From Fischerella sp. JS2 (GTDB lineage Bacteria > Cyanobacteriota > Cyanobacteriia > Cyanobacteriales > Nostocaceae): a stretch of 64,000 nucleotides of DNA. The translations under genes and the position numbers were made by a program. The notes under the pieces were generated by a model that did not search any database, was not told the DNA's origin, and was given only the letters and a program-made list of their open reading frames with translations. The stretch is taken from the NCBI RefSeq assembly GCF_032393985.1, contig NZ_CP135918.1, positions 620,001-684,000 of the forward strand, read 5' to 3'. Each line of letters opens with the position of its first letter. Positions within the stretch are counted from its first letter, which is position 1. Positions 1 to 64,000 of the stretch are shown piece after piece.

Positions 1-126
1 ATGTCCCTGTCGCCGCAGATGCGAGAGAGTTTCCGCTAAAGTTGCAATAGTGGAAATTGCTAATTGTCCAGTTTCTGGTTGAGTCAGACTAGAAGTGCCG
101 ATTTTCACAACGATGGTTTTGCTCAT
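1..126 (-). CDS. proB: Glutamate 5-kinase, N-terminal 42 residues (gene runs off the left edge)
   Basis: The minus strand reads without a stop from an ATG at 126 to the window edge. The peptide begins [20 protein letters not shown], the nucleotide-binding start of the amino acid kinase fold (VVKIGTSS). This matches glutamate 5-kinase, the first step of proline synthesis, which phosphorylates the gamma-carboxyl of glutamate with ATP in the cytosol. Only the first 42 codons are present, so the C-terminal PUA domain cannot be checked. The gene lies downstream of the TetR gene on the same strand, about 57 bases away across a repeat-rich gap. Related amino acid kinases share the KIGT/S start, but the wording is closest to ProB of cyanobacteria as I recall it. 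Confidence 0.85.
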
Positions 127-183
127 TGGTCAATAGTCAAGGGTCAAGAGTCAATTGTCATTAAGTTATTCTCCCCCCACTCC

Positions 184-915
184 TCACACTCCCCCCACTC
201 CACCCTGCGGGAAGTCGCTTGCGCGTCTACACACTCCTCTGACTCCCCCATCTCCCATCTCAACTCCCACTCCTGCCAAAATTAAATTAATTGCTTCTTG
301 AGTATATTTTTCAACCATTTCTGAACTCAGCCTATCAACATCTGGTGTGAGATGTTTAATATTCTCATGAGCATTAAAGTAAAAAGTACAGATACCAGCA
401 ATTTGTAAACAAATGAGAAACGGATCGAATTGACGAAAAATCCCCTCTGCCATACCCCGTTCTAATACTTTAGTAATGAAGGCAAAGGTTTTTTGCCAGT
501 TGCCTAATTTAAAATATTTGCCTTGATTTTGATTTGCTTCTTGAAACCAGAGCATTCCCCGAAAAGGATGAGCCGCTTCGTAAGCGATCGCTACCCTCAC
601 TACAGTCTTCAGTGCTTCTTGGGGTGGTAATTTTTCGAGATCAAGTTGCTCAAGCATATCATGCATTTCCGTTGCCGGACGTTGCAACACTGTTTTATAC
701 AACCCTTCTTTATTCTCAAAATAATAGTGGATCATCGCTGTAGTTACGCCAGCACCTTTAGCGATCGCCTCTATGCGCGCGCCACTCAACCCACGCTTAG
801 CAAACTCTGCTTCGGCTGCATCCAAAATATGTTTTTTTGTCGCCTCCGGATCTCGGACTGAACGACTGTTGTTAGACGAGTGTCTTATTTTAGCTGAACG
901 AACCACTACTATCAA
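184..915 (-). CDS. TetR/AcrR family transcriptional repressor
   Basis: A 243-residue protein with a typical TetR DNA-binding domain at about residues 21-80: helix ATKKHILDAAEAEFAKRG, recognition region GVTTAMIHYYFENKEGLY. The rest is a helical ligand and dimer domain. It is divergently arranged with the Rieske oxygenase at 1056, and the 140-bp gap carries two perfect 21-bp AT-rich direct repeats, so autoregulation and control of the oxygenase are likely (inference). Two oddities: the first 20 residues before RDPEAT are atypical and the true start may lie further in; and after the usual end (INLILAG) about 28 residues rich in Gly and Val are encoded by an intergenic repeat, so the C-terminus has been extended by a repeat insertion. 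The ligand is unknown. Confidence 0.85.
   Translation of the reverse strand: MIVVVRSAKIRHSSNNSRSVRDPEATKKHILDAAEAEFAKRGLSGARIEAIAKGAGVTTAMIHYYFENKEGLYKTVLQRPATEMHDMLEQLDLEKLPPQEALKTVVRVAIAYEAAHPFRGMLWFQEANQNQGKYFKLGNWQKTFAFITKVLERGMAEGIFRQFDPFLICLQIAGICTFYFNAHENIKHLTPDVDRLSSEMVEKYTQEAINLILAGVGVEMGDGGVRGVCRRASDFPQGGVGGV
203..230. repeat. Dispersed repeat R1 (CCCTGCGGGAAG...GCGTCTAC)
   Basis: One of about nine copies in this window of a roughly 30-bp imperfect hairpin with the consensus GTAGACGC-n-GCTTCCCGTAGGG. This copy lies inside the 3' end of the TetR gene and codes part of its odd tail. Confidence 0.7.
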
Positions 916-970
916 AACTCTCTACGAACGTGCTTTTATAGCCTATCCTGATACATTGGTATTATAGATT

Positions 971-1042
971 TAATTAAAAAATTAATTAATACTTGACACT
1001 ATAAACTATACTGATACATACTAATTAAAAAATTAATTAATA
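971..1042. promoter_or_regulatory. Putative TetR operator pair and Rieske promoter
   Basis: The 21-mer TAATTAAAAAATTAATTAAT(A) occurs perfectly at 971-991 and 1022-1042, 51 bp apart. Each copy contains TTAATTAA-type palindromes. Between them TTGACA (993-998) and CATACT (1017-1022) could be a -35/-10 pair with an 18-bp spacer driving the oxygenase. The second repeat sits just downstream of that -10, where a bound repressor would block transcription. Sequence and position are seen; the role is inferred. Confidence 0.5.
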
Positions 1043-1055
1043 AAAGGATAATCAA

Positions 1056-2048
1056 ATGAAATCTATGCTGTCTGGCGCTCCCTGGTTAATGGCACATAAA
1101 TCAATGTTGGAGATTAATAAGCCGAAAAAATTTTCTCTCTACGGCTCAGACTATGTCCTGTGGAAAGATGCAACAGGTAAAATTAACGCCTTACCAAACG
1201 CCTGTCCCCATATGGGAGCAATGTTATCAGAAGGTTGGTGTGAGCAAAAAAAAGATAAAAGTAGCGTAGTAGTTTGTCCGTTTCACGCCTTAGAATTTGA
1301 CAGTGAAGGTTGCACTATTTTGCCTGGTTCAAAAAAGAAAACCTTATCACAACTGCAACCATTGGAGTTAATTATTCAAGGAGATTTTATTTGGTCTTAT
1401 GGTGGACAAGAACCAAAAGCACAAATTCCTAATATTTTAAATAAAATTGCTGTTGAGTATGACTTTATCGGTTATACAGCAGACACAAGCGTCAAGACAG
1501 ATTTACTGTCTATGCTGCTGAATATGCATGACTATAACCATCAAAATGGTACTCATCGTCCTCTTTTTCGGATCACAGAAGTAAACTTTGATCAATTTAT
1601 CGATAACGGGCATGAATCTCACGCTTTTTATAATATGCCAACAGCACCGACAAACTTAGGTGCAAAAATTAAAAAGCCAGATTTGCTGTTATTACCAAAA
1701 GAACTGAAAGCGCATTTAGAAAATCACTTTCCGTCTTTAGTCATTTTTCATGGTGAAACAGCGATTGGTAAAGTAGCCCAATGCCATTTATTTATCCCAG
1801 AATCACAAATGCGAACACGTACATATATATTAATGTTTGGAAAACCTAAACATCCAGTATTTAAAATATTTAGTAAAAGTATTCTTAACTTTGCCAAAGT
1901 TGTTGTCGAACAAGATACAGATATTTTGCAAAAAATTTATCCAAATACTCCTCAGAAAATTAAGCTTAATAACGAAGTTGGGATGGATTGGGTAAGACGA
2001 AATTTTGAGAATTGGCCTGAAATCAAAGAACCTAACTTTTCTAAATAA
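1056..2048 (+). CDS. Rieske [2Fe-2S] non-heme iron oxygenase
   Basis: This 330-residue protein has an N-terminal Rieske domain with Cys50-x-His52 (CPH) and Cys74-x2-His77 (CPFH). The catalytic domain carries the complete mononuclear iron motif N156-x2-D159-x2-H162-x4-H167, and a later EQDTDIL segment fits the third, acidic iron ligand region. It is therefore predicted to be an active oxygenase using O2 with electrons from a ferredoxin or reductase, neither of which is encoded nearby. There is no transmembrane tail, unlike pheophorbide a oxygenase and Tic55-type plant relatives, so a soluble oxygenase or demethylase is more likely. AAAAGG lies upstream of the ATG. It is probably controlled by the divergent TetR protein. 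The substrate cannot be told from sequence. Confidence 0.85.
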   Translation: MKSMLSGAPWLMAHKSMLEINKPKKFSLYGSDYVLWKDATGKINALPNACPHMGAMLSEGWCEQKKDKSSVVVCPFHALEFDSEGCTILPGSKKKTLSQLQPLELIIQGDFIWSYGGQEPKAQIPNILNKIAVEYDFIGYTADTSVKTDLLSMLLNMHDYNHQNGTHRPLFRITEVNFDQFIDNGHESHAFYNMPTAPTNLGAKIKKPDLLLLPKELKAHLENHFPSLVIFHGETAIGKVAQCHLFIPESQMRTRTYILMFGKPKHPVFKIFSKSILNFAKVVVEQDTDILQKIYPNTPQKIKLNNEVGMDWVRRNFENWPEIKEPNFSK

Positions 2049-2185
2049 TTTTTATAAAGTGAATCTACACTCAAGTCCGAAAAAGCTTTGTGTTTTGGTG
2101 ACTTTTGGTTCGAGATATTTAACCACCAAGGCACAAAGACACCAAGGATTATAGAGTCAAAAATTAGTAAACACTGCTAGGCTAA

Positions 2186-2657
2186 GAGATTGTTTATAAA
2201 AAGAAGTTAAAGAAAACCAGGGTGTAAGGCAAAAGGATTAAGAGTCATAAATAATACTATTACTGACAGAGCAATGCGGGGTGGTGAAAGTTATCTGAGC
2301 GACTTAACGGATGCCGAGTAGACAATCATTAAACTGGTCGAGCTTCTACCTCGTTTAGTTCTGATTTGAGTTGATCAAGGTTACAGTGATCAGCGATTTG
2401 CTCAGGCAGTTGAGAATTTACTTGGCACTAAGGTAGAAGTGGTCAAACGCCAAAGTCAAACCTTTGAGGTGTTACCTCATCGTTGGGTAGTTGAACGTAC
2501 TTTCGCTTGGTTTATCAACAACGACGATTGGTCATCGATTATGGGCAGTTACCTGAAATCAATGAGGCTGTTATTTGTGCAGCTATGACACGCTTGATGC
2601 TACGACGTTTAACTCAACAGATGCTATAAACTTAAGATTTACTTTATAAACAATCTC
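2186..2657 (+). mobile_element. Decayed insertion sequence, IS5 family (IS1031-like), internally deleted
   Basis: Perfect 15-bp terminal inverted repeats GAGATTGTTTATAAA (2186-2200) and its complement (2643-2657) bound a 472-bp element. Both ends are flanked by TAA (2183-2185 and 2658-2660), fitting the 3-bp TNA target duplication of the IS1031 group. A full element is usually around 850-900 bp, so roughly half is missing. It is non-autonomous, but with intact ends it could still be mobilised in trans. Confidence 0.8.
2274..2629 (+). pseudogene. Transposase remnant, IS5 family DDE type
   Basis: From the ATG at 2274 the reading is MRGGESYLSDLTDAE followed by TAG, where relatives have Trp (TGG to TAG), then TIIKLVELLP. 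After a deletion the sequence resumes with transposase C-terminal text: VDQGYSDQRFA, then HRWVVERTFAWF, the conserved region with the catalytic Glu, and finally LPEINEAVICAAMTRLMLRR in another frame. There is a nonsense mutation, a large internal deletion and a frameshift, so no active enzyme can be made. Confidence 0.8.
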
Positions 2658-2689
2658 TAACATTAATTTTGGCTTGCATAAAATGAGGA

Positions 2690-2913
2690 TGAATAATGAA
2701 CTGCCCTTCGGGTTCGCCACCTTGCCAACCCTTACGGGAAGCCGCTTTGCGTCTACCTGACGGAGACCGCCAAGACGGCAAGTGGACTCACCAAGACGCC
2801 AAGAACGCCAAGAATTTTTCAATTAAAAGAGAAAATAAAATCATCCCACAAATATGCAACGCCGTAATTTTAATTGCGAACTAAGAATTACCTGAAATAT
2901 ACTCAGGAGAGTA
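2690..2913. repeat. Repeat-rich spacer with dispersed repeat R1
   Basis: Contains an R1 copy at 2728-2757 (ACCCTTACGGGAAGCCGC...GTCTACC), the phrase CCTTCGGGTTCGCCA also found near 11347, and CACCAAGACGCCAAG-type text. Short open frames here on both strands are made of repeat sequence, and I see no gene. Confidence 0.55.
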
Positions 2914-3360
2914 TCAATCTTTGGCAACTACTATGTCTGTAGATTTAATTACAGCATAGGCTTCTCCTCCGACAACCAGCTCTAATTCTTCACTTGAGAC
3001 TTTGGTGATCACAGAGGTTAGCTGGACTTTGTGAACAATCTCTAGTGTTACTTCACTATTGACTGGCCCATTCACAATTTTGGTGACAACCCCTTTGAGA
3101 ACATTTCGGGAACTAACTTTTAATGGTTTCTTTTGAGTAGTAACTTCTGATGAATGAGTGCTAGCATCTTCTTCTTTGGGCAGAGTTGGTAATGGGGCTA
3201 GAGAAACTGAAGATACTGGAGACTCTTTGTTCAAACTGCGTACAAATTCCCGTAGAACCTCTGTTTTTGTGCGTTGAGATTGCTGGCAAAACTCCTCCAG
3301 CATTTTTCGCTCCTCCTCAGAGGTTTGAAATGTAATCCATCCTTGTTCTTTTCTTGGCAT
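2914..3360 (-). CDS. Ribbon-helix-helix / Mop (TOBE) fusion regulator
   Basis: A 148-residue protein in three parts. Residues 8-44 look like a ribbon-helix-helix domain: strand WITFQTS, helix EEERKMLEEFCQQSQ, then helix TKTEVLREFVRSL. Residues 45-80 are a Ser/Pro/Thr-rich linker. Residues 82-147 form a Mop/TOBE domain (SSRNVLKGVVTKIVNGPVNS...VIKSTDIVVA), the oxyanion-binding fold of ModE and molbindins. The natural reading is a molybdate- or tungstate-responsive DNA-binding protein, an analogue of ModE with a different DNA-binding domain (inference). The start is supported by the operator-like array that begins six bases upstream. No mod transporter or molybdoenzyme gene is in the window. Individual domains are recognised with good confidence; function is unproven. 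Confidence 0.75.
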   Translation of the reverse strand: MPRKEQGWITFQTSEEERKMLEEFCQQSQRTKTEVLREFVRSLNKESPVSSVSLAPLPTLPKEEDASTHSSEVTTQKKPLKVSSRNVLKGVVTKIVNGPVNSEVTLEIVHKVQLTSVITKVSSEELELVVGGEAYAVIKSTDIVVAKD

Positions 3361-3365
3361 AGCTT

Positions 3366-3415
3366 TACCAAATCAGTTGGTATCTTGTTGGTAATTTTTG
3401 GTAGTATCCTACCAA
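3366..3415. promoter_or_regulatory. Array of five TTGGTA half-sites (putative RHH operator)
   Basis: TTGGTA or its complement TACCAA begins at 3366 (reverse), 3377, 3388, 3398 and 3410 (reverse), steps of 11, 11, 10 and 12 bp, close to one helical turn. The outer pairs form inverted repeats TACCAA-N5-TTGGTA (3366-3382) and TTGGTAG-TATC-CTACCAA (3398-3415). The array lies immediately upstream of the RHH/Mop start codon and between it and a small plus-strand ORF. Phased hexamers are typical of ribbon-helix-helix operators, so autoregulation is likely. Confidence 0.7.
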
Positions 3416-3452
3416 CCGTTGATTTTATAAAAAATCTCTTAGCTGTTATCCT

Positions 3453-3554
3453 ATGAAAGGAAAAAGCTTTTTGATTTTAATTTTTGCAGCATTTATTAAT
3501 TTACTGCTGGCAATTTGCTTGCTATCATTTACTTCCTTTACATTACTAGCATAA
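3453..3554 (+). CDS. Small hydrophobic peptide, 33 residues, or truncated signal peptide
   Basis: ATG at 3453 opens a 33-codon frame beginning MKGKSFLILIFAAFINLLLA and ending LLA then TAA. It has a basic start and a long hydrophobic core, as in a signal peptide or single membrane anchor. It is divergent from the RHH/Mop regulator across the TTGGTA array and so probably under its control. Because Mop-domain regulators often neighbour molybdate transporters, it could be the orphaned signal peptide of a lost periplasmic binding protein; nothing like ModA follows. Weak evidence overall. Confidence 0.3.
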   Translation: MKGKSFLILIFAAFINLLLAICLLSFTSFTLLA

Positions 3555-4126
<572 letters not shown>

Positions 4127-4139
4127 AAGCCAGAAAAAG

Positions 4140-4175
4140 CCCACACCATACCTAATTGTGTCAGGTCGGTGTGGG
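4140..4175 (+). terminator. Hairpin after psaC
   Basis: CCCACACC (4140-4147) pairs with GGTGTGGG (4168-4175), and ACCT/AGGT can pair within the loop. It lies 13 bases after the psaC stop. No T-run follows, so it may stabilise the mRNA 3' end rather than act as a classical intrinsic terminator. Confidence 0.6.
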
Positions 4176-4514
4176 AGCAGTCACTTTATTAATTAGCAAA
4201 CTTTTTTAAAGGGTAGGGTAGACATTACATCGCCTCTCTATTCAGATGGGTGAAAAATGTCTATCCTATAAATTTATAGTATTTTATAAATATTAAAAAA
4301 TCTTAGCATTTATATTAACTGTCATTGGTCATTTATCATTGGCTAGTAGTTAGAGACGCGAGGTTCCTCGCGTCTGTACATTAGTAGTTAGTGGTTAGTA
4401 GTTAATAATTATTTCTCTACTCCCCCCACCTCCCTATCTCCCCACCTCCTCACTCCCCCCTACTTAGCATCTATACTGGATTTAATCATCCTGAAAATTG
4501 TAGTGGTGTGAGTA
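4176..4514. repeat. Spacer before glmS with palindrome R2 and heptamer repeats
   Basis: Holds the perfect palindrome GACGCGAGG-TT-CCTCGCGTC at 4355-4374, one of six R2 copies in the window. It is flanked by TAGTAGTTAG-type heptamer repeats and then CTCCCCCCACCTCC-type tracts at about 4420-4465. No gene is seen. Confidence 0.6.
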
Positions 4515-6416
4515 ATGTGCGGTATCGTCGGTTATGTAGGAACTCAAGCGGCGACAGAAATTCTCTTATCTGGGCTGGAAAAACTGGAGTATCGAGGTTA
4601 CGATTCTGCTGGAGTTGCTACGATTTGGGAAGAAGAAGTTCATTGTGTCCGAGCTAAAGGCAAACTATCTAACCTACGTTCCAAGTTAGAACATTTACAA
4701 ACTCCTGCCCAAATTGGCATTGGTCATACTCGCTGGGCTACCCACGGCAAACCAGAAGAGTATAATGCTCATCCCCATATGGATACAGCAATGCGCGTAG
4801 CTGTGGTACAAAATGGCATTGTGGAAAACTACCGCGAACTACGCGAACAGCTTAAAAACCAAGGACATCAGTTTGGCTCAGATACAGATACAGAAGTTAT
4901 ACCCCACCTTCTCGCTCAATTTCTCAAGGAAGAAATGGCCTTGGGACAGATTGATTCTGATTCTCTGTTTTTGGAGGCTGTGCGAAAAGCTGTTAACGAA
5001 TTACAAGGTGCGTTTGCGATCGCGATTATCAGTGCTGACTACCCTGATGAATTAATTGTCGTTCGTCAACAGGCTCCTCTAGTCATTGGTTTTGGGCAAG
5101 GAGAGTTTTTCTGCGCCTCCGATACTCCAGCGATTATTTCCTATACTAGGGCAGTACTACCCCTAGAAAATGGCGAATTGGCCCGTCTTACTCCTTTGGG
5201 CGTAGAAATTTACAACTTTGCTGGTCAGAGGTTAAAAAAACACCCCCGCTTACTCAGTTTGAATCCAATGATGGTCGAAAAACAAGGATTCAAGCACTTC
5301 ATGCTCAAGGAAATCTATGAGCAACCAGGAGTAGTGCGGGCAACTTTAGAAGCGTACTTTAACACTGATTGGCATCCAGAAAACAGTAGAAATTCTCCAA
5401 TTAATATTGGTTTACCAAGTGAATTTTACGCAGATATAGAACAAATTCAAATTGTAGCTTGTGGTACTAGTTGGCACGCTGCCTTAGTCGGTAAATACTT
5501 ACTCGAACAACTAGCACAAATTCCTACTCAGGTACAGTATGCCTCTGAATTTCGCTACGCTCCCTCACCCCTGACACCCAATACCCTAACTATTGGCGTT
5601 ACTCAATCAGGTGAAACTGCTGATACACTAGCAGCCTTGGCAATGGAACAGGAACGTCGCCAGGGTCGAGAACCAAAGTATCAAGCGCGACTGTTAGGCA
5701 TCACTAATCGTCCCGAAAGTAGTTTGGGGCATATAGTTCCCCATATTATTAATACCCTTGCTGGTATTGAAATTGGAGTAGCAGCGACCAAAACTTTTAT
5801 TGCTCAATTGATGGCGTTTTACGCTTTAGCTTTGGATTTGGCTTATAGTCGCCAAACCCTCCCCCATGACAGCTTAGAAGATATCCTCAAAGGATTACGA
5901 CAGATTCCCAAAGAAATAGAAGCAACTTTGGAAAGTCAGGAAAAATTAACTGAACAATTAGCACATGAATTTGCTGAAACCACAGATTTTATCTTTTTGG
6001 GTAGGGGGATAAACTTCCCGATTGCTTTGGAAGGGGCATTGAAATTAAAAGAAATCAGCTACATTCATGCGGAAGGATACCCAGCCGGAGAAATGAAGCA
6101 TGGCCCCATTGCTTTACTAGATGCAAAAGTGCCAGTAGTAGCGATCGCTATGCCTGGTAGTGTCTATGAAAAAGTGATCTCCAACGCCCAAGAAGCCAAA
6201 GCCCGTGATTCTCGCTTAATTGGCGTTACCCCCGTTAAAGATGGAGAAGCAGGAGAAATTTTTAATGATTTAATTCCTGTCTCCTTTGTAGATGAATTAC
6301 TTTCTCCCATCCTGACGGTGATTCCCTTACAATTACTGGCTTATCATATCGCCGCCCGGCGTGGTTTAGATGTCGACCAACCCCGTAATCTTGCGAAGAG
6401 CGTAACTGTAGAATAG
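4515..6416 (+). CDS. glmS: Glutamine--fructose-6-phosphate aminotransferase (isomerizing)
   Basis: This 633-residue enzyme makes glucosamine-6-phosphate from fructose-6-phosphate and glutamine, the first step to UDP-GlcNAc for peptidoglycan and glycans. The N-terminal Ntn glutaminase domain (about 2-230) starts MCGIVGYVG with the nucleophile Cys2. Two SIS sugar-isomerase domains follow, at roughly residues 310-450 (CGTSWHAAL, TQSGETADT) and 480-620 (GRGINFPIALEGALKLKE). The end DQPRNLAKSVTVE is the conserved GlmS C-terminus. Length is normal for the family. It appears monocistronic and ends just before a large hairpin at 6441-6493. No ribozyme-like leader is seen. Confidence 0.97.
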   Translation: MCGIVGYVGTQAATEILLSGLEKLEYRGYDSAGVATIWEEEVHCVRAKGKLSNLRSKLEHLQTPAQIGIGHTRWATHGKPEEYNAHPHMDTAMRVAVVQNGIVENYRELREQLKNQGHQFGSDTDTEVIPHLLAQFLKEEMALGQIDSDSLFLEAVRKAVNELQGAFAIAIISADYPDELIVVRQQAPLVIGFGQGEFFCASDTPAIISYTRAVLPLENGELARLTPLGVEIYNFAGQRLKKHPRLLSLNPMMVEKQGFKHFMLKEIYEQPGVVRATLEAYFNTDWHPENSRNSPINIGLPSEFYADIEQIQIVACGTSWHAALVGKYLLEQLAQIPTQVQYASEFRYAPSPLTPNTLTIGVTQSGETADTLAALAMEQERRQGREPKYQARLLGITNRPESSLGHIVPHIINTLAGIEIGVAATKTFIAQLMAFYALALDLAYSRQTLPHDSLEDILKGLRQIPKEIEATLESQEKLTEQLAHEFAETTDFIFLGRGINFPIALEGALKLKEISYIHAEGYPAGEMKHGPIALLDAKVPVVAIAMPGSVYEKVISNAQEAKARDSRLIGVTPVKDGEAGEIFNDLIPVSFVDELLSPILTVIPLQLLAYHIAARRGLDVDQPRNLAKSVTVE

Positions 6417-6440
6417 TGTAAAAATATACTTGATATTTGA

Positions 6441-6493
6441 TAGTAAAATGGCTTCTGAAGAAGTGCGATCGCTTCTATGAAGTCATTTTACTA
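6441..6493. terminator. Long imperfect hairpin between glmS and the next gene
   Basis: TAGTAAAATG (6441-6450) pairs perfectly with CATTTTACTA (6484-6493), and inner CTTC/GAAG and AGAAG/CTTCT pairs extend the stem around a HIP1 octamer. Its position 25 bases after the glmS stop suggests a terminator or processing element; it could also be a small mobile palindrome. Confidence 0.5.
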
Positions 6494-6507
6494 GAGGTTA
6501 TATACTG

Positions 6508-7143
6508 ATGGATGAAATTGTCAAAAAAGTAGCAGCTTTAGGTTTACCTGGTGTGATATTAGTCATCACAATGGCAGCTACAGGTTTAACAGGTGCAGCA
6601 GCCATTACAGCAGCTTTAGCTTTTCTGGGTGGGCCTGCGGGTATATTGGGTGGAATTGCAGTTTTGGGACTGACAGGTTTGATTACCGATGCTTTGGCAA
6701 AAGTCAGTCTTGAGGATTTTCTCACAGCAATTTATTGCCAGCGCCGACAGAATGAACCACATGGCAAATTGCTAGAAGAGATAGAGTCTTTGTCGCTGTT
6801 TGATGGTGACATGAAAGATAGACTCAAGACGACTGTCACTGACGGATGCGGTTGTACAACGGTGGTTAACTTTAGTACAACAGATGATGCTAAAGAAGCG
6901 ATCGCTATTTTAGAAAATGTCCCTGGTATGACTCGCGCCCACCACAGAGATTTTAAGAGTTCTCATCCAATTATGAGGCTCAGGGATGGGACAGTGGTGA
7001 GGACTTGGCAAAACCTCCTTGGCGTTGACCATGTTTTTTTAGGCGATCGCAGTGACAGAATGATTTACGGCGGGTTTGTTGGTTGGATTCACAGTGAAGG
7101 TTTACAACAGGCGTTAACTCAGATTAGAAGAGATTTGACCTAA
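6508..7143 (+). CDS. Glycine-zipper membrane protein of unknown function
   Basis: A 211-residue protein I cannot assign to a family. Residues about 10-65 are hydrophobic and rich in Gly and Ala (GLPGVILVITMAATGLTGAA, then GGPAGILGGIAVLGLTGLI), forming one or two glycine-zipper membrane segments. The rest is soluble, with a DGCGCTTVV motif near residue 110, an HHRDF motif and a C-terminal amphipathic end. Similar glycine-rich N-terminal segments occur in cyanobacterial proteins I associate with membrane-acting or conflict systems, but this link is only an impression. It stands alone downstream of glmS, separated from it by a hairpin, and no partner gene is obvious. Confidence 0.6.
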   Translation: MDEIVKKVAALGLPGVILVITMAATGLTGAAAITAALAFLGGPAGILGGIAVLGLTGLITDALAKVSLEDFLTAIYCQRRQNEPHGKLLEEIESLSLFDGDMKDRLKTTVTDGCGCTTVVNFSTTDDAKEAIAILENVPGMTRAHHRDFKSSHPIMRLRDGTVVRTWQNLLGVDHVFLGDRSDRMIYGGFVGWIHSEGLQQALTQIRRDLT

Positions 7144-7582
7144 AAAAGTAGTTATTAGTGGCTCGTGTCAGAAAAAACCGAACAGAAAAACTTTAGGCTT
7201 TGAGCATCGGCGGCAAAATCCAGCTAAAAAAGTGATCGCGGCTGCTTGTGAAGTAGTAGCGTAACAGTTGCACAGTAAATTAACTTTGCAACTCCTAAAA
7301 CCTGAGTCTGGCATAGAAATAAAGATACCGATTGGTAATTTTCAATCCTTCCTTTTGATAGAGATAAATAAAATGTATTTGAGTTGAATGGAAAGTATTA
7401 CAAAAGCAAGGCAGAAGTACGTAGACGCAAAGCAGCTTCTGTAGGTAGGCACAAAGAGGGAAGTCTCGATAAAAAATTTCACCACCAAGTATGAAAAAAC
7501 CTTACCCCCTCTGCCTCCTGCCTTCTGCCTTCTTTTTAAAGATTCATACCAAAGGTCTATTCCACAAATTAGGGGTAATACA
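7144..7582. repeat. Repeat-rich spacer
   Basis: Contains an R1 copy at 7421-7449 (GTAGACGCAAAGCAGCTTCT...GTAGG) and TCTGCCTCCTGCCTTCTGCC-type pyrimidine tracts at about 7507-7534. A minus-strand open frame here is composed of these repeats and is not called as a gene. Confidence 0.5.
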
Positions 7583-8068
7583 ATGGAAAACATTAACGCG
7601 GCAAAAATGACAGAGCGTTACTGTGCTTTAACTATCGGAATTCTCTATCTCATTCTAGGTCTGGCTGGATTTATACCAGCTTTTGTTTCACTACCAGGAA
7701 CAACAGCATCTTATATTCCTGCTGATGTTGCTCCTGGAGCCTATTCTGCGGGATTTGGCTACGTATTTGGACTTTTTCCCACTAACTTCTTGCATAACCT
7801 TGTACACTGTGCAGTGGGTTTGTTAGGAATTGCTTCCTATACCAGTGCCACTAGTGCGCGACTTTTCAACGCGACTTTTGCAGTTGCCTATATCATCATC
7901 GCCATCATGGGATTACTGCCTTTTGGTAAAACGATGTTTGGCTTAATGCCTCTGTTCGGTAACAATGTTTGGCTCAATGCCTTAGCTGCGATCGCTGCTG
8001 GTTACTATGGGTTGCTTATCCCTAGAAAAGCAGCAGGTGCTAGTGCATCGCATAATGTTAATGTTTAA
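7583..8068 (+). CDS. DUF4383 family four-helix membrane protein
   Basis: This 161-residue integral membrane protein has four hydrophobic segments, at about residues 15-37, 65-90, 95-118 and 128-147. The loop GLFPTNFLHNLVHCAVGLLG is the hallmark of DUF4383 proteins (GxFPxNxLHNxVH). The family is widespread in actinobacteria and cyanobacteria with no known biochemical role. It is transcribed alone, convergent with topoisomerase IB 50 bases away. Domain assignment is from memory of the motif. Confidence 0.75.
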   Translation: MENINAAKMTERYCALTIGILYLILGLAGFIPAFVSLPGTTASYIPADVAPGAYSAGFGYVFGLFPTNFLHNLVHCAVGLLGIASYTSATSARLFNATFAVAYIIIAIMGLLPFGKTMFGLMPLFGNNVWLNALAAIAAGYYGLLIPRKAAGASASHNVNV

Positions 8069-8117
8069 CATTTTCCTACTCTATTAGAGTCAGCCAGGTT
8101 TTTGGTTATTGCTCAAG

Positions 8118-9215
8118 CTATACCAAGACTGCCTGCGAGAGAATTTCAATTACTGCTTGCTCTTGTGGATTTAATTCTGTTGATGAGATGGCTTGCTTTT
8201 GCTGCAATTTTTGCTCCATAGTTGGCAAAAGCGAGCCATCCATATATGCTTCAATTACGCCTGGATGTACATAATATTTCCGACAAGTTGCAGGACGATT
8301 ACCTAATTCTTGAGCTACATTTTTAATTGCCTGGGTAACGTTTTTTTTGGCTGCTGTTTGTGATTCAAATGTTCCTAAATCATATAACTCCTGCGCTGCC
8401 AGAACAGTGCCAAACCAGGTACGAAAATCCTTAGCAGTAAAGTCCATACCAGTTATTTCACGCAAGTAATCATTGACATCACCAGAGTCAATCGGTTGGT
8501 GATTCCCCTCACTGTCAAGATACTGAAATAATTCTTGTCCAGGGATTTCCTGACAGCTTTTGACAATTTTTGCTAAACGGCGATCGCTCAGATCAATTTC
8601 ATGATCTACGCCACTTTTACCCCGGAATTTAAATCTTAATTTAGAACCAGAGATATCAACATGGCGGTCTCTCATGGTTGTTAAACCAAAAGATTTATTT
8701 GTTTGGGCATACTCTTGATTACCTACCCGAATTTTAGTAATTTCTAAAAGCTTGACTACTGTTGCCAATACTTTTTCTCTTGGCAAACTTCGCAGTGCTA
8801 AATCTTGTTGTATACGCTGGCGAATCTTAGGTAGTGCTTGGCCAAAGGCAATCATACGTGTAAACTTCGTTTGACTGCGGACTTGCCGCCATTGGGTATG
8901 ATAACGGTACTGCTTGCGTCCTTTGTCATCTCTTCCCGTCGCTTGTAAATGTCCTTGGGGATGCGGACAAATCCAAACATCACTCCAAGCAGGTGGAATC
9001 ACAAGAGCTTTAATTCTACTTAGTTCTGCCTGATCAGAGATTTTTTTACCTTTAGCATCAAAATAGCAAAATTCTTTACCTACACGCTGTCGTTGAATAC
9101 CTGGGGTAGTGTCGCTAACGTAACGCAGTCCTACCAGTTTAGCTGATTCAACCGGATCAATAACGAGCGCGGCTTCAACTTCTTTAACTACTTTCTTGTG
9201 AAGCTTCAGCTGCAT
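8118..9215 (-). CDS. DNA topoisomerase IB (poxvirus/bacterial type)
   Basis: The 365-residue protein relaxes supercoils by nicking one strand through a 3'-phosphotyrosine. Expected features: the N-terminal substrate-binding part with GRDDKGRKQYRYH, then the catalytic domain with KIRVGNQEYA and TMRDRHV (active-site Arg), SGVDHEIDL, DFRTWFGT, and the nucleophile region CRKYYVHPGV. By alignment with the bacterial CRxSYxHP motif, the second Tyr (about 315) is the nucleophile. All five catalytic positions appear to be present. Bacterial TopIB is an accessory enzyme of patchy distribution beside TopIA and gyrase, suggesting ancient transfer. It is monocistronic. Confidence 0.93.
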   Translation of the reverse strand: MQLKLHKKVVKEVEAALVIDPVESAKLVGLRYVSDTTPGIQRQRVGKEFCYFDAKGKKISDQAELSRIKALVIPPAWSDVWICPHPQGHLQATGRDDKGRKQYRYHTQWRQVRSQTKFTRMIAFGQALPKIRQRIQQDLALRSLPREKVLATVVKLLEITKIRVGNQEYAQTNKSFGLTTMRDRHVDISGSKLRFKFRGKSGVDHEIDLSDRRLAKIVKSCQEIPGQELFQYLDSEGNHQPIDSGDVNDYLREITGMDFTAKDFRTWFGTVLAAQELYDLGTFESQTAAKKNVTQAIKNVAQELGNRPATCRKYYVHPGVIEAYMDGSLLPTMEQKLQQKQAISSTELNPQEQAVIEILSQAVLV

Positions 9216-9373
9216 AGATGGGAAAATATAAAACAGTTACTTATCTGTAACTGTAGCTAATTCCTACTTCAATAAAATCAGCATAAAAGTAGAGATACGT
9301 ATATATGATAGTCTTCTCTAAGACTGGTAGGCGATAGTATTCTCTGTGCATGTTGAACTCAGGTTAATCAAAA

Positions 9374-9409
9374 AACACCAATGCGATCGCCCACATGAAA
9401 TTTTTCTAC
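9374..9409. repeat. Duplicated fragment of the adjacent alcohol dehydrogenase gene
   Basis: Thirty-four of 36 bases match 10151-10186, the GDRVGV-coding part of the dehydrogenase, in the same orientation. The copy lies seven bases beyond the dehydrogenase stop codon, indicating a small local duplication or a template-switch scar. Confidence 0.75.
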
Positions 9410-9415
9410 ACCCAC

Positions 9416-10402
9416 CTAATCAATTACCAACACAGCCGAGCCTTCGATTTTACCACTACGAAGAGCATCTAGAGCCTCATTCGCTTCACTTAAATTAAAT
9501 AAATTGACCTCTGTGTGAATGGGAACTTTGGGTGCTAAGGCGAGAAATTTTTCTCCGTCTTGACGAGTCAAGTTAGCAACTGAACGTAAAACTCTTTCTT
9601 CCCAAAGAATTTCGTAGGGAAAAGCAGGAATATCACTCATGTGAATACCAGCACAAACTACCACACCGCCTTTAGTAACTGCACGCAAAGCAGCTGGTAC
9701 TAACTTACCTATAGGAGCAAAAATAATTGCTGCATCTAATGGTTCTGGGGGTAACTCGTCAGAACCACCCGCCCAAACAGCACCCAACTGACGGGCAAAT
9801 TCTTGTCCCTGAGTATCGCCAGAACGAGTAAAAGCAAAGACTTGACGCCCTTGATAACGCGCCAGTTGAATTAACATATGGGCAGCAGAACCGAAACCAT
9901 AAAAACCGAGTTTTTCGCTATCGCCAGTCATTCTATAGGCACGGTAGCCAATTAACCCACCACATAATAATGGTGCGGCTTGCAAGTCGGGATATCCTTC
10001 GGGAATGGCAAAGCAAAAGCGGTGGTCGGCAACAGTATACTCAGCATAGCCGCCATCTAAGTTGTAACCTGTGAACTCGGCATAATCACAAAGATTTTCT
10101 CGTCCAGAGACACAGTAACGACAGCGATCGCAAGTGTAACCTAACCAAGGAACACCAACGCGATCGCCGACATGAAATTTTTCTACTTGTTCTCCCACTG
10201 CTTCTACAACACCCACAATTTGATGTCCAGGTATTAAAGGTAGTTTTGGGTGTGTTAGTTCTCCATCTACAATATGCAAATCTGTACGACAAACAGCGCA
10301 AGCATGAATGCGAATCAGTACCTGTTCGGGATGAGGTTTTGGCACAGGTAAATTAACTAACCGCAGAGGTTGACGCGGCGCTTCTAACAGCATTGCACGC
10401 AT
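9416..10402 (-). CDS. Zinc-dependent alcohol dehydrogenase (AdhP-like MDR family)
   Basis: About 328 residues from the ATG at 10402, preferred over a TTG two codons earlier. It has the GroES-like domain with the catalytic zinc ligands: CAVCRTDLH (Cys and Asp), GHQIVGVVE (His-Glu region) and a later Cys. The structural zinc set is complete: CDRCRYCVSGRENLC. The Rossmann domain carries GFYGFGSAAH in place of the usual GxGxxG. The predicted reaction is NAD(P)-dependent interconversion of alcohols and aldehydes. It starts nine bases after the stop of the PxcA-like gene and is probably cotranscribed with it. The natural substrate is unknown. Confidence 0.88.
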   Translation of the reverse strand: MRAMLLEAPRQPLRLVNLPVPKPHPEQVLIRIHACAVCRTDLHIVDGELTHPKLPLIPGHQIVGVVEAVGEQVEKFHVGDRVGVPWLGYTCDRCRYCVSGRENLCDYAEFTGYNLDGGYAEYTVADHRFCFAIPEGYPDLQAAPLLCGGLIGYRAYRMTGDSEKLGFYGFGSAAHMLIQLARYQGRQVFAFTRSGDTQGQEFARQLGAVWAGGSDELPPEPLDAAIIFAPIGKLVPAALRAVTKGGVVVCAGIHMSDIPAFPYEILWEERVLRSVANLTRQDGEKFLALAPKVPIHTEVNLFNLSEANEALDALRSGKIEGSAVLVID

Positions 10403-10411
10403 AAGCAATAA

Positions 10412-11281
10412 TCACTCATTCATTTCTTTTAATGTAGCTAGTGCTGAAGGTGATAAACGACTGAGATAACGAAATATCCAGTATTTAAATATTGTGTCCA
10501 AAATCACCGGGAAGGTAGCAATAAATAAGAATATCGCATTTCTGCTAGCTGGTAATCCTAAATGTTCTGCCACTCCTTCTAGAATCACCTCCCAACCATG
10601 TGGGGAGTGAAATCCTACAAATATATCTGTAAATAAAATAATTAAAAAAGCCTTAGCACTATCGCTCAGACCATAAACAATCTCATCCATAAATGATTTA
10701 ACAATGACAATTTCTCTTTTGCTTGTAGCTACTATCAAAGCAAAAGCGATTAGTGATACCAAATCAGCAAACACATTACTAATAGCATTCCTAGTTTGCT
10801 GCCGAGAATTTTCAGCAATTTCTTTGGCTTTGTCTTTCACCTTTGCTTCCATAGCTTCTGAAGAAAGTGCAGGAGATTGACGCAATAAACTTTCAAATCT
10901 CAGTTCTTCTTCATAAAATTTTAGTTCTTGTAGGGCTTTTTCTTCCATCTCCTCATTGAGGAAAATTTGAGATATATTTTCACCTCTTACACGTTCAACA
11001 ATAGGGCTGATCAATAATTGTTTAGATAAATATTGAGTTAAAAGTGGTACAACAATAAGTATGATTAAAAATCGTATTGCTGTTCTTGTTCTTTGTTGAG
11101 AAATACGAAAGTTTCTACGATACTGCTCTTCTGCCTGTGGAGAAAAATCAGTTTTAATTTTATTAAATGTTCTACCAATTGACCTTGGTAAAACTCCTGT
11201 TTTTTGAGAGGCTGGCCTCACTCTCATTTCATCTATATTTGAAGAATTAGATTTTTTATTTTGGTTGTCTTTACTTTTCAT
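10412..11281 (-). CDS. PxcA/CemA family proton-extrusion-type membrane protein
   Basis: A 289-residue protein with four predicted membrane helices at about residues 70-92, 170-190, 205-228 and 250-272, ending in the CemA/PxcA signature (FKYWIFRYLSRLSPSALATLKEM). Known members (PxcA in cyanobacteria, CemA in chloroplasts) support light-induced Na+-dependent proton extrusion and indirectly inorganic carbon uptake. This protein is shorter than classical PxcA (over 400 residues), lacking most of the soluble N-terminus, so it may be a PxcL-like paralogue rather than PxcA itself. The gene precedes the alcohol dehydrogenase in an apparent two-gene operon; beta carbonic anhydrase lies further upstream on the same strand. 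Confidence 0.85.
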   Translation of the reverse strand: MKSKDNQNKKSNSSNIDEMRVRPASQKTGVLPRSIGRTFNKIKTDFSPQAEEQYRRNFRISQQRTRTAIRFLIILIVVPLLTQYLSKQLLISPIVERVRGENISQIFLNEEMEEKALQELKFYEEELRFESLLRQSPALSSEAMEAKVKDKAKEIAENSRQQTRNAISNVFADLVSLIAFALIVATSKREIVIVKSFMDEIVYGLSDSAKAFLIILFTDIFVGFHSPHGWEVILEGVAEHLGLPASRNAIFLFIATFPVILDTIFKYWIFRYLSRLSPSALATLKEMNE

Positions 11282-11739
11282 TGTCAGGATTCATTGTTTT
11301 TAAATTAATTAGGACTTACACAGTAGTAACGGAAAAACTAACCACCCTTCGGGTTCGCTAGTCCCCCTACCCTTACCTTAAGCCGCGCAAAGCGCGTCTA
11401 CATAACGGAAACTGCCTTTTTAGGGGGCTGGACTCACAAAGGACACAAAGAACACGAAGAAAGTTGTAGGGTGCGTTAGAACACCGCGTCACGCACCGCC
11501 AGACCAGTGGTGCGTTACGGCTAATTTTTACTCTCTGGGACGCTCAAATTCTTACACAGCCGTAACATACCCTACTTAATCTTTACTATTATCGTAGAGA
11601 CAGAGGATTGTTAACAGAGGACAATAAGGAATAAACATGTGCTGAGTTTTTTCCAAAATCAAAGTCCTATATCTCAAACTAAAATGGCTAATAGATATTA
11701 TAAATATAATACCCATCAGCCATTATTTTTTCAATAAAT
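11282..11739. repeat. Repeat-rich spacer (MITE fragment, R1 copy, GGTGCGT palindrome)
   Basis: The stretch 11311-11463 starts AGGACTTACACAGTAGTAACGG and shares text with the element at 25961. It includes an R1 copy at 11366-11401 and ends in ACACAAAGAACACGAAGAAAG. At about 11491-11508 ACGCACC and GGTGCGT face each other. No gene is seen. Confidence 0.55.
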
Positions 11740-12417
11740 TTACGATTCTGAATATACACCAATTAGAGGATTTGGTACAGGAAAGGGTCGATTGTCTAAA
11801 AGTTTAAATTTACCAGTATGAGCATCGTACGCAAACACCTCTCCACTTTCTATTTCATAAATCCAAGCGTGAAGAGTCAGTTGACCACTATGCAACTTTG
11901 AGCGAATTGCTGGATATGTTTCTAAATTTTCTATTTGAGTTAAAACGTTTTGCTCAATAGCAATTTTCAATAGCTTCTCATTTGGGTAATCTGGATAATT
12001 GTCTAAAACTAGACGGCGAGTCGGCTCAGCATATTGCTTTAACCAGTCATAAACTAAAGGCATTTGTTGAGCTAAATTGCCTATTTGCAAAAGTCCTTTC
12101 ATGGCTCCACAATGGGAATGACCACAAACAACAATATCTTTAATTGCCAAAGCTTCAATAGCATATTCTATGCCTGCTGCTTCCCCACTTTTGGGTGTTC
12201 CATAGGCAGGAATAATATTACCAACATTACGAATGACAAACAGTTCTCCTGGCTGACTTTGAGTAATTAAACAAGGATCAATCCGCGAGTCAGAACAAGT
12301 GATGAATAGAACTTCGGGGCTTTGACCATGAGACAACTGTTCAAACAATTCACGGTGTGTAATGAAATAGTTGTCATGAAACTCATTTAAACCTGCAATG
12401 ATGCGTTTGATTGGCAC
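11740..12417 (-). CDS. Beta-class carbonic anhydrase
   Basis: A 225-residue enzyme interconverting CO2 and bicarbonate. The zinc ligands are Cys41, His100 and Cys103 (ITCSDSRIDP and VVCGHSHCGAM), and the Asp43-Arg45 dyad of beta carbonic anhydrases is intact. The length and the C-terminal segment with WIYEIESGEVFAYD fit the CcaA/IcfA-like group, although the long C-terminal extension of carboxysomal CcaA is absent, so a carboxysome location cannot be claimed. It is monocistronic. The nearby PxcA-like gene on the same strand is also linked to inorganic carbon physiology. Confidence 0.93.
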   Translation of the reverse strand: MPIKRIIAGLNEFHDNYFITHRELFEQLSHGQSPEVLFITCSDSRIDPCLITQSQPGELFVIRNVGNIIPAYGTPKSGEAAGIEYAIEALAIKDIVVCGHSHCGAMKGLLQIGNLAQQMPLVYDWLKQYAEPTRRLVLDNYPDYPNEKLLKIAIEQNVLTQIENLETYPAIRSKLHSGQLTLHAWIYEIESGEVFAYDAHTGKFKLLDNRPFPVPNPLIGVYSES

Positions 12418-12636
12418 AGTTAGATTCCTCTCACCAAAAACATGCTTAGTCTATAGCTTCACAATTCTTAACCACTTTTCCGCATAGAAAGCTGACACTA
12501 CTTGAAATATCGTTTCTCCTTCCTTTCCCCTATTCCTATACAAGTGTCTCTAGTGAGTTTATTTAATGTGCAATCAACTTGGCATCAGAAACAATACTGG
12601 TTGAGAATTTGAACGTCTATGCTTGGATTAAAAAAT

Positions 12637-13947
12637 TCAATTACTTCTACCAGTTGTAGATAATCCTTCCACAATTAAAGAAGGAGTATAACAAGAACCA
12701 TTCCAATCAGTATCGCCACCTAATTTCGCTAATTGTTTGAGTGCAGTATAAACATTACCTGCCACCATCGTATCCTTTACCCGTCCTATTACCTGACCAT
12801 TTTGCACACGGTAGCCTAAGTCTACGTTGATCGAAAAATCACCAGAAATCCCACTACCACCCAACATTTGATCCACAACTAAGCCATCATCAAGTAATTC
12901 AATCAATTCTGGGAGTGATCCCGAACCGGGTTGAATAAGAAAATTAAATAAACCAGGGGTGGGGTAACTACCCAAACCAGGACGAAAACCATTACCTGTG
13001 GAAAAAGTACCAAGCTGACTAGCAGTGGTGCGATCGCAGTAAAAATTTTGTAATTCTCCGTTTTGGATAAATACTATAGGCTGAGTCGGAGTGCCTTCAT
13101 CGTCAAAAGGGCAGCTGTAGGGTCCCGCTAGGGGATCTTGGTAAAGAGTAAGGGAGGGAGAAACTACTAACTTACCAATGCGTTCTGCCCAAGGGGAAGC
13201 CCCTTCCAAAACACGTTTAGCATTTAAGGCAGCTTGCACAGTACCCCAAAGCATATCAGCAGCTTTAGAAGTAAACAAAACTGGGACACGACCATGAGGT
13301 GGTGGAACATTTTCTTTTGCCCAAGCTAAACGCTGTAAAATTTGCTGAGCCAGTTTTTGCGGTTGCAGGTTGCCGCGTTCGGTTTCACCATCAGAAACAC
13401 TTAAAATGTCATCTCCCCGTACCCATTCAGCGGAGATATAGCAACTGAGAGTAGTGTCAGTGTAGTAGCAATCTAGACCTTTAGTATTCACAAGTCTAGT
13501 AGTTTCCACATCACATTCCCAGTCGCCATTGCAAAGAACTTCTGGGTAAACGTCACGAATGAGGGCGATCGTTTCTTTGCCCCACTCAACTAACTTTTCT
13601 ACTGGTACATCTTGACCTAAGTCTGGGTAAAAGGGCTGGAAGTTACTGTTTAATTCCAAGGTTTCGGGTTGATTTAGCTGACTCAGAGACAAAGCACGTT
13701 CTACTAAAGCTTGTGGTTCCACAATCCCATAGGCTACTGCCAGTCCTGGACGCCCGTTGTACCACAGCCTTAACGCTGTACCTTCAGCTTGGCTAGTTTC
13801 TAGCTGCTTGAGACGGTTGGCCTCAAAAAATACTGGGCGAGACAGCGATCGCGACTGATACACTTCAGCAGTTTCTGCTCCGGATTTTAAGGCTAATTCC
13901 AGCAGCTGTTCTGGAAGTGTATCTTTTGGTAACTTTTTAGACACCAT
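12637..13947 (-). CDS. TldD/PmbA family protein, PmbA (TldE)-type
   Basis: A 436-residue protein with the typical PmbA/TldE start (LLELALKSGAETAEVYQSRS) and the conserved C-terminal block with GGSGISGDFSINVDLGYRV and KDTMVAGNVYTAL. In the heterodimeric TldD/TldE protease TldD supplies the zinc HExxxH site and PmbA is the non-catalytic partner; no HExxxH is present here, consistent with the PmbA side. Known roles include microcin maturation, CcdA degradation and peptide trimming. No tldD is visible in the window, so it must act with a partner encoded elsewhere. The 3' neighbourhood carries heptamer repeats only. Confidence 0.88.
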   Translation of the reverse strand: MVSKKLPKDTLPEQLLELALKSGAETAEVYQSRSLSRPVFFEANRLKQLETSQAEGTALRLWYNGRPGLAVAYGIVEPQALVERALSLSQLNQPETLELNSNFQPFYPDLGQDVPVEKLVEWGKETIALIRDVYPEVLCNGDWECDVETTRLVNTKGLDCYYTDTTLSCYISAEWVRGDDILSVSDGETERGNLQPQKLAQQILQRLAWAKENVPPPHGRVPVLFTSKAADMLWGTVQAALNAKRVLEGASPWAERIGKLVVSPSLTLYQDPLAGPYSCPFDDEGTPTQPIVFIQNGELQNFYCDRTTASQLGTFSTGNGFRPGLGSYPTPGLFNFLIQPGSGSLPELIELLDDGLVVDQMLGGSGISGDFSINVDLGYRVQNGQVIGRVKDTMVAGNVYTALKQLAKLGGDTDWNGSCYTPSLIVEGLSTTGRSN

Positions 13948-14092
13948 AACTTGTACTGGCAGTGAGTTAGGAGTGGGAGGTGGGGAGATAGGGGGAGTAT
14001 GAGGAGTGTGAGGGGTATGAGGGGTGGGAAATAACCACTAACCACCAACAACTAACCAGCAACCACCAACATTAACCATTCCCCAATTCACT

Positions 14093-14959
14093 TTAGGACA
14101 GATTGATCTCACACAACAGCCAAAACCCTGCAAAAGATTCTGATTGGGGATCAGACTGCACCCCGATAAAATGTACTCCGTTGGCTTTTTGCTTGGCTTG
14201 TTCAAATTTTCTGGCTTCTGCTAAAATTTGAGGATTTTTGAGATTCGCTAAAACCCAACTTTCTGTAGCACCTGTTTCTAAAAGCAATCTTCCTCCCTGT
14301 GGACTGTCGTCAAATCTTAACCAAGCTAAATCCAACCCAGACATCCAGCCCGCTAGAGGTAGCGCTCTGGGTGAGAAAATTAAAATTCCAGGAATGCTAG
14401 TTTCAGGAGAAACTTGTGCTAATTCCAAGGGAAATCCTTCACCAAAATCAATTTCCCACTCAGACATATCCGCAAATTCCGAACCTGGCAAAGTCACAAA
14501 TCCCCACTGTTGCCATTCCAATGCATCTGGTAAGCGTTGAGGTAAAGGTGCTTCCAAACGTACCGAGGGATTTACCCCACCCTGATACCCTGGTTCTTGG
14601 GGATACACTTGTTCCATTCGCTGCTGCAACCATTGATTCAGTACCAAAGTCCGACGGCTTGGCTGTGCGGGAATTCCAATATCACTACAGGCTTTGGTAA
14701 TCATATTATTCATTTGGCGACGGAAAAAGCGAATTTTAATTGGCGCTTCTCCTGCTTTGTCTATTGCCTCTTGTAAAGCCGTCCGCAGCCATACGGAGTT
14801 TACCTGGGTACTGGGACAATACTGAGCATAGCGAAACAAAGAATCAACTTTTGTGCGCGTATCCAAAGGGCTTTCGCACACTAGAACTTCCCAAACTTTT
14901 TTCTGATTTTCGTCCAAAATTGGACGGGAGTAAAAATCAAGTTCCCAAATACTGCCCAT
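14093..14959 (-). CDS. Tab2/Atab2-like RNA-binding protein (DUF1092)
   Basis: The 288-residue protein starts MGSIWELDFYSRPILDE and ends SFAGFWLLCEINLS, the recognisable ends of the Tab2/Atab2 family. In Chlamydomonas and Arabidopsis these nucleus-encoded homologues are needed for translation of psaB or photosystem mRNAs; cyanobacterial members are conserved with oxygenic photosynthesis. No signal or membrane segment is seen. The gene has a long leader on the minus strand, and the opposite strand of that leader carries a candidate small RNA ending in an intrinsic terminator. Family assignment is confident; the RNA target in this organism is unknown. Confidence 0.85.
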   Translation of the reverse strand: MGSIWELDFYSRPILDENQKKVWEVLVCESPLDTRTKVDSLFRYAQYCPSTQVNSVWLRTALQEAIDKAGEAPIKIRFFRRQMNNMITKACSDIGIPAQPSRRTLVLNQWLQQRMEQVYPQEPGYQGGVNPSVRLEAPLPQRLPDALEWQQWGFVTLPGSEFADMSEWEIDFGEGFPLELAQVSPETSIPGILIFSPRALPLAGWMSGLDLAWLRFDDSPQGGRLLLETGATESWVLANLKNPQILAEARKFEQAKQKANGVHFIGVQSDPQSESFAGFWLLCEINLS

Positions 14960-15000
14960 GTGATGCCGTTAAAATTTGGCTACTTTTTTCTATATCTTCA

Positions 15001-15177
15001 TCATACGAGCCTATGTGTAGTGCCGGGGCAAAGGCTAAGATGTTGTGACTACGGAAGAAGTCTAGAAATACTACACATAAGGAAAAAAAAATTACATTTT
15101 TCCTGAAATTTGCTATTTTAGAAGCAATCCATTTATTGAGTGTCCTAAGCTTCCTGTAGAGGCTTAGGATTTTTTTT
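15001..15177 (+). ncRNA. Candidate small RNA, plus strand, with intrinsic terminator
   Basis: Between two minus-strand genes the plus strand can form a 12-bp stem (15010-15021 CCTATGTGTAGT with 15070-15082), an inner GACT/AGTC hairpin, a GGAAAAA/TTTTTCC hairpin (15081-15102) and finally a strong terminator at 15143-15177. No plus-strand gene ends here, so the terminator needs another transcript. It would be a roughly 165-175 nt RNA, antisense to the leader of the Tab2-like gene. The family is not recognised, and no clear promoter is seen. Confidence 0.4.
15143..15177 (+). terminator. Intrinsic terminator on the plus strand
   Basis: TCCTAAGC (15143-15150), an 11-base loop, GCTTAGGA (15162-15169), then eight T (15170-15177). 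This is textbook structure on the plus strand; no T-run follows the hairpin on the minus strand. Confidence 0.8.
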
Positions 15178-15189
15178 ATTTATAAATTA

Positions 15190-16395
15190 TTAGTTGAAAG
15201 TTTGACTCGAAATCAACCCCATTTCTTGCAATCCTTGCCGCAGCCGCAGTGCTTCTTGGGGATTATTCTTTTCATGTAAAGCGATCGCTCTTCCAAAGGC
15301 TGCTAAACTAGCCTGCAAGTTACCTAATTTTAGTAGCACAACTCCTAAATTTTGATATGCATCAGCGTAGTTAGGATTGATCCCTATAGCTTTTTGATAG
15401 CAAGCGATCGCATCAGTATATAAACCCATTGCTTTAAAAGTCATCCCTAAATTGTAATGTCCTGTGGCAAAATTAGGGTCAATCTTCAAAGCATTTTCGT
15501 AAGCAATTTTGGCATGATTTAAATCTCCAGCTATTTTAAATAAATTACCTAAATTGTTGTATGCGCCTAGCTTAAGCATGGGATAAATAGGTAATTTAAT
15601 TGCTGCTTGATAATGGGCAACAGCCTGTTTTAAATTTTGTACTCGACTGTAAGCAATGCCTAAATGATAGTAGAGTTCATATAAAATATCATAGTTGTCT
15701 TCTGCGGTAGTTACTCCTCTGGCCAATAACTCTACACCTTCTGAAATTTTCCCAGTTTCCACATATAATGCCCCCAATTTACTACAAACATAAGGATCAT
15801 CAGGATGAGTGGCTAAAAACTCTTCCATTGCTGCTTGGGCTTTGGCATATTTATTGTTTTGGTTAATAGTATCTTTTTGATAACCAGAATGGAGAATTGC
15901 CACACCTTGCAAATAACCTACTTGCCATTGTGGTTCTTTGGATAAAATCTTGGTGACGCTATCATCAACTAAAGCATGGTAAGGGCGAGAAAAATAAATA
16001 TCTGGATGATTACGAAATAAACGAGAAACTAGGGAATACGGAGATTGTACTGCCCCTACTTCTTGACGAACTAGATTAATCAATAAATATTCTTCTCTAT
16101 GAATCGCCTCTTGCAGTTGGGGTACAACTTTTTGTGCCAGACTTTCATCTGCATCTAAAACTAGAACCCAATCACCTGTGACGTATTTTAAAGCTTCATT
16201 TCGGGCTGCACTAAAGTCATTGCACCATTGAAATTCATGTACCTTTGCACCGAATTTTTTGGCTAGATGCACGGTGCTATCTGTTGAACCTGTATCTAGT
16301 ACTATTATTTCATCTACCACATTTCTGACGCTGCCCAGACATTTGGGTAGTGCTTTTTCTTCATCTTTAACAATCATGCACAGGCTAAGCTTCAT
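15190..16395 (-). CDS. Family 2 glycosyltransferase with C-terminal TPR repeats
   Basis: A 401-residue protein. Residues 1-110 are a GT-A glycosyltransferase core of the type found in the SunS/WaaE-like group: MKLSLCMIVKDEEKALP, DTGSTDST, NDFSAARNEAL and the metal-binding VLDADE. From about residue 180 tetratricopeptide repeats dominate, clearest at 255-385 (FATGHYNLGMTFKAMGLYTD, then ADAYQNLGVVLLKLGNLQAS). GT2-TPR fusions are common in cyanobacteria, where they are thought to modify cell-surface glycans or proteins, the TPR part binding the acceptor. There is no membrane segment. It stands alone; the acceptor is unknown. Confidence 0.87.
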   Translation of the reverse strand: MKLSLCMIVKDEEKALPKCLGSVRNVVDEIIVLDTGSTDSTVHLAKKFGAKVHEFQWCNDFSAARNEALKYVTGDWVLVLDADESLAQKVVPQLQEAIHREEYLLINLVRQEVGAVQSPYSLVSRLFRNHPDIYFSRPYHALVDDSVTKILSKEPQWQVGYLQGVAILHSGYQKDTINQNNKYAKAQAAMEEFLATHPDDPYVCSKLGALYVETGKISEGVELLARGVTTAEDNYDILYELYYHLGIAYSRVQNLKQAVAHYQAAIKLPIYPMLKLGAYNNLGNLFKIAGDLNHAKIAYENALKIDPNFATGHYNLGMTFKAMGLYTDAIACYQKAIGINPNYADAYQNLGVVLLKLGNLQASLAAFGRAIALHEKNNPQEALRLRQGLQEMGLISSQTFN

Positions 16396-16493
16396 AGGAT
16401 GAGCGTATATTTATTTAAAAATTATGTAAATATAAGCAATTTTAAGTCTGTGCGAAAATCAAGATCAACTAAAAGATAGTTGTTTCACAATTA

Positions 16494-16621
16494 ATACTAA
16501 TTCAATAAATATTTAAGGGCAGATAACCCCACTCGTCTAACAATACCCTAAGCGGTCTTGTTTAGGGTTGGGCAGGGGTTTCACAATTATTCATGTGTTG
16601 CATTCTTTTTTTAATTGGTAT
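16494..16621. mobile_element. MITE-like element, family M1 (copy A)
   Basis: A 128-bp element bounded by ATACTAATTC and AATTGGTAT inverted ends, containing GTGTTGCATTCTTT near the right end and a GGTTTC/CCCTAA-rich centre. Copy B with the same ends and right-end sequence lies at 18410-18529. It has no coding capacity. Confidence 0.6.
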
Positions 16622-16692
16622 AAGTAAGTCAGCACAAATAAAGCTAACTCGTTGGGATCGTCATTTGTCCAAAGTCATTGGTCATTGGGTAG

Positions 16693-16757
16693 GGGCAAAG
16701 CATTTGTAATAGTAAATTCTATTTTGATGTCAAGATATACATACAAATGCTTTGCCC
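16693..16757. repeat. Perfect 16-bp inverted repeat
   Basis: GGGCAAAGCATTTGTA (16693-16708) is exactly complementary to 16742-16757, separated by 33 bases. It resembles small palindromic elements scattered through Nostocales intergenic regions. No gene is associated. Confidence 0.65.
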
Positions 16758-16815
16758 TTACAAGCGTGTTTACTTTTCGTAATATAGTTATGTTTATTCC
16801 CACGACTTACTTAGC

Positions 16816-17035
16816 TGTCGTTAGATCACAAACTCCTGTCGTTAGATCACAAACTCCTGTCGTTAGATCACAAACTCCTGTCGTTAGATCACAAACTCCT
16901 GTCGTTAGATCACAAACTCCTGTCGTTAGATCACAAACTCCTGTCGTTAGATCACAAACTCTCCTGTCGTTAGATCACAAACTCCTGTCGTTAGATCACA
17001 AACTCCTGTCGTTAGATCACAAACTCCTGTCGTTA
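16816..17035. repeat. 21-bp minisatellite, 11 starts of the unit
   Basis: The unit CGTTAGATCACAAACTCCTGT repeats with starts 21 bp apart from 16817 to 17029. One 23-bp step near 16943-16966 has an extra CT. The copies are otherwise perfect, implying recent expansion. A plus-strand reading frame across it gives TPVVRSQ heptads and then, after the 2-base insertion, LLSLDHK, so it is not maintained as a protein. There are no variable spacers, so it is not a CRISPR. Confidence 0.9.
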
Positions 17036-17079
17036 CGACACAAAACCTCAATAACTACATTGATCCCAATCCTACCTGA

Positions 17080-17553
17080 TTAAGACTCCACTTTTTCCCA
17101 CACCAGTTCAAAGACTTTTTCGACCCCAGCAGTTTTAGTTGGTGGTGTTTGCAGCGTAACTTGATTCCCATTCAATGTAAAAGTACGAACTAAGTCTGTA
17201 CCAACCCGATTGGGAATAGAAGCTATCTCGACATGATGCGTCACCGTGTTGCCCTCTATTGTATACATTCCAGCGTAAGCATTGAATGTGGAAAATGCCT
17301 GTAGGCACTCTTGTGGTGGTAAAGATTTGATTTCTTTGCTAAAGGGTGAACGAATGTCTCCAGTAAGCGCTAAGCGATCGCGTTGAGAAAAAATTACCAT
17401 CATCCGCCTCTCAGGAGTATAAGTGATGTAGCCAGTTGGATGAGAACCATATACCTCAGAATCAATCGTTCCGTCCGGGTTAATGGCTGTTGCTGAGATC
17501 AGTTTCCAAGTTCCTAGCAACGGATTATGTTCAACAGACGACAGACTAGACAT
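17080..17553 (-). CDS. Lipocalin-like domain protein
   Basis: About 157 residues from the ATG at 17553, chosen because GAGG lies six bases upstream; another ATG is nine codons earlier. It contains the pattern of the lipocalin_5-type fold: NPLLGTWKLISATAINPDGT near the start, GYITYTPERRMMVIF, and repeated beta strands to VFELVWEKVES. Such proteins are small cytosolic beta barrels of unknown ligand. The gene follows the alpha/beta hydrolase by only a few tens of bases on the same strand, so the two are probably cotranscribed and may share a small-molecule pathway. Confidence 0.72.
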   Translation of the reverse strand: MSSLSSVEHNPLLGTWKLISATAINPDGTIDSEVYGSHPTGYITYTPERRMMVIFSQRDRLALTGDIRSPFSKEIKSLPPQECLQAFSTFNAYAGMYTIEGNTVTHHVEIASIPNRVGTDLVRTFTLNGNQVTLQTPPTKTAGVEKVFELVWEKVES

Positions 17554-17585
17554 GGTATACCTCAACATTGGTAACATCACTCATC

Positions 17586-18395
17586 CTAGTGCTTTGTTAA
17601 AAATTTGAGCATTTTCTGAGCCACGATCTCTGGAGACTCTATAAAACAAGCATGTCCTACTTGTTCAAGCATAACAAGTTCAGCATTCGGGATACCCTGA
17701 GCCAGGTGTTCAGAAAATTTTATCGGTGTGATAATATCTTGTTGACCTACCATCACTAAGGTAGGAGCATAAATACTGGCAAGACGTTTGGAAGTGTCGC
17801 TGTTGAGAATAGCTCGGCTTTGATGATAAAGCGCGTGGGGTTTTGGTAAAAATGGGTACTTCCGGATTTGGTTAATAATTTGTTCGATTACCCCTGGAGT
17901 TGCATAAAATCTGTCACTAAATAACCAGGGCAATAAGCTAGTTTGATAAAGCACCGCATCTAATTTAGAGGGCAAATCACCAAACAATTCTATGATTGCA
18001 TGAAACTTACTGTCTCCTTTTGCCCAAGATGATAGCAGGATAAGACTTTTAACTTTTTCTGGCTGTGCTAGTGTCAGTTCTTGGGCAATTTGGCCACCCA
18101 TCGAATGACCAGCTACATGTACTTGAGAAATTTCCAGGTAGTCAAGCAAAGCAATAGTATCAACAGACATTTGCTGAATGCTGTAGAGACTCTTGGGTGC
18201 AGAACTTTGCCCCACTCCACGATTATCAAACCTAATCACTTGATAATGTTTGACCAAAAATGGCATTAGCACTGACCAACTTGAACTGTCAGAGTCAAAT
18301 CCGGCAATTAATAGTAATGGTTCACCTGTTCCATAAATGTCATAAAACAATTCAATCTCATTAACTAGAGCTTTGGGCAAAATAAAAACCTCCAT
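17586..18395 (-). CDS. Alpha/beta hydrolase
   Basis: A 269-residue protein of the alpha/beta hydrolase fold with complete catalytic machinery: nucleophile elbow GHSMGG (Ser about 98), acid in VGQQDIITP, and His in VGHACFIESPE. The oxyanion region LLLIAGFDSDSSSW and the DNRGVGQS segment match the 3-oxoadipate enol-lactonase/haloperoxidase-like group. The exact substrate is not predictable. It is upstream of the lipocalin-like gene in an apparent operon, and MITE copy B lies directly upstream of its start. Confidence 0.88.
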   Translation of the reverse strand: MEVFILPKALVNEIELFYDIYGTGEPLLLIAGFDSDSSSWSVLMPFLVKHYQVIRFDNRGVGQSSAPKSLYSIQQMSVDTIALLDYLEISQVHVAGHSMGGQIAQELTLAQPEKVKSLILLSSWAKGDSKFHAIIELFGDLPSKLDAVLYQTSLLPWLFSDRFYATPGVIEQIINQIRKYPFLPKPHALYHQSRAILNSDTSKRLASIYAPTLVMVGQQDIITPIKFSEHLAQGIPNAELVMLEQVGHACFIESPEIVAQKMLKFLTKH

Positions 18396-18409
18396 TCAGA
18401 CAAGAACTT

Positions 18410-18529
18410 ATACCAATTCAAAAAATGTTTAAGGACATAGATAACTCTACCCTCCTCCCTAAACCTTCCCGATCTTGGGGAGGGGTTTGATGCTATTGGT
18501 GTGTTGCATTCTTTATTCCAAATTGGTAT
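18410..18529. mobile_element. MITE-like element, family M1 (copy B)
   Basis: A 120-bp element with ends ATACCAATTC and AATTGGTAT; the right-hand GTGTTGCATTCTTT matches copy A at 16494-16621. It has an internal CCTCCCTAAACC and GGGGAGGGG region. The ends are conserved while the centre diverges, as expected for a non-autonomous element family. Confidence 0.6.
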
Positions 18530-18618
18530 TACTTATATTCAGCCATGCGATCGCACCAAATATTCTCGCCCATACTTAAATTTATTCAACCTCAGTTAGA
18601 CAAATCCTGCTTTGATTT

Positions 18619-19479
18619 CTACCCCACCTCTAACCGACGATTACCATACCATTGACTCAAATCATGCTCAATACCATCAAGGATTGCGATCGCATCCATT
18701 ATTGATTTTGCATCAACTGCTAAGGCAGCAAACACTGACTCAACACGTTGTTGATAGTTCGGTGGACATAGCGCAAAGCTGTTGGCAATTGCCACCGCAC
18801 CTTTCTCATTCAATAAGTACTGTTCATTAAGTGCAAACAATACCTGATTCATACAAGCCACACTGCGGAAACAACAACCTGCTGCATAGGCAACATCACC
18901 GCGTGCAACTGCCTTTTGTGCAATGAATAGTGAAAAACTAATCTCCCAGGCAAAAGTATTAATAGTTGCTTGTTTAAGCTGAATCGGATAGGGAGTTGTC
19001 TTAGCCTTTAAAGCCTTTAAAACGCCATCCGGATCGTAAAGTGGCAGACAATTGGCAACTTCACCCATATAAATAGAGGACACAAAGCCGTGGGGATGTC
19101 CTGGTTGGTAATCAATTGTGATTTGCCCGAGTTTACAATCACCAATGACACGATTAACCTGAACCAGATCACGATAGAGAAAATCTACAGAGACACCCTC
19201 TATTTTTAGCCAACCACCGCCATTAATCCACTTCCCCCATTCACCAATTGGGGTGATTAAATTTGCGCGGTGGTTGTCGTCAACTTCAAAGGCGAGGTGA
19301 TTTAGAGCAATCACATCAAGCGGATTCTCTGGGTGATAATAAATTCCTAGATCCACATCCGACTTTTGTGTATGGTTGCCTCGCGCCCTTGAACCACCTA
19401 AAGCGATCGCTGTAACTCCCTGAACTGACTGCAAACGATCAACAACGCGGTGGATGAACTGAGGCAATTGCTGGTTCAT
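18619..19479 (-). CDS. Nucleotidyltransferase-fold protein (DUF4037-like)
   Basis: A 286-residue protein whose N-terminus has the polymerase-beta-type nucleotidyltransferase signature: ALGGSRARGNHTQKSDVDLG (GSRARG with DVD) and a third acidic residue in GVSVDFLYRD. The C-terminal half (about 165-286) is helical and may bind the substrate, as in kanamycin nucleotidyltransferase-like proteins. The predicted activity is NMP transfer to a small molecule or protein; an aminoglycoside-type or tRNA-type role cannot be decided. It is monocistronic, with heptamer-free flanks. A HIP1 octamer occurs inside the signature region. Confidence 0.75.
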   Translation of the reverse strand: MNQQLPQFIHRVVDRLQSVQGVTAIALGGSRARGNHTQKSDVDLGIYYHPENPLDVIALNHLAFEVDDNHRANLITPIGEWGKWINGGGWLKIEGVSVDFLYRDLVQVNRVIGDCKLGQITIDYQPGHPHGFVSSIYMGEVANCLPLYDPDGVLKALKAKTTPYPIQLKQATINTFAWEISFSLFIAQKAVARGDVAYAAGCCFRSVACMNQVLFALNEQYLLNEKGAVAIANSFALCPPNYQQRVESVFAALAVDAKSIMDAIAILDGIEHDLSQWYGNRRLEVG

Positions 19480-19773
19480 ATTGACTCTATCTTCACCACC
19501 AATTCAAAACAATGTGACATGAAGTGCTAACAGACAAGCTTGAAATCACACGCCTACCCATACCTTAGCTGCACAACAATTTATTGTACAATGAGCGACT
19601 TACTAAAACCTTACAATACATTAAGTTGATAAAGTTTTGCAGCAAACTCAGCGACAAAAAAGCGATCGCATTCATAATAAAACCATTACTGCTAAGCTCT
19701 CAGTTATCCGTAAGGATACTATTTTTCTTGTGGGGTGGTTAAAGGCATCTGTTGAAATCACAGAATTAATCTT

Positions 19774-20817
19774 ATGGCAGCAAATACTAGTACACTCAAC
19801 TCATACCGCGCTTTGGCCCTCCAAGTGACATGTTATGCAGTTAACCAAGCAGGCGATCGTCAAGAAGCTCGTTGTTTAATGCAAAAGACTATTGAGCGCT
19901 TAGGACAACAAATTGCTGCTAGTATCGCTTTTATTGGCTCTGACTGTCGTTTAATTGTCCTACCAGAGTACTTTCTCACAGGTTTTCCTATGGGAGAGAC
20001 GTTTGTTGTTTGGGCGGAAAAAGCTTGTTTAGAAATAAGGGGTGCAGAGTATGAAAGCCTCAGTAAAATTGCTCAGAAGCTAAGAATTTTTATTGCTGGT
20101 AATGCCTACGAACTTGATCCTAATTTTCAAGACCTGTACTTTCAAACATGCTTTGTAATTAACCCATCCGGTGAAGTGGTTTTGCGTTATCGGCGCTTAA
20201 ATTCCATGTTTGCACCGACACCCCATGATGTTTGGGATAAGTATCTTGACTGTTATGGTTTGGATGGTGTTTTTCCCGTAGCGAAAACAGAAATAGGTAA
20301 TTTGGCTGCTTTGGCATCAGAAGAAATTTTGTACCCGGAGGTAGCGCGATGTTTAGCAATGCGAGGCGCAGAGATTTTTCTGCATTCAACATCAGAAGTC
20401 TATGGGAAAGAGCGTGCGCCTAAAGAAGCTGCTAAAATTTGCCGGGCAGTGGAAAACATAGCCTACGTTGTCTCAGCAAATACTGCTGGTATCGTCAATA
20501 CTCCTATTCCGCAAGCTTCCACAGATGGTGGTTCTAAAATTATCGATTACCGGGGATTAGTTCTAGCTGAAACAGGAGCAGGGGAAAGCATGGCAGCTTT
20601 TGCAGAAATCAACCTAGCAGCTTTGCGTAGCGATCGCCGTCGTCCAGGGTTAAATAATTTACTTTCCCGCCAGCGCTTTGAACTATACGCAGACAGCTAC
20701 CGTCAGTCAAATTTTTATCCTGCAAACACCATGCTGGGTAAAGAAGTAGACCGCAAACACTTCATCCAAACTCAGCAACAAACTATTGAGCGTTTAGCCA
20801 AATTGGGAGTTATTTGA
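19774..20817 (+). CDS. Nitrilase-superfamily protein lacking the canonical Lys and Cys
   Basis: This 347-residue protein aligns along its length with the carbon-nitrogen hydrolase fold, closest in wording to the aliphatic amidase branch. The catalytic Glu65 is present (VLPEYFLTG), but the Lys position reads YRR (Arg141) and the nucleophile position six residues before the conserved PE is Ser182 (ASEEILYPE). A classical amidase or nitrilase reaction is therefore doubtful; it may be a pseudoenzyme, a ligand-binding protein or an unusual acyl-transfer enzyme. In contrast, the homologue at 46526 has all three residues. It leads a group with aldehyde dehydrogenase, a membrane protein and a small lipocalin-like protein. 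Confidence 0.8.
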   Translation: MAANTSTLNSYRALALQVTCYAVNQAGDRQEARCLMQKTIERLGQQIAASIAFIGSDCRLIVLPEYFLTGFPMGETFVVWAEKACLEIRGAEYESLSKIAQKLRIFIAGNAYELDPNFQDLYFQTCFVINPSGEVVLRYRRLNSMFAPTPHDVWDKYLDCYGLDGVFPVAKTEIGNLAALASEEILYPEVARCLAMRGAEIFLHSTSEVYGKERAPKEAAKICRAVENIAYVVSANTAGIVNTPIPQASTDGGSKIIDYRGLVLAETGAGESMAAFAEINLAALRSDRRRPGLNNLLSRQRFELYADSYRQSNFYPANTMLGKEVDRKHFIQTQQQTIERLAKLGVI

Positions 20818-20896
20818 GGATGGGGAGGTGGGGAGTATGAGGAGTGTGGGGGGTGTGGGGGGTGTGAGGAGCGGGAAATAACTACTAACTACTAAT

Positions 20897-20926
20897 GTAC
20901 AGACGCGATGTTCCTCGCGTCTGTAC
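20897..20926. repeat. Palindromic repeat R2 (12-bp arms)
   Basis: GTACAGACGCGA and its exact complement TCGCGTCTGTAC flank TGTTCC. It lies between the nitrilase-like gene and the aldehyde dehydrogenase, next to TAACTACTAAC heptamers, and could act as a 3'-end hairpin. Confidence 0.7.
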
Positions 20927-20943
20927 CTACTAACCAATAACAA

Positions 20944-22359
20944 ATGACCAAACCAATAGATGTTCGTAATCCCCGTACGGGGAAATATGATTACGTAATC
21001 ATACCGCCGCCACCAAAACTTTTGGCACAACTATGCAATCGTTTGCGGAGAGCGCAAAAAGGCTGGCAGCAACTCGGTATAGAAGGGCGAATTACTGCTT
21101 TGCAACAGTGGAAGCAAGCTATTATTGCAGGGCGGGATAAACTCACTGAAGCCTTAGTTGCTGATACAGGTAGATTGTCAATTTCAGTACTAGAAATAGA
21201 CTCGTTTCTTTCTAATATTGATAAGTGGTGTAAATTAGCACCAAAGTTACTAGAAGAAACAGAAAAACAGACAGCAGTACCATTTATCAAACTGCAACAA
21301 AGGTCAGTTGCTTATCCTCTGGTGGGGGTAATTAGTCCGTGGAACTTGCCATTGTTGCTGTCAACTATGGATGTGATTCCAGCACTGCTAGCAGGTTGTG
21401 CTGTAGTTGTGAAACCCAGCGAAATTGCGCCCCGGTTTATGACACCGCTATTAAATGCTATTAATGCTGTTCCTGCATTACGGGAGGTATTCACTTTTGT
21501 AGAAGGAGCAGGTCAAACAGGTGCTAACTTGATCGAAAATGTAGACTTAGTTTGCTTTACAGGCAGTGTAGCCACAGGGCGAAAAGTTGCAGAAGCTGCT
21601 GCAAGACGCTTTATCCCAGCTTTTTTAGAATTAGGAGGCAAAGATGCAGCGATCGTTTTGGAATCGGCTGATTTAGAATTAGCTACCTCAGCGCTTTTGT
21701 GGGGTTCCGTCGTCAACACCGGTCAGTCGTGCCTTTCCATTGAACGCATCTATGTTGCAGAATCTATCTTTAAACCTTTTGTTGAACAACTCGTCACTAA
21801 AGCCCAACGTTTGGAATTAGCTTACCCTAAATTAGAAAGTGGTGAAATTGGCCCCATCATTGCCGAGAGACAAGCCGCAATTATTAGTGAGCATTTGCTA
21901 GACGCTATAGAAAAAGGAGCAGTTGTACACTGCGGGGGTAAAGTAGAAGACAGTGGGGGAGGATGGTGGTGTCGTCCGACAGTTCTCACGCAAGTTAATC
22001 ACACAATGAAAATAATGACAGAGGAGACATTTGGCCCGATCATGCCAGTCATGGCTTTTTCGACACCAGCACAAGCAATTAACTTGGCAAACGATACGAT
22101 TTATGGGCTAAGTGCAGCAGTATTTGCAGCAGACGAAGCAGAAGCATTAGCAGTTGCCGAACATATAGATGCAGGTGCTATTTGTATTAATGATGCAGGT
22201 CTGACTGCACTTATATATGAGGGAGAAAAAAATTCTTTCAAATACTCCGGTTTAGGTGGTTCGCGCATGGGAACTGCTGCATTGATGCGGTTTGTGCGGA
22301 AAAAAGCCTTCTTAATTAAAACAAATTCCGCTTCTGATCCTTGGTGGTTTGATGGTTAA
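20944..22359 (+). CDS. NAD(P)-dependent aldehyde dehydrogenase
   Basis: A 471-residue class 3-like aldehyde dehydrogenase oxidising an aldehyde to its acid. Catalytic residues are all visible: Asn134 (SPWNLP), Glu229 (LELGGKD) and the nucleophile Cys263 (NTGQSC). The N-terminus contains the unusual run NPRTGKYDYVI. The substrate is unknown; semialdehydes from amine or amide breakdown are plausible given the neighbours (inference). Its last codons overlap the start of the downstream membrane protein gene by eight bases, indicating translational coupling. The nitrilase-like gene lies 126 bp upstream. Confidence 0.92.
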   Translation: MTKPIDVRNPRTGKYDYVIIPPPPKLLAQLCNRLRRAQKGWQQLGIEGRITALQQWKQAIIAGRDKLTEALVADTGRLSISVLEIDSFLSNIDKWCKLAPKLLEETEKQTAVPFIKLQQRSVAYPLVGVISPWNLPLLLSTMDVIPALLAGCAVVVKPSEIAPRFMTPLLNAINAVPALREVFTFVEGAGQTGANLIENVDLVCFTGSVATGRKVAEAAARRFIPAFLELGGKDAAIVLESADLELATSALLWGSVVNTGQSCLSIERIYVAESIFKPFVEQLVTKAQRLELAYPKLESGEIGPIIAERQAAIISEHLLDAIEKGAVVHCGGKVEDSGGGWWCRPTVLTQVNHTMKIMTEETFGPIMPVMAFSTPAQAINLANDTIYGLSAAVFAADEAEALAVAEHIDAGAICINDAGLTALIYEGEKNSFKYSGLGGSRMGTAALMRFVRKKAFLIKTNSASDPWWFDG

Positions 22360-22942
22360 CAAGAGAAAACTATTGTTGTGGTGGGTACTGGCTAATGCTG
22401 TAGGTGGCGCTGTTGTTGGTGCTTTTGAAGAGGGTGGATTCCAGTTTTTTGCAACCTTAGTTTTAACTGGCCCTATTCTTGGAGTTGCCCAATGGTTTGT
22501 CTTACGGCGTTACATAAGACAAGCAGGCTGGTGGGTTTTAGTTACTACTGTAGGTTGGTACTTGGGTATTCCAGTAACGCTTGTGACAAGAGAAATTCTC
22601 AATCCCATCCTTTTAGAGATGTTATTGGCAGTCAGCAAATTTTGGGAAGCTTTCTGGTTCAATATTGTAAATCAGTTTATTACCTTCGCGATATTGGGAG
22701 CAGCCCAGTGGCTGGTTTTAAGCCGTCATTGCCAACAAGCATGGTGGTGGATTCTGGGTAGTAGCGTCGGAGGATTCGTCAATGGGGCTTTAGCAGCGCT
22801 ATTTACTTTGGGATTTCAAACTATAGCAATGAAAATAAATGCACAAATGGCAGGTGCGATCGCCTATGGTAGTGGTTGGACTGGAAGTGGGTTAGTCACA
22901 GGTATCATGCTTGTATGGTTATTGCCAAATCGCTATAAATAA
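22352..22942 (+). CDS. Polytopic membrane protein with internal duplication
   Basis: About 196 residues from the ATG at 22352, which overlaps the aldehyde dehydrogenase stop (a TTG one codon earlier is the alternative). Five or six hydrophobic segments are visible. Two related blocks, GVAQWFVLRRYIRQAGWWVL (about residues 45-65) and GAAQWLVLSRHCQQAWWWIL (about 110-130), show an internal repeat. Proteins with AQWLVLR motifs are frequent in cyanobacteria and have no known function. A membrane partner or exporter for the coupled dehydrogenase is possible but unsupported. Confidence 0.7.
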   Translation: MVNKRKLLLWWVLANAVGGAVVGAFEEGGFQFFATLVLTGPILGVAQWFVLRRYIRQAGWWVLVTTVGWYLGIPVTLVTREILNPILLEMLLAVSKFWEAFWFNIVNQFITFAILGAAQWLVLSRHCQQAWWWILGSSVGGFVNGALAALFTLGFQTIAMKINAQMAGAIAYGSGWTGSGLVTGIMLVWLLPNRYK

Positions 22943-22955
22943 AAGGAGGGTGATC

Positions 22956-23402
22956 GTGTCTTCCATTCGAGAAGAAATGCCCGTTTTGGCCCGTCATGAA
23001 GGAGATTGGACAGGTACGTATATACTAGTTGATACACAAGGAAAAATTCTTGATCAGCATCAATCTCACTTAACCTGTGAATTTCCAGTAGATAGCCCTT
23101 ATTCCTACTACCAAACTAATCGCTATAACTGGGCTGATGGTAGAAAAGAAGAACATAAATTTCCTGCAACTTACCGAGATCGAGCAATTTGGTTTGATAC
23201 AGAACGCATTGCAGGCAAAGCTTGGGAAGTAGATGATCATACGATTATTTTGTGGTTTTCATATAAGGGAATGCCAGGAACATACTTGTATGAAATGATT
23301 CAAATTAGTCCTTGCAATAACTACCGCGCCCGTACTTGGCAATGGTTTAAAGATAATCGAATATTTCAACGCACCCTGATTCAAGAGGAACGGATGCGTT
23401 GA
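22956..23402 (+). CDS. Small DUF3598/lipocalin-like protein
   Basis: Called from the GTG at 22956 because AGGAGG lies just upstream (22945-22950) and the frame upstream of it reads into the preceding gene. The 148-residue product has the pattern GDWTGTYILVDTQGKILDQH, later TYRDRAIWFDTERIAGKAWE, and TWQWFKDNRIFQRTLIQEER, a series of beta strands like the DUF3598 or lipocalin-type barrels of cyanobacteria. No catalytic residues are recognised. It is the last gene of the nitrilase-like/aldehyde dehydrogenase/membrane group, 13 bases after the membrane protein. Confidence 0.6.
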   Translation: MSSIREEMPVLARHEGDWTGTYILVDTQGKILDQHQSHLTCEFPVDSPYSYYQTNRYNWADGRKEEHKFPATYRDRAIWFDTERIAGKAWEVDDHTIILWFSYKGMPGTYLYEMIQISPCNNYRARTWQWFKDNRIFQRTLIQEERMR

Positions 23403-23479
23403 TTATCATTTATCAGTTATCAGTTAACTGATTTGTAACTACTATCCACCAATCACTAACCACTAACAAAATTGAATCT

Positions 23480-24877
23480 ATGGCAAAAAGCGAAAAAATT
23501 AACTTTTCTACTCCTAGTGGTTTTCCAGAATTTCTTCCCGGCGAAAAACGCCTGGAAGTATATTTAATTGATACTATCCGTAGAGTTTTTGAAAGTTACG
23601 GATTTACTCCTATTGAAACTCCCGCAGTTGAAAGGTTAGAAGTTCTGCAAGCTAAAGGTAATCAAGGCGACAATATTATTTATGGTATTGAGCCAATCTT
23701 GCCACCTAATCGCCAAGCAGAAAAAGAGAAAGCAGGAGAAAGTGGTTCAGAAGCACGGGCATTAAAATTTGATCAAACAGTTCCTTTAGCAGCATATATT
23801 GCTCGTCACCTTAATGATTTAAATTTTCCTTTTGCTCGTTACCAAATGGATGTGGTGTTTCGCGGCGAACGGGCAAAAGATGGGCGCTTCCGTCAATTTC
23901 GTCAGTGTGATATTGATGTAGTAGGTCGTCGAGAATTGAGTTTACTCTATGATGCTCAAATGCCTGCTATAATCACTGAAATATTTACAGCTATCAATAT
24001 TGGTGATTTTTTAATTCGCATCAACAACCGTAAAATTCTTACAGGTTTCTTTCAATCTGTAGAAATTGAAGAAAGCAAAATTAAATCTTGCATCGGCATC
24101 ATTGATAACCTAGAAAAAATCGGTGAAGCTAAAGTCAAACAGGAGTTAGAAAAAGAAGGAATTTCACCAGTACAAACCCAGAAAATTATTGAGTTTATTA
24201 ATATTAAAGGCACAGTAAACGATATGCTAGATAAACTCAAACATCTAGCTCAAATCATGCCAGAAGCCGAGCAATTTAACCTGGGAGTTACCGAACTAGA
24301 AACAGTAATTACAGGGGTTCGTAACTTAGGAGTTCCTGAAAATCGTTTCTGTATTGATTTATCAATTGCTCGTGGCTTAGATTACTACACCGGAACAGTT
24401 TACGAAACAACTCTGCTAGGACATGAAGCCTTGGGAAGTATTTGTTCTGGTGGTAGATACGAAGAATTAGTGAGAGTATTTTTAGGCGAGAAAATGCCTG
24501 GTGTGGGCATCTCTATAGGCTTAACCCGGTTAATGAGTCGCTTAATCAAAGCTGGGATTTTAAATACTTTAGCTCCGACAACCGCACAGGTAATGGTGGT
24601 AAATTTGCAAGAAGAATTAATGCCACTTTACCTCAAAGTATCACAAGATTTACGCAAGGCAGGAATTAATGTCATCACCAGCTTTGATAAGCGGGGATTA
24701 GGTAAACAATTCCAACTAGCTGATAAACAAGGAATTCAGTTTTGCGTAATTATTGGTGCTGATGAAGCAGCAGCGCAAAAATCTTCGCTAAAAGATTTAA
24801 AAAGTGGGGAACAAGTGGAAGTTTCGCTGGCGAATTTAGCAGACGAAGTAAAGCAGAGACTACAAGGTGGAAGCTAA
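23480..24877 (+). CDS. hisS: Histidyl-tRNA synthetase
   Basis: The 465-residue class II synthetase charges tRNA-His. Motif 1 is near FDQTVPLAAYIARHL, motif 2 is RGERAKDGRFRQFRQCD, the histidine-specific HisA motif is ARGLDYYTGTVYE, and motif 3 covers GVGISIGLTRL. A C-terminal anticodon-binding domain follows (VMVVNLQEELM...FCVIIGADE). Length is as expected. It is the only tRNA synthetase in the window. A repeat-bearing 77-bp gap separates it from the upstream group, so it probably has its own promoter. Confidence 0.96.
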   Translation: MAKSEKINFSTPSGFPEFLPGEKRLEVYLIDTIRRVFESYGFTPIETPAVERLEVLQAKGNQGDNIIYGIEPILPPNRQAEKEKAGESGSEARALKFDQTVPLAAYIARHLNDLNFPFARYQMDVVFRGERAKDGRFRQFRQCDIDVVGRRELSLLYDAQMPAIITEIFTAINIGDFLIRINNRKILTGFFQSVEIEESKIKSCIGIIDNLEKIGEAKVKQELEKEGISPVQTQKIIEFINIKGTVNDMLDKLKHLAQIMPEAEQFNLGVTELETVITGVRNLGVPENRFCIDLSIARGLDYYTGTVYETTLLGHEALGSICSGGRYEELVRVFLGEKMPGVGISIGLTRLMSRLIKAGILNTLAPTTAQVMVVNLQEELMPLYLKVSQDLRKAGINVITSFDKRGLGKQFQLADKQGIQFCVIIGADEAAAQKSSLKDLKSGEQVEVSLANLADEVKQRLQGGS

Positions 24878-24904
24878 TTTTAAAGGAATCCCTAATCTTA
24901 GTAA

Positions 24905-24985
24905 AGATGGCTATTTTCCTCTTTGTGTCTTAGTGTCTTAGTGTTTCAAAAAAGATTCTTTCACCACCAAGGCACAAATACACAA
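24905..24985. repeat. Hairpin repeat of the CACCAAGGCACAAA family
   Basis: CTTTGTGTCTTAGTG-type sequence faces CACCAAGGCACAAA...CACAAAG across an A/T-rich centre. Related copies are at about 2121-2147, 30047-30118 and 32321-32388. It is non-coding. Confidence 0.6.
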
Positions 24986-25055
24986 AGAAAACCGGATAAC
25001 CCTTGTGGTTGTCAAGCTTAACTAGAAAAAATATGCACTTGAGGGGAAAAAGAGG

Positions 25056-25961
25056 ATGAATAGGGAAATACCGTTGATTATCGAATGTCGCTGCAATGAT
25101 TCAGATTACCGCCAGGATAATCCTAATTGCCCTTACAGTCCAAAGGAAATCATCAGGGAAGCTGTTCGTGCTTGGGAAGCGGGGGCCTCTATTTTTCATT
25201 GGCATGGGCGTGATCCAGTTAACGGTGAGTGGATTAGTAATGTTGAAGTGTATCTTGAAGCCATTCAAGGAATTCGAGAAAAGACTGATTTGATTATCAA
25301 TCCAACACTTAATTATGTTACAAAACAAAGCCAGGTCAGCGATCGCGTCAAGCACATATTAGCAGCGAAAATTGACCCAACCCTGGGAGTTGATATGGTT
25401 CCTATAGAGTTTGGGTCGCTGAATATAGACTTTTGGAACCCACAGACAAAGCAATTTCAAACCTACGATCAAGTACATATAAGTTCTCGTGCTTATATGC
25501 AGGAAGTTCTGAAAATACTAAAAGAAAATAACATCTTTGTGGGTACAGTCTGTTGGGATGTAGGACAAATTCGTACAGCACGCTGCTTTCAGGAAATGGG
25601 ACTCCTGTCACGGAATACTTTTTGGGAGTTTGTCTTCACAGGAGAAATAATGCCAAGTGGCATTCTGCCAACACTCCCCAATTTACAGGCGGTTGTAGAT
25701 TCTATTCCCGCAGGTGATCAATGGTTGGTGATGTGCTGGAATGGAGATGTCATGCGTTTGGCAGCCTGGGCAATTACTATGGGAGGACACGTTGGTATTG
25801 GATTAGGAGACGATCCCTATAGCCGCTTTGGCAAGCCGCACAATGGCGAATTAGTGGAAATGGTTGTCAAGATGGCACATACGCTTGATCGCGAGGTAGC
25901 AACGCCAACACAGGCGCGGGAAATATTGAAAATGACACCACAACCTCAATTATCTAAATAG
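25056..25961 (+). CDS. Beta-keto acid cleavage enzyme family (BKACE, DUF849)
   Basis: A 301-residue TIM-barrel protein. The zinc-binding signature is present as FHWHGRDPVNG (His-x-His, about 48-50). Other family blocks are IIECRCNDSDYRQ at the start, FTGEIMPSGILPT and GGHVGIGLGDDPY. Characterised BKACEs such as Kce condense a beta-keto acid with acetyl-CoA, giving acetoacetate and a CoA ester; Kce acts on 3-keto-5-aminohexanoate in lysine fermentation. Substrate specificity varies widely in the family and is not predictable here. The gene is monocistronic and flanked by repeats on both sides; it may belong functionally with the surrounding amide and aldehyde enzymes (inference). Confidence 0.85.
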   Translation: MNREIPLIIECRCNDSDYRQDNPNCPYSPKEIIREAVRAWEAGASIFHWHGRDPVNGEWISNVEVYLEAIQGIREKTDLIINPTLNYVTKQSQVSDRVKHILAAKIDPTLGVDMVPIEFGSLNIDFWNPQTKQFQTYDQVHISSRAYMQEVLKILKENNIFVGTVCWDVGQIRTARCFQEMGLLSRNTFWEFVFTGEIMPSGILPTLPNLQAVVDSIPAGDQWLVMCWNGDVMRLAAWAITMGGHVGIGLGDDPYSRFGKPHNGELVEMVVKMAHTLDREVATPTQAREILKMTPQPQLSK

Positions 25962-26083
25962 GACTACGCAGTAGTAACGGAAAAACGAACCACGTAGACG
26001 CGCTCATAGGCTTCCCGTAGGGTAGGACATAGGACACAAAGAACACGAAGAAAGAAGCTTTCAGAGAGATTTTGCGTAAGTTC
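25961..26083. mobile_element. MITE-like element, family M2 (GGACTTACGCA ends)
   Basis: Starts GGACTACGCA at the BKACE stop codon and ends TGCGTAAGTTC at 26073-26083. It contains an R1 copy at 25994-26026 and GGACACAAAGAACACGAAG. Related copies are at 11311-11463 (fragment) and 63776-63864. Confidence 0.6.
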
Positions 26084-26287
26084 TACTAAAGTTAAATATA
26101 GCGTTTACCGTTTGAGTGTGGTACAACCAACGGAACCTCACCCACCCTATCAGCCACCCCTCTCCTTGCTAAGGAGAGGGGCTGGGGGTGAGGTATATAT
26201 TGCATCCGATTTAAAATCGCTATAAAAACTTAAGTAGTTAATTAGGGTGGGCAATGCTCACTCTACAGGTAAAACTGTAGGTAAAAC
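26084..26287. repeat. Spacer with a strong hairpin
   Basis: CCCCTCTCCTT-GCT-AAGGAGAGGGG (26157-26181) is a perfect 11-bp hairpin framed by CTCACCC and GGGTGAGG. The same core occurs at 42508-42528. It is probably a small dispersed element; no gene is seen. Confidence 0.6.
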
Positions 26288-27112
26288 ATGAACCAACGTA
26301 TTAAAAGAGCATTTTTAGATACTGAAGATGGACAGATACACTACAGAATTGGTGGTGAGGGAGAAGCCCTTTTACTACTGCATATGAATCCCCGCAGCAG
26401 TGACGAATATCGGGAATTAATGCCCATCTTGGCACAAAAGTACCGTGTGATAGCGATGGATTTTATGGGATTTGGTGATTCCGATAAACCACCGAGATTG
26501 TATTCAATAGCAGACTACGCTAAAACAGTAATTGCGTTATTTGATGAACTAGGAATTGAAAAAGCAAACATTCTAGGAAACCATACGGGTGCTTTTGTTT
26601 CTGGAGAAGTAGCAGTAGCTTACCCAGAACGTGTTAATAAATTAATTATATGTAATGTGGCTGGCTTTGGTGAAGTTGGAAAAGCCAATTTAATGAGGAG
26701 ATTTAATAAAGGTTTCGTCATTAAAGAAGATGGTTCGCACTTGATGGAAAGATGGTTAGCTCGTGCAAGGTACATAGGTTCTGCTGAGTTAAATCATCGA
26801 TGGGTTCTAGATGATTTAAAATGTTTTGGCTATCCTTTATATGCAGTTTGGGCTGTGGGAAATTATTGCATGGAGGCAGCAGAAAGATTTAGTTTAATTA
26901 AAAATCCAACTCTTATTCTTTGGGGAATTGATGATATGGAAGAATTTGAGCGATTAGGTTTAGCATTAGCAAAAGATAGATATTTTCTCTCTCAAGCAAT
27001 TCCTCATGGTCAAGTTGTCGAGTTCTCAAACGGAACTATTTGCATGATGAACCAAATACCAGAAGAAATTGCCAAGGTAGTACTCGAATTTTTGGATAGT
27101 GTGAATGTTTAA
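26288..27112 (+). CDS. Alpha/beta hydrolase-fold protein with His at the nucleophile position
   Basis: A 274-residue protein clearly of the alpha/beta hydrolase fold (LLLHMNPRSSDEYRELMPIL, then AMDFMGFGDSDKP). The nucleophile elbow reads G97-N-H99-T-G101, so Ser is replaced by His. The acid region WGIDDMEEF is kept, but near the C-terminus the usual GH is NG (SNGTICMMNQIPEE). I recall a divergent group with GxHTG elbows and the same HxxPRSxDEY oxyanion loop, so this is probably a subfamily trait rather than decay. It may be a non-hydrolytic lyase or binding protein. It is monocistronic and convergent with the RidA gene. Confidence 0.8.
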   Translation: MNQRIKRAFLDTEDGQIHYRIGGEGEALLLLHMNPRSSDEYRELMPILAQKYRVIAMDFMGFGDSDKPPRLYSIADYAKTVIALFDELGIEKANILGNHTGAFVSGEVAVAYPERVNKLIICNVAGFGEVGKANLMRRFNKGFVIKEDGSHLMERWLARARYIGSAELNHRWVLDDLKCFGYPLYAVWAVGNYCMEAAERFSLIKNPTLILWGIDDMEEFERLGLALAKDRYFLSQAIPHGQVVEFSNGTICMMNQIPEEIAKVVLEFLDSVNV

Positions 27113-27172
27113 ATACAGTAAAAGGGCAGTACGTCAAAAGCTGTTTAAAAATTACACACTGCCAATCTTCTA

Positions 27173-27622
27173 TTAAGACAAAACAGCTGTACACTTAATC
27201 TCAACTATCAATCCTGGTGTAGATAAACCAGTAACACCAATGCCAGTCCAGGTAGGGTAATTATTAGTAAAATAGCGGTCTTTGACTTGCATAAACAATT
27301 GTAAAAATGGAATGATATGTAATGGTTTACCAGAGGCAGCTGCTTCAGCTTGGAATTCTCCTAAGCCATCACCAGTGACATGGTAAGTAATCATTTCTAC
27401 CACATCATCAAAGGTAACTCCTGCTGTATCCAGCACCTTTTTGACGTTTTCAAAAGCCTGAAGAAACTGGGCTTCTACGCCTTTAACAATTTGCAAATTT
27501 TCGTCTCTGCCTACCTGTCCAGAAATATACAAAGTATTACCAATTTTCACACCAGGGCAATAATGAAATTTTTCATAGAGAATTTCCATGCCTTTGGGAA
27601 TAATCACTTCGCGAGTAGACAT
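27173..27622 (-). CDS. RidA/YjgF/UK114 family protein
   Basis: About 149 residues from the ATG at 27622 (a GTG one codon earlier is the alternative). The RidA fold is recognised by FHYCPGVKIGNTLYISGQVG, AFENVKKVLDTAGVTFDDVV and GLIVEIKCTAV. The Arg that binds the imine carboxylate in true RidA enamine/imine deaminases, normally in a PARS-type turn before the last strand, is not visible; this protein has YPTWTGIGVTGLSTPG instead, so it likely belongs to another RidA subfamily, as RutC-like proteins do. It lies downstream of the cyclic amidohydrolase on the same strand across a 220-bp gap holding tandem palindromes. Confidence 0.82.
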   Translation of the reverse strand: MSTREVIIPKGMEILYEKFHYCPGVKIGNTLYISGQVGRDENLQIVKGVEAQFLQAFENVKKVLDTAGVTFDDVVEMITYHVTGDGLGEFQAEAAASGKPLHIIPFLQLFMQVKDRYFTNNYPTWTGIGVTGLSTPGLIVEIKCTAVLS

Positions 27623-27760
27623 CACGAATTCCTTTATGATGTTTGATTGAGAAAGAGTATGAGGTTTAGCAGTAAAGCCTAGTTTAGATCAATTTAAAAG
27701 GTAAAAATAAAAGCGATCGCGCACCTGAAGAAGAAGCTGATGAATTTTTACATACACCGT

Positions 27761-27840
27761 CTGCAATGTTAATGTATCGACTTACATTGTGAATGCATCG
27801 CTTTACATTGTGAATGTATCGACCTGCAATATATGTGTCG
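27761..27840. promoter_or_regulatory. Tandem 20-22-bp repeats with ACATT-GTG-AATGT palindromes
   Basis: Three close copies, 27761-27780, 27781-27800 and 27801-27822, of CTTACATTGTGAATGYATCGA, followed by a decayed fourth. Two copies contain the perfect palindrome ACATTGTGAATGT. They lie just past the cyclic amidohydrolase stop and upstream of the RidA gene, so they may be operators for RidA or a 3'-end structure. Confidence 0.5.
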
Positions 27841-27842
27841 CA

Positions 27843-29315
27843 TTATTTTTTCAAGTTGATATAACGTCCAGTAGGCGTACCTGTAACCTGTCCTCGATCA
27901 TAAATTTTGTTTCCTCGCAAAAAGGTTGTTTTGACTTTTCCCGTCAACTCTATCCCTTCAAACGGCGTATAGCCTTGCTGTGACTCGGACTCAGCAGCAC
28001 GGACAACAAAGGTTTCGCTAGGATCTAATAGTACTAAATCTGCATCATAACCAACTGCAATATCACCTTTTGAACCCAATCCAAATCTTTGGGCAGGATT
28101 CCAGCTTAATAACTCAGCCATATGATTGTAGGACATGCCACGCTTGCTACCTTCACTAAAAACACCGGAAAGCAAGTATTCTGTGCCACCAAAGCCAGAT
28201 TTAGCTAACCAAATATTATTCGGATCTTTCTGAGAGGCTTTTTTCTCGGCTGAACAACAGGCGTGATCGCTGACGATCCAATCAACTTGACGATTGAGTA
28301 CAGCTTGCCACAGATATTCTACATCTGCACGGGAACGAATGGGGGGGTTCACCTTTGCCCATTTACCCGTAGGTGTATCTACATCTAATAAAAGATGTCC
28401 CACAGTTACTTCCCGACGGAAATTGATGTGAGGAAAGATTGTTTGCATCATTAAAGCAGCTTCCACTGCTTTGCGAGAACTGAGGTGTAATAAATTGATA
28501 TTAAGACAATTAGTTTCGTGCGCTAAGTAAGAAGCAATGCAGATGGCTAACCCTTCAGAATGTGGTGGACGCGCTGCACTGTATGCTTTTAAACCAGTGA
28601 GGCTGGAGTCTTGCTGGACAATTTTAGTGTAAGCATTAAGGATTTCGGCGACTTCGCAATGAAGACTCAGACTCAGGCGATCGCTTGCTTCGGGATATAA
28701 TTCCCTCAATTTGGTCAGACCACGCATAATAAATTCAAAGTGAGCAAAGTCATACCTTTCCTGTTTATTAATCATTAAAAACAGATTTTGTTGATCGGAA
28801 AGACCATGCAAACCATAGCCACCGTAGAACATAAAGATTTTAAACGATCCAATCCCATATTCCTCAAATAGCATTTGCATCTCATCGATATGAATGGCGC
28901 TAATTGGGGCAATATGATAACCGTAATCAACAAAAAAATTCCCTTGTGATAGTGCCAAAACTTCTGGGAAAAAATCTTTGTAAGAGCCGCCTTTGTTGAG
29001 ATAATACTGACCTGTGCGGATGTAATTGAGGCTGGTAGTCACGCCTCCGGTTGCTGCTGCTTTGGTTTCCGTCACTGCATCTTTGTCAAGGGGTTGATAA
29101 ATACCGATATGCATGTGTGCATCCACAACCCCAGGAAACCCCAGCAAGTTTTGGGCATCAAATATTTCTTTGCCTTCATCTGGTCTAATATGAGGCGCAA
29201 TTTGGGCAAACTTCCCATCCTTAATACCTAAATCCAGCAGTTCGACACTATCGTAATTGGGACGAACTACCCGTACATTTTTGACAATTTGATCTAATAG
29301 GGGGGCTTCAGACAC
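27843..29315 (-). CDS. Cyclic amidohydrolase (dihydropyrimidinase/hydantoinase/dihydroorotase family)
   Basis: This 490-residue metal-dependent hydrolase opens cyclic imide or amide rings. Binuclear metal residues are visible: His67-x-His69 (DAHMHIG), the Lys to be carboxylated in IGSFKIFM, His in LSLHCEV, His in NLLHLSS and Asp in VSDHACC. The N-terminal beta-sandwich and C-terminal GDIAVGYDADLVLLDP block are typical of hydantoinase-like enzymes. It is not the housekeeping PyrC as far as length and wording show. Substrates could be hydantoins, dihydropyrimidines or allantoin-like ureides. RidA is its downstream neighbour on the same strand, which recalls ureide/pyrimidine catabolic operons (inference). 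Confidence 0.88.
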   Translation of the reverse strand: MSEAPLLDQIVKNVRVVRPNYDSVELLDLGIKDGKFAQIAPHIRPDEGKEIFDAQNLLGFPGVVDAHMHIGIYQPLDKDAVTETKAAATGGVTTSLNYIRTGQYYLNKGGSYKDFFPEVLALSQGNFFVDYGYHIAPISAIHIDEMQMLFEEYGIGSFKIFMFYGGYGLHGLSDQQNLFLMINKQERYDFAHFEFIMRGLTKLRELYPEASDRLSLSLHCEVAEILNAYTKIVQQDSSLTGLKAYSAARPPHSEGLAICIASYLAHETNCLNINLLHLSSRKAVEAALMMQTIFPHINFRREVTVGHLLLDVDTPTGKWAKVNPPIRSRADVEYLWQAVLNRQVDWIVSDHACCSAEKKASQKDPNNIWLAKSGFGGTEYLLSGVFSEGSKRGMSYNHMAELLSWNPAQRFGLGSKGDIAVGYDADLVLLDPSETFVVRAAESESQQGYTPFEGIELTGKVKTTFLRGNKIYDRGQVTGTPTGRYINLKK

Positions 29316-29585
29316 AGTAGACTTCTCAACCCTTGTAAAAATTCAGATCCAGAACTTCGGGTGCTGGTATTTTAACTAGTAATGAATAAATATCCTGGTT
29401 TAGCTAGGACTTTCAACATCGTATCGAAACGCAGGTCAATTCCATCAATATGTAATTATTTTTTATAAGGGTGAGAAAATTTAGAAGAATGCGCTGTTGC
29501 AAGATTAATTTCAACAACACCTGCTTTATCATGATGGAGTTGGTGCATTGTTTTAACTAAAGCTCAATTACTGCTGACGTTAATT
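29316..29585. other. Spacer, nothing recognised
   Basis: The spacer of 270 bp upstream of the cyclic amidohydrolase and the HicB gene. It is A/T-rich and holds neither convincing promoter elements nor repeats that I can support. Confidence 0.4.
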
Positions 29586-29768
29586 ATGAAAACCCGCAGC
29601 TTTACAGTGATTGTCTACAAACAAGAGGATATGTACATAGCTGAGTGTCCAGAAGTCGGCACTGTGGATCAGGGAGAAACTATTGAACAGGCGGTTGAGG
29701 GAGTGAGAGAGGCGACACGACTTTATCTTGAGGAATTTCCTTTACCTGAAGTATATAACAAGTATTGA
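29586..29768 (+). CDS. HicB-like antitoxin
   Basis: A 60-residue protein with the single HicB partial-RNase-H-like fold: FTVIVYKQEDMYIAECPEVG, DQGETIEQAVEGVREATRLY and a short C-terminus. It lacks the C-terminal DNA-binding domain of longer HicB proteins, as is common for short cyanobacterial versions. HicB neutralises the mRNA interferase HicA. The partner hicA begins nine bases downstream but is interrupted by a stop codon, so this antitoxin is probably now an orphan. Confidence 0.82.
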   Translation: MKTRSFTVIVYKQEDMYIAECPEVGTVDQGETIEQAVEGVREATRLYLEEFPLPEVYNKY

Positions 29769-29776
29769 AGTTAGCT

Positions 29777-30004
29777 ATGCCTAAATTGCCACGAATCTCA
29801 AGTAAAGAGGCGATTCGGGTTCTTGAACGTTTAGGATTCGAATAAGTTCCTCAAACTGGTAGTCATGTGGTAATGAAGAAAGCAACCGAGGAAGGGGAGA
29901 TTGGTTGCGTTGTCCCTGTGCATCAAGAATTTAAGGTTGGTACATTGAGCAGCATTCTTAAGCAAGCGCAAGTCACAGTCGAAGAGTTCATTGAGAGCCT
30001 GTGA
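29777..30004 (+). pseudogene. HicA-like mRNA interferase, interrupted by a nonsense codon
   Basis: Reads MPKLPRISSKEAIRVLERLG-FE, then TAA at 29843-29845, then in the same frame VPQTGSHVVMKKA...FIESL with a normal stop. The HicA double-stranded-RNA-binding-like fold and its catalytic His (GSH) are intact apart from the single stop at codon 23. One substitution explains it. Loss of the toxin would leave the upstream HicB without a target. Confidence 0.82.
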
Positions 30005-30317
30005 GGTCTAAAATTAGCGAAACATTGAGACAAAACAAGACTATTTTCTTCTTTGTGTCTTTGTGTTTTGATGTTTTAAAAAAATTTTTTTCACTACCAA
30101 GACTCTAAGATACCAAGAAAAATTATATTTCGAGACTTACATCTTAACAGGACTCACCCTAGATAGCAGTTGAGTTAAAGCCCCTTGTAGCGGACTACCA
30201 AGACATCTTAGTGCATTGCCGAGGTTATTTACAGCCGCTTAACTCTATCGTTAAAAATATTTTTTATACTTACTATATAGATGCTCTCTTATTTAAGAAT
30301 ATTCAGGAGAAAATAAA
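30005..30317. repeat. Spacer with a CACCAAG-family hairpin
   Basis: 30047-30118 holds TCTTTGTGTCTTTGTG facing ACCAAG...ACCAAGAAAA across a T-rich centre, related to the element at 24905. The 3' part is an A/T-rich leader with AGGAG at 30305-30309 before the next gene. Confidence 0.5.
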
Positions 30318-31124
30318 ATGAAAACTTTTAATGAATATCATTTAAATCCAAAGCAATTTCCTTTTCTCAAAAGTCTTCAAGAAAATTGGCAAGTGATTAG
30401 AGATGAGTTTACACACTTTATTCACAATGCATCTGATGAAGAATTAAAGTTCACTTATGATGTTCTGGGCCCTAAAAGTAAAACGATTAAAACTAAAGGT
30501 GATGCAAAATATAGTGCTTTTGGGATTTTATTTCAAGGTTTGTTTATTGAAGAATATATTCAAGTACATCAAATAAAATATCCTGATTATGAATTATATG
30601 AGGCATCAGAAAAAGCACTGGCATTAAGACAGAAATATTTTCCCAACTTGGCTAAAGTCATAGAAAAAGTAAACTTTAGCGAAGATAATATTCTCAGAAA
30701 TGTGTATTTTGGTACATTCCATCCAGGCCTAGATATTAAGCTGCATGTGAACTATAATCCTCACATGAATCGTGGTTATCTAGGATTGATTGTGCCACAA
30801 GGGGATGTGGCGATGAAAATATGTCACGATCAGCTTTATTGGCATGAAGGGGAATTCATGGTTTTAGATCATAGCTATCCCCACTGTCCGCATAATTACA
30901 CTAATTATGATAGAACCGTCTTGGTTGTTGACTTTTTTAAACCGGATTGGTCAACAGAAGAAGCGATTCAGTTTGAAAAAGAGCAAGTGACACAAAGGAT
31001 GCAAGATAATCCTTACAGTTTAGGTGTTTTTGGTAAAAGTGATAAAGCCAAAGAAGAAGATTTTATCAAGTATGGTTTAGCTCATCAATTAGAGTGGGAT
31101 AAAGCCTTATCAATGAACAGTTAA
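30318..31124 (+). CDS. Aspartyl/asparaginyl beta-hydroxylase-like 2-oxoglutarate oxygenase
   Basis: A 268-residue protein whose C-terminal half matches the AspH domain: YFGTFHPGLDIKLHVNYNP, GYLGLIVPQGDVAMKI, YWHEGEFMVLDHSYPHCPHN and DRTVLVVDFFKP. The two iron-binding His are in KLHVNYN and SYPHCPHN, and the Arg in YDRTVLVV would bind 2-oxoglutarate; AspH enzymes use a two-His iron site. The N-terminal 100 residues are not recognised. The target could be a free amino acid, a peptide or a natural product. It is preceded by AGGAG and AT-rich DNA. The MDR reductase 108 bp downstream on the same strand may be related. Confidence 0.82.
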   Translation: MKTFNEYHLNPKQFPFLKSLQENWQVIRDEFTHFIHNASDEELKFTYDVLGPKSKTIKTKGDAKYSAFGILFQGLFIEEYIQVHQIKYPDYELYEASEKALALRQKYFPNLAKVIEKVNFSEDNILRNVYFGTFHPGLDIKLHVNYNPHMNRGYLGLIVPQGDVAMKICHDQLYWHEGEFMVLDHSYPHCPHNYTNYDRTVLVVDFFKPDWSTEEAIQFEKEQVTQRMQDNPYSLGVFGKSDKAKEEDFIKYGLAHQLEWDKALSMNS

Positions 31125-31232
31125 CAATAAATCGGGTGTGTTACGGCATCAAGAAATTAAAAGATAGCCGAAATCAATAATCTACCGTAACGCACCTATA
31201 ATAGAAATAAAAGCTAAACTTAAGATTTGGAA

Positions 31233-32240
31233 ATGAAGGCAAAAACCTACAAAAGGTTAATAGCAAAGCAAATTAGCCAAGATTTTAAATCTGCGGTTGA
31301 AATTGTTGAAACTCCTGTTCCCAAACCTGATAGTGATCAACTTTTAATTCAAAATAAATTTGCTGGTATCAATGCTGGTTTTGATACCTTACTTTGCCAA
31401 GGTAAAGTTCCCTATGTGAACTTAACTCCTCCTTTTGATTTAGGTGTAGAAGCTGTCGGTGAAATCGTAGCTGTAGGAGATAATATTCAAGATTTTCAAA
31501 TAGGTGATGCTGTTGTAACTACTGTACGGGGAGGAGGTTATCGCGAGTACCAAGTTATAGATGCCAATCTTGTAGTCAAAGTTCGCCAAGCAACACCAGA
31601 AGTACTAACTCTCATGCCTACCGGAACATCAGCTTTGGTGGCATTAGAACAAGTAGGAAAAATGAAAAGTAATGAAGTGGTTTTAGTGACAGCAGCAGCA
31701 GGAGGAACCGGGCATATTGCGGTACAGGTAGCAAAGTTAGCAGGTAATCATGTGATCGGTACTTGTGGATCACAAGCAAAAGCAGAGTTGTTACAAAAAT
31801 TGGGTTGCGATCGCATCATCAACTACCGTAGCGAAAATCTCAATCAAGTCCTCAAAAATAAATATCCCAATGGCATTAACCTAATTTTCGATTGTGTCGG
31901 AAAACAAGTTTTTGATACTTGTGTAGAAAATCTCGCAATCCGAGGACGTTTAGTTGTAGTTGGTTTTATTTCCGAATATGGCAAAGATTCAGAACAAGTC
32001 ACACAACCTCGTATTTATCATAAACTCTTTTGGAAAGCTGCCTCTGTACGCGGTTTTCTCATGCCTCTTTATCAAGAATACGCTAACGAAGCACGCGATC
32101 GCTTGTTAAATCTGTTCTATAGCAATCAACTCAAAGTAGCCATTGATCCAACCCAATTTCACGGTATAGAATCCATCCCGAATGCAGTTGAATATTTACT
32201 CAGTGGTAAAAATTCCGGCAAAGTCATTGTGAAATTTTAA
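31233..32240 (+). CDS. Quinone oxidoreductase-type MDR reductase
   Basis: About 335 residues from the ATG at 31233 (a TTG two codons earlier is the alternative). It is an MDR-superfamily protein without zinc-ligand Cys clusters. The NADP-binding site is TAAAGGTGHIAVQVAKLAG, typical of zeta-crystallin or prostaglandin-reductase-3-like enzymes that reduce quinones, enones or enoyl groups. The N-terminal catalytic domain has NKFAGINAGFDTLLCQGK (GINxxD motif). The substrate is unknown. The neighbouring oxygenase and SDR suggest a small redox-tailoring set (inference). Confidence 0.86.
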   Translation: MKAKTYKRLIAKQISQDFKSAVEIVETPVPKPDSDQLLIQNKFAGINAGFDTLLCQGKVPYVNLTPPFDLGVEAVGEIVAVGDNIQDFQIGDAVVTTVRGGGYREYQVIDANLVVKVRQATPEVLTLMPTGTSALVALEQVGKMKSNEVVLVTAAAGGTGHIAVQVAKLAGNHVIGTCGSQAKAELLQKLGCDRIINYRSENLNQVLKNKYPNGINLIFDCVGKQVFDTCVENLAIRGRLVVVGFISEYGKDSEQVTQPRIYHKLFWKAASVRGFLMPLYQEYANEARDRLLNLFYSNQLKVAIDPTQFHGIESIPNAVEYLLSGKNSGKVIVKF

Positions 32241-32387
32241 CAATTACCAAAAACTCTGCGTACCTCTGCGTTCCCTCCGCGCCCCTCTGCGTTGAAAAAC
32301 CCTATAATTACAAAATCGTACTTCGTGTCTTTGTGCCTTAGTGGTGAAAAAATATTGAAACACCAAGACTCCAAGACACAAAGGGTT
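32241..32387. repeat. Spacer with CTCTGCG repeats and a CACCAAG-family hairpin
   Basis: ACTCTGCGTACCTCTGCGTT-type text is followed by GTGTCTTTGTGCCTTAGTGG facing CACCAAGACTCCAAGACACA. Non-coding, and it lies between convergent genes. Confidence 0.5.
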
Positions 32388-33086
32388 TTAAACATTCCCG
32401 TAAACAGGAACCGCCGCACCTCGAATATCCTTAGCAGCTTCTGACGCTAAGAAGCAAATCACCTGCGCCAAAGACTCAGCTTTTACCCACTTATCAGCAT
32501 TTTCCGCACCCATTGCTTCCCGGTTACTAGGAGTATCAATAACACTAGGAAGAACTACATTTGCAGTAATATTAGTACCTTTAGTTTCGTCTGCGATCGC
32601 TTTCGTTAGTGCAACCACACCAGCTTTAGAAGCACAATAAGCCGCGAGTTGTCCCGTTGGTTCCACAGCACCTCTAGAACCAACAGTTACAATCCGTCCA
32701 TAGCCATTTTCTAACATTCTCCTGAGACTATGTTTGCAAACCAAGAAAGTTGTAGTCAAGTTTAAATCAAAATCCCGTTGCCAATTCTCCAAGCTGTATT
32801 CATGGGTTTTCCCCATCGCAAACCCACCTACCAGATGAATTAACACATCTACCCTTTGCATCTGGTTGATGATATTTTCTACTGAAGCTTCTTCTGCTAA
32901 ATTTGCAGAGACAAAATTGATGCTGGCAATCTCAGCAGGTGAGATAATTTCCTTGAGACGTTCGACTTCTTTAGGGTTGTAATAGGGAATTGTGATTGCT
33001 GCTGCACCTTGTGCTAAAACTGCTGGTGTCACGCCTAAACCTAATCCACCAGTCCCACCTGTGAGTAAAATGTGCTTGCCTTTCAT
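32388..33086 (-). CDS. Short-chain dehydrogenase/reductase
   Basis: A 232-residue classical SDR. The cofactor motif TGGTGGLGLG is at residues 9-18, the catalytic Ser is in VTVGSRGAVEP, and Tyr/Lys are in AYCASKAG. It ends GAAVPVYGNV, as in 3-oxoacyl-reductase-like SDRs. It probably uses NAD(P)H on a keto or hydroxy substrate. A truncated reading frame ends nine bases upstream of its ATG, so the operon leader has been rearranged. It is convergent with the MDR reductase. Confidence 0.88.
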   Translation of the reverse strand: MKGKHILLTGGTGGLGLGVTPAVLAQGAAAITIPYYNPKEVERLKEIISPAEIASINFVSANLAEEASVENIINQMQRVDVLIHLVGGFAMGKTHEYSLENWQRDFDLNLTTTFLVCKHSLRRMLENGYGRIVTVGSRGAVEPTGQLAAYCASKAGVVALTKAIADETKGTNITANVVLPSVIDTPSNREAMGAENADKWVKAESLAQVICFLASEAAKDIRGAAVPVYGNV

Positions 33087-33094
33087 GAGTTTGT

Positions 33095-33280
33095 TTAGTT
33101 CTGCAATATATCAAATTCTCGGCGAATGTCTAATAAAGAACGCTCAAAAAATGGTTCGTAATTAAAATAGGGCCAGAATTTTTTTCTACCACGGTTTTTG
33201 AACCACATGACAGCTAGTGCTGGTAAAAATCTTGGCAATACTGCCAATATTGAAGTATACAACCATCGTAAACAAAATAC
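33095..33280 (-). pseudogene. C-terminal fragment of an unrecognised protein
   Basis: The minus strand is open up to the TAA at 33095-33097 and reads LPRFLPALAVMWFKNRGRKK then FWPYFNYEPFFERSLLDIRREFD. It looks like an authentic protein end, but there is no start and an upstream stop. It ends nine bases before the SDR start, so it may be what is left of a coupled upstream gene. I do not recognise the family. Confidence 0.4.
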
Positions 33281-33307
33281 TTACAACCACGACGAGCAGG
33301 TTTTCAT

Positions 33308-33475
33308 ATTGTAATTGAGTGTGCCAAAGCCAGACAAGAAATTCAAACTGATATAGATAGTGATTTAGTCTTTGATTTGATTAGCGGCATTATGCTTTAT
33401 GCAATGGTGTTTTCACCTACAAGTGAACCCGTTTCAGCCTATATTCGCCGTGCTATTAACCTGATTCTGAAATAA
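33308..33475 (+). pseudogene. C-terminal fragment of a TetR regulator
   Basis: The frame reads IVIECAKARQEIQTDIDSDL then VFDLISGIMLYAMVF...RRAINLILK and stops at 33475. This matches the C-terminal dimer/ligand domain of TetR proteins (EIQxDxDxDLVFDLI). The DNA-binding half is absent. Facing the fragment at 33095-33280, it suggests a deletion fused two gene ends. Confidence 0.6.
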
Positions 33476-33624
33476 AAATAAAAGATTGTACTTTTCAGAA
33501 ATTACATAGTGCCATAAAGTAGTAAGGTAGAAAAACGAGTTTAATAATTAGGAATTATAAATTAATAACTATTAAATATAACTTTTGGTTGTAGTCTTTA
33601 ACTTGAATTTAACCTATTGATTCT

Positions 33625-34677
33625 ATGGCTAGACGTACCTCTTCCCGATCTCCTGTTACTGCCACAACTACACTAGCTCTTTCATCTGTTCATATTCGTC
33701 TAGAATCGCTAGAAAAAGAACACCAATGGCTGCTGAAACAGATTAAGAGAAAACAGAAGGAACTGAATAATTTTGTTGAACAGATGCGTTCTTTCGCTAC
33801 AGAAATATTTCATAGAGGTACTCCCAGCTTTAAAAAACTTGCAGAAATTGACGAAGAAATTCATAGATTATTTGATGAAATATTTGCCACCAGAAATTTT
33901 GGTAAACAAACCAAGAAAAGTATTGAAGGAATTTACCGAAATCTTCAGATGGCGGGAATTATTAGTCCAAAACGCGATCGCGATGATTCAGACACAGAAT
34001 TAGATGAACTGTTTGAAACAGATGATCAAGAGCAAGAGTTTTTTGGTTCTTCTCAAAAAAACAATTATCAGCGTCAACAACATTCAGAATTTACCACTAC
34101 AAGTAAATCTGATGAATCGAGAAAGATTAGAAATACATTTTTGAGGTTAGCGGAAATATTTCACCCTGATAAGGTGACTGATGATGAAACGCAAATGCGT
34201 CATACAGAAATTATGAAGGAAATTAATAAAGCTTACCAAGAAGGAGATTTAGCCCGACTTTTAGAAATTGAACGACAACATCAAGCGGGAGAATCTGTAG
34301 ATAGCAACAATGAAGATGATTTAACCCGCAAATGTAATCGTTTAGCACAGGAAACTGAATTCCTCAAAACCCAATATGAGACGATCAAAAGAGAACTGCG
34401 TTTAGTCAAAAATACCCCAGAAGGAATGATAGTTGCTGATTGTCGCAAAATCGCCAAAGAGGGAATTGATCCTATAGATCAGATGTTAGGACAAGTTGAA
34501 TCTGAAATTCAAGTTATTTCTCATATCCGCGATTTTGTCAGGGATTTTCGAGAGCAGAAAATTACAATTAAAGAGTTTCTCTGTGGACCAACAATTTTGC
34601 AACAGATGAAACAGGAAGTTATGGAAGATTTGCTGGAACAGATGTTGGAAGAACTTGGCGCAAGAATAGTGTTTTAA
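33625..34677 (+). CDS. J-domain protein with flanking coiled coils
   Basis: A 350-residue protein. A J-domain occupies about residues 163-215, with helix KIRNTFLRLAEIF, the catalytic HPDK at 180-183, and EIMKEINKAYQEGDLARLLE. It is therefore expected to stimulate an Hsp70 (DnaK) ATPase. Unlike canonical DnaJ the domain is internal and there is no zinc-finger or CTD; instead residues 25-110 and 225-345 are long helices likely to form coiled coils. The N-terminus is Ser/Thr-rich. Clients are unknown. It is monocistronic with an A/T-rich leader. Confidence 0.85.
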   Translation: MARRTSSRSPVTATTTLALSSVHIRLESLEKEHQWLLKQIKRKQKELNNFVEQMRSFATEIFHRGTPSFKKLAEIDEEIHRLFDEIFATRNFGKQTKKSIEGIYRNLQMAGIISPKRDRDDSDTELDELFETDDQEQEFFGSSQKNNYQRQQHSEFTTTSKSDESRKIRNTFLRLAEIFHPDKVTDDETQMRHTEIMKEINKAYQEGDLARLLEIERQHQAGESVDSNNEDDLTRKCNRLAQETEFLKTQYETIKRELRLVKNTPEGMIVADCRKIAKEGIDPIDQMLGQVESEIQVISHIRDFVRDFREQKITIKEFLCGPTILQQMKQEVMEDLLEQMLEELGARIVF

Positions 34678-35209
34678 CAGTTATTCAGTTCTCAAGGCTG
34701 TCTTCAGTGACCTGCTAAGGTAGAACCAAGACAATACCATAAATTATGTTCACTTGCATTTCATTAAAAGTTTTCTTTTCATTAAGTAAGTTTACAATCC
34801 GGTGGAAAAATAAAAATTTCGCTTCCTGACTGTACTGCCTTACGATGTAAAGCGATCGCATCTACGAAACGACAAAAGGTAATGGGAATCCATCTGTCCT
34901 TATAAAAAGAGATTAGGACTTTACTAGCCGCATACTCTCCCGATGGCAAGGGATTTTTCAAAGGTGAGACCATAATTAGGTGTTTGTTAAAGTAAATAAA
35001 GTTTAAAAATCTTAATTTTACTTAAATTGTGACAAAGCCCCCTGCTGATCTCCTTCGTTCCCAAGGTAGATAAGTAAATGTACTTAATATTTTCTTTATA
35101 TTTCTGAGTTAGTTTTAGAAATCGACCACCGATACACACCGATGTAGACGCCCCAAAAGGTGGCTTCTCGTAGGGTACACAGATAGATTACCCGTTAGTG
35201 AGTAGAGTT
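34678..35209. other. Spacer with a doubtful small ORF and repeat R1
   Basis: On the minus strand 34782-34973 could code 63 residues (MVSPLKNPLPSGEYAASKVL...), without a clear ribosome binding site; I cannot confirm it. An R1 copy (GTAGACGCCCC...TCGTAGGGTA) is at 35144-35176. Confidence 0.35.
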
Positions 35210-36517
35210 TTAACTCTCCAAGTCTTCGATTTCTTTGGGTACGCCAGCAGTCAAAACTTCATTTCCCGTCGGAGTCACCAAGACATCATCCTCAATCCGA
35301 ATGCCAATACCAACCCAACGTTGATCTATTTCTGGTTGGTCTTCTGCTGGCTTGGTATCTGGTACTATATAAAGTCCTGGTTCCACCGTCACCACTTGAC
35401 CTGGTTGCAGAATTTGCGGGTTGTCGCCATGCTGGTAAACTCCCACATCATGCACATCTAAGCCTAACCAGTGACCAGTGCGGTGCATGTAAAATGGTTT
35501 GTATTTTTCTTCCTCTATTAATTTGTCAATTTCACCTTTAAGGATGCCGATTTCTACTAAACCTTCTGTGAGAACACGGACGGCAGTATCATGAAATAGA
35601 TTATAAGGATTACCTGGTTGCACTTGAGCGATCGCTTGTTTTTGGGCTGCCAAAACAATCTCATATAAGATTTTTTGTTCTGGGGTAAATTTACCTCCCA
35701 CAGGAAATGTCCTGGTAATATCTGAGTTGTAATATTCGTAGGCACAGCCAGCATCAATCAGCAGTAACTCGTTATCCTGCATCTGCCGATCATTCTCTAC
35801 ATAATGTAGTACACAAGCGTTGACACCAGAGGCAACAATCGAAGGATAAGCAGGTCCCATTGCGCCTCGCTTGCGGAAGATATATTCAATTTCTGCCTGC
35901 ACCTCGTACTCATAACGTCCTGGTGCAGTAAATTGCATAGCGTGGTTATGTGCTTCCACTGCAATATCAGCTGCTTTGTGCATCAACTCCAATTCTGCTT
36001 GGCTTTTAATCAAACGCATACTGTGGAGAATGGGACTAGTATCTTCGATCGCGATCGGTCCTGTACCGCGCTTTGGATAAGTCCGCATTAAGCGTTGCCA
36101 ATGATTGAGGATTTTATCGTTAAAAGCGCGATCGCGTCCTAAGCGATAATAAATGCGATCGGCTTTTTCAAGATACTGCGGTAGTTTTTCATCTAGTTCC
36201 GCAATTGGATAAGCTTCATCCGCGCCGTATCTTTCCTTTGCTGCTTCTACCCCACAGCGATAACCACTCCAAACTTCCTGTTCCCTATCCTTGGGTTGCA
36301 CAAACAACACAAACTGATGTTGTGGGTGATGGGGTGCTAGAATTGCTACTGCTTGCGGTTCGTTAAACCCAGTTAGATAAAAGAAATCGCTATCTTGACG
36401 AAAGTTATATTCGACATCGTTGTGCATTACTGCCATTGGCGCACTGCGAAAGATGGCAGTACCATTACCAATCTTAGACATTAATGCTTCCCGACGCTGT
36501 TTATATTCTGTCTGCAT
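35210..36517 (-). CDS. pepP: Xaa-Pro aminopeptidase (aminopeptidase P)
   Basis: The 435-residue pita-bread metallopeptidase removes N-terminal residues preceding proline. The metal ligands of the dimanganese site are all recognisable: Asp in LLIDAGCAYEYYNSDITRTF (two Asp), His in HRTGHWLGLDVHD, Glu in VEPGLYI and Glu in IRIEDDVLV. The N-terminal creatinase-like domain (about 1-165) contains FRQDSDFFYLTGF, the AMP_N motif. Length matches E. coli PepP. It is monocistronic. Confidence 0.95.
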   Translation of the reverse strand: MQTEYKQRREALMSKIGNGTAIFRSAPMAVMHNDVEYNFRQDSDFFYLTGFNEPQAVAILAPHHPQHQFVLFVQPKDREQEVWSGYRCGVEAAKERYGADEAYPIAELDEKLPQYLEKADRIYYRLGRDRAFNDKILNHWQRLMRTYPKRGTGPIAIEDTSPILHSMRLIKSQAELELMHKAADIAVEAHNHAMQFTAPGRYEYEVQAEIEYIFRKRGAMGPAYPSIVASGVNACVLHYVENDRQMQDNELLLIDAGCAYEYYNSDITRTFPVGGKFTPEQKILYEIVLAAQKQAIAQVQPGNPYNLFHDTAVRVLTEGLVEIGILKGEIDKLIEEEKYKPFYMHRTGHWLGLDVHDVGVYQHGDNPQILQPGQVVTVEPGLYIVPDTKPAEDQPEIDQRWVGIGIRIEDDVLVTPTGNEVLTAGVPKEIEDLES

Positions 36518-36769
36518 GATTCCACTATCAAGAACTTATCTAATTTTGTCTAAATTTAATACTAGTTATCTACAACCACGTTAGTATTTTTTACTGACAC
36601 CGTCATGACCTTACGGATTGAAAAATTAAAGATTCAAGATTAAAAATTTAGGGGATTAAATTATAAATTTTACACTTTTCATTTTTAATTGAGTGAAGCT
36701 TTTGCACCCATTTTGCAACTTAGATCGCATAAGAGATATTGTAAAGACAGGTAGCGTACTTGCATACTT

Positions 36770-37153
36770 ATGATGACTAACTCACCCGTAGCTACAGAAA
36801 TTGTATCAAATGGTGCAGTGCGATCGCCAGATGCAGCCTGGATAAAAATTACACGTTGGCAAGCTATAGCAGTAGAGTTGCGGAAAAAATTTGCACCGAT
36901 TTGTCCTGAGTTTGTCATCGAATTACATTCTGATAGTGATAGTTTGCAGATTTTACAATAAAAGATGCAAGAATACATCGAAAATGGAACACAATTAGGC
37001 TGGTTGATTGACATAAAACAATACAAGGTTTTTATTTACCCTCCTGGCAATATTATTGAGGAATTAGATAATCCTCAAACACTGAATGGAGAAAATTTAC
37101 TACCAGGATTTGCTTTGGATTTAAGTCAGGTATGGTTATGTAGAAGATACTAA
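36770..37153 (+). pseudogene. Uma2 family (DUF820) endonuclease-like gene, truncated and with a stop codon
   Basis: Reads GAVRSPDAAWIKITRWQAIA...CPEFVIELHSDSDSLQILQ, TAA at 36959-36961, then KMQEYIENGTQLGWLID...ENLLPGFALDLSQVWL in the same frame. These are the Uma2 core blocks, including the PD-(D/E)xK-like PDAAWI, EFVIELHS and QEYIENG motifs. The E of LQEKMQEY has become a stop, and the N-terminal 60-70 residues are missing. Uma2 genes are massively amplified in Nostocales, so loss of one copy is expected. Confidence 0.8.
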
Positions 37154-37227
37154 AAACTACTAACCGCTAACCACTAACTACCAACAAACTTAAAACTATA
37201 TTTTTGCCAAATTGGCAACATGCTAAG

Positions 37228-37250
37228 TCAGTTATCAGTTATCAGTTATC
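37228..37250. repeat. Heptamer tandem repeat (CAGTTAT)
   Basis: Three to four tandem copies of the 7-mer CAGTTAT, a short tandem repeat typical of Nostocales spacers. Confidence 0.7.
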
Positions 37251-37296
37251 AAATTAAATTATTCACTGGTAACTGTTCACCGATTTAAAAGCATCA

Positions 37297-38559
37297 ATGG
37301 AAAAATCAATAAATTACTCGTATTTACCAAAGATTATTCAAAATCACAATCGATTAGATGCTCTGTTGGCTCTACGCGGCTTTGCCTGTTTAATGGTAGT
37401 AATTATCCATTGCGCGCCTCCTAGAAATGCACTTATTTATCAACATTATGATTTTAGTTGGCTCATCTTTAGTCATGGTGCAGTAGCAGTTTGGATTTTC
37501 TTTTGTTTGTCTGGCTATTTAATGGGAAAAGCTTTTTACACTGAGCGTTATCTTAGCGATGTCACAGGAGTAATTAATTTTTGGCGTAATCGTGCTATTA
37601 GAATTTTACCTCTTTATTATTTTGCTGTTTTGATTTTATCTATATTTGTTTATCCTGATGTTCTGAAATTTGAGAATTGGGGATATCTACTGCGGGTTTG
37701 TACTTTTACATATAATCCTTATATTGCATCTCAACCTATAGCATTCAATGATGTTTTTTGGTCTCTCTCTACAGAAGTACAATTTTATATACTTGTTCCT
37801 TTTATATATAATTTGAGCAAATCTTTAGTCGTCAAACAAAAGCATGTAATTGTAACAGCAATCTTAATTATATTAGTAGTCTTTTGCATCAAAACGTTAT
37901 CTTGGCTTAGCTTCTCTCATCAAATAAACCACCAAATGGGATATGCATTTAAATATTGGTATACTCCCATCTTTAATAATCTTGATGTATTTTTATGTGG
38001 TTTTTTAGTAAATACACTAATTAAATATCAAAAGCCTAAATCTCACAACATAGAATCTAGATTTAATTACAGGCTACTTTGGAATCAAAAATATGTAGCC
38101 ATCATCTTGATGATTTTACTGTATCTATTTACTGCTAATCACTTATATCATCAAGAATTATGGGAATTAACTAATCGTCCTGGTGGCTGGAGAACAATCA
38201 CAACTATCTTTATTTTTCAGCCATTAACCGCAATTATCACATCTTTTTTTATTTTTAAGTTTGAATTAGATAATTATCATATTTACAGTAAAAATGAAAA
38301 ACTATCATTTGCTTCTGTATTGAAAAATCCTCTCCGGTTATTAGAAGTTTTTGGAAATTTATCTTATGGTGTTTATATTTGGCATATGCCAATTTTAGGA
38401 AAAATTTATTCAATATTTACATCGAATACTCCTATAGAAGCTTTTTATCATAGACTAGTAGCAACACTGTTTATATCAGTCATACTAGCTACTGTCACAT
38501 ACTACTTAGTAGAATTACCAGCAACAAAATGGAAAATTTATCATTCGTCTTCTAATTAA
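37297..38559 (+). CDS. Membrane acyltransferase, acyltransferase-3 (OafA/YrhL) family
   Basis: A 420-residue protein with about ten hydrophobic segments. The family signature at the start is LDALLALRGFACLMVVIIHC, with the catalytic His of the Arg/His pair, then FFCLSGYLMGKAF and WRNRAIRILPLYYF. Late helices contain LSYGVYIWHMPIL. These enzymes move acyl groups (often O-acetyl) onto sugars of lipopolysaccharide, exopolysaccharide or lipids in the cytoplasmic membrane. The gene is isolated, so the acceptor is unknown. A/T-rich composition compared with neighbours (many ATA and TTA codons) hints at horizontal acquisition. Confidence 0.9.
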   Translation: MEKSINYSYLPKIIQNHNRLDALLALRGFACLMVVIIHCAPPRNALIYQHYDFSWLIFSHGAVAVWIFFCLSGYLMGKAFYTERYLSDVTGVINFWRNRAIRILPLYYFAVLILSIFVYPDVLKFENWGYLLRVCTFTYNPYIASQPIAFNDVFWSLSTEVQFYILVPFIYNLSKSLVVKQKHVIVTAILIILVVFCIKTLSWLSFSHQINHQMGYAFKYWYTPIFNNLDVFLCGFLVNTLIKYQKPKSHNIESRFNYRLLWNQKYVAIILMILLYLFTANHLYHQELWELTNRPGGWRTITTIFIFQPLTAIITSFFIFKFELDNYHIYSKNEKLSFASVLKNPLRLLEVFGNLSYGVYIWHMPILGKIYSIFTSNTPIEAFYHRLVATLFISVILATVTYYLVELPATKWKIYHSSSN

Positions 38560-38889
38560 GTAGATGATTAAGTGTATAAAAATTATAAATACTCAGTATA
38601 TTTTTGTACATGTCTATTATTTAACTATTCGGTTCCATAAAAAAACAGTTGATAATTTGTAGATGTTTATTTAGTTGACAATTTATTTATAATTAGTACT
38701 AAAATCTAAAAAAGTTATTATTTTGAACTTATTTTTTTTGAAAATTAGATAGTAAAATCTTGTATTTTAGGCAGGTTATGACATTTATTAAGAAAATATT
38801 AAAAAGATAAATTTGTTATTAACTAACACTTGAATCAAAGAGAAAAAAACAGTTAAAAGGTTTATGACCACTTGTCTCAAACACACGCC
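38560..38889. other. A/T-rich spacer before the first FG-GAP protein
   Basis: About 330 bp of strongly A/T-rich DNA with no repeats or genes that I can support. AAAAGG at 38855-38860 precedes an ATG at 38864 that is out of frame with the protein below. Confidence 0.4.
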
Positions 38890-40074
38890 ATGTCCGATCA
38901 GATTTCTACTTCTAGTAGCGCTCCAATCTCAACAGACAAATACACAAGCAAAAGTCAATTAGAAACAGAGACTTACTCAAGCTATAGGAGTTCTTCAGAT
39001 GCAAACTCTCAGCTTGATCTTCCAAATCTACAGAATCCTAATCCTGTATTCACGAGTGCGGCAATTGTATCGGATTTCAACGGTGATGGTAAGAACGACA
39101 AGTTCTGGCGTAACTCTCAGACTGGTGAAAATGCTATTTGGTTAATGGATGGCACAAATGTCGCCTCTGCGGATTTTGTCAAGACAATGGGTACAGAGTG
39201 GGATGTTAAAATCGGCGATTTCAACGGTGATGACAAGACAGACTTACTCTGGTTCAACAAAGCTACAGGTGAAAACCAGGTTTGGCTGATGGATGGTACA
39301 GCTGTTGTCTCTGAAGCATCGTTAGCAACATTAAGTCCAGATTGGACACCAGTGATTGCAGATTTTAATGGCGATCGCAAAACCGATATCCTCTGGCGGA
39401 ACACAACAACCGGTGAGAACGCCGCTTGGTTAATGGATGGTACACAAGTAACCACTCCGTCTTTTCTCCAGACTGTCGATTCCAACTGGACAGCCAACAT
39501 TGTTGATCTCAACAGCGACGGTAAGACAGATATCTTCTGGCGCAACAAAGCCACAGGTGAAAACGCCGTCTGGACGATGGATGGTACAAACGCCACTGGT
39601 GCATCTTTGCCCACACTAGGCACTGAATGGCAACCGACCCTGGGTGATTTTGACCTCAATTACCAAACCGACATTCTCTGGCGCAATACAGCCACAGGTG
39701 AGAACAAAGTTTGGTTAATGAACGGTACAACCGTTGCTAGTGATACTGCTCTACCTACGCTCGAAGGTTCTAGTTGGAAACCATTAATTGGTGACTTTGA
39801 CGGTAATGGTAAGACTGATATCTTATGGTACAACCAGGAAACTGGCAAAAACCAGATATGGATCATGGATGGTAGCAATGTTCTCACTACAGTTGCTGCC
39901 GATGCACCCAGTGGGGCTTGGACACCTAGTATCAGTGATACCAATGGTGATGGTAAAACCGACATCTTCTGGCGGAATTACGAAACAGGTGAAAACGCCG
40001 TTGTAGTTGTGACTGGTACTGACTCTACTCCTACAGCTCTACCTACCCTTGGCAAAGAATGGTATACCTTTTAG
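38890..40074 (+). CDS. FG-GAP/VCBS seven-repeat beta-propeller protein (copy 1)
   Basis: About 394 residues from the ATG at 38890 (a TTG at 38872 is also in frame). After a Ser/Thr-rich start, seven repeats of about 45 residues follow, each of the form DFNGDGKTDIFWRNxxTGEN-x-VWLMDGT. The Asp-rich loop is a calcium-binding DxDxDG-like motif, and seven repeats predict a seven-bladed propeller. No signal peptide is obvious, although such proteins are usually outside the cell; a non-classical route or anchoring is possible. The paralogue at 40817 has the same design. Tandem duplication is clear. Confidence 0.85.
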   Translation: MSDQISTSSSAPISTDKYTSKSQLETETYSSYRSSSDANSQLDLPNLQNPNPVFTSAAIVSDFNGDGKNDKFWRNSQTGENAIWLMDGTNVASADFVKTMGTEWDVKIGDFNGDDKTDLLWFNKATGENQVWLMDGTAVVSEASLATLSPDWTPVIADFNGDRKTDILWRNTTTGENAAWLMDGTQVTTPSFLQTVDSNWTANIVDLNSDGKTDIFWRNKATGENAVWTMDGTNATGASLPTLGTEWQPTLGDFDLNYQTDILWRNTATGENKVWLMNGTTVASDTALPTLEGSSWKPLIGDFDGNGKTDILWYNQETGKNQIWIMDGSNVLTTVAADAPSGAWTPSISDTNGDGKTDIFWRNYETGENAVVVVTGTDSTPTALPTLGKEWYTF

Positions 40075-40816
40075 TCCAGTAAACAGTGAACAGTTAACAG
40101 TCAACAGTGAGAATTGAATTTAATAACTGATAACTGATAACTGATAACTGATACCTGCTCGTTGACAGTAAGCGCCGAAATAAATATCTACACTGCCAAA
40201 AAATTTTCATTCATAGCGGGTTATTTTCTTGGAGAATCACTCTTGCACCTATTTTTGAACGTCAAGAAATGAAATTCCAGGGCTTTTAGCTTAACTCTAC
40301 TACTCAGTCATCTTTAGATGACTTTTGCTATTAGCCTAGAACTAAAGTTCTAGGCGTACTTCAAAACAAAGTGCAAGATATGTGTGATAAAAATATCTTC
40401 AATGACTAGCTCAAAGTTTGTAGTCAGCACTTTAGTGCTTGAAAATTTCAGGAATAAAGTTCTGAGACTAACCACTAGATAGAGCGATCGCAATTTTGTG
40501 CAAGTATAAAGGCATCTACCACCCGCTTCTTATCTGAATTGTCGAATGAAGGCAGAAGGCAGAAATTTAAAAATTTTATCAGGTTTTCCTGATAGAAAAC
40601 AGTTCCACATCTACGTATTTTTGACTTTCTATTGAATTTAAAAATGTTAATCATAAACAACATTGTTAAAAGTGTTAGATGTTATTTTTTGACAAAAAAA
40701 TTATTAAATATAAGTAAAAATTTGATGAACAATTGTGCATTCACAATTCACAATTTGGTATTCCAGATTCTAAATTCTTAACTAGAATTACCTCCTTGTA
40801 CTAGCCATAAACAAAT
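40075..40816. repeat. Spacer between FG-GAP paralogues with several hairpins
   Basis: 40122-40154 carries ATAACTG heptamers. AGTCATC-TTTA-GATGACT (40306-40323) and GCCTAGAAC-TAAA-GTTCTAGGC (40334-40355) are perfect hairpins 10 bases apart, which could be a tandem element or terminator region. A minus-strand frame at 40475-40663 has no supporting features. The last 150 bases are an A/T-rich leader. Confidence 0.55.
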
Positions 40817-42019
40817 ATGATGTCTAACTCCAATTCTTCCTTGAATTTGTCTATAGAAACTAGTGCATCAAAATATGCTTCCACAAATCTTTTTGATAAC
40901 AATACCATTCCCAATCTTAGTTTTAAGCTGGGACGTTCTTCAAGTATAAATGATGAAAATCAGTCTTCAATTGCAGCAAAAAATCCAAATCCTAATCCTA
41001 GTTTCAGCAACGCGGCCGTTGTTGCAGATTTCAATGGAGATGGCAAAGCTGACAAATTCTGGCGTAACTCTCAAACTGGTGAAACTGCTATTTGGTTGAT
41101 GGATGGCAGCAACCCTAGAGCATCTACTATAACTACAGTAGATGCATCTTGGGACTTAAGTTATGCCGATTTTAACCGCGACGGCAAAACAGATATCTTT
41201 TGGCGTAATAAAAACAGCGGTGAAAATGTGATTTGGCTGATGGATGGCACAAACATTGCTGCTCAAGCTAATGTTCAAACAATAAACCCAGCTTGGACTT
41301 ACAACATTGCGGATTTCAACGGTGATGGTAAAAGTGACGTTTTGTGGCGTAATAGTCAAACTGGAGAAAATGCCACCTGGATAATGGATGGTACAAATGT
41401 CACAACTGCCGCTTTTTTACCTACCACTGATACAACCTGGACTTCTAGTGTGGTTGATTTTAACGGTGATGGCAAAAACGATATCTTTTGGCGCAACAAC
41501 ATCACTGGTGAAAATAAAGTCTGGTTTATGGATAGCACAAATACATCAGAATATGCTCTAAGCAAATTGGAAGGTAACTGGGAGGCTAATGTTGGTGATT
41601 TCAACAACGATGGCAACAGTGATATCCTTTGGCGTAACTACGAAACAGGCGAGAATAAAGTTTGGCTGATGAGCGGTATCTTCATCAATGAGGGTAATTT
41701 GTCGAAACAAGATTCGGCTTGGAAATCGTATATTGGTGACTTCAATGGTGATGGCAAGACAGATGTCTTTTGGCACAATCAAACGACAGGTGAAAACACC
41801 GCTTGGTTAATGGATGGCACATCAATTGGGACTGCGGCTTTCTTACCTGCAACTGGTGCATCTTGGCAACCGAACATCGGCGACTATGATGGTGATGGCA
41901 AGACAGATGTCTTCTGGCGCAATGGTGAAACCGGTGAAGTTGCAGTTTGGTTTATGAATGGCACAACTGCTAATGGTGTCTTTCTACCACAGGTTGGTAC
42001 TGAATGGAGCGTTTTTTAA
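40817..42019 (+). CDS. FG-GAP/VCBS seven-repeat beta-propeller protein (copy 2)
   Basis: The 400-residue paralogue of the gene at 38890, again with a Ser/Asn-rich N-terminus and seven repeats. The first repeat, ADFNGDGKADKFWRNSQTGE, is nearly the same as in copy 1, whereas middle repeats have diverged. DxNxDGxxD loops are conserved, supporting calcium binding. There is no signal peptide or anchor. With a 740-bp spacer between them the two genes likely have separate promoters. The family is often involved in adhesion or extracellular matrix in bacteria (inference). Both proteins end in GTEWSVF/GKEWYTF. Confidence 0.87.
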   Translation: MMSNSNSSLNLSIETSASKYASTNLFDNNTIPNLSFKLGRSSSINDENQSSIAAKNPNPNPSFSNAAVVADFNGDGKADKFWRNSQTGETAIWLMDGSNPRASTITTVDASWDLSYADFNRDGKTDIFWRNKNSGENVIWLMDGTNIAAQANVQTINPAWTYNIADFNGDGKSDVLWRNSQTGENATWIMDGTNVTTAAFLPTTDTTWTSSVVDFNGDGKNDIFWRNNITGENKVWFMDSTNTSEYALSKLEGNWEANVGDFNNDGNSDILWRNYETGENKVWLMSGIFINEGNLSKQDSAWKSYIGDFNGDGKTDVFWHNQTTGENTAWLMDGTSIGTAAFLPATGASWQPNIGDYDGDGKTDVFWRNGETGEVAVWFMNGTTANGVFLPQVGTEWSVF

Positions 42020-42661
42020 TAGTTATTCAGTTTAAAAACCTCCGAAGACAGCGCACTCTCGCCTGATCTAAGCTACATGTACACATAAGTCTGAAATAGC
42101 TGATGAATCCTGGTTTTACCCCACCCTAACCCTCCCCTTGTAAAGGGGAGGGAACTGGATCTTTTATTTCCCAACCTGGTACCGCCCGCCATGACGGCTA
42201 CTTTCAGCCTTGTAAAGGGGAGGGAACTGGATCTTTTATTTCCCCCCGAATATCGGGGGGATTAAGGGGGGTAAATTCAAGTTGTGTATACACGGCTTAT
42301 TAAGGAGAGGGGTAGGGAGAAATGTACTTTGTTTAAATAGTAAGTGCTGTAAGTGTTTAACCAGACACGATACGAGATGTCTTGTTTGGTTGGGGTTTTG
42401 ATTGCTTCGCAGAGATCAAGGAGGAAAATTGCTTGATATTTGGGATCTGGGAGTTATATCAAGTTCGGTTAATCACTTAGAATAAAAAACCTCACCCCCA
42501 TCCCCTCTCCTTGCTAAGGAGAGGGGTGCCGAAGGCGGGGTGAGGTAAAAGGGAATTGTAAGTAATCATGCGAACTTGATATTACTCGAATTGGGTTGTT
42601 GATAACGCAAAGTTAGCGCACATAGTTTACACATATTGCCTGAGATACCTCACTACAGCTA
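42020..42661. repeat. Repeat-rich spacer with MITE-like elements
   Basis: CCTTGTAAAGGGGAGGGAAC plus CTGGATCTTTTATTTCCC occurs twice (about 42136-42173 and 42210-42247). At 42456-42582 ATATCAAGTTCG and CGAACTTGATAT bound a 127-bp element enclosing the CCCCTCTCCTT-GCT-AAGGAGAGGGG hairpin. No coding sequence is seen. Confidence 0.65.
42456..42582. mobile_element. MITE-like element, family M3 (ATATCAAGTTCG ends)
   Basis: Perfect 12-bp inverted ends (42456-42467 and 42571-42582) flank a large internal palindrome (CTCACCCC...GGGGTGAG). It is 127 bp and non-coding. The inner hairpin is shared with the sequence at 26157. Confidence 0.65.
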
Positions 42662-43744
42662 CTAACTAATTTTTTTAACGATGTAGTAGTTATTTAGCAT
42701 GTCGTGTTCCAGGCGTTTAACTTCAACGCTGTTAAAGCCTGCTGCTTTCAACATTTCTAGTGCTTTTTCCTCACCCCAGACAGTACCGAGTCCAGCCCCA
42801 TTCATAGCCAGAGAAACTGTCATACAGTGCATACAAGAGACAGTATAAAGATAGGGGCCAGCAGGATGCTCAAGATTGCCGTCCACATAACTAGAAGCGC
42901 GAATATCCTGCATGAGGTATGTACCATCAGGACGTAATGCTTGGGCAATATTGTATAGTACTACATCAGGTTTGGCCTGATCGTGGATGGCATCAAAGGT
43001 TGTAATTAAATCGTATTGAGCAATTTCGTCTATGGTAGCAGCGTCTTTTACCTGAAACTGAACGTTGGTTAAACCAATATTTTGGGCTTCTGTTTTGGCT
43101 GTAGCGATCGCTTCTGTGGAAAAGTCATAGCCTGTAAATCGGCTTTGGGGAAATACTTGGGCTAGGGTATTTATAGCATGACCACTACCACAACCAACAT
43201 CGAGTACATCAATGCCCGTTTGTAGTGCCTCTATTGAACCTGGGACAAGGGGAAGAATAAAATCGATCAAAGCCTCTACCACTGTTTGGTTGCTTTCTTC
43301 TGCCATCACTTGATGGAAGCGCTTATAAGCTGAATAGGGAACTCCTCCACCTTTGTAAAAACATTCTATAATTTGGTCTTCAACTGTTGCCAAGATGGGG
43401 ATAAATTGCATCGTTGCTGCCATGTTGATGTCACCAGAACGTGTTAAGAATAAAGCATGTTCTGGAGGTAACAAGTAAGTGCGATCGCTCGGATCATATT
43501 CCAAAATCCTACCTGTTACCATTGCTCCTAACCATTCGCGTACATACCTTTCATTCAATCCAGTAGTGTCTGCTATCTGCTCACTCGTTGATGCTGGCAA
43601 CTGTGCTAAAGTGTCAAACAGTCCTGTACGATGACCGATGGAAGTCATGAGTGCGATCGCGCTACTGTTGAGAATACCCAACATTCCTTGAGCAAAGGCT
43701 TCTGCTTTACCTTGATCTATTTGCTGTAATGTTTGTACAGTCAT
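42662..43744 (-). CDS. SAM-dependent methyltransferase with N-terminal winged helix (Rv2258c-like)
   Basis: A 360-residue protein. Residues 20-105 form a winged-helix-like domain ([20 protein letters not shown], then [13 protein letters not shown]), and the class I methyltransferase core starts near residue 165 with [16 protein letters not shown] (motif I), [11 protein letters not shown] and a [12 protein letters not shown] post-motif. The order resembles mycobacterial Rv2258c and small-molecule O-methyltransferases. It is probably a small-molecule methyltransferase in the cytosol, with unknown substrate. It is monocistronic; its stop is close to a MITE-rich region. Confidence 0.87.
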
Positions 43745-43885
43745 AATTTTCTCTTCATTTAGGTCTTTGTGTATTTATCTTGCTTAAATTAGATATTTAC
43801 GCAGTCACTAAAAGAATTTATATTTTCTTTACTGTACTTTTTTACGGCTTCCCCACGGTTTGCTCAATGTAAAATTGATAAAAGA

Positions 43886-44491
43886 TTAATGTCGGTCTGC
43901 TCTATTTTCTTTAATCACATGAAGCACTGATGGAACCAGCGAAACAATAATAATTAAACCAATGAGCGGTAATAAATACTTATCTATCTGTTCTGCTGGC
44001 AGAGATTTACCTAAGAAAAAACCAAGCAAGGTAATGCCAAAAGTCCAAATTAAACCACCAATTAAGTTATAGACCATAAATGTCCGATAGTGCATAACAC
44101 CAATGCCTGCCACAATCGGCGCAAAAGTTCTGATAATTGGTAAAAAGCGAGCTAAAACAATAGTTTTTTTCCCATGCTGTTGATAAAATTTTTGAGTTTT
44201 GACTAAATGTTTCTTATGAAACAACCAAGAATCTTCTTTTTGAAATAATCTTCGACCAAATCTGTATCCGGTAGCATAGCCTACGTTATCACCTAGTACT
44301 GCAAACAGAAAAGCACCAATAATTAAAATCCAGATATTAAGCAAATTTTGTGAAGCGACAAATCCAGCCGTAAATAGCAAGCTATCTCCAGGCAGAAAAA
44401 AACCAACCAATAAACCAGATTCAGCAAAAATAATTCCCCAGACTCCAAAGTATCCTAGTGATTTAATTAGGTTGAGCAGATCAAAATTCAT
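43886..44491 (-). CDS. DedA family membrane protein
   Basis: A 201-residue membrane protein with the DedA/VTT pattern: GYFGVWGIIFAESGLLVGFF with FLPGDSLLF, then GDNVGYATGYRFGRRLF and the conserved ARFLPIIRTFAPIVAGIGVM (R of the FxRxxP-type motif) followed by GGLIWTFGITLLGFFLG. DedA proteins are undecaprenyl-phosphate or phospholipid flippases/transporters driven by proton motive force in studied bacteria. Length fits the family. Isolated gene. Confidence 0.93.
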   Translation of the reverse strand: MNFDLLNLIKSLGYFGVWGIIFAESGLLVGFFLPGDSLLFTAGFVASQNLLNIWILIIGAFLFAVLGDNVGYATGYRFGRRLFQKEDSWLFHKKHLVKTQKFYQQHGKKTIVLARFLPIIRTFAPIVAGIGVMHYRTFMVYNLIGGLIWTFGITLLGFFLGKSLPAEQIDKYLLPLIGLIIIVSLVPSVLHVIKENRADRH

Positions 44492-44655
44492 ATAAGCTCA
44501 CAAAGCTAACAATATTAAATCCACATTTTACGGGGGATTGATCTGCTATAAGTAAAAAATAGTATGAAGTTTAAGTAATATTATTTTGTATTTTAAAAAT
44601 AAAAGAAGCTACTGGTTAGTAGTTGGTTGTTGTTTGTTAGTGGGTAGGAATTAGT

Positions 44656-44685
44656 GTAGATGCGTAGCGGCTTGCCGCAGGCTAC
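44656..44685. repeat. Dispersed repeat R1
   Basis: GTAGATGCGTAGCGGCTTGC and CGCAGGCTAC form an imperfect hairpin of the R1 type. It is surrounded by GTTAGTAGTTGG heptamers. Confidence 0.6.
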
Positions 44686-44775
44686 AGTTAACAGTTAACA
44701 GTGAGTAATAGAATTTGATAACTGAACTACACTCCCCCCACTCTTCACACTCTTTTTCCCAAGCAGGTATAAGTA

Positions 44776-45558
44776 ATGTCAAAATACCTAAAATTACTAA
44801 GAATATTTTGGAGTACAGCGATCGCAGCTGAGATGGAGTATCGTGTAAACTTCCTTTTAGCTGCCCTCAGCAGCCTGGGCAATTTAGCAGGCAGCTTATT
44901 TGGGTTATTTTTATTTTACGGACAAGGCTACACCTTTGCTGGTTGGTCATGGGAAGCAGCTTTGCTTGTACTGGGAATTTTTACTCTGTTACAAGGCTTT
45001 TCGGCAACTTTCCTGGCCCCTAACCTCAATCGCATTGTCCGTCATGTCCAAGAGGGAACACTCGACTTTGTTTTATTAAAACCAATCCCCAGTCAATTTT
45101 GGCTTTCTAGCCATACTCTTTCACCCTGGGGACTACCAGATTTAGTTTTTGGTTCCATATTGCTTGTCTACGCAGGTACACAGTTGAATCTAAGGATAGG
45201 TGACTACCTCTTAAGTACTGTACCGTTGTGTTTTGGCTTAATCATACTTTACAGCCTCTGGTTTATGCTGGGAGCTACCAGTATCTGGTTTGTCAAAATT
45301 TATAATGTTACCGAGGTACTGCGTGGTTTGTTGGAAGCTGGTAGGTATCCAATGGTAGCCTATCCCACGGCTTATCGCTTCTTCTTTACTTTTGTAGTAC
45401 CTGTGGCGTTTTTAACTACAGTACCAGCAGAAGCTATGCTAGGTCGTAGCGAAATTAGTTGGATGCTTGGTGCAGGAGTCTTGGCTTTGCTGCTATTTTT
45501 TGTTGCTAATAAGTTTTGGCAATTTGCATTACGATTTTATACTAGTGCTTCAAGTTAG
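44776..45558 (+). CDS. ABC-2 type transporter permease (DUF990 family)
   Basis: A 260-residue protein with six hydrophobic segments and the DUF990 signature: EGTLDFVLLKPIPSQFWLS in the cytoplasmic loop and later EAGRYPMVAYP. Such permeases pair with an ATPase and often a second permease (PF06182-type) in drug or lipid export. No ATPase gene is adjacent, so its partner is encoded elsewhere. It is convergent with marC, with 25 bases between the stops. Confidence 0.85.
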   Translation: MSKYLKLLRIFWSTAIAAEMEYRVNFLLAALSSLGNLAGSLFGLFLFYGQGYTFAGWSWEAALLVLGIFTLLQGFSATFLAPNLNRIVRHVQEGTLDFVLLKPIPSQFWLSSHTLSPWGLPDLVFGSILLVYAGTQLNLRIGDYLLSTVPLCFGLIILYSLWFMLGATSIWFVKIYNVTEVLRGLLEAGRYPMVAYPTAYRFFFTFVVPVAFLTTVPAEAMLGRSEISWMLGAGVLALLLFFVANKFWQFALRFYTSASS

Positions 45559-45583
45559 CAATACAGCGATCGCTACTCAACAC

Positions 45584-46177
45584 TTAACTCAAAAATAATT
45601 CTTTTATCCCTGTACTACCAATTTCCACTGCCAATGCTGCCAGTAAAAAGCCTAAAAGCTGAGTAACAATTATTTCTCCTTCAGCACCAAACCATTGATC
45701 AATAAAGTTTGCCTGCCGCAAAATTAACCAACTGACGAACATTGCTGCAACAATACCCACAATCACGCTAATATGCGGATTGGGAGACTCTGACACTAGT
45801 AACATTACGGTAGTAAGTGTACCAGGCCCTGCCAGTAGGGGTAAAGCCAAAGGAGTAATTGCTACATCCCGTTCTTTGTCAATTACTGGAGTATCTAGGT
45901 CGCCTTGGAGCATTTGTAAAGAAATTAACAACAGTAGTAGTCCCCCAGCTACTCTTAATGACCCCATACTGATATCCAAGTAACTCAAAATAAATTGACC
46001 ACCAAAAGCAAAGATTAAGAGTACCGCTATTGCTACCAAAATAGCTTTGTCTATCACCTTATTTCTTTGTTCTGGTTCCATACCTTTAGTGAGAACTAAA
46101 ACTACTGGCACATTGCCGATCGCATCAGCAAGCACAAAAACAGCAACAAAAGTTTTAATTAGAACAGACGCATCCAC
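45584..46177 (-). CDS. MarC family integral membrane protein
   Basis: A 197-residue protein with six membrane helices. The family motifs include FVLADAIGNVPVVLVLTKGM, RVAGGLLLLLISLQML and ITPLALPLLAGPGTLTTVML. The name comes from an old E. coli locus but no role in antibiotic resistance or a transported substrate has been established. Monocistronic. Confidence 0.9.
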   Translation of the reverse strand: MDASVLIKTFVAVFVLADAIGNVPVVLVLTKGMEPEQRNKVIDKAILVAIAVLLIFAFGGQFILSYLDISMGSLRVAGGLLLLLISLQMLQGDLDTPVIDKERDVAITPLALPLLAGPGTLTTVMLLVSESPNPHISVIVGIVAAMFVSWLILRQANFIDQWFGAEGEIIVTQLLGFLLAALAVEIGSTGIKELFLS

Positions 46178-46260
46178 AATAGACAGAAATTATTAAGATT
46201 TTATAACAACCTAACCCGAATGTAGGTTTTTTTCCAAGCATCTAGGGGAAGAGGAGGTGG

Positions 46261-46310
46261 GGTGTGGGGAGTGTGGGGGTGTGGGGAGTGTGGGGGTGTG
46301 GGGAGTGTGT
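46261..46310. repeat. 17-bp tandem repeat, three copies
   Basis: GGTGTGGGGAGTGTGGG at 46261-46277, 46278-46294 and, slightly altered, from 46295. It belongs to the G-rich GGGGAGTGTGGG tracts seen elsewhere in the window. An R1 repeat follows at 46309-46340. Confidence 0.8.
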
Positions 46311-46393
46311 AGACACGCAAGTGGCTTCCCGTAGGGTGGAGTAAGTAGTTTAAAGAATAAGTAACTACTAACTACTAACCACTAACCACTATT

Positions 46394-46423
46394 GTACAGA
46401 CGCGAGGAACATCGCGTCTCTAC
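46394..46423. repeat. Palindromic repeat R2
   Basis: GTACAGACGCGA-GGAACA-TCGCGTCTCTAC, an R2 copy with one mismatch at its outer end, followed by AACCAACAACTAAC heptamers to about 46511. Confidence 0.7.
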
Positions 46424-46525
46424 TAACCACTAACAACTAACTACCAACAACCAACAACCAACTCTTGACTGTTGACTGTTGACCCTTGACTATTAACTAT
46501 TAACTATTAAATTCTTGTTAAATCT

Positions 46526-47338
46526 ATGAAATCTTATTTAGCTGCTGCTATTCAAATGACAAGTGTGCCTGAACTAGAAAAAAACTTGGCACAAGCAGAG
46601 GAATTAATTGATTTAGCTGTGCGTCAGGGTGCTGAGTTAGTGGGTTTGCCAGAAAATTTTCCTTATATGGGAGAAGAGAAGGACAAACTTGCTCAAGCTG
46701 AGGCGATCGCATATAAAACAGAAGCATTTTTGAAAACGATGGCCCAACGTTATCAAATTACCATTTTAGGTGGTGGCTTTCCCATTCCTGTAGAAGGCAT
46801 AGGCAAAGTTTATAACACTGCTTTACTTATTGCTCCTAACGGGCAGGAATTGTCGCGTTACCGCAAGGTACACTTATTTGATGTTAATGTTCCTGATGGA
46901 AATACTTACAGAGAATCCACCACAGTGATGGCTGGCACAGAACTACCTTCAGTTTATGCTGATGAATTACTAGGTAATATCGGACTTTCTGTTTGTTACG
47001 ATGTTCGTTTTCCTGAACTTTATCGCTATATGTCATCCAAGGGAGTAGATGTAATTTTTGTACCTGCGGCTTTTACTGCTTTTACAGGCAAAGATCACTG
47101 GCAGGTGCTACTGCAAGCCCGTGCAATTGAAAATACTAGTTATGTCATCGCCCCAGCCCAAACAGGACTCAACTATAACCGCCGTCAAACCCACGGTCAT
47201 GCAATGATTATCGATCCGTGGGGAGTGATTTTAGCTGATGCTGGAGAAAAACCAGGAGTTGCGATCGCAGAAATTAAGCCATCACGGCTAGAACAGGTTC
47301 GTCGTCAAATGCCTAGTCTGCAACATCGGATATTTTAA
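46526..47338 (+). CDS. Carbon-nitrogen hydrolase, deaminated glutathione amidase (Nit1) type
   Basis: A 270-residue nitrilase-superfamily enzyme with a complete triad: Glu in GLPENFPYMG, Lys in YRKVHLFDV and Cys in GLSVCYDVRFPE. The wording matches Nit1/NitB proteins that repair deaminated glutathione (a by-product of transaminases), hydrolysing it to alpha-ketoglutarate and Cys-Gly. Omega-amidase is the main alternative. It provides an internal control for the triad missing in the protein at 19774. Heptamer repeats upstream; no operon. Confidence 0.9.
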   Translation: MKSYLAAAIQMTSVPELEKNLAQAEELIDLAVRQGAELVGLPENFPYMGEEKDKLAQAEAIAYKTEAFLKTMAQRYQITILGGGFPIPVEGIGKVYNTALLIAPNGQELSRYRKVHLFDVNVPDGNTYRESTTVMAGTELPSVYADELLGNIGLSVCYDVRFPELYRYMSSKGVDVIFVPAAFTAFTGKDHWQVLLQARAIENTSYVIAPAQTGLNYNRRQTHGHAMIIDPWGVILADAGEKPGVAIAEIKPSRLEQVRRQMPSLQHRIF

Positions 47339-47481
47339 GGGGGAAGGATGAAGGGTGTAGACGCGCTCATAGGCTTCAAGGTAGAGTAGGGGAAAGGCAG
47401 AAGGATGAATTTTAGTATTTATCCTTCTGCCATCTGCCATCTGCCATCTGCCATCTGCCCTGGTGCCTCCTGCCTTCTTCA

Positions 47482-48171
47482 TTACCCATTTTTCGGAAAT
47501 TGAGAATTTCGTGGCGGTGGTAAATTTGGTTGCAACTGCTGTCTGCCGTTGTGAACTATTCGCAACATATCGTGAAGTTGTTCTTCAATATTCTCAAGAA
47601 CACTATCAGCATATTCATCTGCACCCTGTTCGATAGCTTCTGCTTCTGCGATCGCTGCTTGTCGCATTTCCTCTAATTCTTGCTGACACTGGCGGCGTTT
47701 ACGGTCAATTTCTTCGAGAGTCTCTTGTAACATTGATTCACATTGTTGTTGCACTTGTCGTCGTAGTTCTGCGGCTTCTCTTTCTGCCTGTCTGAGAATA
47801 TCGTTATCATCCAATATTTGCGCTCTTTTAGCTTGTGCGGCTTCTACTATTTGCTGTCCATATTCTTCTGCCTGTAGCAAAATTTCTTCTTTTTGTTGCA
47901 ACATATCTGCTGCTTGGGCAAAAGCAGTTGGTAAATACATTCGGATAAAATCAAGCTGATCGAGTAGTTTTTCTTCATCCACTAACGTGCGCCGCGTCAG
48001 TGGAATGTGAAAGCTAGCGAGAATCATTTCTTCTAGACGATTGAGTTCCATTTGAATATCTATGCTTCCCGTTCGCATAGCTTCTTCAGGTACTCCATCG
48101 CTGAATTCTGGCGGGACTAAATTACTTCCGTTTTGACTTGGTTCGATACGGGATGGTTTTGGGCGTAGCAT
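47482..48171 (-). CDS. DivIVA-like coiled-coil protein overlapping coaD
   Basis: A 229-residue protein, mostly helix and coiled coil between about residues 75 and 210 ([40 protein letters not shown]). A short conserved start block reads [15 protein letters not shown] then [19 protein letters not shown]. Cyanobacterial proteins of this type resemble the DivIVA-like division factor Cdv3, but the match is only architectural. Using the ATG at 48171 the gene overlaps the end of coaD by 55 bases; the alternative ATG at 48078 would remove the overlap but would also remove the N-terminal 31 residues. It is probably cotranscribed with coaD. Confidence 0.7.
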
Positions 48172-48632
48172 TGGTAAATATCCAGGGCAATGTGCGGGGG
48201 AACAAGATGATCAACGGAGCCACCAAATCTTGCAATCTCTTTTACCACACTACTACTTAAAAAACTATACTCATTAGATGTTGCCAGAAAAACAGTCTCT
48301 ATATCTATAGACAGAGTTTTATTGATGTGAGCCATCTGTAACTCAATTTCAAAGTCTGAAATTGCTCTTAGCCCCCGTAGTAAGACAGCAGCTCCCCGCA
48401 TGTGGGCATAATTAACAGTTAAACCATCAAAAGCATCAGCTTCCACATTCGGTAAATGCTGAACAGAGTAACGAATCTGTTCTAACCTTTTTTGGACACT
48501 AAACAGTGGTGTTTTATTAGGATTTCGCAGTACAGCAACAATCACCTTTGTAAATAGACGACTACCACGTTGAATGATATCTAGGTGTCCCAAGGTAATG
48601 GGGTCGAAACTTCCTGGATAAATGGCAATCAC
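48117..48632 (-). CDS. coaD: Phosphopantetheine adenylyltransferase
   Basis: A 171-residue enzyme for the fourth step of coenzyme A synthesis: transfers AMP from ATP to 4'-phosphopantetheine to give dephospho-CoA. The nucleotidyltransferase motif TLGH is at residues 13-16 ([15 protein letters not shown]), and the second motif is at the C-terminal side ([18 protein letters not shown]-type). [16 protein letters not shown] is a typical internal block. The last residues [12 protein letters not shown] are coded in the overlap with the coiled-coil gene. Confidence 0.96.
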
Positions 48633-48919
48633 GATTTAACGATGCCTCACAGTTGTTTAGGTGATTATATCTAATCAGAGTTCATTATTAACAGAGGTAA
48701 TTTTTTGTTTTAGCAATTCTCACAATAGCCTCCAAAAACGCCAAAAGCTGGGAATACTTAGAGATTGCATTTATCAGCTTATTAGCTAGATAATTTATTT
48801 TTTACTCAATGGTAAAAAATTTTCCAAAAACTCCTAAAATCCAAAATCACGGAAATTAGTGGAGTGTAGCAGAAATAACAACCCACATTTTTTCTACCTC
48901 TTGCCTTCTCGTACTAGCT
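48633..48919. other. Spacer upstream of coaD, nothing recognised
   Basis: About 290 A/T-rich bases. No repeats or genes can be supported; the coaD promoter must lie here. Confidence 0.4.
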
Positions 48920-49118
48920 GAGACTCTTCACCACCGCACCGAACCTACTATCCAGCAAAAAATGCCTCAAGCCGAGTTGATTCATTTGACAACTCACGGT
49001 TTACTGGAAGATGTAAATGGGTTAGGTATACCGGGTGCGATCACTGCTAACAACTATGAAGCAGTATCCCAGTCCTCGAGAATGGGCTGCTTTTACCTTA
49101 ATAGGTGAGTCTGATTGA
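48920..49118 (+). pseudogene. CHAT-domain protein remnant
   Basis: One frame reads ETLHHRTEPTIQQKMPQAEL then IHLTTHGLLEDVNGLGIPGA, the catalytic His region of CHAT caspase-like peptidases (LIHLATHG). After a deletion another frame gives YPSPREWAAFTLIGES with a stop at 49118, which is the usual end of CHAT domains. The catalytic Cys segment between the two is missing. CHAT proteins with TPR repeats are abundant in Nostocales; this copy is dead. Confidence 0.72.
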
Positions 49119-49311
49119 CAACTTTTTCCTTTGTAATCGAGCTAATACAACTTAGAATCTAAGCTGTAGTTTTAGTTGTTAGTAGTTACGTAGTTAGTAG
49201 TTAGCTTATGGTTGTTGACCACTATCCATTAACCACTAACCTATATCCATCAACTACTAACAATTAAAAACTTAACACTTTAAATATTCAAAGTTTTTTA
49301 GGTACTTCTGC

Positions 49312-50169
49312 ATGGCATTGGATTTTTCCGCCTTGCCCTTGGCGTTTCTGTTTACATCTCCTGGTCCGATTTTTGTGAAAATAGGGCCGATTACTATTCG
49401 TTGGTATGGTTTGTTAATTGCGTCAGCAGTCTTAATTGGTGTGACTCTTTCGCAATACCTGGCAAAACGTCGTAGTGTAAATCCAGAGTTACTGAGTGAT
49501 TTGTCAATTTGGCTTGTGATTGGGGCAATTCCAGCAGCAAGACTATATTATGTTTTGTTTGAGTGGCCAGAATATGCCCAGCATCCAGAGCGGATTATCG
49601 CTATTTGGCAAGGTGGTATTGCTATTCATGGGGCGATTCTAGGAGGTCTTCTGGCAGCTTTAATCTTTGCCAAACTCAAGCGGGTTTCTTTTTGGCAGTT
49701 GGCAGACTTAGTTGCTCCTTCATTGATTTTAGGGCAAGCAATCGGACGTTGGGGCAATTTTTTCAATTCGGAAGCTTTTGGGGCTCCTACGAATTTACCC
49801 TGGAAGCTTTATATTCCCCCAGAGCGTCGTCCACCAGAATTAGCTAGTTTTGAATATTTTCATCCCACTTTTCTGTATGAATCAGTGTGGAATTTAATGG
49901 TATTTACCTTGTTGATGACATTGTTTTTTAGAGGGCTGCGGGGTAAACCACGTTTAAAAACAGGCACATTATTTATGGTTTACTTGGCAACTTATAGTCT
50001 AGGACGCCTGTGGATTGAAGGTTTGCGGACTGATAGCTTGATGCTTGGGCCATTACGAATCGCACAAGTGGTAAGTTTAATCGGCATTATTTTGGGATTG
50101 AGTGGCTTAGCATGGCTATACATCGCTAAACGGCCATTACCAGATGTTGTTTCGCCTTCTCAAGATTGA
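49312..50169 (+). CDS. lgt: Prolipoprotein diacylglyceryl transferase
   Basis: A 285-residue membrane enzyme attaching diacylglycerol from phosphatidylglycerol to the lipobox Cys of preprolipoproteins. The Lgt signature [17 protein letters not shown] is at about residues 143-159; [15 protein letters not shown] at the start and [20 protein letters not shown] (Arg region) near the end are typical. Seven membrane helices are expected and fit the hydrophobic profile. Monocistronic, followed by G-rich and heptamer repeats. Confidence 0.96.
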
Positions 50170-50475
50170 GGAGTGGGGGGAGTGGGGAGATGGGGAGATG
50201 GGGAGGTGGGGAGAGGTGTGAGGAGTATGAGGAGTGGGGGGAGTGAATAACTATTGACTATTGACTATTGACCAATGACCAATGACCAATGACCAATGAC
50301 TAATGACTAATGACAAACGACCAATTACTAAAAAATAAAAAATGCCCCAGAGTTTTCTCTAGGGCTTAACCAGGGTGCATCTACCATTCACCTCTACTAG
50401 ATAGGGAGAGTCGATCCGGAAAGATACTGAGAAAATCTCAAAAAAAATTTCTTTTGTTAATTATCTAATTTTTTT
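50170..50475. repeat. Spacer lgt-cobM: G-rich and heptamer repeats, plus a hairpin
   Basis: 50170-50245 is a GGGGAGTGGGGAGATGGGG tract. 50251-50314 has heptamers CTATTGA, CCAATGA and CTAATGA. The hairpin described separately lies at 50348-50368. The remaining 100 bases form the cobM leader with AT-rich DNA and no cobalamin riboswitch that I can recognise. Confidence 0.55.
50335..50370 (-). terminator. Hairpin with T-run on the minus strand
   Basis: GCCCCAGAG-TTTT-CTCTAGGGC pairs with one bulge/mismatch. On the minus strand the stem is followed by ATTTTTTATTTTTTAG, an intrinsic-terminator layout, though no minus-strand gene lies upstream. On the plus strand it could end the lgt transcript less efficiently. 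Confidence 0.5.
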
Positions 50476-51282
50476 ATGCGTAATAATTCTAGTAGTTTAG
50501 ATAATAAAAATTACTTAAATTCATTAAATTCATATGTATATATAGTAGGAGCAGGACCTGGTGATCCTGATTTACTGACTATTAAGGCGCAAAAAATCTT
50601 GATGGCTGCTGATGTAATTTTATTTGCCGATTCTTTAGTGCCTCCACAAATTTTACAATTTTGTCGTCAAGATGCAGAAATTATTCCAACTGCAAACAAG
50701 ACTTTAGAAGAAATTCTGCCACTGATGATACAACGAGTGCGATCGCACCAGTCTGTTGTCCGTCTTCATTCTGGTGATCCCAGTCTCTATAGTGCGATCC
50801 ACGAACAAATGCAGCTTTTGGCAGAGGCGGAAATCCCTTTTGAAGTTGTACCGGGTATTAGCGCTTTTCAAGCTGCTGCTGCCAAACTCAAAGTAGAACT
50901 TACTGTTCCTGGTTTAGTACAAACAATCATCCTGACGCGCATCAGTGGACGCACAGAAGTTCCTGCAACAGAAGAATTAGCTTCCCTCGCTTCTCATCAA
51001 GCTAGTTTGTGCCTTTATCTAAGCGCGCGTCATATCGAATTAGCCCAAGCCAAATTACTAGAACATTACCCACCTGACACACCTGTAGCAATTTGTTATC
51101 GTTTGGGCTGGGCTGATGAGAAAATTTTGGTAGTTACCCTTGACAAAATGGCTAATTGTACTCATCAAGAAAATTTAACCCGTACCACACTGTATGTGAT
51201 CAGCCCTGCACTCAAAGAAAGTATAGGGCGATCGCGCCTCTATCATCCTGAACATACTCATTTATTTCGTCCCAAAGGATGA
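50476..51282 (+). CDS. cobM: Precorrin-4 C11-methyltransferase
   Basis: A 268-residue SAM-dependent tetrapyrrole methylase acting in corrin ring synthesis for cobalamin (pseudocobalamin in cyanobacteria). It begins after a 16-residue lead with YIVGAGPGDPDLLTIKAQKI, and has SGDPSLYSAIHEQM and FEVVPGISAFQAAAA, the conserved methylase blocks; TIILTRISGRTEVP and LCLYLSARHI are typical of CobM/CbiF. The gene is followed 66 bases later by a flavin reductase on the same strand, perhaps supplying reduced flavin for cob(II) chemistry, but this is inference. Confidence 0.93.
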   Translation: MRNNSSSLDNKNYLNSLNSYVYIVGAGPGDPDLLTIKAQKILMAADVILFADSLVPPQILQFCRQDAEIIPTANKTLEEILPLMIQRVRSHQSVVRLHSGDPSLYSAIHEQMQLLAEAEIPFEVVPGISAFQAAAAKLKVELTVPGLVQTIILTRISGRTEVPATEELASLASHQASLCLYLSARHIELAQAKLLEHYPPDTPVAICYRLGWADEKILVVTLDKMANCTHQENLTRTTLYVISPALKESIGRSRLYHPEHTHLFRPKG

Positions 51283-51348
51283 CTGTACTACAGTTACTCC
51301 TGTTCGTTACACTTAGCAATGTAGAAAAAATATTAGGTAGATTAACTC

Positions 51349-51828
51349 ATGCTTGACGAACAGGCAAAAAAAACGATGCTGTTGAAAATACCCCACGGAC
51401 TCTATATCTGTGGTGTTAAAGATGGGGAAGAAATTAACGGTTTCACAGCTAGCTGGTTAATGCAGGCTTCATTTAAACCCCCCTTGATTGTAAATTGTGT
51501 GAATCAAAATTCTATTTCTCATCACATGATTAAAAACAGTGGAGTATTTACTATTAGCTTCTTGGAAGAAGGACAAAAAGACATAGCACAAAAGTTCTTC
51601 AAGCAAATGCGTCGCGTTGGAAATAAATTTGAAGATGTAGAATTTTATCTTGGCGAAACAGGTTGTCCGATTATTTCTGAGTCTTTGGGATATGTAGAGT
51701 GCCAAGTTGTTGATGCAGTGATGAAAGGTGATCACACCGTATTTGTGGGTGAAGTAATAGCTGCTGGTGTTCACCGTGAAGGTAAACAGCTACGACTGGA
51801 AACGACTGGTTGGCAGTATGGTGGTTAG
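51349..51828 (+). CDS. Flavin reductase family (FMN-binding) protein
   Basis: A 159-residue protein with a split-barrel flavin reductase pattern: LLKIPHGLYICGVKDGEEIN, GFTASWLMQASFKPPLIVNC, and VVDAVMKGDHTVFVGEVIAA. These proteins bind FMN and reduce it or use it to reduce a partner such as flavodiiron proteins; cyanobacterial Flv proteins carry a related domain at their C-terminus. It stands after cobM and before a repeat cluster. The substrate is unknown. Confidence 0.88.
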   Translation: MLDEQAKKTMLLKIPHGLYICGVKDGEEINGFTASWLMQASFKPPLIVNCVNQNSISHHMIKNSGVFTISFLEEGQKDIAQKFFKQMRRVGNKFEDVEFYLGETGCPIISESLGYVECQVVDAVMKGDHTVFVGEVIAAGVHREGKQLRLETTGWQYGG

Positions 51829-51841
51829 GGGTTAGGGGTTA

Positions 51842-51977
51842 GTAGAAACGCGAGGAACATCGCGTCTGTACAATAGTGGTTAGTAGTTAGTAGTTAGTGG
51901 TTTATAGAAAAAATCAACAACCAACAACCAACAACCAACAACCAACAATCAATAATCAACAATTAACTAAAAAAGTT
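51842..51977. repeat. Palindrome R2 and CAACAAC heptamer cluster
   Basis: 51842-51871 is an R2 palindrome (GAAACGCGA-GGAACA-TCGCGTCTGT), followed by TAGTAGTTAGTGG repeats and CAACAAC heptamers at 51914-51965. The heptamers are open in the frame of the next gene and artificially extend it upstream. Confidence 0.75.
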
Positions 51978-52331
51978 ATGCCTTTGATTAAAGTTCAAAC
52001 TTCTGTCTCTGCACCTGAAAAAGCAGAAATTGAAGAAATGCTCAAAAATCTTTCAGCAAAGTTAGCTAAGCACACTGGCAAGCCAGAGTCTTATGTGATG
52101 ACAGCTTTTGAATCTGGAATTCCGATGACATTTGCAGGTAGTACAGAACCAGTTTGCTACATAGAAATTAAAAGTGTGGGTACAATGAAACCAGAGCAAA
52201 CTCAAGCGATGAGTCAAGATTTTTGCCAAGAGATTAATCAGGCACTTGGTGTATCTAAAAATCGCATTTACATTGAATTTAACGATGCCAAAGGTTATCT
52301 GTGGGGCTGGAATAGTACAACTTTTGGCTAG
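51978..52331 (+). CDS. MIF-family tautomerase-like protein
   Basis: A 117-residue protein of the macrophage migration inhibitory factor family. The start at 51978 places Pro directly after Met (MPLIKVQTSVS), which is required because Pro1 is the catalytic base after Met removal; the 27 codons upstream are CAACAAC repeats. It also has the ESYVMTAFESGIPMTFAGS and IYIEFNDAKGYLWGW blocks (NRIYIEF). Bacterial and cyanobacterial MIF homologues have weak tautomerase activity; the cellular role is unknown. Confidence 0.92.
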   Translation: MPLIKVQTSVSAPEKAEIEEMLKNLSAKLAKHTGKPESYVMTAFESGIPMTFAGSTEPVCYIEIKSVGTMKPEQTQAMSQDFCQEINQALGVSKNRIYIEFNDAKGYLWGWNSTTFG

Positions 52332-52376
52332 TTTTTTCTTATCTGCTGATTTGTCTTCTAAGTCCTGCTTAGGATA

Positions 52377-52414
52377 TTAGCCCAAAGCTTATTTTGTCTC
52401 GGATTTTGGGCTAA
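52377..52414 (+). terminator. Hairpin after the MIF-like gene
   Basis: TTAGCCCAAA (52377-52386) pairs perfectly with TTTGGGCTAA (52405-52414). It is 46 bases after the stop, and a short T-poor tail follows, so it is a likely but weak terminator. Confidence 0.55.
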
Positions 52415-52524
52415 TTGAAATTGCTACAAGATATCAGATGAACCGGGTTTTTCAAGTGATTTCTCCAAAATTTAGTTTTTGTCTTTAGTTAAGTCAATAC
52501 GGTTCAGATAAGTCCACAATCTAT

Positions 52525-52554
52525 TGTAGAGACGCACCATGACGCGTCTCTACA
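52525..52554. repeat. Palindromic repeat R2-like (11-bp arms)
   Basis: TGTAGAGACGC-ACCATGAC-GCGTCTCTACA, a perfect 11-bp inverted repeat related to R2, 60 bases upstream of rlmN. Confidence 0.7.
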
Positions 52555-52613
52555 GACATTTTACTTTTAGCTTGAGATAGCATATATATGCCAGCGTCAA
52601 ATTGTGATTAATT

Positions 52614-53678
52614 ATGTCTGCTACGTCTGTTTTGTCTCAGGTTGAGTCACCCACTCAAAAAATAACTATTCCACCGTTGCTGGGTGCTTCTGTAACGGAG
52701 TTAACTGCTTGGGTGCAACAACAAGGACAACCAGGTTATCGAGGCAAGCAGCTACATGATTGGATTTATAACAAGGGAGTGCGATCGCTTACTGATATTT
52801 CTGTCTTCCCTAAACAATGGCGTGCAGAAGTTACAGAAATTCCCATAGGACGTTCTACTATACATTATCGTTCAGTAGCCCCTGATGGCACTGTTAAGTA
52901 TCTTTTAAAACTTGCTGATGGATTTATTATTGAGACTGTCGGTATTCCTACAGAAAAGCGTCTGACGGTTTGTGTTTCTACGCAAGTAGGTTGCCCAATG
53001 GCGTGTGATTTCTGTGCCACTGGTAAAGGTGGTTACAAGCGCAATTTGGCACGTCATGAAATTGTCGATCAAGTGCTAAGTGTTCAAGAAGATTTTCAGC
53101 AACGGGTTAGCAATATTGTATTTATGGGTATGGGTGAACCCTTACTAAATACAGATAATGTCCTGGCTGCAATCCAATCTCTAAATCAAGATGTGGGAAT
53201 TGGACAGCGTAACATCACTGTTTCGACTGTGGGAATACGCGATCGCATCCGTCAGCTTGCCCAAAATCAATTGCAAGTGACTCTGGCGGTGAGTCTACAC
53301 GCACCTAATCAAACACTGCGGGAAAAACTCATTCCTAGCGCCCGCCCCTACAAAATAGACCATCTACTCGCTGAATGTCGCGAATATGTCGAGATTACAG
53401 GGCGGCGAGTATCTTTTGAATATATTCTGCTTGCTGGTGTTAATGATTTATCAGAACATGCTGTTGAGTTAGCAAAAAGACTGCGGGGATTCCAAACTCA
53501 TGTCAATTTAATCCCCTATAACCCGATTTCTGAAGTTGACTATCAACGCCCGAATCGCGATCGTATTCAAGCCTTTGTCAAAGTCCTCAAACAACATCAT
53601 ATCGCTGTAAGCGTACGCTATTCTCGTGGTTTAGAAGCTGATGCTGCTTGCGGACAATTACGGGCAAATAAAGAGTAG
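52614..53678 (+). CDS. rlmN: Dual-specificity RNA methyltransferase RlmN
   Basis: This 354-residue radical-SAM enzyme methylates C2 of A2503 in 23S rRNA and of A37 in some tRNAs. The [4Fe-4S] Cys motif C-x3-C-x2-C is CPMACDFC; nearby VSTQVG and GKGGYKRNL are typical. GMGEPLLN binds SAM, and the conserved Cys near the end (DAACGQLR) is the methyl-carrying cysteine partner. Length is normal. Monocistronic, preceded by an R2-like palindrome. Confidence 0.96.
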
Positions 53679-53697
53679 GTTTGTTAGTAGTTAGTGG

Positions 53698-53726
53698 GTA
53701 GAGACGCGATGTTCCTCGCGTCTGTA
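53698..53726. repeat. Palindromic repeat R2
   Basis: GTAGAGACGCGA-TGTTCC-TCGCGTCTGTA, nearly the sequence seen at 20897. It lies 20 bases after the rlmN stop and is followed by GTTAGTTGTTG heptamers. Confidence 0.7.
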
Positions 53727-53786
53727 ATTAGTAGTTAGTTGTTGATTGTTTTTTACTACTAACCACTAAACACTATCCACTATCTA

Positions 53787-53975
53787 CTAACTTAATGATC
53801 GACGTGCATAAATTCCAGGGGCATAAGCTTCAATTACTTTCCCTGTAAGCGTGCAACATACCATTAAGTAGTCGCAGTTTTGGCATTGCGTTCGTGTTAA
53901 TTGGCTATCCAAAATATAATGTCTTTCACCTTCACTTCCACAATTTGGACAGTGAATTTTTTGTACTGTCTGCAT
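53787..53975 (-). CDS. Small zinc-ribbon protein
   Basis: Starting at the ATG at 53975, supported by AGGGG ten bases upstream, the product is 62 residues: MQTVQKIHCPNCGSEGERHY...TQCQNCDYLMVCCTLTG then KVIEAYAPGIYARRSLS. CPNC and CQNC form a zinc ribbon. Such small proteins are conserved in cyanobacteria and are often mislabelled as PriA helicase. The open frame continues upstream to 54101 with an additional FCQKCKTKK, so a 104-residue form with three CxxC pairs cannot be excluded. Function is unknown. Confidence 0.75.
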   Translation of the reverse strand: MQTVQKIHCPNCGSEGERHYILDSQLTRTQCQNCDYLMVCCTLTGKVIEAYAPGIYARRSLS

Positions 53976-54101
53976 TTGAGAACCCCTAACTATGCTCATA
54001 ACTTGGTTGTTTGTAAAAGCTGTGTCTATAATCAAATTCACTAATTTTTTAGTTTTACATTTTTGACAAAAATCAAATTTTCTTTCTGCGCTCAATATCA
54101 A

Positions 54102-54814
54102 GCTAAACTATAAAGCTTTGATGTTTGGTATTTTTTTTATTATCTTAATATTTATACTCTATAACCATCCCACTTTGGATATAAAAATTATTCTTTATAT
54201 CCCTGCTGCTTATAGATTCGGTGATCCCTGAGTGTTCTGGCTTGAGAACTATAGCTTTATAGTAGTGATGTTTCTTATAGATTCAGTGAAAACTTGGATA
54301 AAGCGAAAAAAAATAAAAATTTGTATAATTCAGCCAGTTCACACTGAACTGTGACTTATCTATTTGGCACTAAATGATAATAGTCCTGATGTTTCTGACT
54401 TTATATGTTTGTCTAGACTTTGTTACCCAAAAAATAGTCTATATATTATAGATATCTCCATGAAATGCTTTTATAAAAAGTAGCGTGAGTAACAAAAAGA
54501 CAAAAAATTAACACTTTATTGGTTATAGTAACAAAGTGTTAATTTATAGCTAGTGCCTATTTTTTGTTGCTAGGGGAGTTGTGATTAAACTTCCGTGAGA
54601 AAATTTAAGGAAATATTTCGATTAATAGATGAACGCCATTAGCAGCGTTTGCTAATCTAATGAATAGTAATGGGTAATGGGTAATGGGTAATGGATAATG
54701 GGTTTCCCCAATTGTCAATTACCCATCATTTCTTATTTCCTTAATGAACTTAAAAGTGTGAGGGTGTAAGAGAAAATCACTTTTCTTCCACACTTATATA
54801 GAAATATCTGCAAC
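54102..54814. repeat. Long spacer with a 12-bp hairpin and TAATGGG heptamers
   Basis: AATTAACACTTT (54506-54517) pairs perfectly with 54533-54544. TTATAGATTCGGTGA and TTATAGATTCAGTGA form a direct repeat (about 54210 and 54276). Five TAATGGG heptamers occupy 54668-54702. I found no coding frame in these 713 bases. Confidence 0.55.
54506..54544. repeat. Perfect 12-bp inverted repeat
   Basis: A hairpin AATTAACACTTT/AAAGTGTTAATT with a 15-base loop that itself contains GTTA/TAAC. It lies far from both neighbouring genes; possibly an RNA 3' end or mobile palindrome. Confidence 0.6.
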
Positions 54815-56719
54815 TCAAGCAGGATGAAAATAATCATAAATTTCTTGGGCTAAGCGTGGGCCAATTCCAGCAACTTCAGCTAGTTGTGCAGGTGTAGCTT
54901 GGCGAATATAATCAACAGAACGAAAATGTCCCAAAAGTTGCTTTTGACGATGGTGTCCTAAACCAGGAATTTCATCTAAACGCGATCGCTTCAATTTATC
55001 ACTGCGTTGTTGACGATGAAAACTGACAGCAAAACGATGCGCCTCATCTCGCAACCGTCGTAAAAGTTGGACTCCTGGTTGTTCAGCATCAGTGGTGAGT
55101 GGTTCAGCCTCTCCCGGTAAAAAGATTTCTTCTCGCTTTTTCGCCAAACTAATCACACGTAAGTCTTCCAATAAATTCATTTCTTGCAAGACTTCTACAA
55201 CTGATGATAGCTGACCTTTGCCCCCATCAATCATAATTAAATCAGGCCAGTCAGGATTCCCAATCCGTTGTAGTTGCGGATCTTCAGCATACTTGCGAAA
55301 GCGACGTCCTATAACTTCGGCTAAACTAGCAAAATCATCCGAGTGTCCAACAGTAACTGTGGGATTTTTAATCTTGTAATGACGGTAGTGCTGTTTTGCA
55401 GGTAAGCCATCAATAAATACAACTTGAGAAGCTACAGCATTTGAACCTTGGATATGGGAAATATCATAACCTTCGATACGATGAGGTAATTCGGGTAAGT
55501 CAAGGATAGCAGCTAAATCTTCCATCGCCTGTTGGTTGCGATCGCTCAATTTTTGCATTCTTTGCAATTCGTACTGAGCGTTTCGCTCTACCATCTCAAT
55601 CAATTCTGCCTTAGTTTGACGTTGGGGAGCTACAATCGTCACTTTTCTACCTTTACGCTGTGTTAGCACATCAGCCAAAATATCCGGTTCTGGCAATTCG
55701 TGTTGCACTAAAATTTCTGTGGGAATTTCTACCGCTTCGGCAGTTTGGTAGTGTTCTTCCAAGACACGTTGTAAAATTGCTCCCATCAACCCCCCTTCTT
55801 TCGAGGGGGAGGAAAGGGTGGGTACTTCTGCAACAAAAGCCAAACGTCCAACTAATTTTCCAGCGCGAATTTGAAATAATTGAATACAGGCGTGCTGATT
55901 GTCGGCTGCAAGAGCGATCGCATCACGAGAAACAGTATCATCTGGTAAGGATACTTTTTGCTCTGCACTTAAAGACTTTAGCCCGTTAATTTGATCACGA
56001 AACCGCGCCGCAGCTTCAAAATTTAACAATTCTGCTTGCTTGTGCATTTGTTCCGTGAGGATGTCGATGAGTTCACTGCTTCTTCCTTGGAACACCATCG
56101 CCACTTTTTGCACAATTTTGCGGTATTCTTCTGGGGAAATCAGCGACTGACACACACCCGGACAGCGTCCCAAATCGAAATTTAAGCAAGGACGATCTTT
56201 AAATAGTGGTTGGGGACGTTGACGCAAGGGAAATATCCGTTTGCAGAGGCGCAAAATCTCCCGCAATAAGTGAGAATCTGTATAGGGGCCATAGTATTTA
56301 TCTTTTTGGTTACTAAGTTGGCGCTTGCGGGTGATATAAATACGTGGGTAGTCTTCTGACCAAGTGATGCAAACGTAGGGATACTTTTTATCGTCTTTTA
56401 GAAGTACGTTGAAGTATGGCAGGTGTTGCTTGATTAAGTTAGCTTCCAGTGCTAAGGCTTCAGCTTCAGTATCGGTGACGATAAATTCAATTTCTGTCAC
56501 CTGTCTTACCATTGTGGCAATACGTTCAGTGAGTTTTTGTGATTCCCGAAAATAGGAACGGACACGCGATCGCAGCTTTCGTGATTTACCTATATATATG
56601 ATGCGATCGCTCCCGTCTCGCATCAAATAAACTCCTGGTTCTGGTGGAATTTCGGCTAGACGATTTTCTAGGCGTTGTGGATCTTTAAGTAGTGGTAGTA
56701 TTTGAGTAGATGTTGTCAC
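54815..56719 (-). CDS. uvrC: Excinuclease ABC subunit C
   Basis: A 634-residue nucleotide excision repair nuclease making both incisions with UvrB. The N-terminal GIY-YIG domain (about 25-105) reads [20 protein letters not shown]. The Cys region [13 protein letters not shown], the UVR (UvrB-binding) motif around residues 200-240 and the C-terminal RNase-H-like nuclease domain with [19 protein letters not shown] and [11 protein letters not shown] are present. Two helix-hairpin-helix motifs end the protein. Monocistronic. Confidence 0.96.
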
Positions 56720-57206
56720 AATCAGAGATTGGTAACTTTACAATTTACCTATATTTATTTTAAGTAAAATTACTATTTTTAGCTGTGAATATTATGCTTT
56801 TCTGAGCATTAAATTTTTATTTTCGATTTCAGTGAGTTTTTAAATAATAAGTAAAGATCGATATAGTAAAAGTAAAAACTGATTTTTTATAAAGTGACAA
56901 TTATCTAAAACTTTTAATATTGAATATTTTTTATATTGTTATTTCACAAAACATTAAGCAAAATAACGGATTTTTAAAATCTCTAATTAAATTAGAATTT
57001 GTATTATCTAAAATATGCACTCATAGCTGAAAATTAGTGCAGTGAAATGAAATAGTTATGCTATTTTAATCAGGTAAAAAGCTCGTAATGATAAGCTTTA
57101 TTTCCTTATTTCTCTAGCCATGACAATGATTGTAACGACGAGATAACTCTTATAAACGTAGTGAATATTTAACCTTAATTCTTTATTGATTGTATTAGGA
57201 GCAAAA
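56720..57206. other. A/T-rich spacer, nothing recognised
   Basis: 487 bases of very A/T-rich DNA between divergent genes. It contains no repeats, open frames or RNA structures that I can support. AGGAG (57196-57200) precedes the small gene below. Confidence 0.45.
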
Positions 57207-57386
57207 ATGAATATAGACGACTTTGAGAATCAATATCGCGATGCTATTGCTGAAACGCTTAACGAATTACAATCGGCAATGCTCATGTTAACACAAGTAC
57301 AATTAAAGATATCACAAATTGGTAACTCTGTACAAAATCTTAGCCAAAATTTTGAAGAATTTATGGCAAGACAAAAAAATGAGTAG
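57207..57386 (+). CDS. Small helical protein of unknown function
   Basis: From the ATG at 57207, with AGGAG upstream, the product is 59 residues: MNIDDFENQYRDAIAETLNE...KISQIGNSVQNLSQNFEEFM then ARQKNE. It is acidic, almost all helix with heptad-like hydrophobics, suggesting a small coiled coil or partner protein. I do not recognise the family. It is convergent with the response regulator at 57410, 23 bases away. Confidence 0.6.
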   Translation: MNIDDFENQYRDAIAETLNELQSAMLMLTQVQLKISQIGNSVQNLSQNFEEFMARQKNE

Positions 57387-57409
57387 GGAACCATTTTTAA
57401 CATAAATTT

Positions 57410-57838
57410 TTATATACACTGGCAAGCTAACTCTTCTTCAATTGCCAGAATCAACTCAGTTAAGTTTACAGGTTTAACGAAGTAGCGACGAGCGCCTAAT
57501 TTCATGGCTTTTTCCTGATCTGTTTTAAAAGCAAAGGCTGAAACTATAAATATAGGTATGTATTGTAAATCAGAGCGCTGCTGAATTTTTTCTAGCAGAG
57601 AATAACCATCAATATCTGGTAGTTTCAGGTCTAATAAAATTAAATTAGGTTGAAATTTTTCTATGATCGAGAAAAACTGTGATCCTTCAGGCAAACTTTG
57701 GACTTCATATCTACAGTAACTAAGATAATCACTAAGTAGCATTCTATTGATGTCATTGTCTTCGATTAGTAATATTCTTTTATCTCTATGTGATGGGAAC
57801 TGCTGTTTAATATTAATTAATTGATCTGTCATTTTCAC
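57410..57838 (-). CDS. Stand-alone response regulator (CheY-like receiver)
   Basis: A 142-residue single receiver domain. The acidic pair is Glu26-Asp27 (LLIEDND), the phosphoacceptor Asp70 (LILLDLKLPDIDG), the switch Ser100 (FIVSAFAF) and Lys122 (YFVKPVN). There is no output domain, so it acts by protein contact, probably in a phosphorelay with a hybrid kinase encoded elsewhere. DUF-type N-terminal 18 residues precede the domain. Monocistronic. Confidence 0.92.
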   Translation of the reverse strand: MKMTDQLINIKQQFPSHRDKRILLIEDNDINRMLLSDYLSYCRYEVQSLPEGSQFFSIIEKFQPNLILLDLKLPDIDGYSLLEKIQQRSDLQYIPIFIVSAFAFKTDQEKAMKLGARRYFVKPVNLTELILAIEEELACQCI

Positions 57839-58336
57839 CTAATGATAGTAGGTTAAAAGTAAATAAATTTTGCCATATTAAATAATTTCATATCTAAAAT
57901 AGAAGATTTTAAGTATAAAGCAGATACAAATACTATACGAATTACTTTAGCTGCATGATTACTAATGCTTACTAGATATTAACTTAAAACATCAATTTAA
58001 ATATGCAATAAAAAATTTTAAGCAAAAATTTAGAAATATGTGGTATCTTATCATTTTTTTAAAACTTATCATGATAGGTGTTCTAAATGCTAGTACTAAC
58101 AACCATCATGGACTGAAGCTAGTCAGGAAGGATGATAAAAGCTTTTCCTTTCCTATGCAACTTTGTCTCTGTTTTCAGTAGTTAAGACTACCAACTACTA
58201 ACAATGCTCATAACTATTTTTTACACCCTGATACTAAGCAGATTCCACTAGCATAGACTATAAACTCACAAATGGCAGGAGAGGTTGCAAAAATAGGAGT
58301 ATGGTAAGCTAAAACAAGCTATGATAAGGATATAAA
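57839..58336. other. A/T-rich spacer
   Basis: About 500 bases with a TAGTTAAGACTACCAACTAC fragment near 58180 but no gene or well-formed element. It includes the start region of the response regulator gene. Confidence 0.4.
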
Positions 58337-58360
58337 TAAAAAAAGGAGCTAGTTGCTCCT
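58337..58360 (-). terminator. Terminator of the PEP-CTERM gene
   Basis: On the minus strand AGGAGC-AACTA-GCTCCT is followed by seven T. It lies 36 bases after the stop at 58396: a clean intrinsic terminator. Confidence 0.85.
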
Positions 58361-58395
58361 GTTAGAAATTTCTGTTGTAAGAACGGTAGCTTTAA

Positions 58396-59304
58396 TTATG
58401 TCTGTGCTTTTTTTAGCTGTCGTTGGGTCACAAAAACACCAGCAATACTTAGTAAACCAAGCATGACAGAGGGTTCAGGTACTGATTTCGGAGGCACTTT
58501 AGCAACGTAATCAGGTGTACTCCAGTTATAAATAGCACTGTAGGATTTGCCATCGTCAGAGGCTGTAATTCCAGATGCAACAGCACTAAAGCTATAAGCA
58601 TAATAAGTTTTACCACTAGTCACAACCTTAGCAATTTCACTGGCTGCAATTTGTCCTTGATAGGCATTTAAGGCATTTTTAAAATTTGTGAGATCAGCAC
58701 GTTGAGACTGTGGAAGCAGTGCTGATGGTAATTTTAAAAGAGCGTTAATTTGATCTAACAGTTTGGTCTTCAAATCCAAGTGACCGATCAATTGTAATTG
58801 GACACCGCCATTTTCACCGAATTGGAAACCACCAATGTTAGGATCTCCCATCCCTAATGAAGGAAGATAACTTGTAATGAGTGATTTGGTAGTACCGGAA
58901 AACGCATTCCAGACAGACTGAAATGGTTGATAGGCATTTAATAGATCATTTAGCCATTGGGAACTAAAGTCATTCCAGTCAGCAGCAGTGACACTACTAA
59001 CAGTTGCGCTATAGTTTCCTTCTGTAGCAGTAAAACCAACGTTAGCAGTTGGAGTTTCGCTACTATACCAAAGTTCAACGTTAGAAGAAGCATCACCATC
59101 ACTCAGGGCTTTAGCTGCTGCTGTTGTGTCTTTGCCGATAAATACTCCATCTGATCCACCGGTATAGGTGTTGGTTTCGTTGGAGTTATTAAAAGTAAAA
59201 TCAACCGCATGTGCTGGAGAAGTAGCGATCGCACTCATACCAGCAACTATAGAAATGCCTATTAAAAGTCTTTTTACTGTATTTTTCACTGCTGTAATCT
59301 CCAT
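58396..59304 (-). CDS. PEP-CTERM sorted secreted protein (NF038130-like)
   Basis: A 302-residue exported protein. A signal peptide (RLLIGISIVAGMSAIATSPAHA, cut after AHA near residue 33) and a C-terminal sorting signal VPEPSVMLGLLSIAGVFVTQ followed by basic residues are both present. PEP-CTERM proteins are recognised by exosortase and associated with extracellular polysaccharide or envelope. The middle has Thr/Ser/Asn-rich beta-type sequence with SDGVFIGKDTTAAAKAL and a GFQFGENGGVQLQLIGHLDL block; this matches a cyanobacterial family I recall as NF038130. No exosortase is nearby. Confidence 0.85.
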   Translation of the reverse strand: MEITAVKNTVKRLLIGISIVAGMSAIATSPAHAVDFTFNNSNETNTYTGGSDGVFIGKDTTAAAKALSDGDASSNVELWYSSETPTANVGFTATEGNYSATVSSVTAADWNDFSSQWLNDLLNAYQPFQSVWNAFSGTTKSLITSYLPSLGMGDPNIGGFQFGENGGVQLQLIGHLDLKTKLLDQINALLKLPSALLPQSQRADLTNFKNALNAYQGQIAASEIAKVVTSGKTYYAYSFSAVASGITASDDGKSYSAIYNWSTPDYVAKVPPKSVPEPSVMLGLLSIAGVFVTQRQLKKAQT

Positions 59305-59862
59305 TAGCTTTTAGTGTAACTTTATACAGATACACCTTTTATGTTTTATTTGAGTTGGTTTGATTGCAGGTGTAGGGTTCTGGTAATCAAAATTTCACTA
59401 GATGCTATCCCTGGTTACGCCTTGTCTAAATACAACCACGTGTTTCTATAAGCACAGTTTAAGAAACCAGAAGACCTAATTGGGTAAAGCTGCCGTAGAT
59501 TTACAATTAATTTCTGACAAAAAAATATAACTATTTTAGTTAATTTTTTAAATATATATACTTAAAAATATATTTTAAGAGTAACAAATAGCACATTTAT
59601 TTGGTCTAATTTATAATGTCAACTTCCGATAATCACTCCATGTTCCCACTACAATGCTCCGTTACGTCAGTTTTGCGCAGCTTAGGAGCGCTCTTTTGAT
59701 GATCGCAATATATCCCAATTACCCATTACCGAATCATCAAGCAGTTGCTAACTAACAATCATATTTTCTCTAGCAGAAATATTAAGTAACACAAATAACT
59801 GATACATATTGTGATGCGAGCCACACTATATATTAAAGTAAAGGAGTTTTAAAGCGATCGCA
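59305..59862. other. Spacer, nothing recognised
   Basis: 558 bases between divergent genes, A/T-rich with two TGGTAATC/TGGTTAC-like short inverted motifs and a HIP1 octamer near the 3' end. AAAGGAG (59840-59846) precedes the pentapeptide gene. Confidence 0.4.
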
Positions 59863-60282
59863 ATGCACATAGATGAACTTCTCAGACGTTATCAGTCGGG
59901 AGAAAGAAATTTCAAAGGTGTCAACCTCATCGGTGGTTACTTGTATGGAGCAAATCTGAGTGGCGCGAATTTCCAAGGAGCATCTCTGAGTGAAGTTGAT
60001 TTAAGCGAAGCCAACTTGACAGGAGTAAACTTCAGAGAAGCATCTCTGGTTAGAGCCAACCTCACAGGAGCCAACCTTAAAGAAGCTAACCTCAATGGAG
60101 CAAATCTGTTTGAAGCTAAGCTGACAGGAGCTACACTGCATGGAGCGCATCTGAAAATGGCAGACTTAACAGATGCGGACTTTACCGCCGCCAATCTAGA
60201 AAAAGCTAATCTGTATGGGGCTTATCTGACTGGAACTTTGTTACAGGGTGCGATTATGCCAGATGGCACAATTCATGCGTGA
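59863..60282 (+). CDS. Pentapeptide-repeat protein
   Basis: A 139-residue protein with an N-terminal HIDELLRRYQSGERNF cap and about 20 A(D/N)LxX pentapeptides (NLSGANFQGASLSEVDLSEA...). These fold into a right-handed quadrilateral beta helix. Cyanobacteria encode dozens, mostly of unknown function. The first block RYQSGERNFKGVNL is common to a conserved subgroup. Monocistronic. Confidence 0.93.
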   Translation: MHIDELLRRYQSGERNFKGVNLIGGYLYGANLSGANFQGASLSEVDLSEANLTGVNFREASLVRANLTGANLKEANLNGANLFEAKLTGATLHGAHLKMADLTDADFTAANLEKANLYGAYLTGTLLQGAIMPDGTIHA

Positions 60283-60399
60283 GTCATCCAATTTTGGATT
60301 TTCGATGACTCTCCCTTGAAGCCGAAGCAGGCGCGCCTATGGATTTTGGATTGATTCGACTGATGGAATCTGGGGCATGGAAATCATTATTGAATGAGT

Positions 60400-61311
60400 T
60401 TAAGTTTTAAGGTGGAACTTTAGTTTACGGCTTGTGATTTTCCTAACAACAGTAAGAAATTGCCACAGTACAGGTGTGATTTCTTCTGCTTTCCACACCA
60501 CAGCTGTTTCTACCAACGGTGTTGTTTGGGCGATCGCTCGATACACAACTCCCATACGCTGGAGATTTTGCAACGAAGCAGGCACAATGGCAATACCCAT
60601 CCCAGCCGAAACTAACCCGATAATTGTTTGCATTTGAATAGCTTGTTGAGCAACTTTTGGTGTGAAATTACCTTGCTCACACAAAGCCATAATTTTGTCG
60701 TAAAGTCCAATTCCCAAATGACGCGGAAATAAAATAAACAATTCATCCCCAAGCGATCGCACTGCAATTTTTTCTTGTTTCGCTAAAGGATGATTTGCAG
60801 GTAAAGCCACAACCAGATTTTCTTGCTGAATGCACTCACTCGCAAAGCTGTCATCTTCTAAAGGTAAATGCACAAAACCAACTTGGATACGATGATTTTG
60901 CAAAGCTTTTTCTTGTTCTGTTGTCGTTAACTCCTGCAATATTAATTCCACCCCTGGAAACTGCTGGCGAAAAGCTTGCAAGATGGCAGGTAACACATCA
61001 TAGGTGACAGAACTAATAAACCCTACACGCAATTGTCCTGTTTCACCCCTACCTGTGCGCCGCGTTAACTCGATCACCTGTTCAAGTTGCGCTAACAGTC
61101 GATAAGCCTCCTGTAAAAATACCCTTCCTGCTTCCGTCAACTGCACCTGTCGCTTAGTTTTGCGGTGAAATAACTCTACTCCTAACTCCGTTTCTAGTTG
61201 TTGAATTTGCTGACTTAAAGGCGGTTGCGCTATGTGTAATCGTTCAGCAGCACGGCTGAAATGTAGTTCCTCCGCCACAGTAACAAAATAGCGCAGGTGT
61301 CGTAATTCCAT
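60400..61311 (-). CDS. LysR family transcriptional regulator
   Basis: A 303-residue regulator. The N-terminal winged helix is classical (MELRHLRYFVTVAEELHFSR then AAERLHIAQPPLSQQIQQLE), as in CbbR/BenM-type proteins; the effector domain follows from about residue 90 (GQLRVGFISSVTYDVLP). It is divergent from ilvD with a 166-bp gap, so control of ilvD or of itself is likely but unproven. The BenM/CatM-like opening (ELRHLRYF) is seen in aromatic-acid regulators, but there is no aromatic gene here. Confidence 0.9.
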   Translation of the reverse strand: MELRHLRYFVTVAEELHFSRAAERLHIAQPPLSQQIQQLETELGVELFHRKTKRQVQLTEAGRVFLQEAYRLLAQLEQVIELTRRTGRGETGQLRVGFISSVTYDVLPAILQAFRQQFPGVELILQELTTTEQEKALQNHRIQVGFVHLPLEDDSFASECIQQENLVVALPANHPLAKQEKIAVRSLGDELFILFPRHLGIGLYDKIMALCEQGNFTPKVAQQAIQMQTIIGLVSAGMGIAIVPASLQNLQRMGVVYRAIAQTTPLVETAVVWKAEEITPVLWQFLTVVRKITSRKLKFHLKT

Positions 61312-61350
61312 AGTTTTAATATTTTAAAAGTTTTAATTTTCAACAAATAT

Positions 61351-61374
61351 ATATTGGACATCTGAAAAATATCC
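61351..61374. promoter_or_regulatory. Possible LysR operator between the regulator and ilvD
   Basis: ATAT-TGGACATCTGAAAA-ATAT contains GGACAT-N7-ATATCC, an imperfect inverted repeat of the T-N11-A style. It lies 40 bases from the LysR start. Weak sequence support only. Confidence 0.3.
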
Positions 61375-61477
61375 ACGTACGATACTCCCATAACAAATGG
61401 ATAAAGAGAAAGGAAAGTTTTTATACTTTTCCGATTTCTGCTATCTAATAATTCAGGAACCCTAAGGAAATATCAAA

Positions 61478-63163
61478 ATGTCAGAAAACTTGAGAAGCAA
61501 GGTTGTCACCCAAGGAGTACAGCGATCACCTAACCGTGCCATGCTGCGTGCTGTGGGTTTTCAAGATCAGGATTTTACTAAAGCCATTGTTGGCATTGCT
61601 AATGGTTACAGTACCATTACCCCTTGCAATATGGGGATCAACAAACTGGCGCAACGGGCAGAAAATGGCATCAAGAATGCCTCAGCAATGCCACAAGTAT
61701 TCGGCACAATTACCATTAGCGATGGCATTTCGATGGGAACCGAGGGGATGAAATACTCTTTGGTATCGCGAGAAGTAATTGCCGATTCCATCGAAACTGC
61801 TTGCAATGGGCAAACAATGGATGGAGTGCTGGCGATTGGCGGTTGTGATAAAAACATGCCAGGAGCAATGATTGCGATCGCTCGGATGAACATACCTGCT
61901 ATCTTTGTTTATGGCGGTACAATTAAACCCGGACACTATAATGGACGCGATTTAACCGTAGTCAGTTCTTTTGAAGCGGTAGGCGAATACAGCGCTGGCA
62001 AAATAGACGAGAGTGAATTATTGGAAGTTGAGCGTCGCGCCTGTCCTGGTGCTGGTTCCTGCGGTGGCATGTATACAGCAAACACCATGTCTTCTGCCTT
62101 TGAAGCGATGGGCATGAGTTTGCCGTACTCTTCAACAATGGCAGCAGAAGATGAAGAAAAAGCCGACAGTACAGAAAAATCGGCATTTGTCCTAGTAGAA
62201 GCAATTCGTAAGCAAATTTTACCCCATCAGATTATCACTCGTAAATCAATTGAAAATGCGATTTCTGTGATTATGGCAGTGGGAGGTTCTACAAATGCCG
62301 TGCTGCATTTTTTGGCAATTGCCCGTGCTGCTGGCGTTGAACTTTGTCTTGACGACTTTGAAACTATCCGCGCCCGTGTTCCGGTGTTGTGCGATTTGAA
62401 ACCGAGTGGTAGATATGTAGCTACGGATTTACATCAAGCTGGTGGTATTCCCCAGGTCATGAAAATGTTACTTGTACATGATTTACTGCACGGTGATTGC
62501 TTAACTATCACTGGTCAAACTATTGCAGAAGTATTAGCAGAAGTACCAGAAGAACCACCAGCTAACCAAGATGTGATTCGTCCTTGGCACAACCCGATGT
62601 ATACTCAGGGACACTTAGCTGTGCTGAAAGGTAATTTAGCCACAGAAGGAGCAGTAGCAAAAATTACTGGTGTCAAAGTCCCGAAAATTACTGGGCCAGC
62701 ACGAGTTTTTGAATCGGAAGAATCTTGCTTAGATGCTATTCTTGCCAAAAAAATCAATGCTGGTGATGTGATTGTGATTCGCTACGAAGGGCCCAAAGGC
62801 GGCCCAGGAATGCGGGAAATGCTTGCTCCCACCTCAGCAATTATCGGGGCTGGTTTGGGTGACTCTGTGGGATTAATCACCGATGGCAGATTCTCTGGCG
62901 GTACTTACGGCATGGTTGTCGGACATGTTGCACCAGAAGCAGCTGTGGGCGGTGCGATCGCCTTAGTAGAAGAAGGTGATACCATTACCATTGATGCCCA
63001 AGCTCGTTTATTGCAACTGCACCTATCTGATGAAGAATTAGCTCGTCGTCGTCAAAACTGGCAACCTCGCCCACCTCGTTATACTAAGGGTGTGTTAGCC
63101 AAGTATGCCAAGTTGGTATCTTCTAGCAGTCTTGGTGCAGTGACTGATTTGGATTTGTTTTAA
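61478..63163 (+). CDS. ilvD: Dihydroxy-acid dehydratase
   Basis: A 561-residue Fe-S enzyme converting 2,3-dihydroxy-isovalerate and 2,3-dihydroxy-3-methylvalerate to the 2-keto acids of valine and isoleucine. Cluster Cys50 (TPCNMGIN), Cys123 (GGCDKNMPG) and the third in [16 protein letters not shown] are all present, the pattern of the [2Fe-2S] type. Lys125 of CDKN is the carbamylated Mg2+ ligand. [12 protein letters not shown] and [12 protein letters not shown] are conserved late blocks. The divergent LysR gene may regulate it. The GNAT pseudogene follows 37 bases later. Confidence 0.97.
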
Positions 63164-63199
63164 TTGCTGATACCGCGTATAAGTGGAGTTCATACCGAA

Positions 63200-63679
63200 A
63201 TGCGAATTGAACCATACGACAGGAGTCAACTTGATGTCATCAAGAGTCTCTCGCTTCGGGCATGGACTCCGGTCTTTGATTCGATTCAGAAAGCGATGGA
63301 CTTTGAGGTGTACCACTCATTCTATCCTGACGGTTGGCATGTCAGCCAGCTTCATGCTGTCGAAGAAGTCTGTATTGCCGAGGATACAAAGGTGTAGGTC
63401 GCGATCAACTCTGGTTCAACTGTGGGCTTTGTAGCCGTGAAACTCCACTCCCAAAGCAGCTTGGGAGAAATCTACATGATCGCCGTCGATCCAGACTATC
63501 AACGTCAAGGCATTGGCAGCACTCTAATAGAATTCGCTCTTGATTGGATGAAAGCTGCTGGGATGTCCGTTGCTATGGTTGAGACCGGAGGCGATCCTGG
63601 CCATGCCCCGGCACGTTGTACCTATGAAAAGCTGGGTTTTGGGCTGTTAGCGATCGCCAGGTACTTCAAGAAGTTGTAG
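63200..63679 (+). pseudogene. GNAT acetyltransferase with a single nonsense codon
   Basis: The frame from 63200 reads MRIEPYDRSQLDVIKSLSLR...EVCIAEDTKV, then TAG at 63395-63397, then VAINSGSTVGFVAVKLHS, IYMIAVDPDYQRQGIGSTLI (acetyl-CoA loop Q/RxxGxG) and ARYFKKL without further damage. Relatives have Trp at the stop (TGG to TAG). A single change would restore a 159-residue enzyme. The domain is a GCN5-related N-acetyltransferase with unknown substrate. Confidence 0.85.
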
Positions 63680-63775
63680 GTATGGAGAGTTTGAAAACGA
63701 TCAGCAATCTTAGGCACAAAGAGTTTCCCAATCTAAAATCTAAAATTCAAAATGGTATAACTGTTAGCCTTCTGT

Positions 63776-63864
63776 GGACTTACGCACAACTAACGAAAAA
63801 ACAAACCGCAGAGGACGCAGAGTACATGGAGAAATATGAGTTTGAGAGTTTTTTGCGTAAGTCC
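63776..63864. mobile_element. MITE-like element, family M2
   Basis: GGACTTACGCA (63776-63786) and its exact complement TGCGTAAGTCC (63854-63864) bound an 89-bp non-coding element with CGCAGAGGACGCAGAGTAC inside. The same ends occur at 25961-26083. Confidence 0.7.
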
Positions 63865-63942
63865 TACTTCTCCAAACTACTATACGTTAAAGGAACTCAC
63901 AAAACTTTGACTGATTGGTTTAAGTTGTGTTACACTCATTTT

Positions 63943-64000
63943 ATGAGTAGAGGACCTGAAAAACAATTTGATCCTGAAATTGCCCTTTCCAAGGCGATGG
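63943..64000 (+). CDS. TetR family regulator, N-terminal fragment (runs off the right edge)
   Basis: The ATG at 63943 opens MSRGPEKQFDPEIALSKAM and is still open at the edge (19 complete codons). The start is typical of TetR/AcrR proteins with GRPxxFDxxxALxxAM, but only part of the first helix is present. It stands after a MITE; its leader contains TGTGTTACACTCA. Confidence 0.6.
   Translation, partial: MSRGPEKQFDPEIALSKAM

Follow-up and report, generated by a model that had tools for sequence, protein, structure and literature searches.

A ribbon-helix-helix–Mop protein and its TTGGTA inverted pairs as a candidate molybdate switch in cyanobacteria

ModE of E. coli combines a winged-helix N-terminus with two Mop domains, and Mop/TOBE domains bind several oxyanions. 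NikR, which controls a metal importer, carries a ribbon-helix-helix (RHH) domain together with an ACT-type nickel domain. In A. variabilis, Mo and W repress a Mo-transport gene, a modE homolog has been named, and VnfR1 and VnfR2 are Mo-dependent repressors, according to the passages of PMC4284476 drawn on here. We describe a cyanobacterial protein which, from its domains, its promoter and its gene neighbours, is very probably a molybdate-dependent repressor of the mod genes and of its own gene.

The window, that is the whole stretch of 64,000 nucleotides of Fischerella sp. JS2 that was analysed, encodes this protein near its beginning:

2914..3360, minus strand: RHH-Mop regulator gene, 148 aa, ATG at 3360, from the list of open reading frames
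2920..3123, minus strand: C-terminal Mop/TOBE oxyanion-binding domain, residues 80-147, from NCBIfam, Pfam and PDB matches
3217..3360, minus strand: probable N-terminal RHH domain, residues 1-48, from profile matches of relatives, a structure model and a fold search

The original prediction had read the protein as an RHH domain fused to a Mop/TOBE domain, a reading that is supported, more firmly for the Mop half than for the RHH half. The C-terminal half is clearly a Mop domain by its profile matches: residues 80-147 pass the cut-off of NCBIfam Mop TIGR00638 (E 5e-18, 64.9 bits against 55), Pfam TOBE matches residues 83-143 (E 3.7e-11), and a PDB sequence search gives 1h9j as the closest structure to the Mop part (E 6.7e-18), 1gug matching as well. 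The Pfam and NCBIfam profiles find a single TOBE/Mop stretch and no tandem Mop pair. The S-S-R-N and K-S motifs of the domain presumably form the oxyanion ligand region, and R85, K139 and S140 are each kept in 35 of 36 aligned members, the exception being a relative encoded in a vnf cluster (L139). The N-terminus is probably an RHH domain, which we conclude through relatives and fold rather than from the window sequence alone. In the window protein itself, the only RHH match is a weak one to TraY, below the cut-off (0.059 for the whole protein, 0.0068 for residues 1-48). Among 29 N-termini of the regulator family, RHH_1 is matched by 21 at E <= 0.1 (best 3.6e-6), TraY by 15, RHH_9 by six, NikA-like by three and the unrelated zf-CRD by eight; with 36 full-length members and E <= 1, zf-CRD is matched by 34 (best 0.014) and RHH_1 by 13 (best 2.6e-5). 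A structure model of residues 1-48 (pLDDT 83) has helices at 15-28 and 32-45, as a monomer without a called strand, and the 50 of 82 Foldseek matches shown for it are mostly RHH proteins, among them CopG, AmrZ, PutA, NikR, Arc and ParD, with E values of 0.87-3.6 and none at or below 0.001. For the full-length protein the model is of low quality (mean pLDDT 52.5), and the five PDB matches obtained with the RHH profile (E 0.39-6.7) all bear names of designed proteins. Conservation of the N-terminus is strong, with MP(R/K)KxQGW(I/V)TFQ and RxKT.

Like ModE, the regulator has a Mop-type oxyanion domain behind a DNA-binding domain. The ModE N-terminus is TIGR00637 and that of the regulator probably RHH: TIGR00637 is not matched by the regulator at E <= 1, and PRK10676 ModE covers residues 77-147 only. 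The fusion of an RHH domain to a metal-sensing domain is shared with NikR, whereas the sensor is of Mop/TOBE type; the ACT-type nickel domain was not found in the regulator with Pfam or NCBIfam. Mop/ModG molybdate-binding proteins have the regulator's C-terminal domain and, unlike it, no DNA-binding domain; a separate Mop protein is encoded in the Fischerella sp. JS2 genome. Just downstream of the regulator, positions 2400-2632 of the window resemble by eye the out-of-frame end of a transposase gene.

The stretch in front of the regulator contains five exact TTGGTA hexamers within 3366-3415:

3366..3382: proximal pair TACCAA-N5-TTGGTA, inverted; its minus-strand TTGGTA occupies -11 to -6 relative to the ATG
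3388..3393, plus strand: middle TTGGTA hexamer, single, not generally conserved
3398..3415: distal pair TTGGTA-N6-TACCAA (TTGGTA-NNATNN-TACCAA), inverted, candidate operator
3406..3411, minus strand: TAGGAT, -10-like box in the distal pair, directed towards the regulator; TGG precedes it, making it extended -10-like
3402..3407, plus strand: TAGTAT, -10-like box on the opposite strand, directed away from the regulator, the side where relatives carry modA
3422..3449, minus strand: ATAACA-16-TAAAAT, weak alternative promoter-like site directly upstream of the array, from a consensus scan

The hexamers start at 3366, 3377, 3388, 3398 and 3410 (steps 11, 11, 10, 12), the outer two reading TACCAA (TTGGTA on the minus strand) and the inner three TTGGTA, exactly as had been predicted. 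What was described as five helically phased sites is better described as two inverted pairs: the hexamers are real, and the steps are 11 within the proximal pair and 12 within the distal one, but the hexamer at 3388 is not conserved, the spacing between the pairs varies, and the five do not count as equal sites. Use of the TAGGAT and TAGTAT boxes as promoters is an interpretation of the sequence; the promoter consensus scan of 2700-3900 gave four sites against 2.0 expected.

TTGGTA is a common hexamer in the window, with 77 copies against 42.6 expected from shuffles. Its densest 50 bp hold five copies, whereas none of 100 first-order Markov simulations of 64 kb exceeded three. Elsewhere in the window, however, 5-6 copies per 50 bp are reached by eight other hexamers too, so that the decisive argument is conservation and not the count alone. 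These other dense clusters (46257-46303, 47426-47459, 50177-50314, 51915-51962 and 54668-54703) are probably short tandem repeats. Such clusters and the overall excess of TTGGTA are what one would cite for taking the five hexamers as functionless remnants of a short repeat, an explanation we consider barely credible given the uneven steps, the inversion symmetry, the conservation at fixed positions and the second copy at modA.

We analysed conservation in the best 80 of 203 candidate orthologues in genome contigs, whose titles name Nostoc, Fischerella, Calothrix and related cyanobacteria and whose products are 64-97% identical to the regulator. In the 80-bp stretches before their start codons, the N5 pair is exact in 41/80 and present within one mismatch in 42/80, the N6 pair exact in 35/80 and within one mismatch in 54/80; dinucleotide-shuffled upstream stretches contained a pair with at most one mismatch in 1 of 2000, the same for both types. 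These 80 loci are related and do not count as 80 independent events. The position of the N5 pair is fixed, 39 of the 42 found within one mismatch lying at -22, and the centre of the N6 pair is AT in all 35 exact pairs and in 52 of the 54 within one mismatch, which gives TTGG[TANNAT], extended -10-like, on each strand. By eye, the middle hexamer is often degenerate or missing, and a second type of copy in Nostoc, not beside modA, has the distal pair but no proximal one. Six orthologues have no exact hexamer at all in the 80 bp, and in nine both pairs are off by more than one mismatch (four Anabaena/Trichormus and two Nostoc away from modA, three Nostoc beside modA). The predicted autoregulatory array is conserved across families with exceptions: orthologues lacking it exist, at nine in 80, beside the 41 and 35 with exact pairs.

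The location of the proximal pair admits an explanation at the RNA level, in which it would be a hairpin hiding the ribosome-binding region and the distal pair a second hairpin or a terminator. The TTGGTA at -11 to -6 does fill the Shine-Dalgarno region in many orthologues, and a terminator-like stem was called on the plus strand at 3398-3415, one of three such sites in 2700-3900 against 1.0 expected. We nevertheless judge this explanation very unlikely: each stem has few base pairs, the only Rfam match in 2700-3900, a snoRNA with E 0.67, falls short of its gathering score, the fixed AT core of the exact distal pairs (35/35) reads as a -10 box, and the same pairs recur at a distance from start codons, 130-290 bp ahead of other Mo genes.

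In 22 of the 80 orthologous loci, modA is divergent from the regulator and shares its upstream region. The exact distal pair is rarer there (4/22 against 31/58 elsewhere; within one mismatch, 13/22 against 41/58), and the exact proximal pair occurs in 12/22 beside modA and 29/58 elsewhere. Of the 22 divergent loci, 21 retain the core TANNATNNTA, which reads as a -10-like box on either strand and is better kept than the outer hexamer bases; TANNAT towards modA is likewise found in 21/22. Where the distance from the proximal hexamer to the modA-ward box could be measured (19 loci), it is 16-18 bp in 13 and 19-20 bp in six. The two -10-like boxes overlap by two bases, and the start sites would be about 15 bp apart if each lay 7 bp downstream of its box. 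In bidirectional promoters of E. coli the commonest start spacing is 18 bp, 10 and 23 being common too, in the passages quoted from PMC12825309; set against these values, a spacing of about 15 bp makes a promoter shared by regulator and modA in the divergent loci a suggestion only.

In Fischerella sp. JS2 the modA-modBC genes lie elsewhere in the genome than the regulator, and the array is found there a second time: TTGGTANNATNNTACCAA occurs at exactly two places in the 7.02-Mb genome, the regulator promoter and the region upstream of modA-modBC. Profiles identify ModA downstream of the array in this genome, and ModA and ModBC in a relative. The plain TTGGTA-N6-TACCAA has three sites in the genome against none for the reversed control; when as many as two mismatches are allowed, the counts for the distal pattern are 58 against 40, so that the looser matches are mostly background. 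At modA of Fischerella sp. JS2, TTGGTA is followed after 17 bp by TATAAT, and TTGGTA lies 16-18 bp upstream of a TANNAT box at four of the five modA arrays examined. Three one-mismatch distal-pair sites of Fischerella sp. JS2 (L248-L250) and a noncoding N5 site in L243 were dropped, no recognised Mo gene adjoining them. Beside modA lies a broken RHH-Mop remnant (L112:5672-5794, that is G000:C1 about 5289671-5289793) with the array kept. It consists, in different frames, of a start-like stretch seen by eye and about the last 24 residues, profile positions 122-145, which score E 2.3e-5 in a five-locus search and only 0.18 genome-wide; profile searches of four other modA loci gave no clear regulator remnant. 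The array and the remnant beside modA indicate that the ancestral layout was probably regulator-array-modA, the array having stayed when the local gene decayed. An interruption of modA in Fischerella sp. JS2 was considered and rejected, ModA being intact (TIGR01256 positions 1-217). Between the intact modA and modBC there is an apparent partial duplicate of the ModA C-terminus (L112:6874-7113), and two genomes encode, by eye, a similar 81-aa protein near modA (L112:4836-5081 and L238:7870-8115).

The array at modA-modBC and the frequent position of the regulator beside modA argue for the predicted control by molybdate. The protein had been proposed as an autoregulator; its own promoter does carry the array, but molybdate import is probably regulated as well. 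The regulator thus resembles ModE in being a likely Mo-dependent repressor with a putative operator at the modA promoter and differs from it in having an array also at its own gene; its TTGGTA pairs differ from the ModE consensus in the excerpt of PMC2700814 that quotes it. The A. variabilis modE homolog has the same gene position as the regulator in the 22 of 80 loci and, in the passages of PMC4284476 used, is named without an RHH domain or an operator; to judge by gene position only, it is probably the RHH-Mop regulator.

We found vnfG in 37 of 217 genomes of the host family and not in that of Fischerella sp. JS2. The vnf clusters of seven vnfG genomes were read and three hold members of the regulator family: in G002 an RHH-Mop protein with R85, K139 and S140 replaced (L139:11246-11686), in G003 and G126 RHH-only proteins with a proximal-type pair at the start codon. 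A Nostoc plasmid carries a further RHH-only gene with the pair. These four relatives (L139:11246-11686, L146:6419-6625, L148:7733-7927 and L278 near 3001) are without the Mop domain or the presumed ligand residues, and three of them have TACCAA-N5-TTGGTA at the start codon. VnfR1 and VnfR2 resemble the regulator in its proposed role, being Mo-dependent repressors in the same kind of organism in the cited passages of PMC4284476. Their membership of the regulator family was considered and rejected, because the gene upstream of vnfH in G002 encodes an XRE-PBP_like protein and VnfR accordingly belongs to a different family. The VnfR-type proteins match HTH_3 and PBP_like, neither of which the regulator matches; the genes in VnfR position here encode an XRE HTH and PBP_like protein of about 400 aa having no domain in common with the regulator.

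In the three genomes read, XRE-PBP_like regulators related to VnfR are preceded, at 266-287 bp, by an N5 pair (L235:7447, L238:3345 and L239:7325), with a small ORF of 132-154 aa on its other side each time. Together with the binding of VnfR1 upstream of the ava4025 promoter, reported in the part of PMC4284476 considered, this would fit an array that is the operator of another regulator, for instance an XRE-PBP_like one of VnfR type, the RHH-Mop protein then only reading or storing molybdate. We hold this to be decidedly improbable, since the pair sits at the start codon of the RHH-Mop gene across families, typically with 5 bp between, and RHH-only relatives carry it at nearly the same place; binding of the pairs by the RHH-Mop protein itself remains the preferred reading.

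An alignment search across the host class matched 176 of 388 genomes, many of them partially (Mop only or RHH only); by a hand count of the listing, there are 69 near-full matches from position 1, in 65 genomes. Outside the host family, 27 of 46 near-full places were read, in 26 genomes. By raw counts the N5 pair is exact in 16/27 of these loci and within one mismatch in 22/27, with 18 of the 22 at -21 to -26 and four further upstream; it is off by more than one mismatch in 5/27. In 22 of the 27, modA or modBC was recognised within the fetched stretch. A seemingly near-full-length match on a Methylorubrum plasmid was dropped, the gene being annotated as a 70-aa TOBE protein after modABC. Run against the phylum, the RHH profile found matches in 55 of 244 genomes, every one of them from the host class, the split of the 244 between this class and others not being given; many of these matches are small other RHH-like ORFs. 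ModE_repress (TIGR00637) exceeded its cut-off in none of 376 cyanobacterial genomes and in two of 14 controls. Sub-threshold matches are present in 255/376; the frames of those listed measure mostly about 290-420 or 690-720 aa, and we take these matches for LysR-type and other helix-turn-helix proteins.

As a candidate regulon signal, the N5 pair has 105 sites against 25 for the reversed control (31 genomes) and the plain N6 pair 73 against 27 (40 genomes). In nine genomes with complete listings, 59 of the 63 exact N5 sites were read, of which 24 are noncoding and 35 coding; because of the latter, the N5 pair alone was rejected as specific evidence. Sixteen of the 24 noncoding sites (14 places, two with two sites) lie within 400 bp upstream of a Mo-related gene, a tally that is a description and not a blind test, as the set of Mo-related labels was partly chosen after reading the sites. 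The genes concerned are the regulator, modA, two further types of molybdate-binding protein, Mop and XRE-PBP_like regulators. The other eight noncoding sites bear no such label, one being at an RHH-only gene in a vnf cluster. A single coding site (1/35) is Mo-linked, in reality a divergent promoter with an overcalled start, and at G012 C6 a modA promoter was again counted as coding through an overcalled start. Eight further genomes with short but complete site listings stood outside the tally (G001, G004, G024, G027, G029, G030, G033 and G034, with 12 sites); of the eight sites seen from them, six fall in coding frames, while one of the two noncoding sites lies at the regulator and the other at a modA-like gene. 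At L117:5540 (G010:C1:4454539), TTGGTATAATCATACCAA lies about 25 bp upstream of a gene resembling by eye the ArsC/Spx family, which could be chance or an extra target.

How might such a switch work? We infer that the RHH part binds DNA as a dimer with the TTGGTA hexamer in inverted pairs as operator code, that the C-terminal Mop domain senses molybdate (or tungstate), and that molybdate acts as a co-repressor. The distal pair overlies a -10-like box. The proximal pair falls between this box and the regulator's start codon; in the direction of modA, it occupies roughly the -35 position. With enough molybdate in the cell, the Mo-loaded protein would cover its own promoter and that of modA-modBC; when molybdate falls, the repressor would leave the promoters and import would rise. 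The direction of the response and the ligand cannot be read from sequence, and Mop/TOBE domains bind more than one oxyanion, so an array that is used by an apo-repressor released by molybdate, or by an activator, or mainly in response to tungstate or another anion, has to be weighed too. We think it unlikely, as repression is what one would expect from an array overlapping -10-like and -35-position elements. A co-repressor likewise fits the repression of a Mo-transport gene by Mo or W in A. variabilis, as given in the passages of PMC4284476 used. Repression by the molybdate-loaded protein is thus the reading we retain.

What looks new here is the scaffold, the operator and the spread of the operator; no RHH-Mop molybdate regulator and no TTGGTA operator came up in the open-access literature searches. 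A broader proposal, possible though we regard it as rather doubtful as a whole, is that ModE has been replaced in cyanobacteria by an RHH-Mop switch reading TTGGTA over the core promoter. The near-symmetric TANNATNNTA promoter would then serve both the regulator and modA, the same code would run a wider Mo network (molybdate-binding proteins, Mop storage and XRE-PBP_like), and the sensor-less vnf relatives, blind to Mo, would recognise the same operator and so link the Mo and V systems. Nitrogen fixation and nitrate use both depend on Mo, but the cyanobacteria searched have no canonical ModE over the cut-off. The candidate regulator and candidate operator offer a directly testable account of how molybdate import may be shut off in these organisms, one that would account for the reported repression by Mo and W in A. 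variabilis. The TTGGTA code may be used to look for other genes under Mo control, V-nitrogenase-type regulators among them, and the protein would place a familiar sensor domain on an unrelated DNA-binding scaffold.
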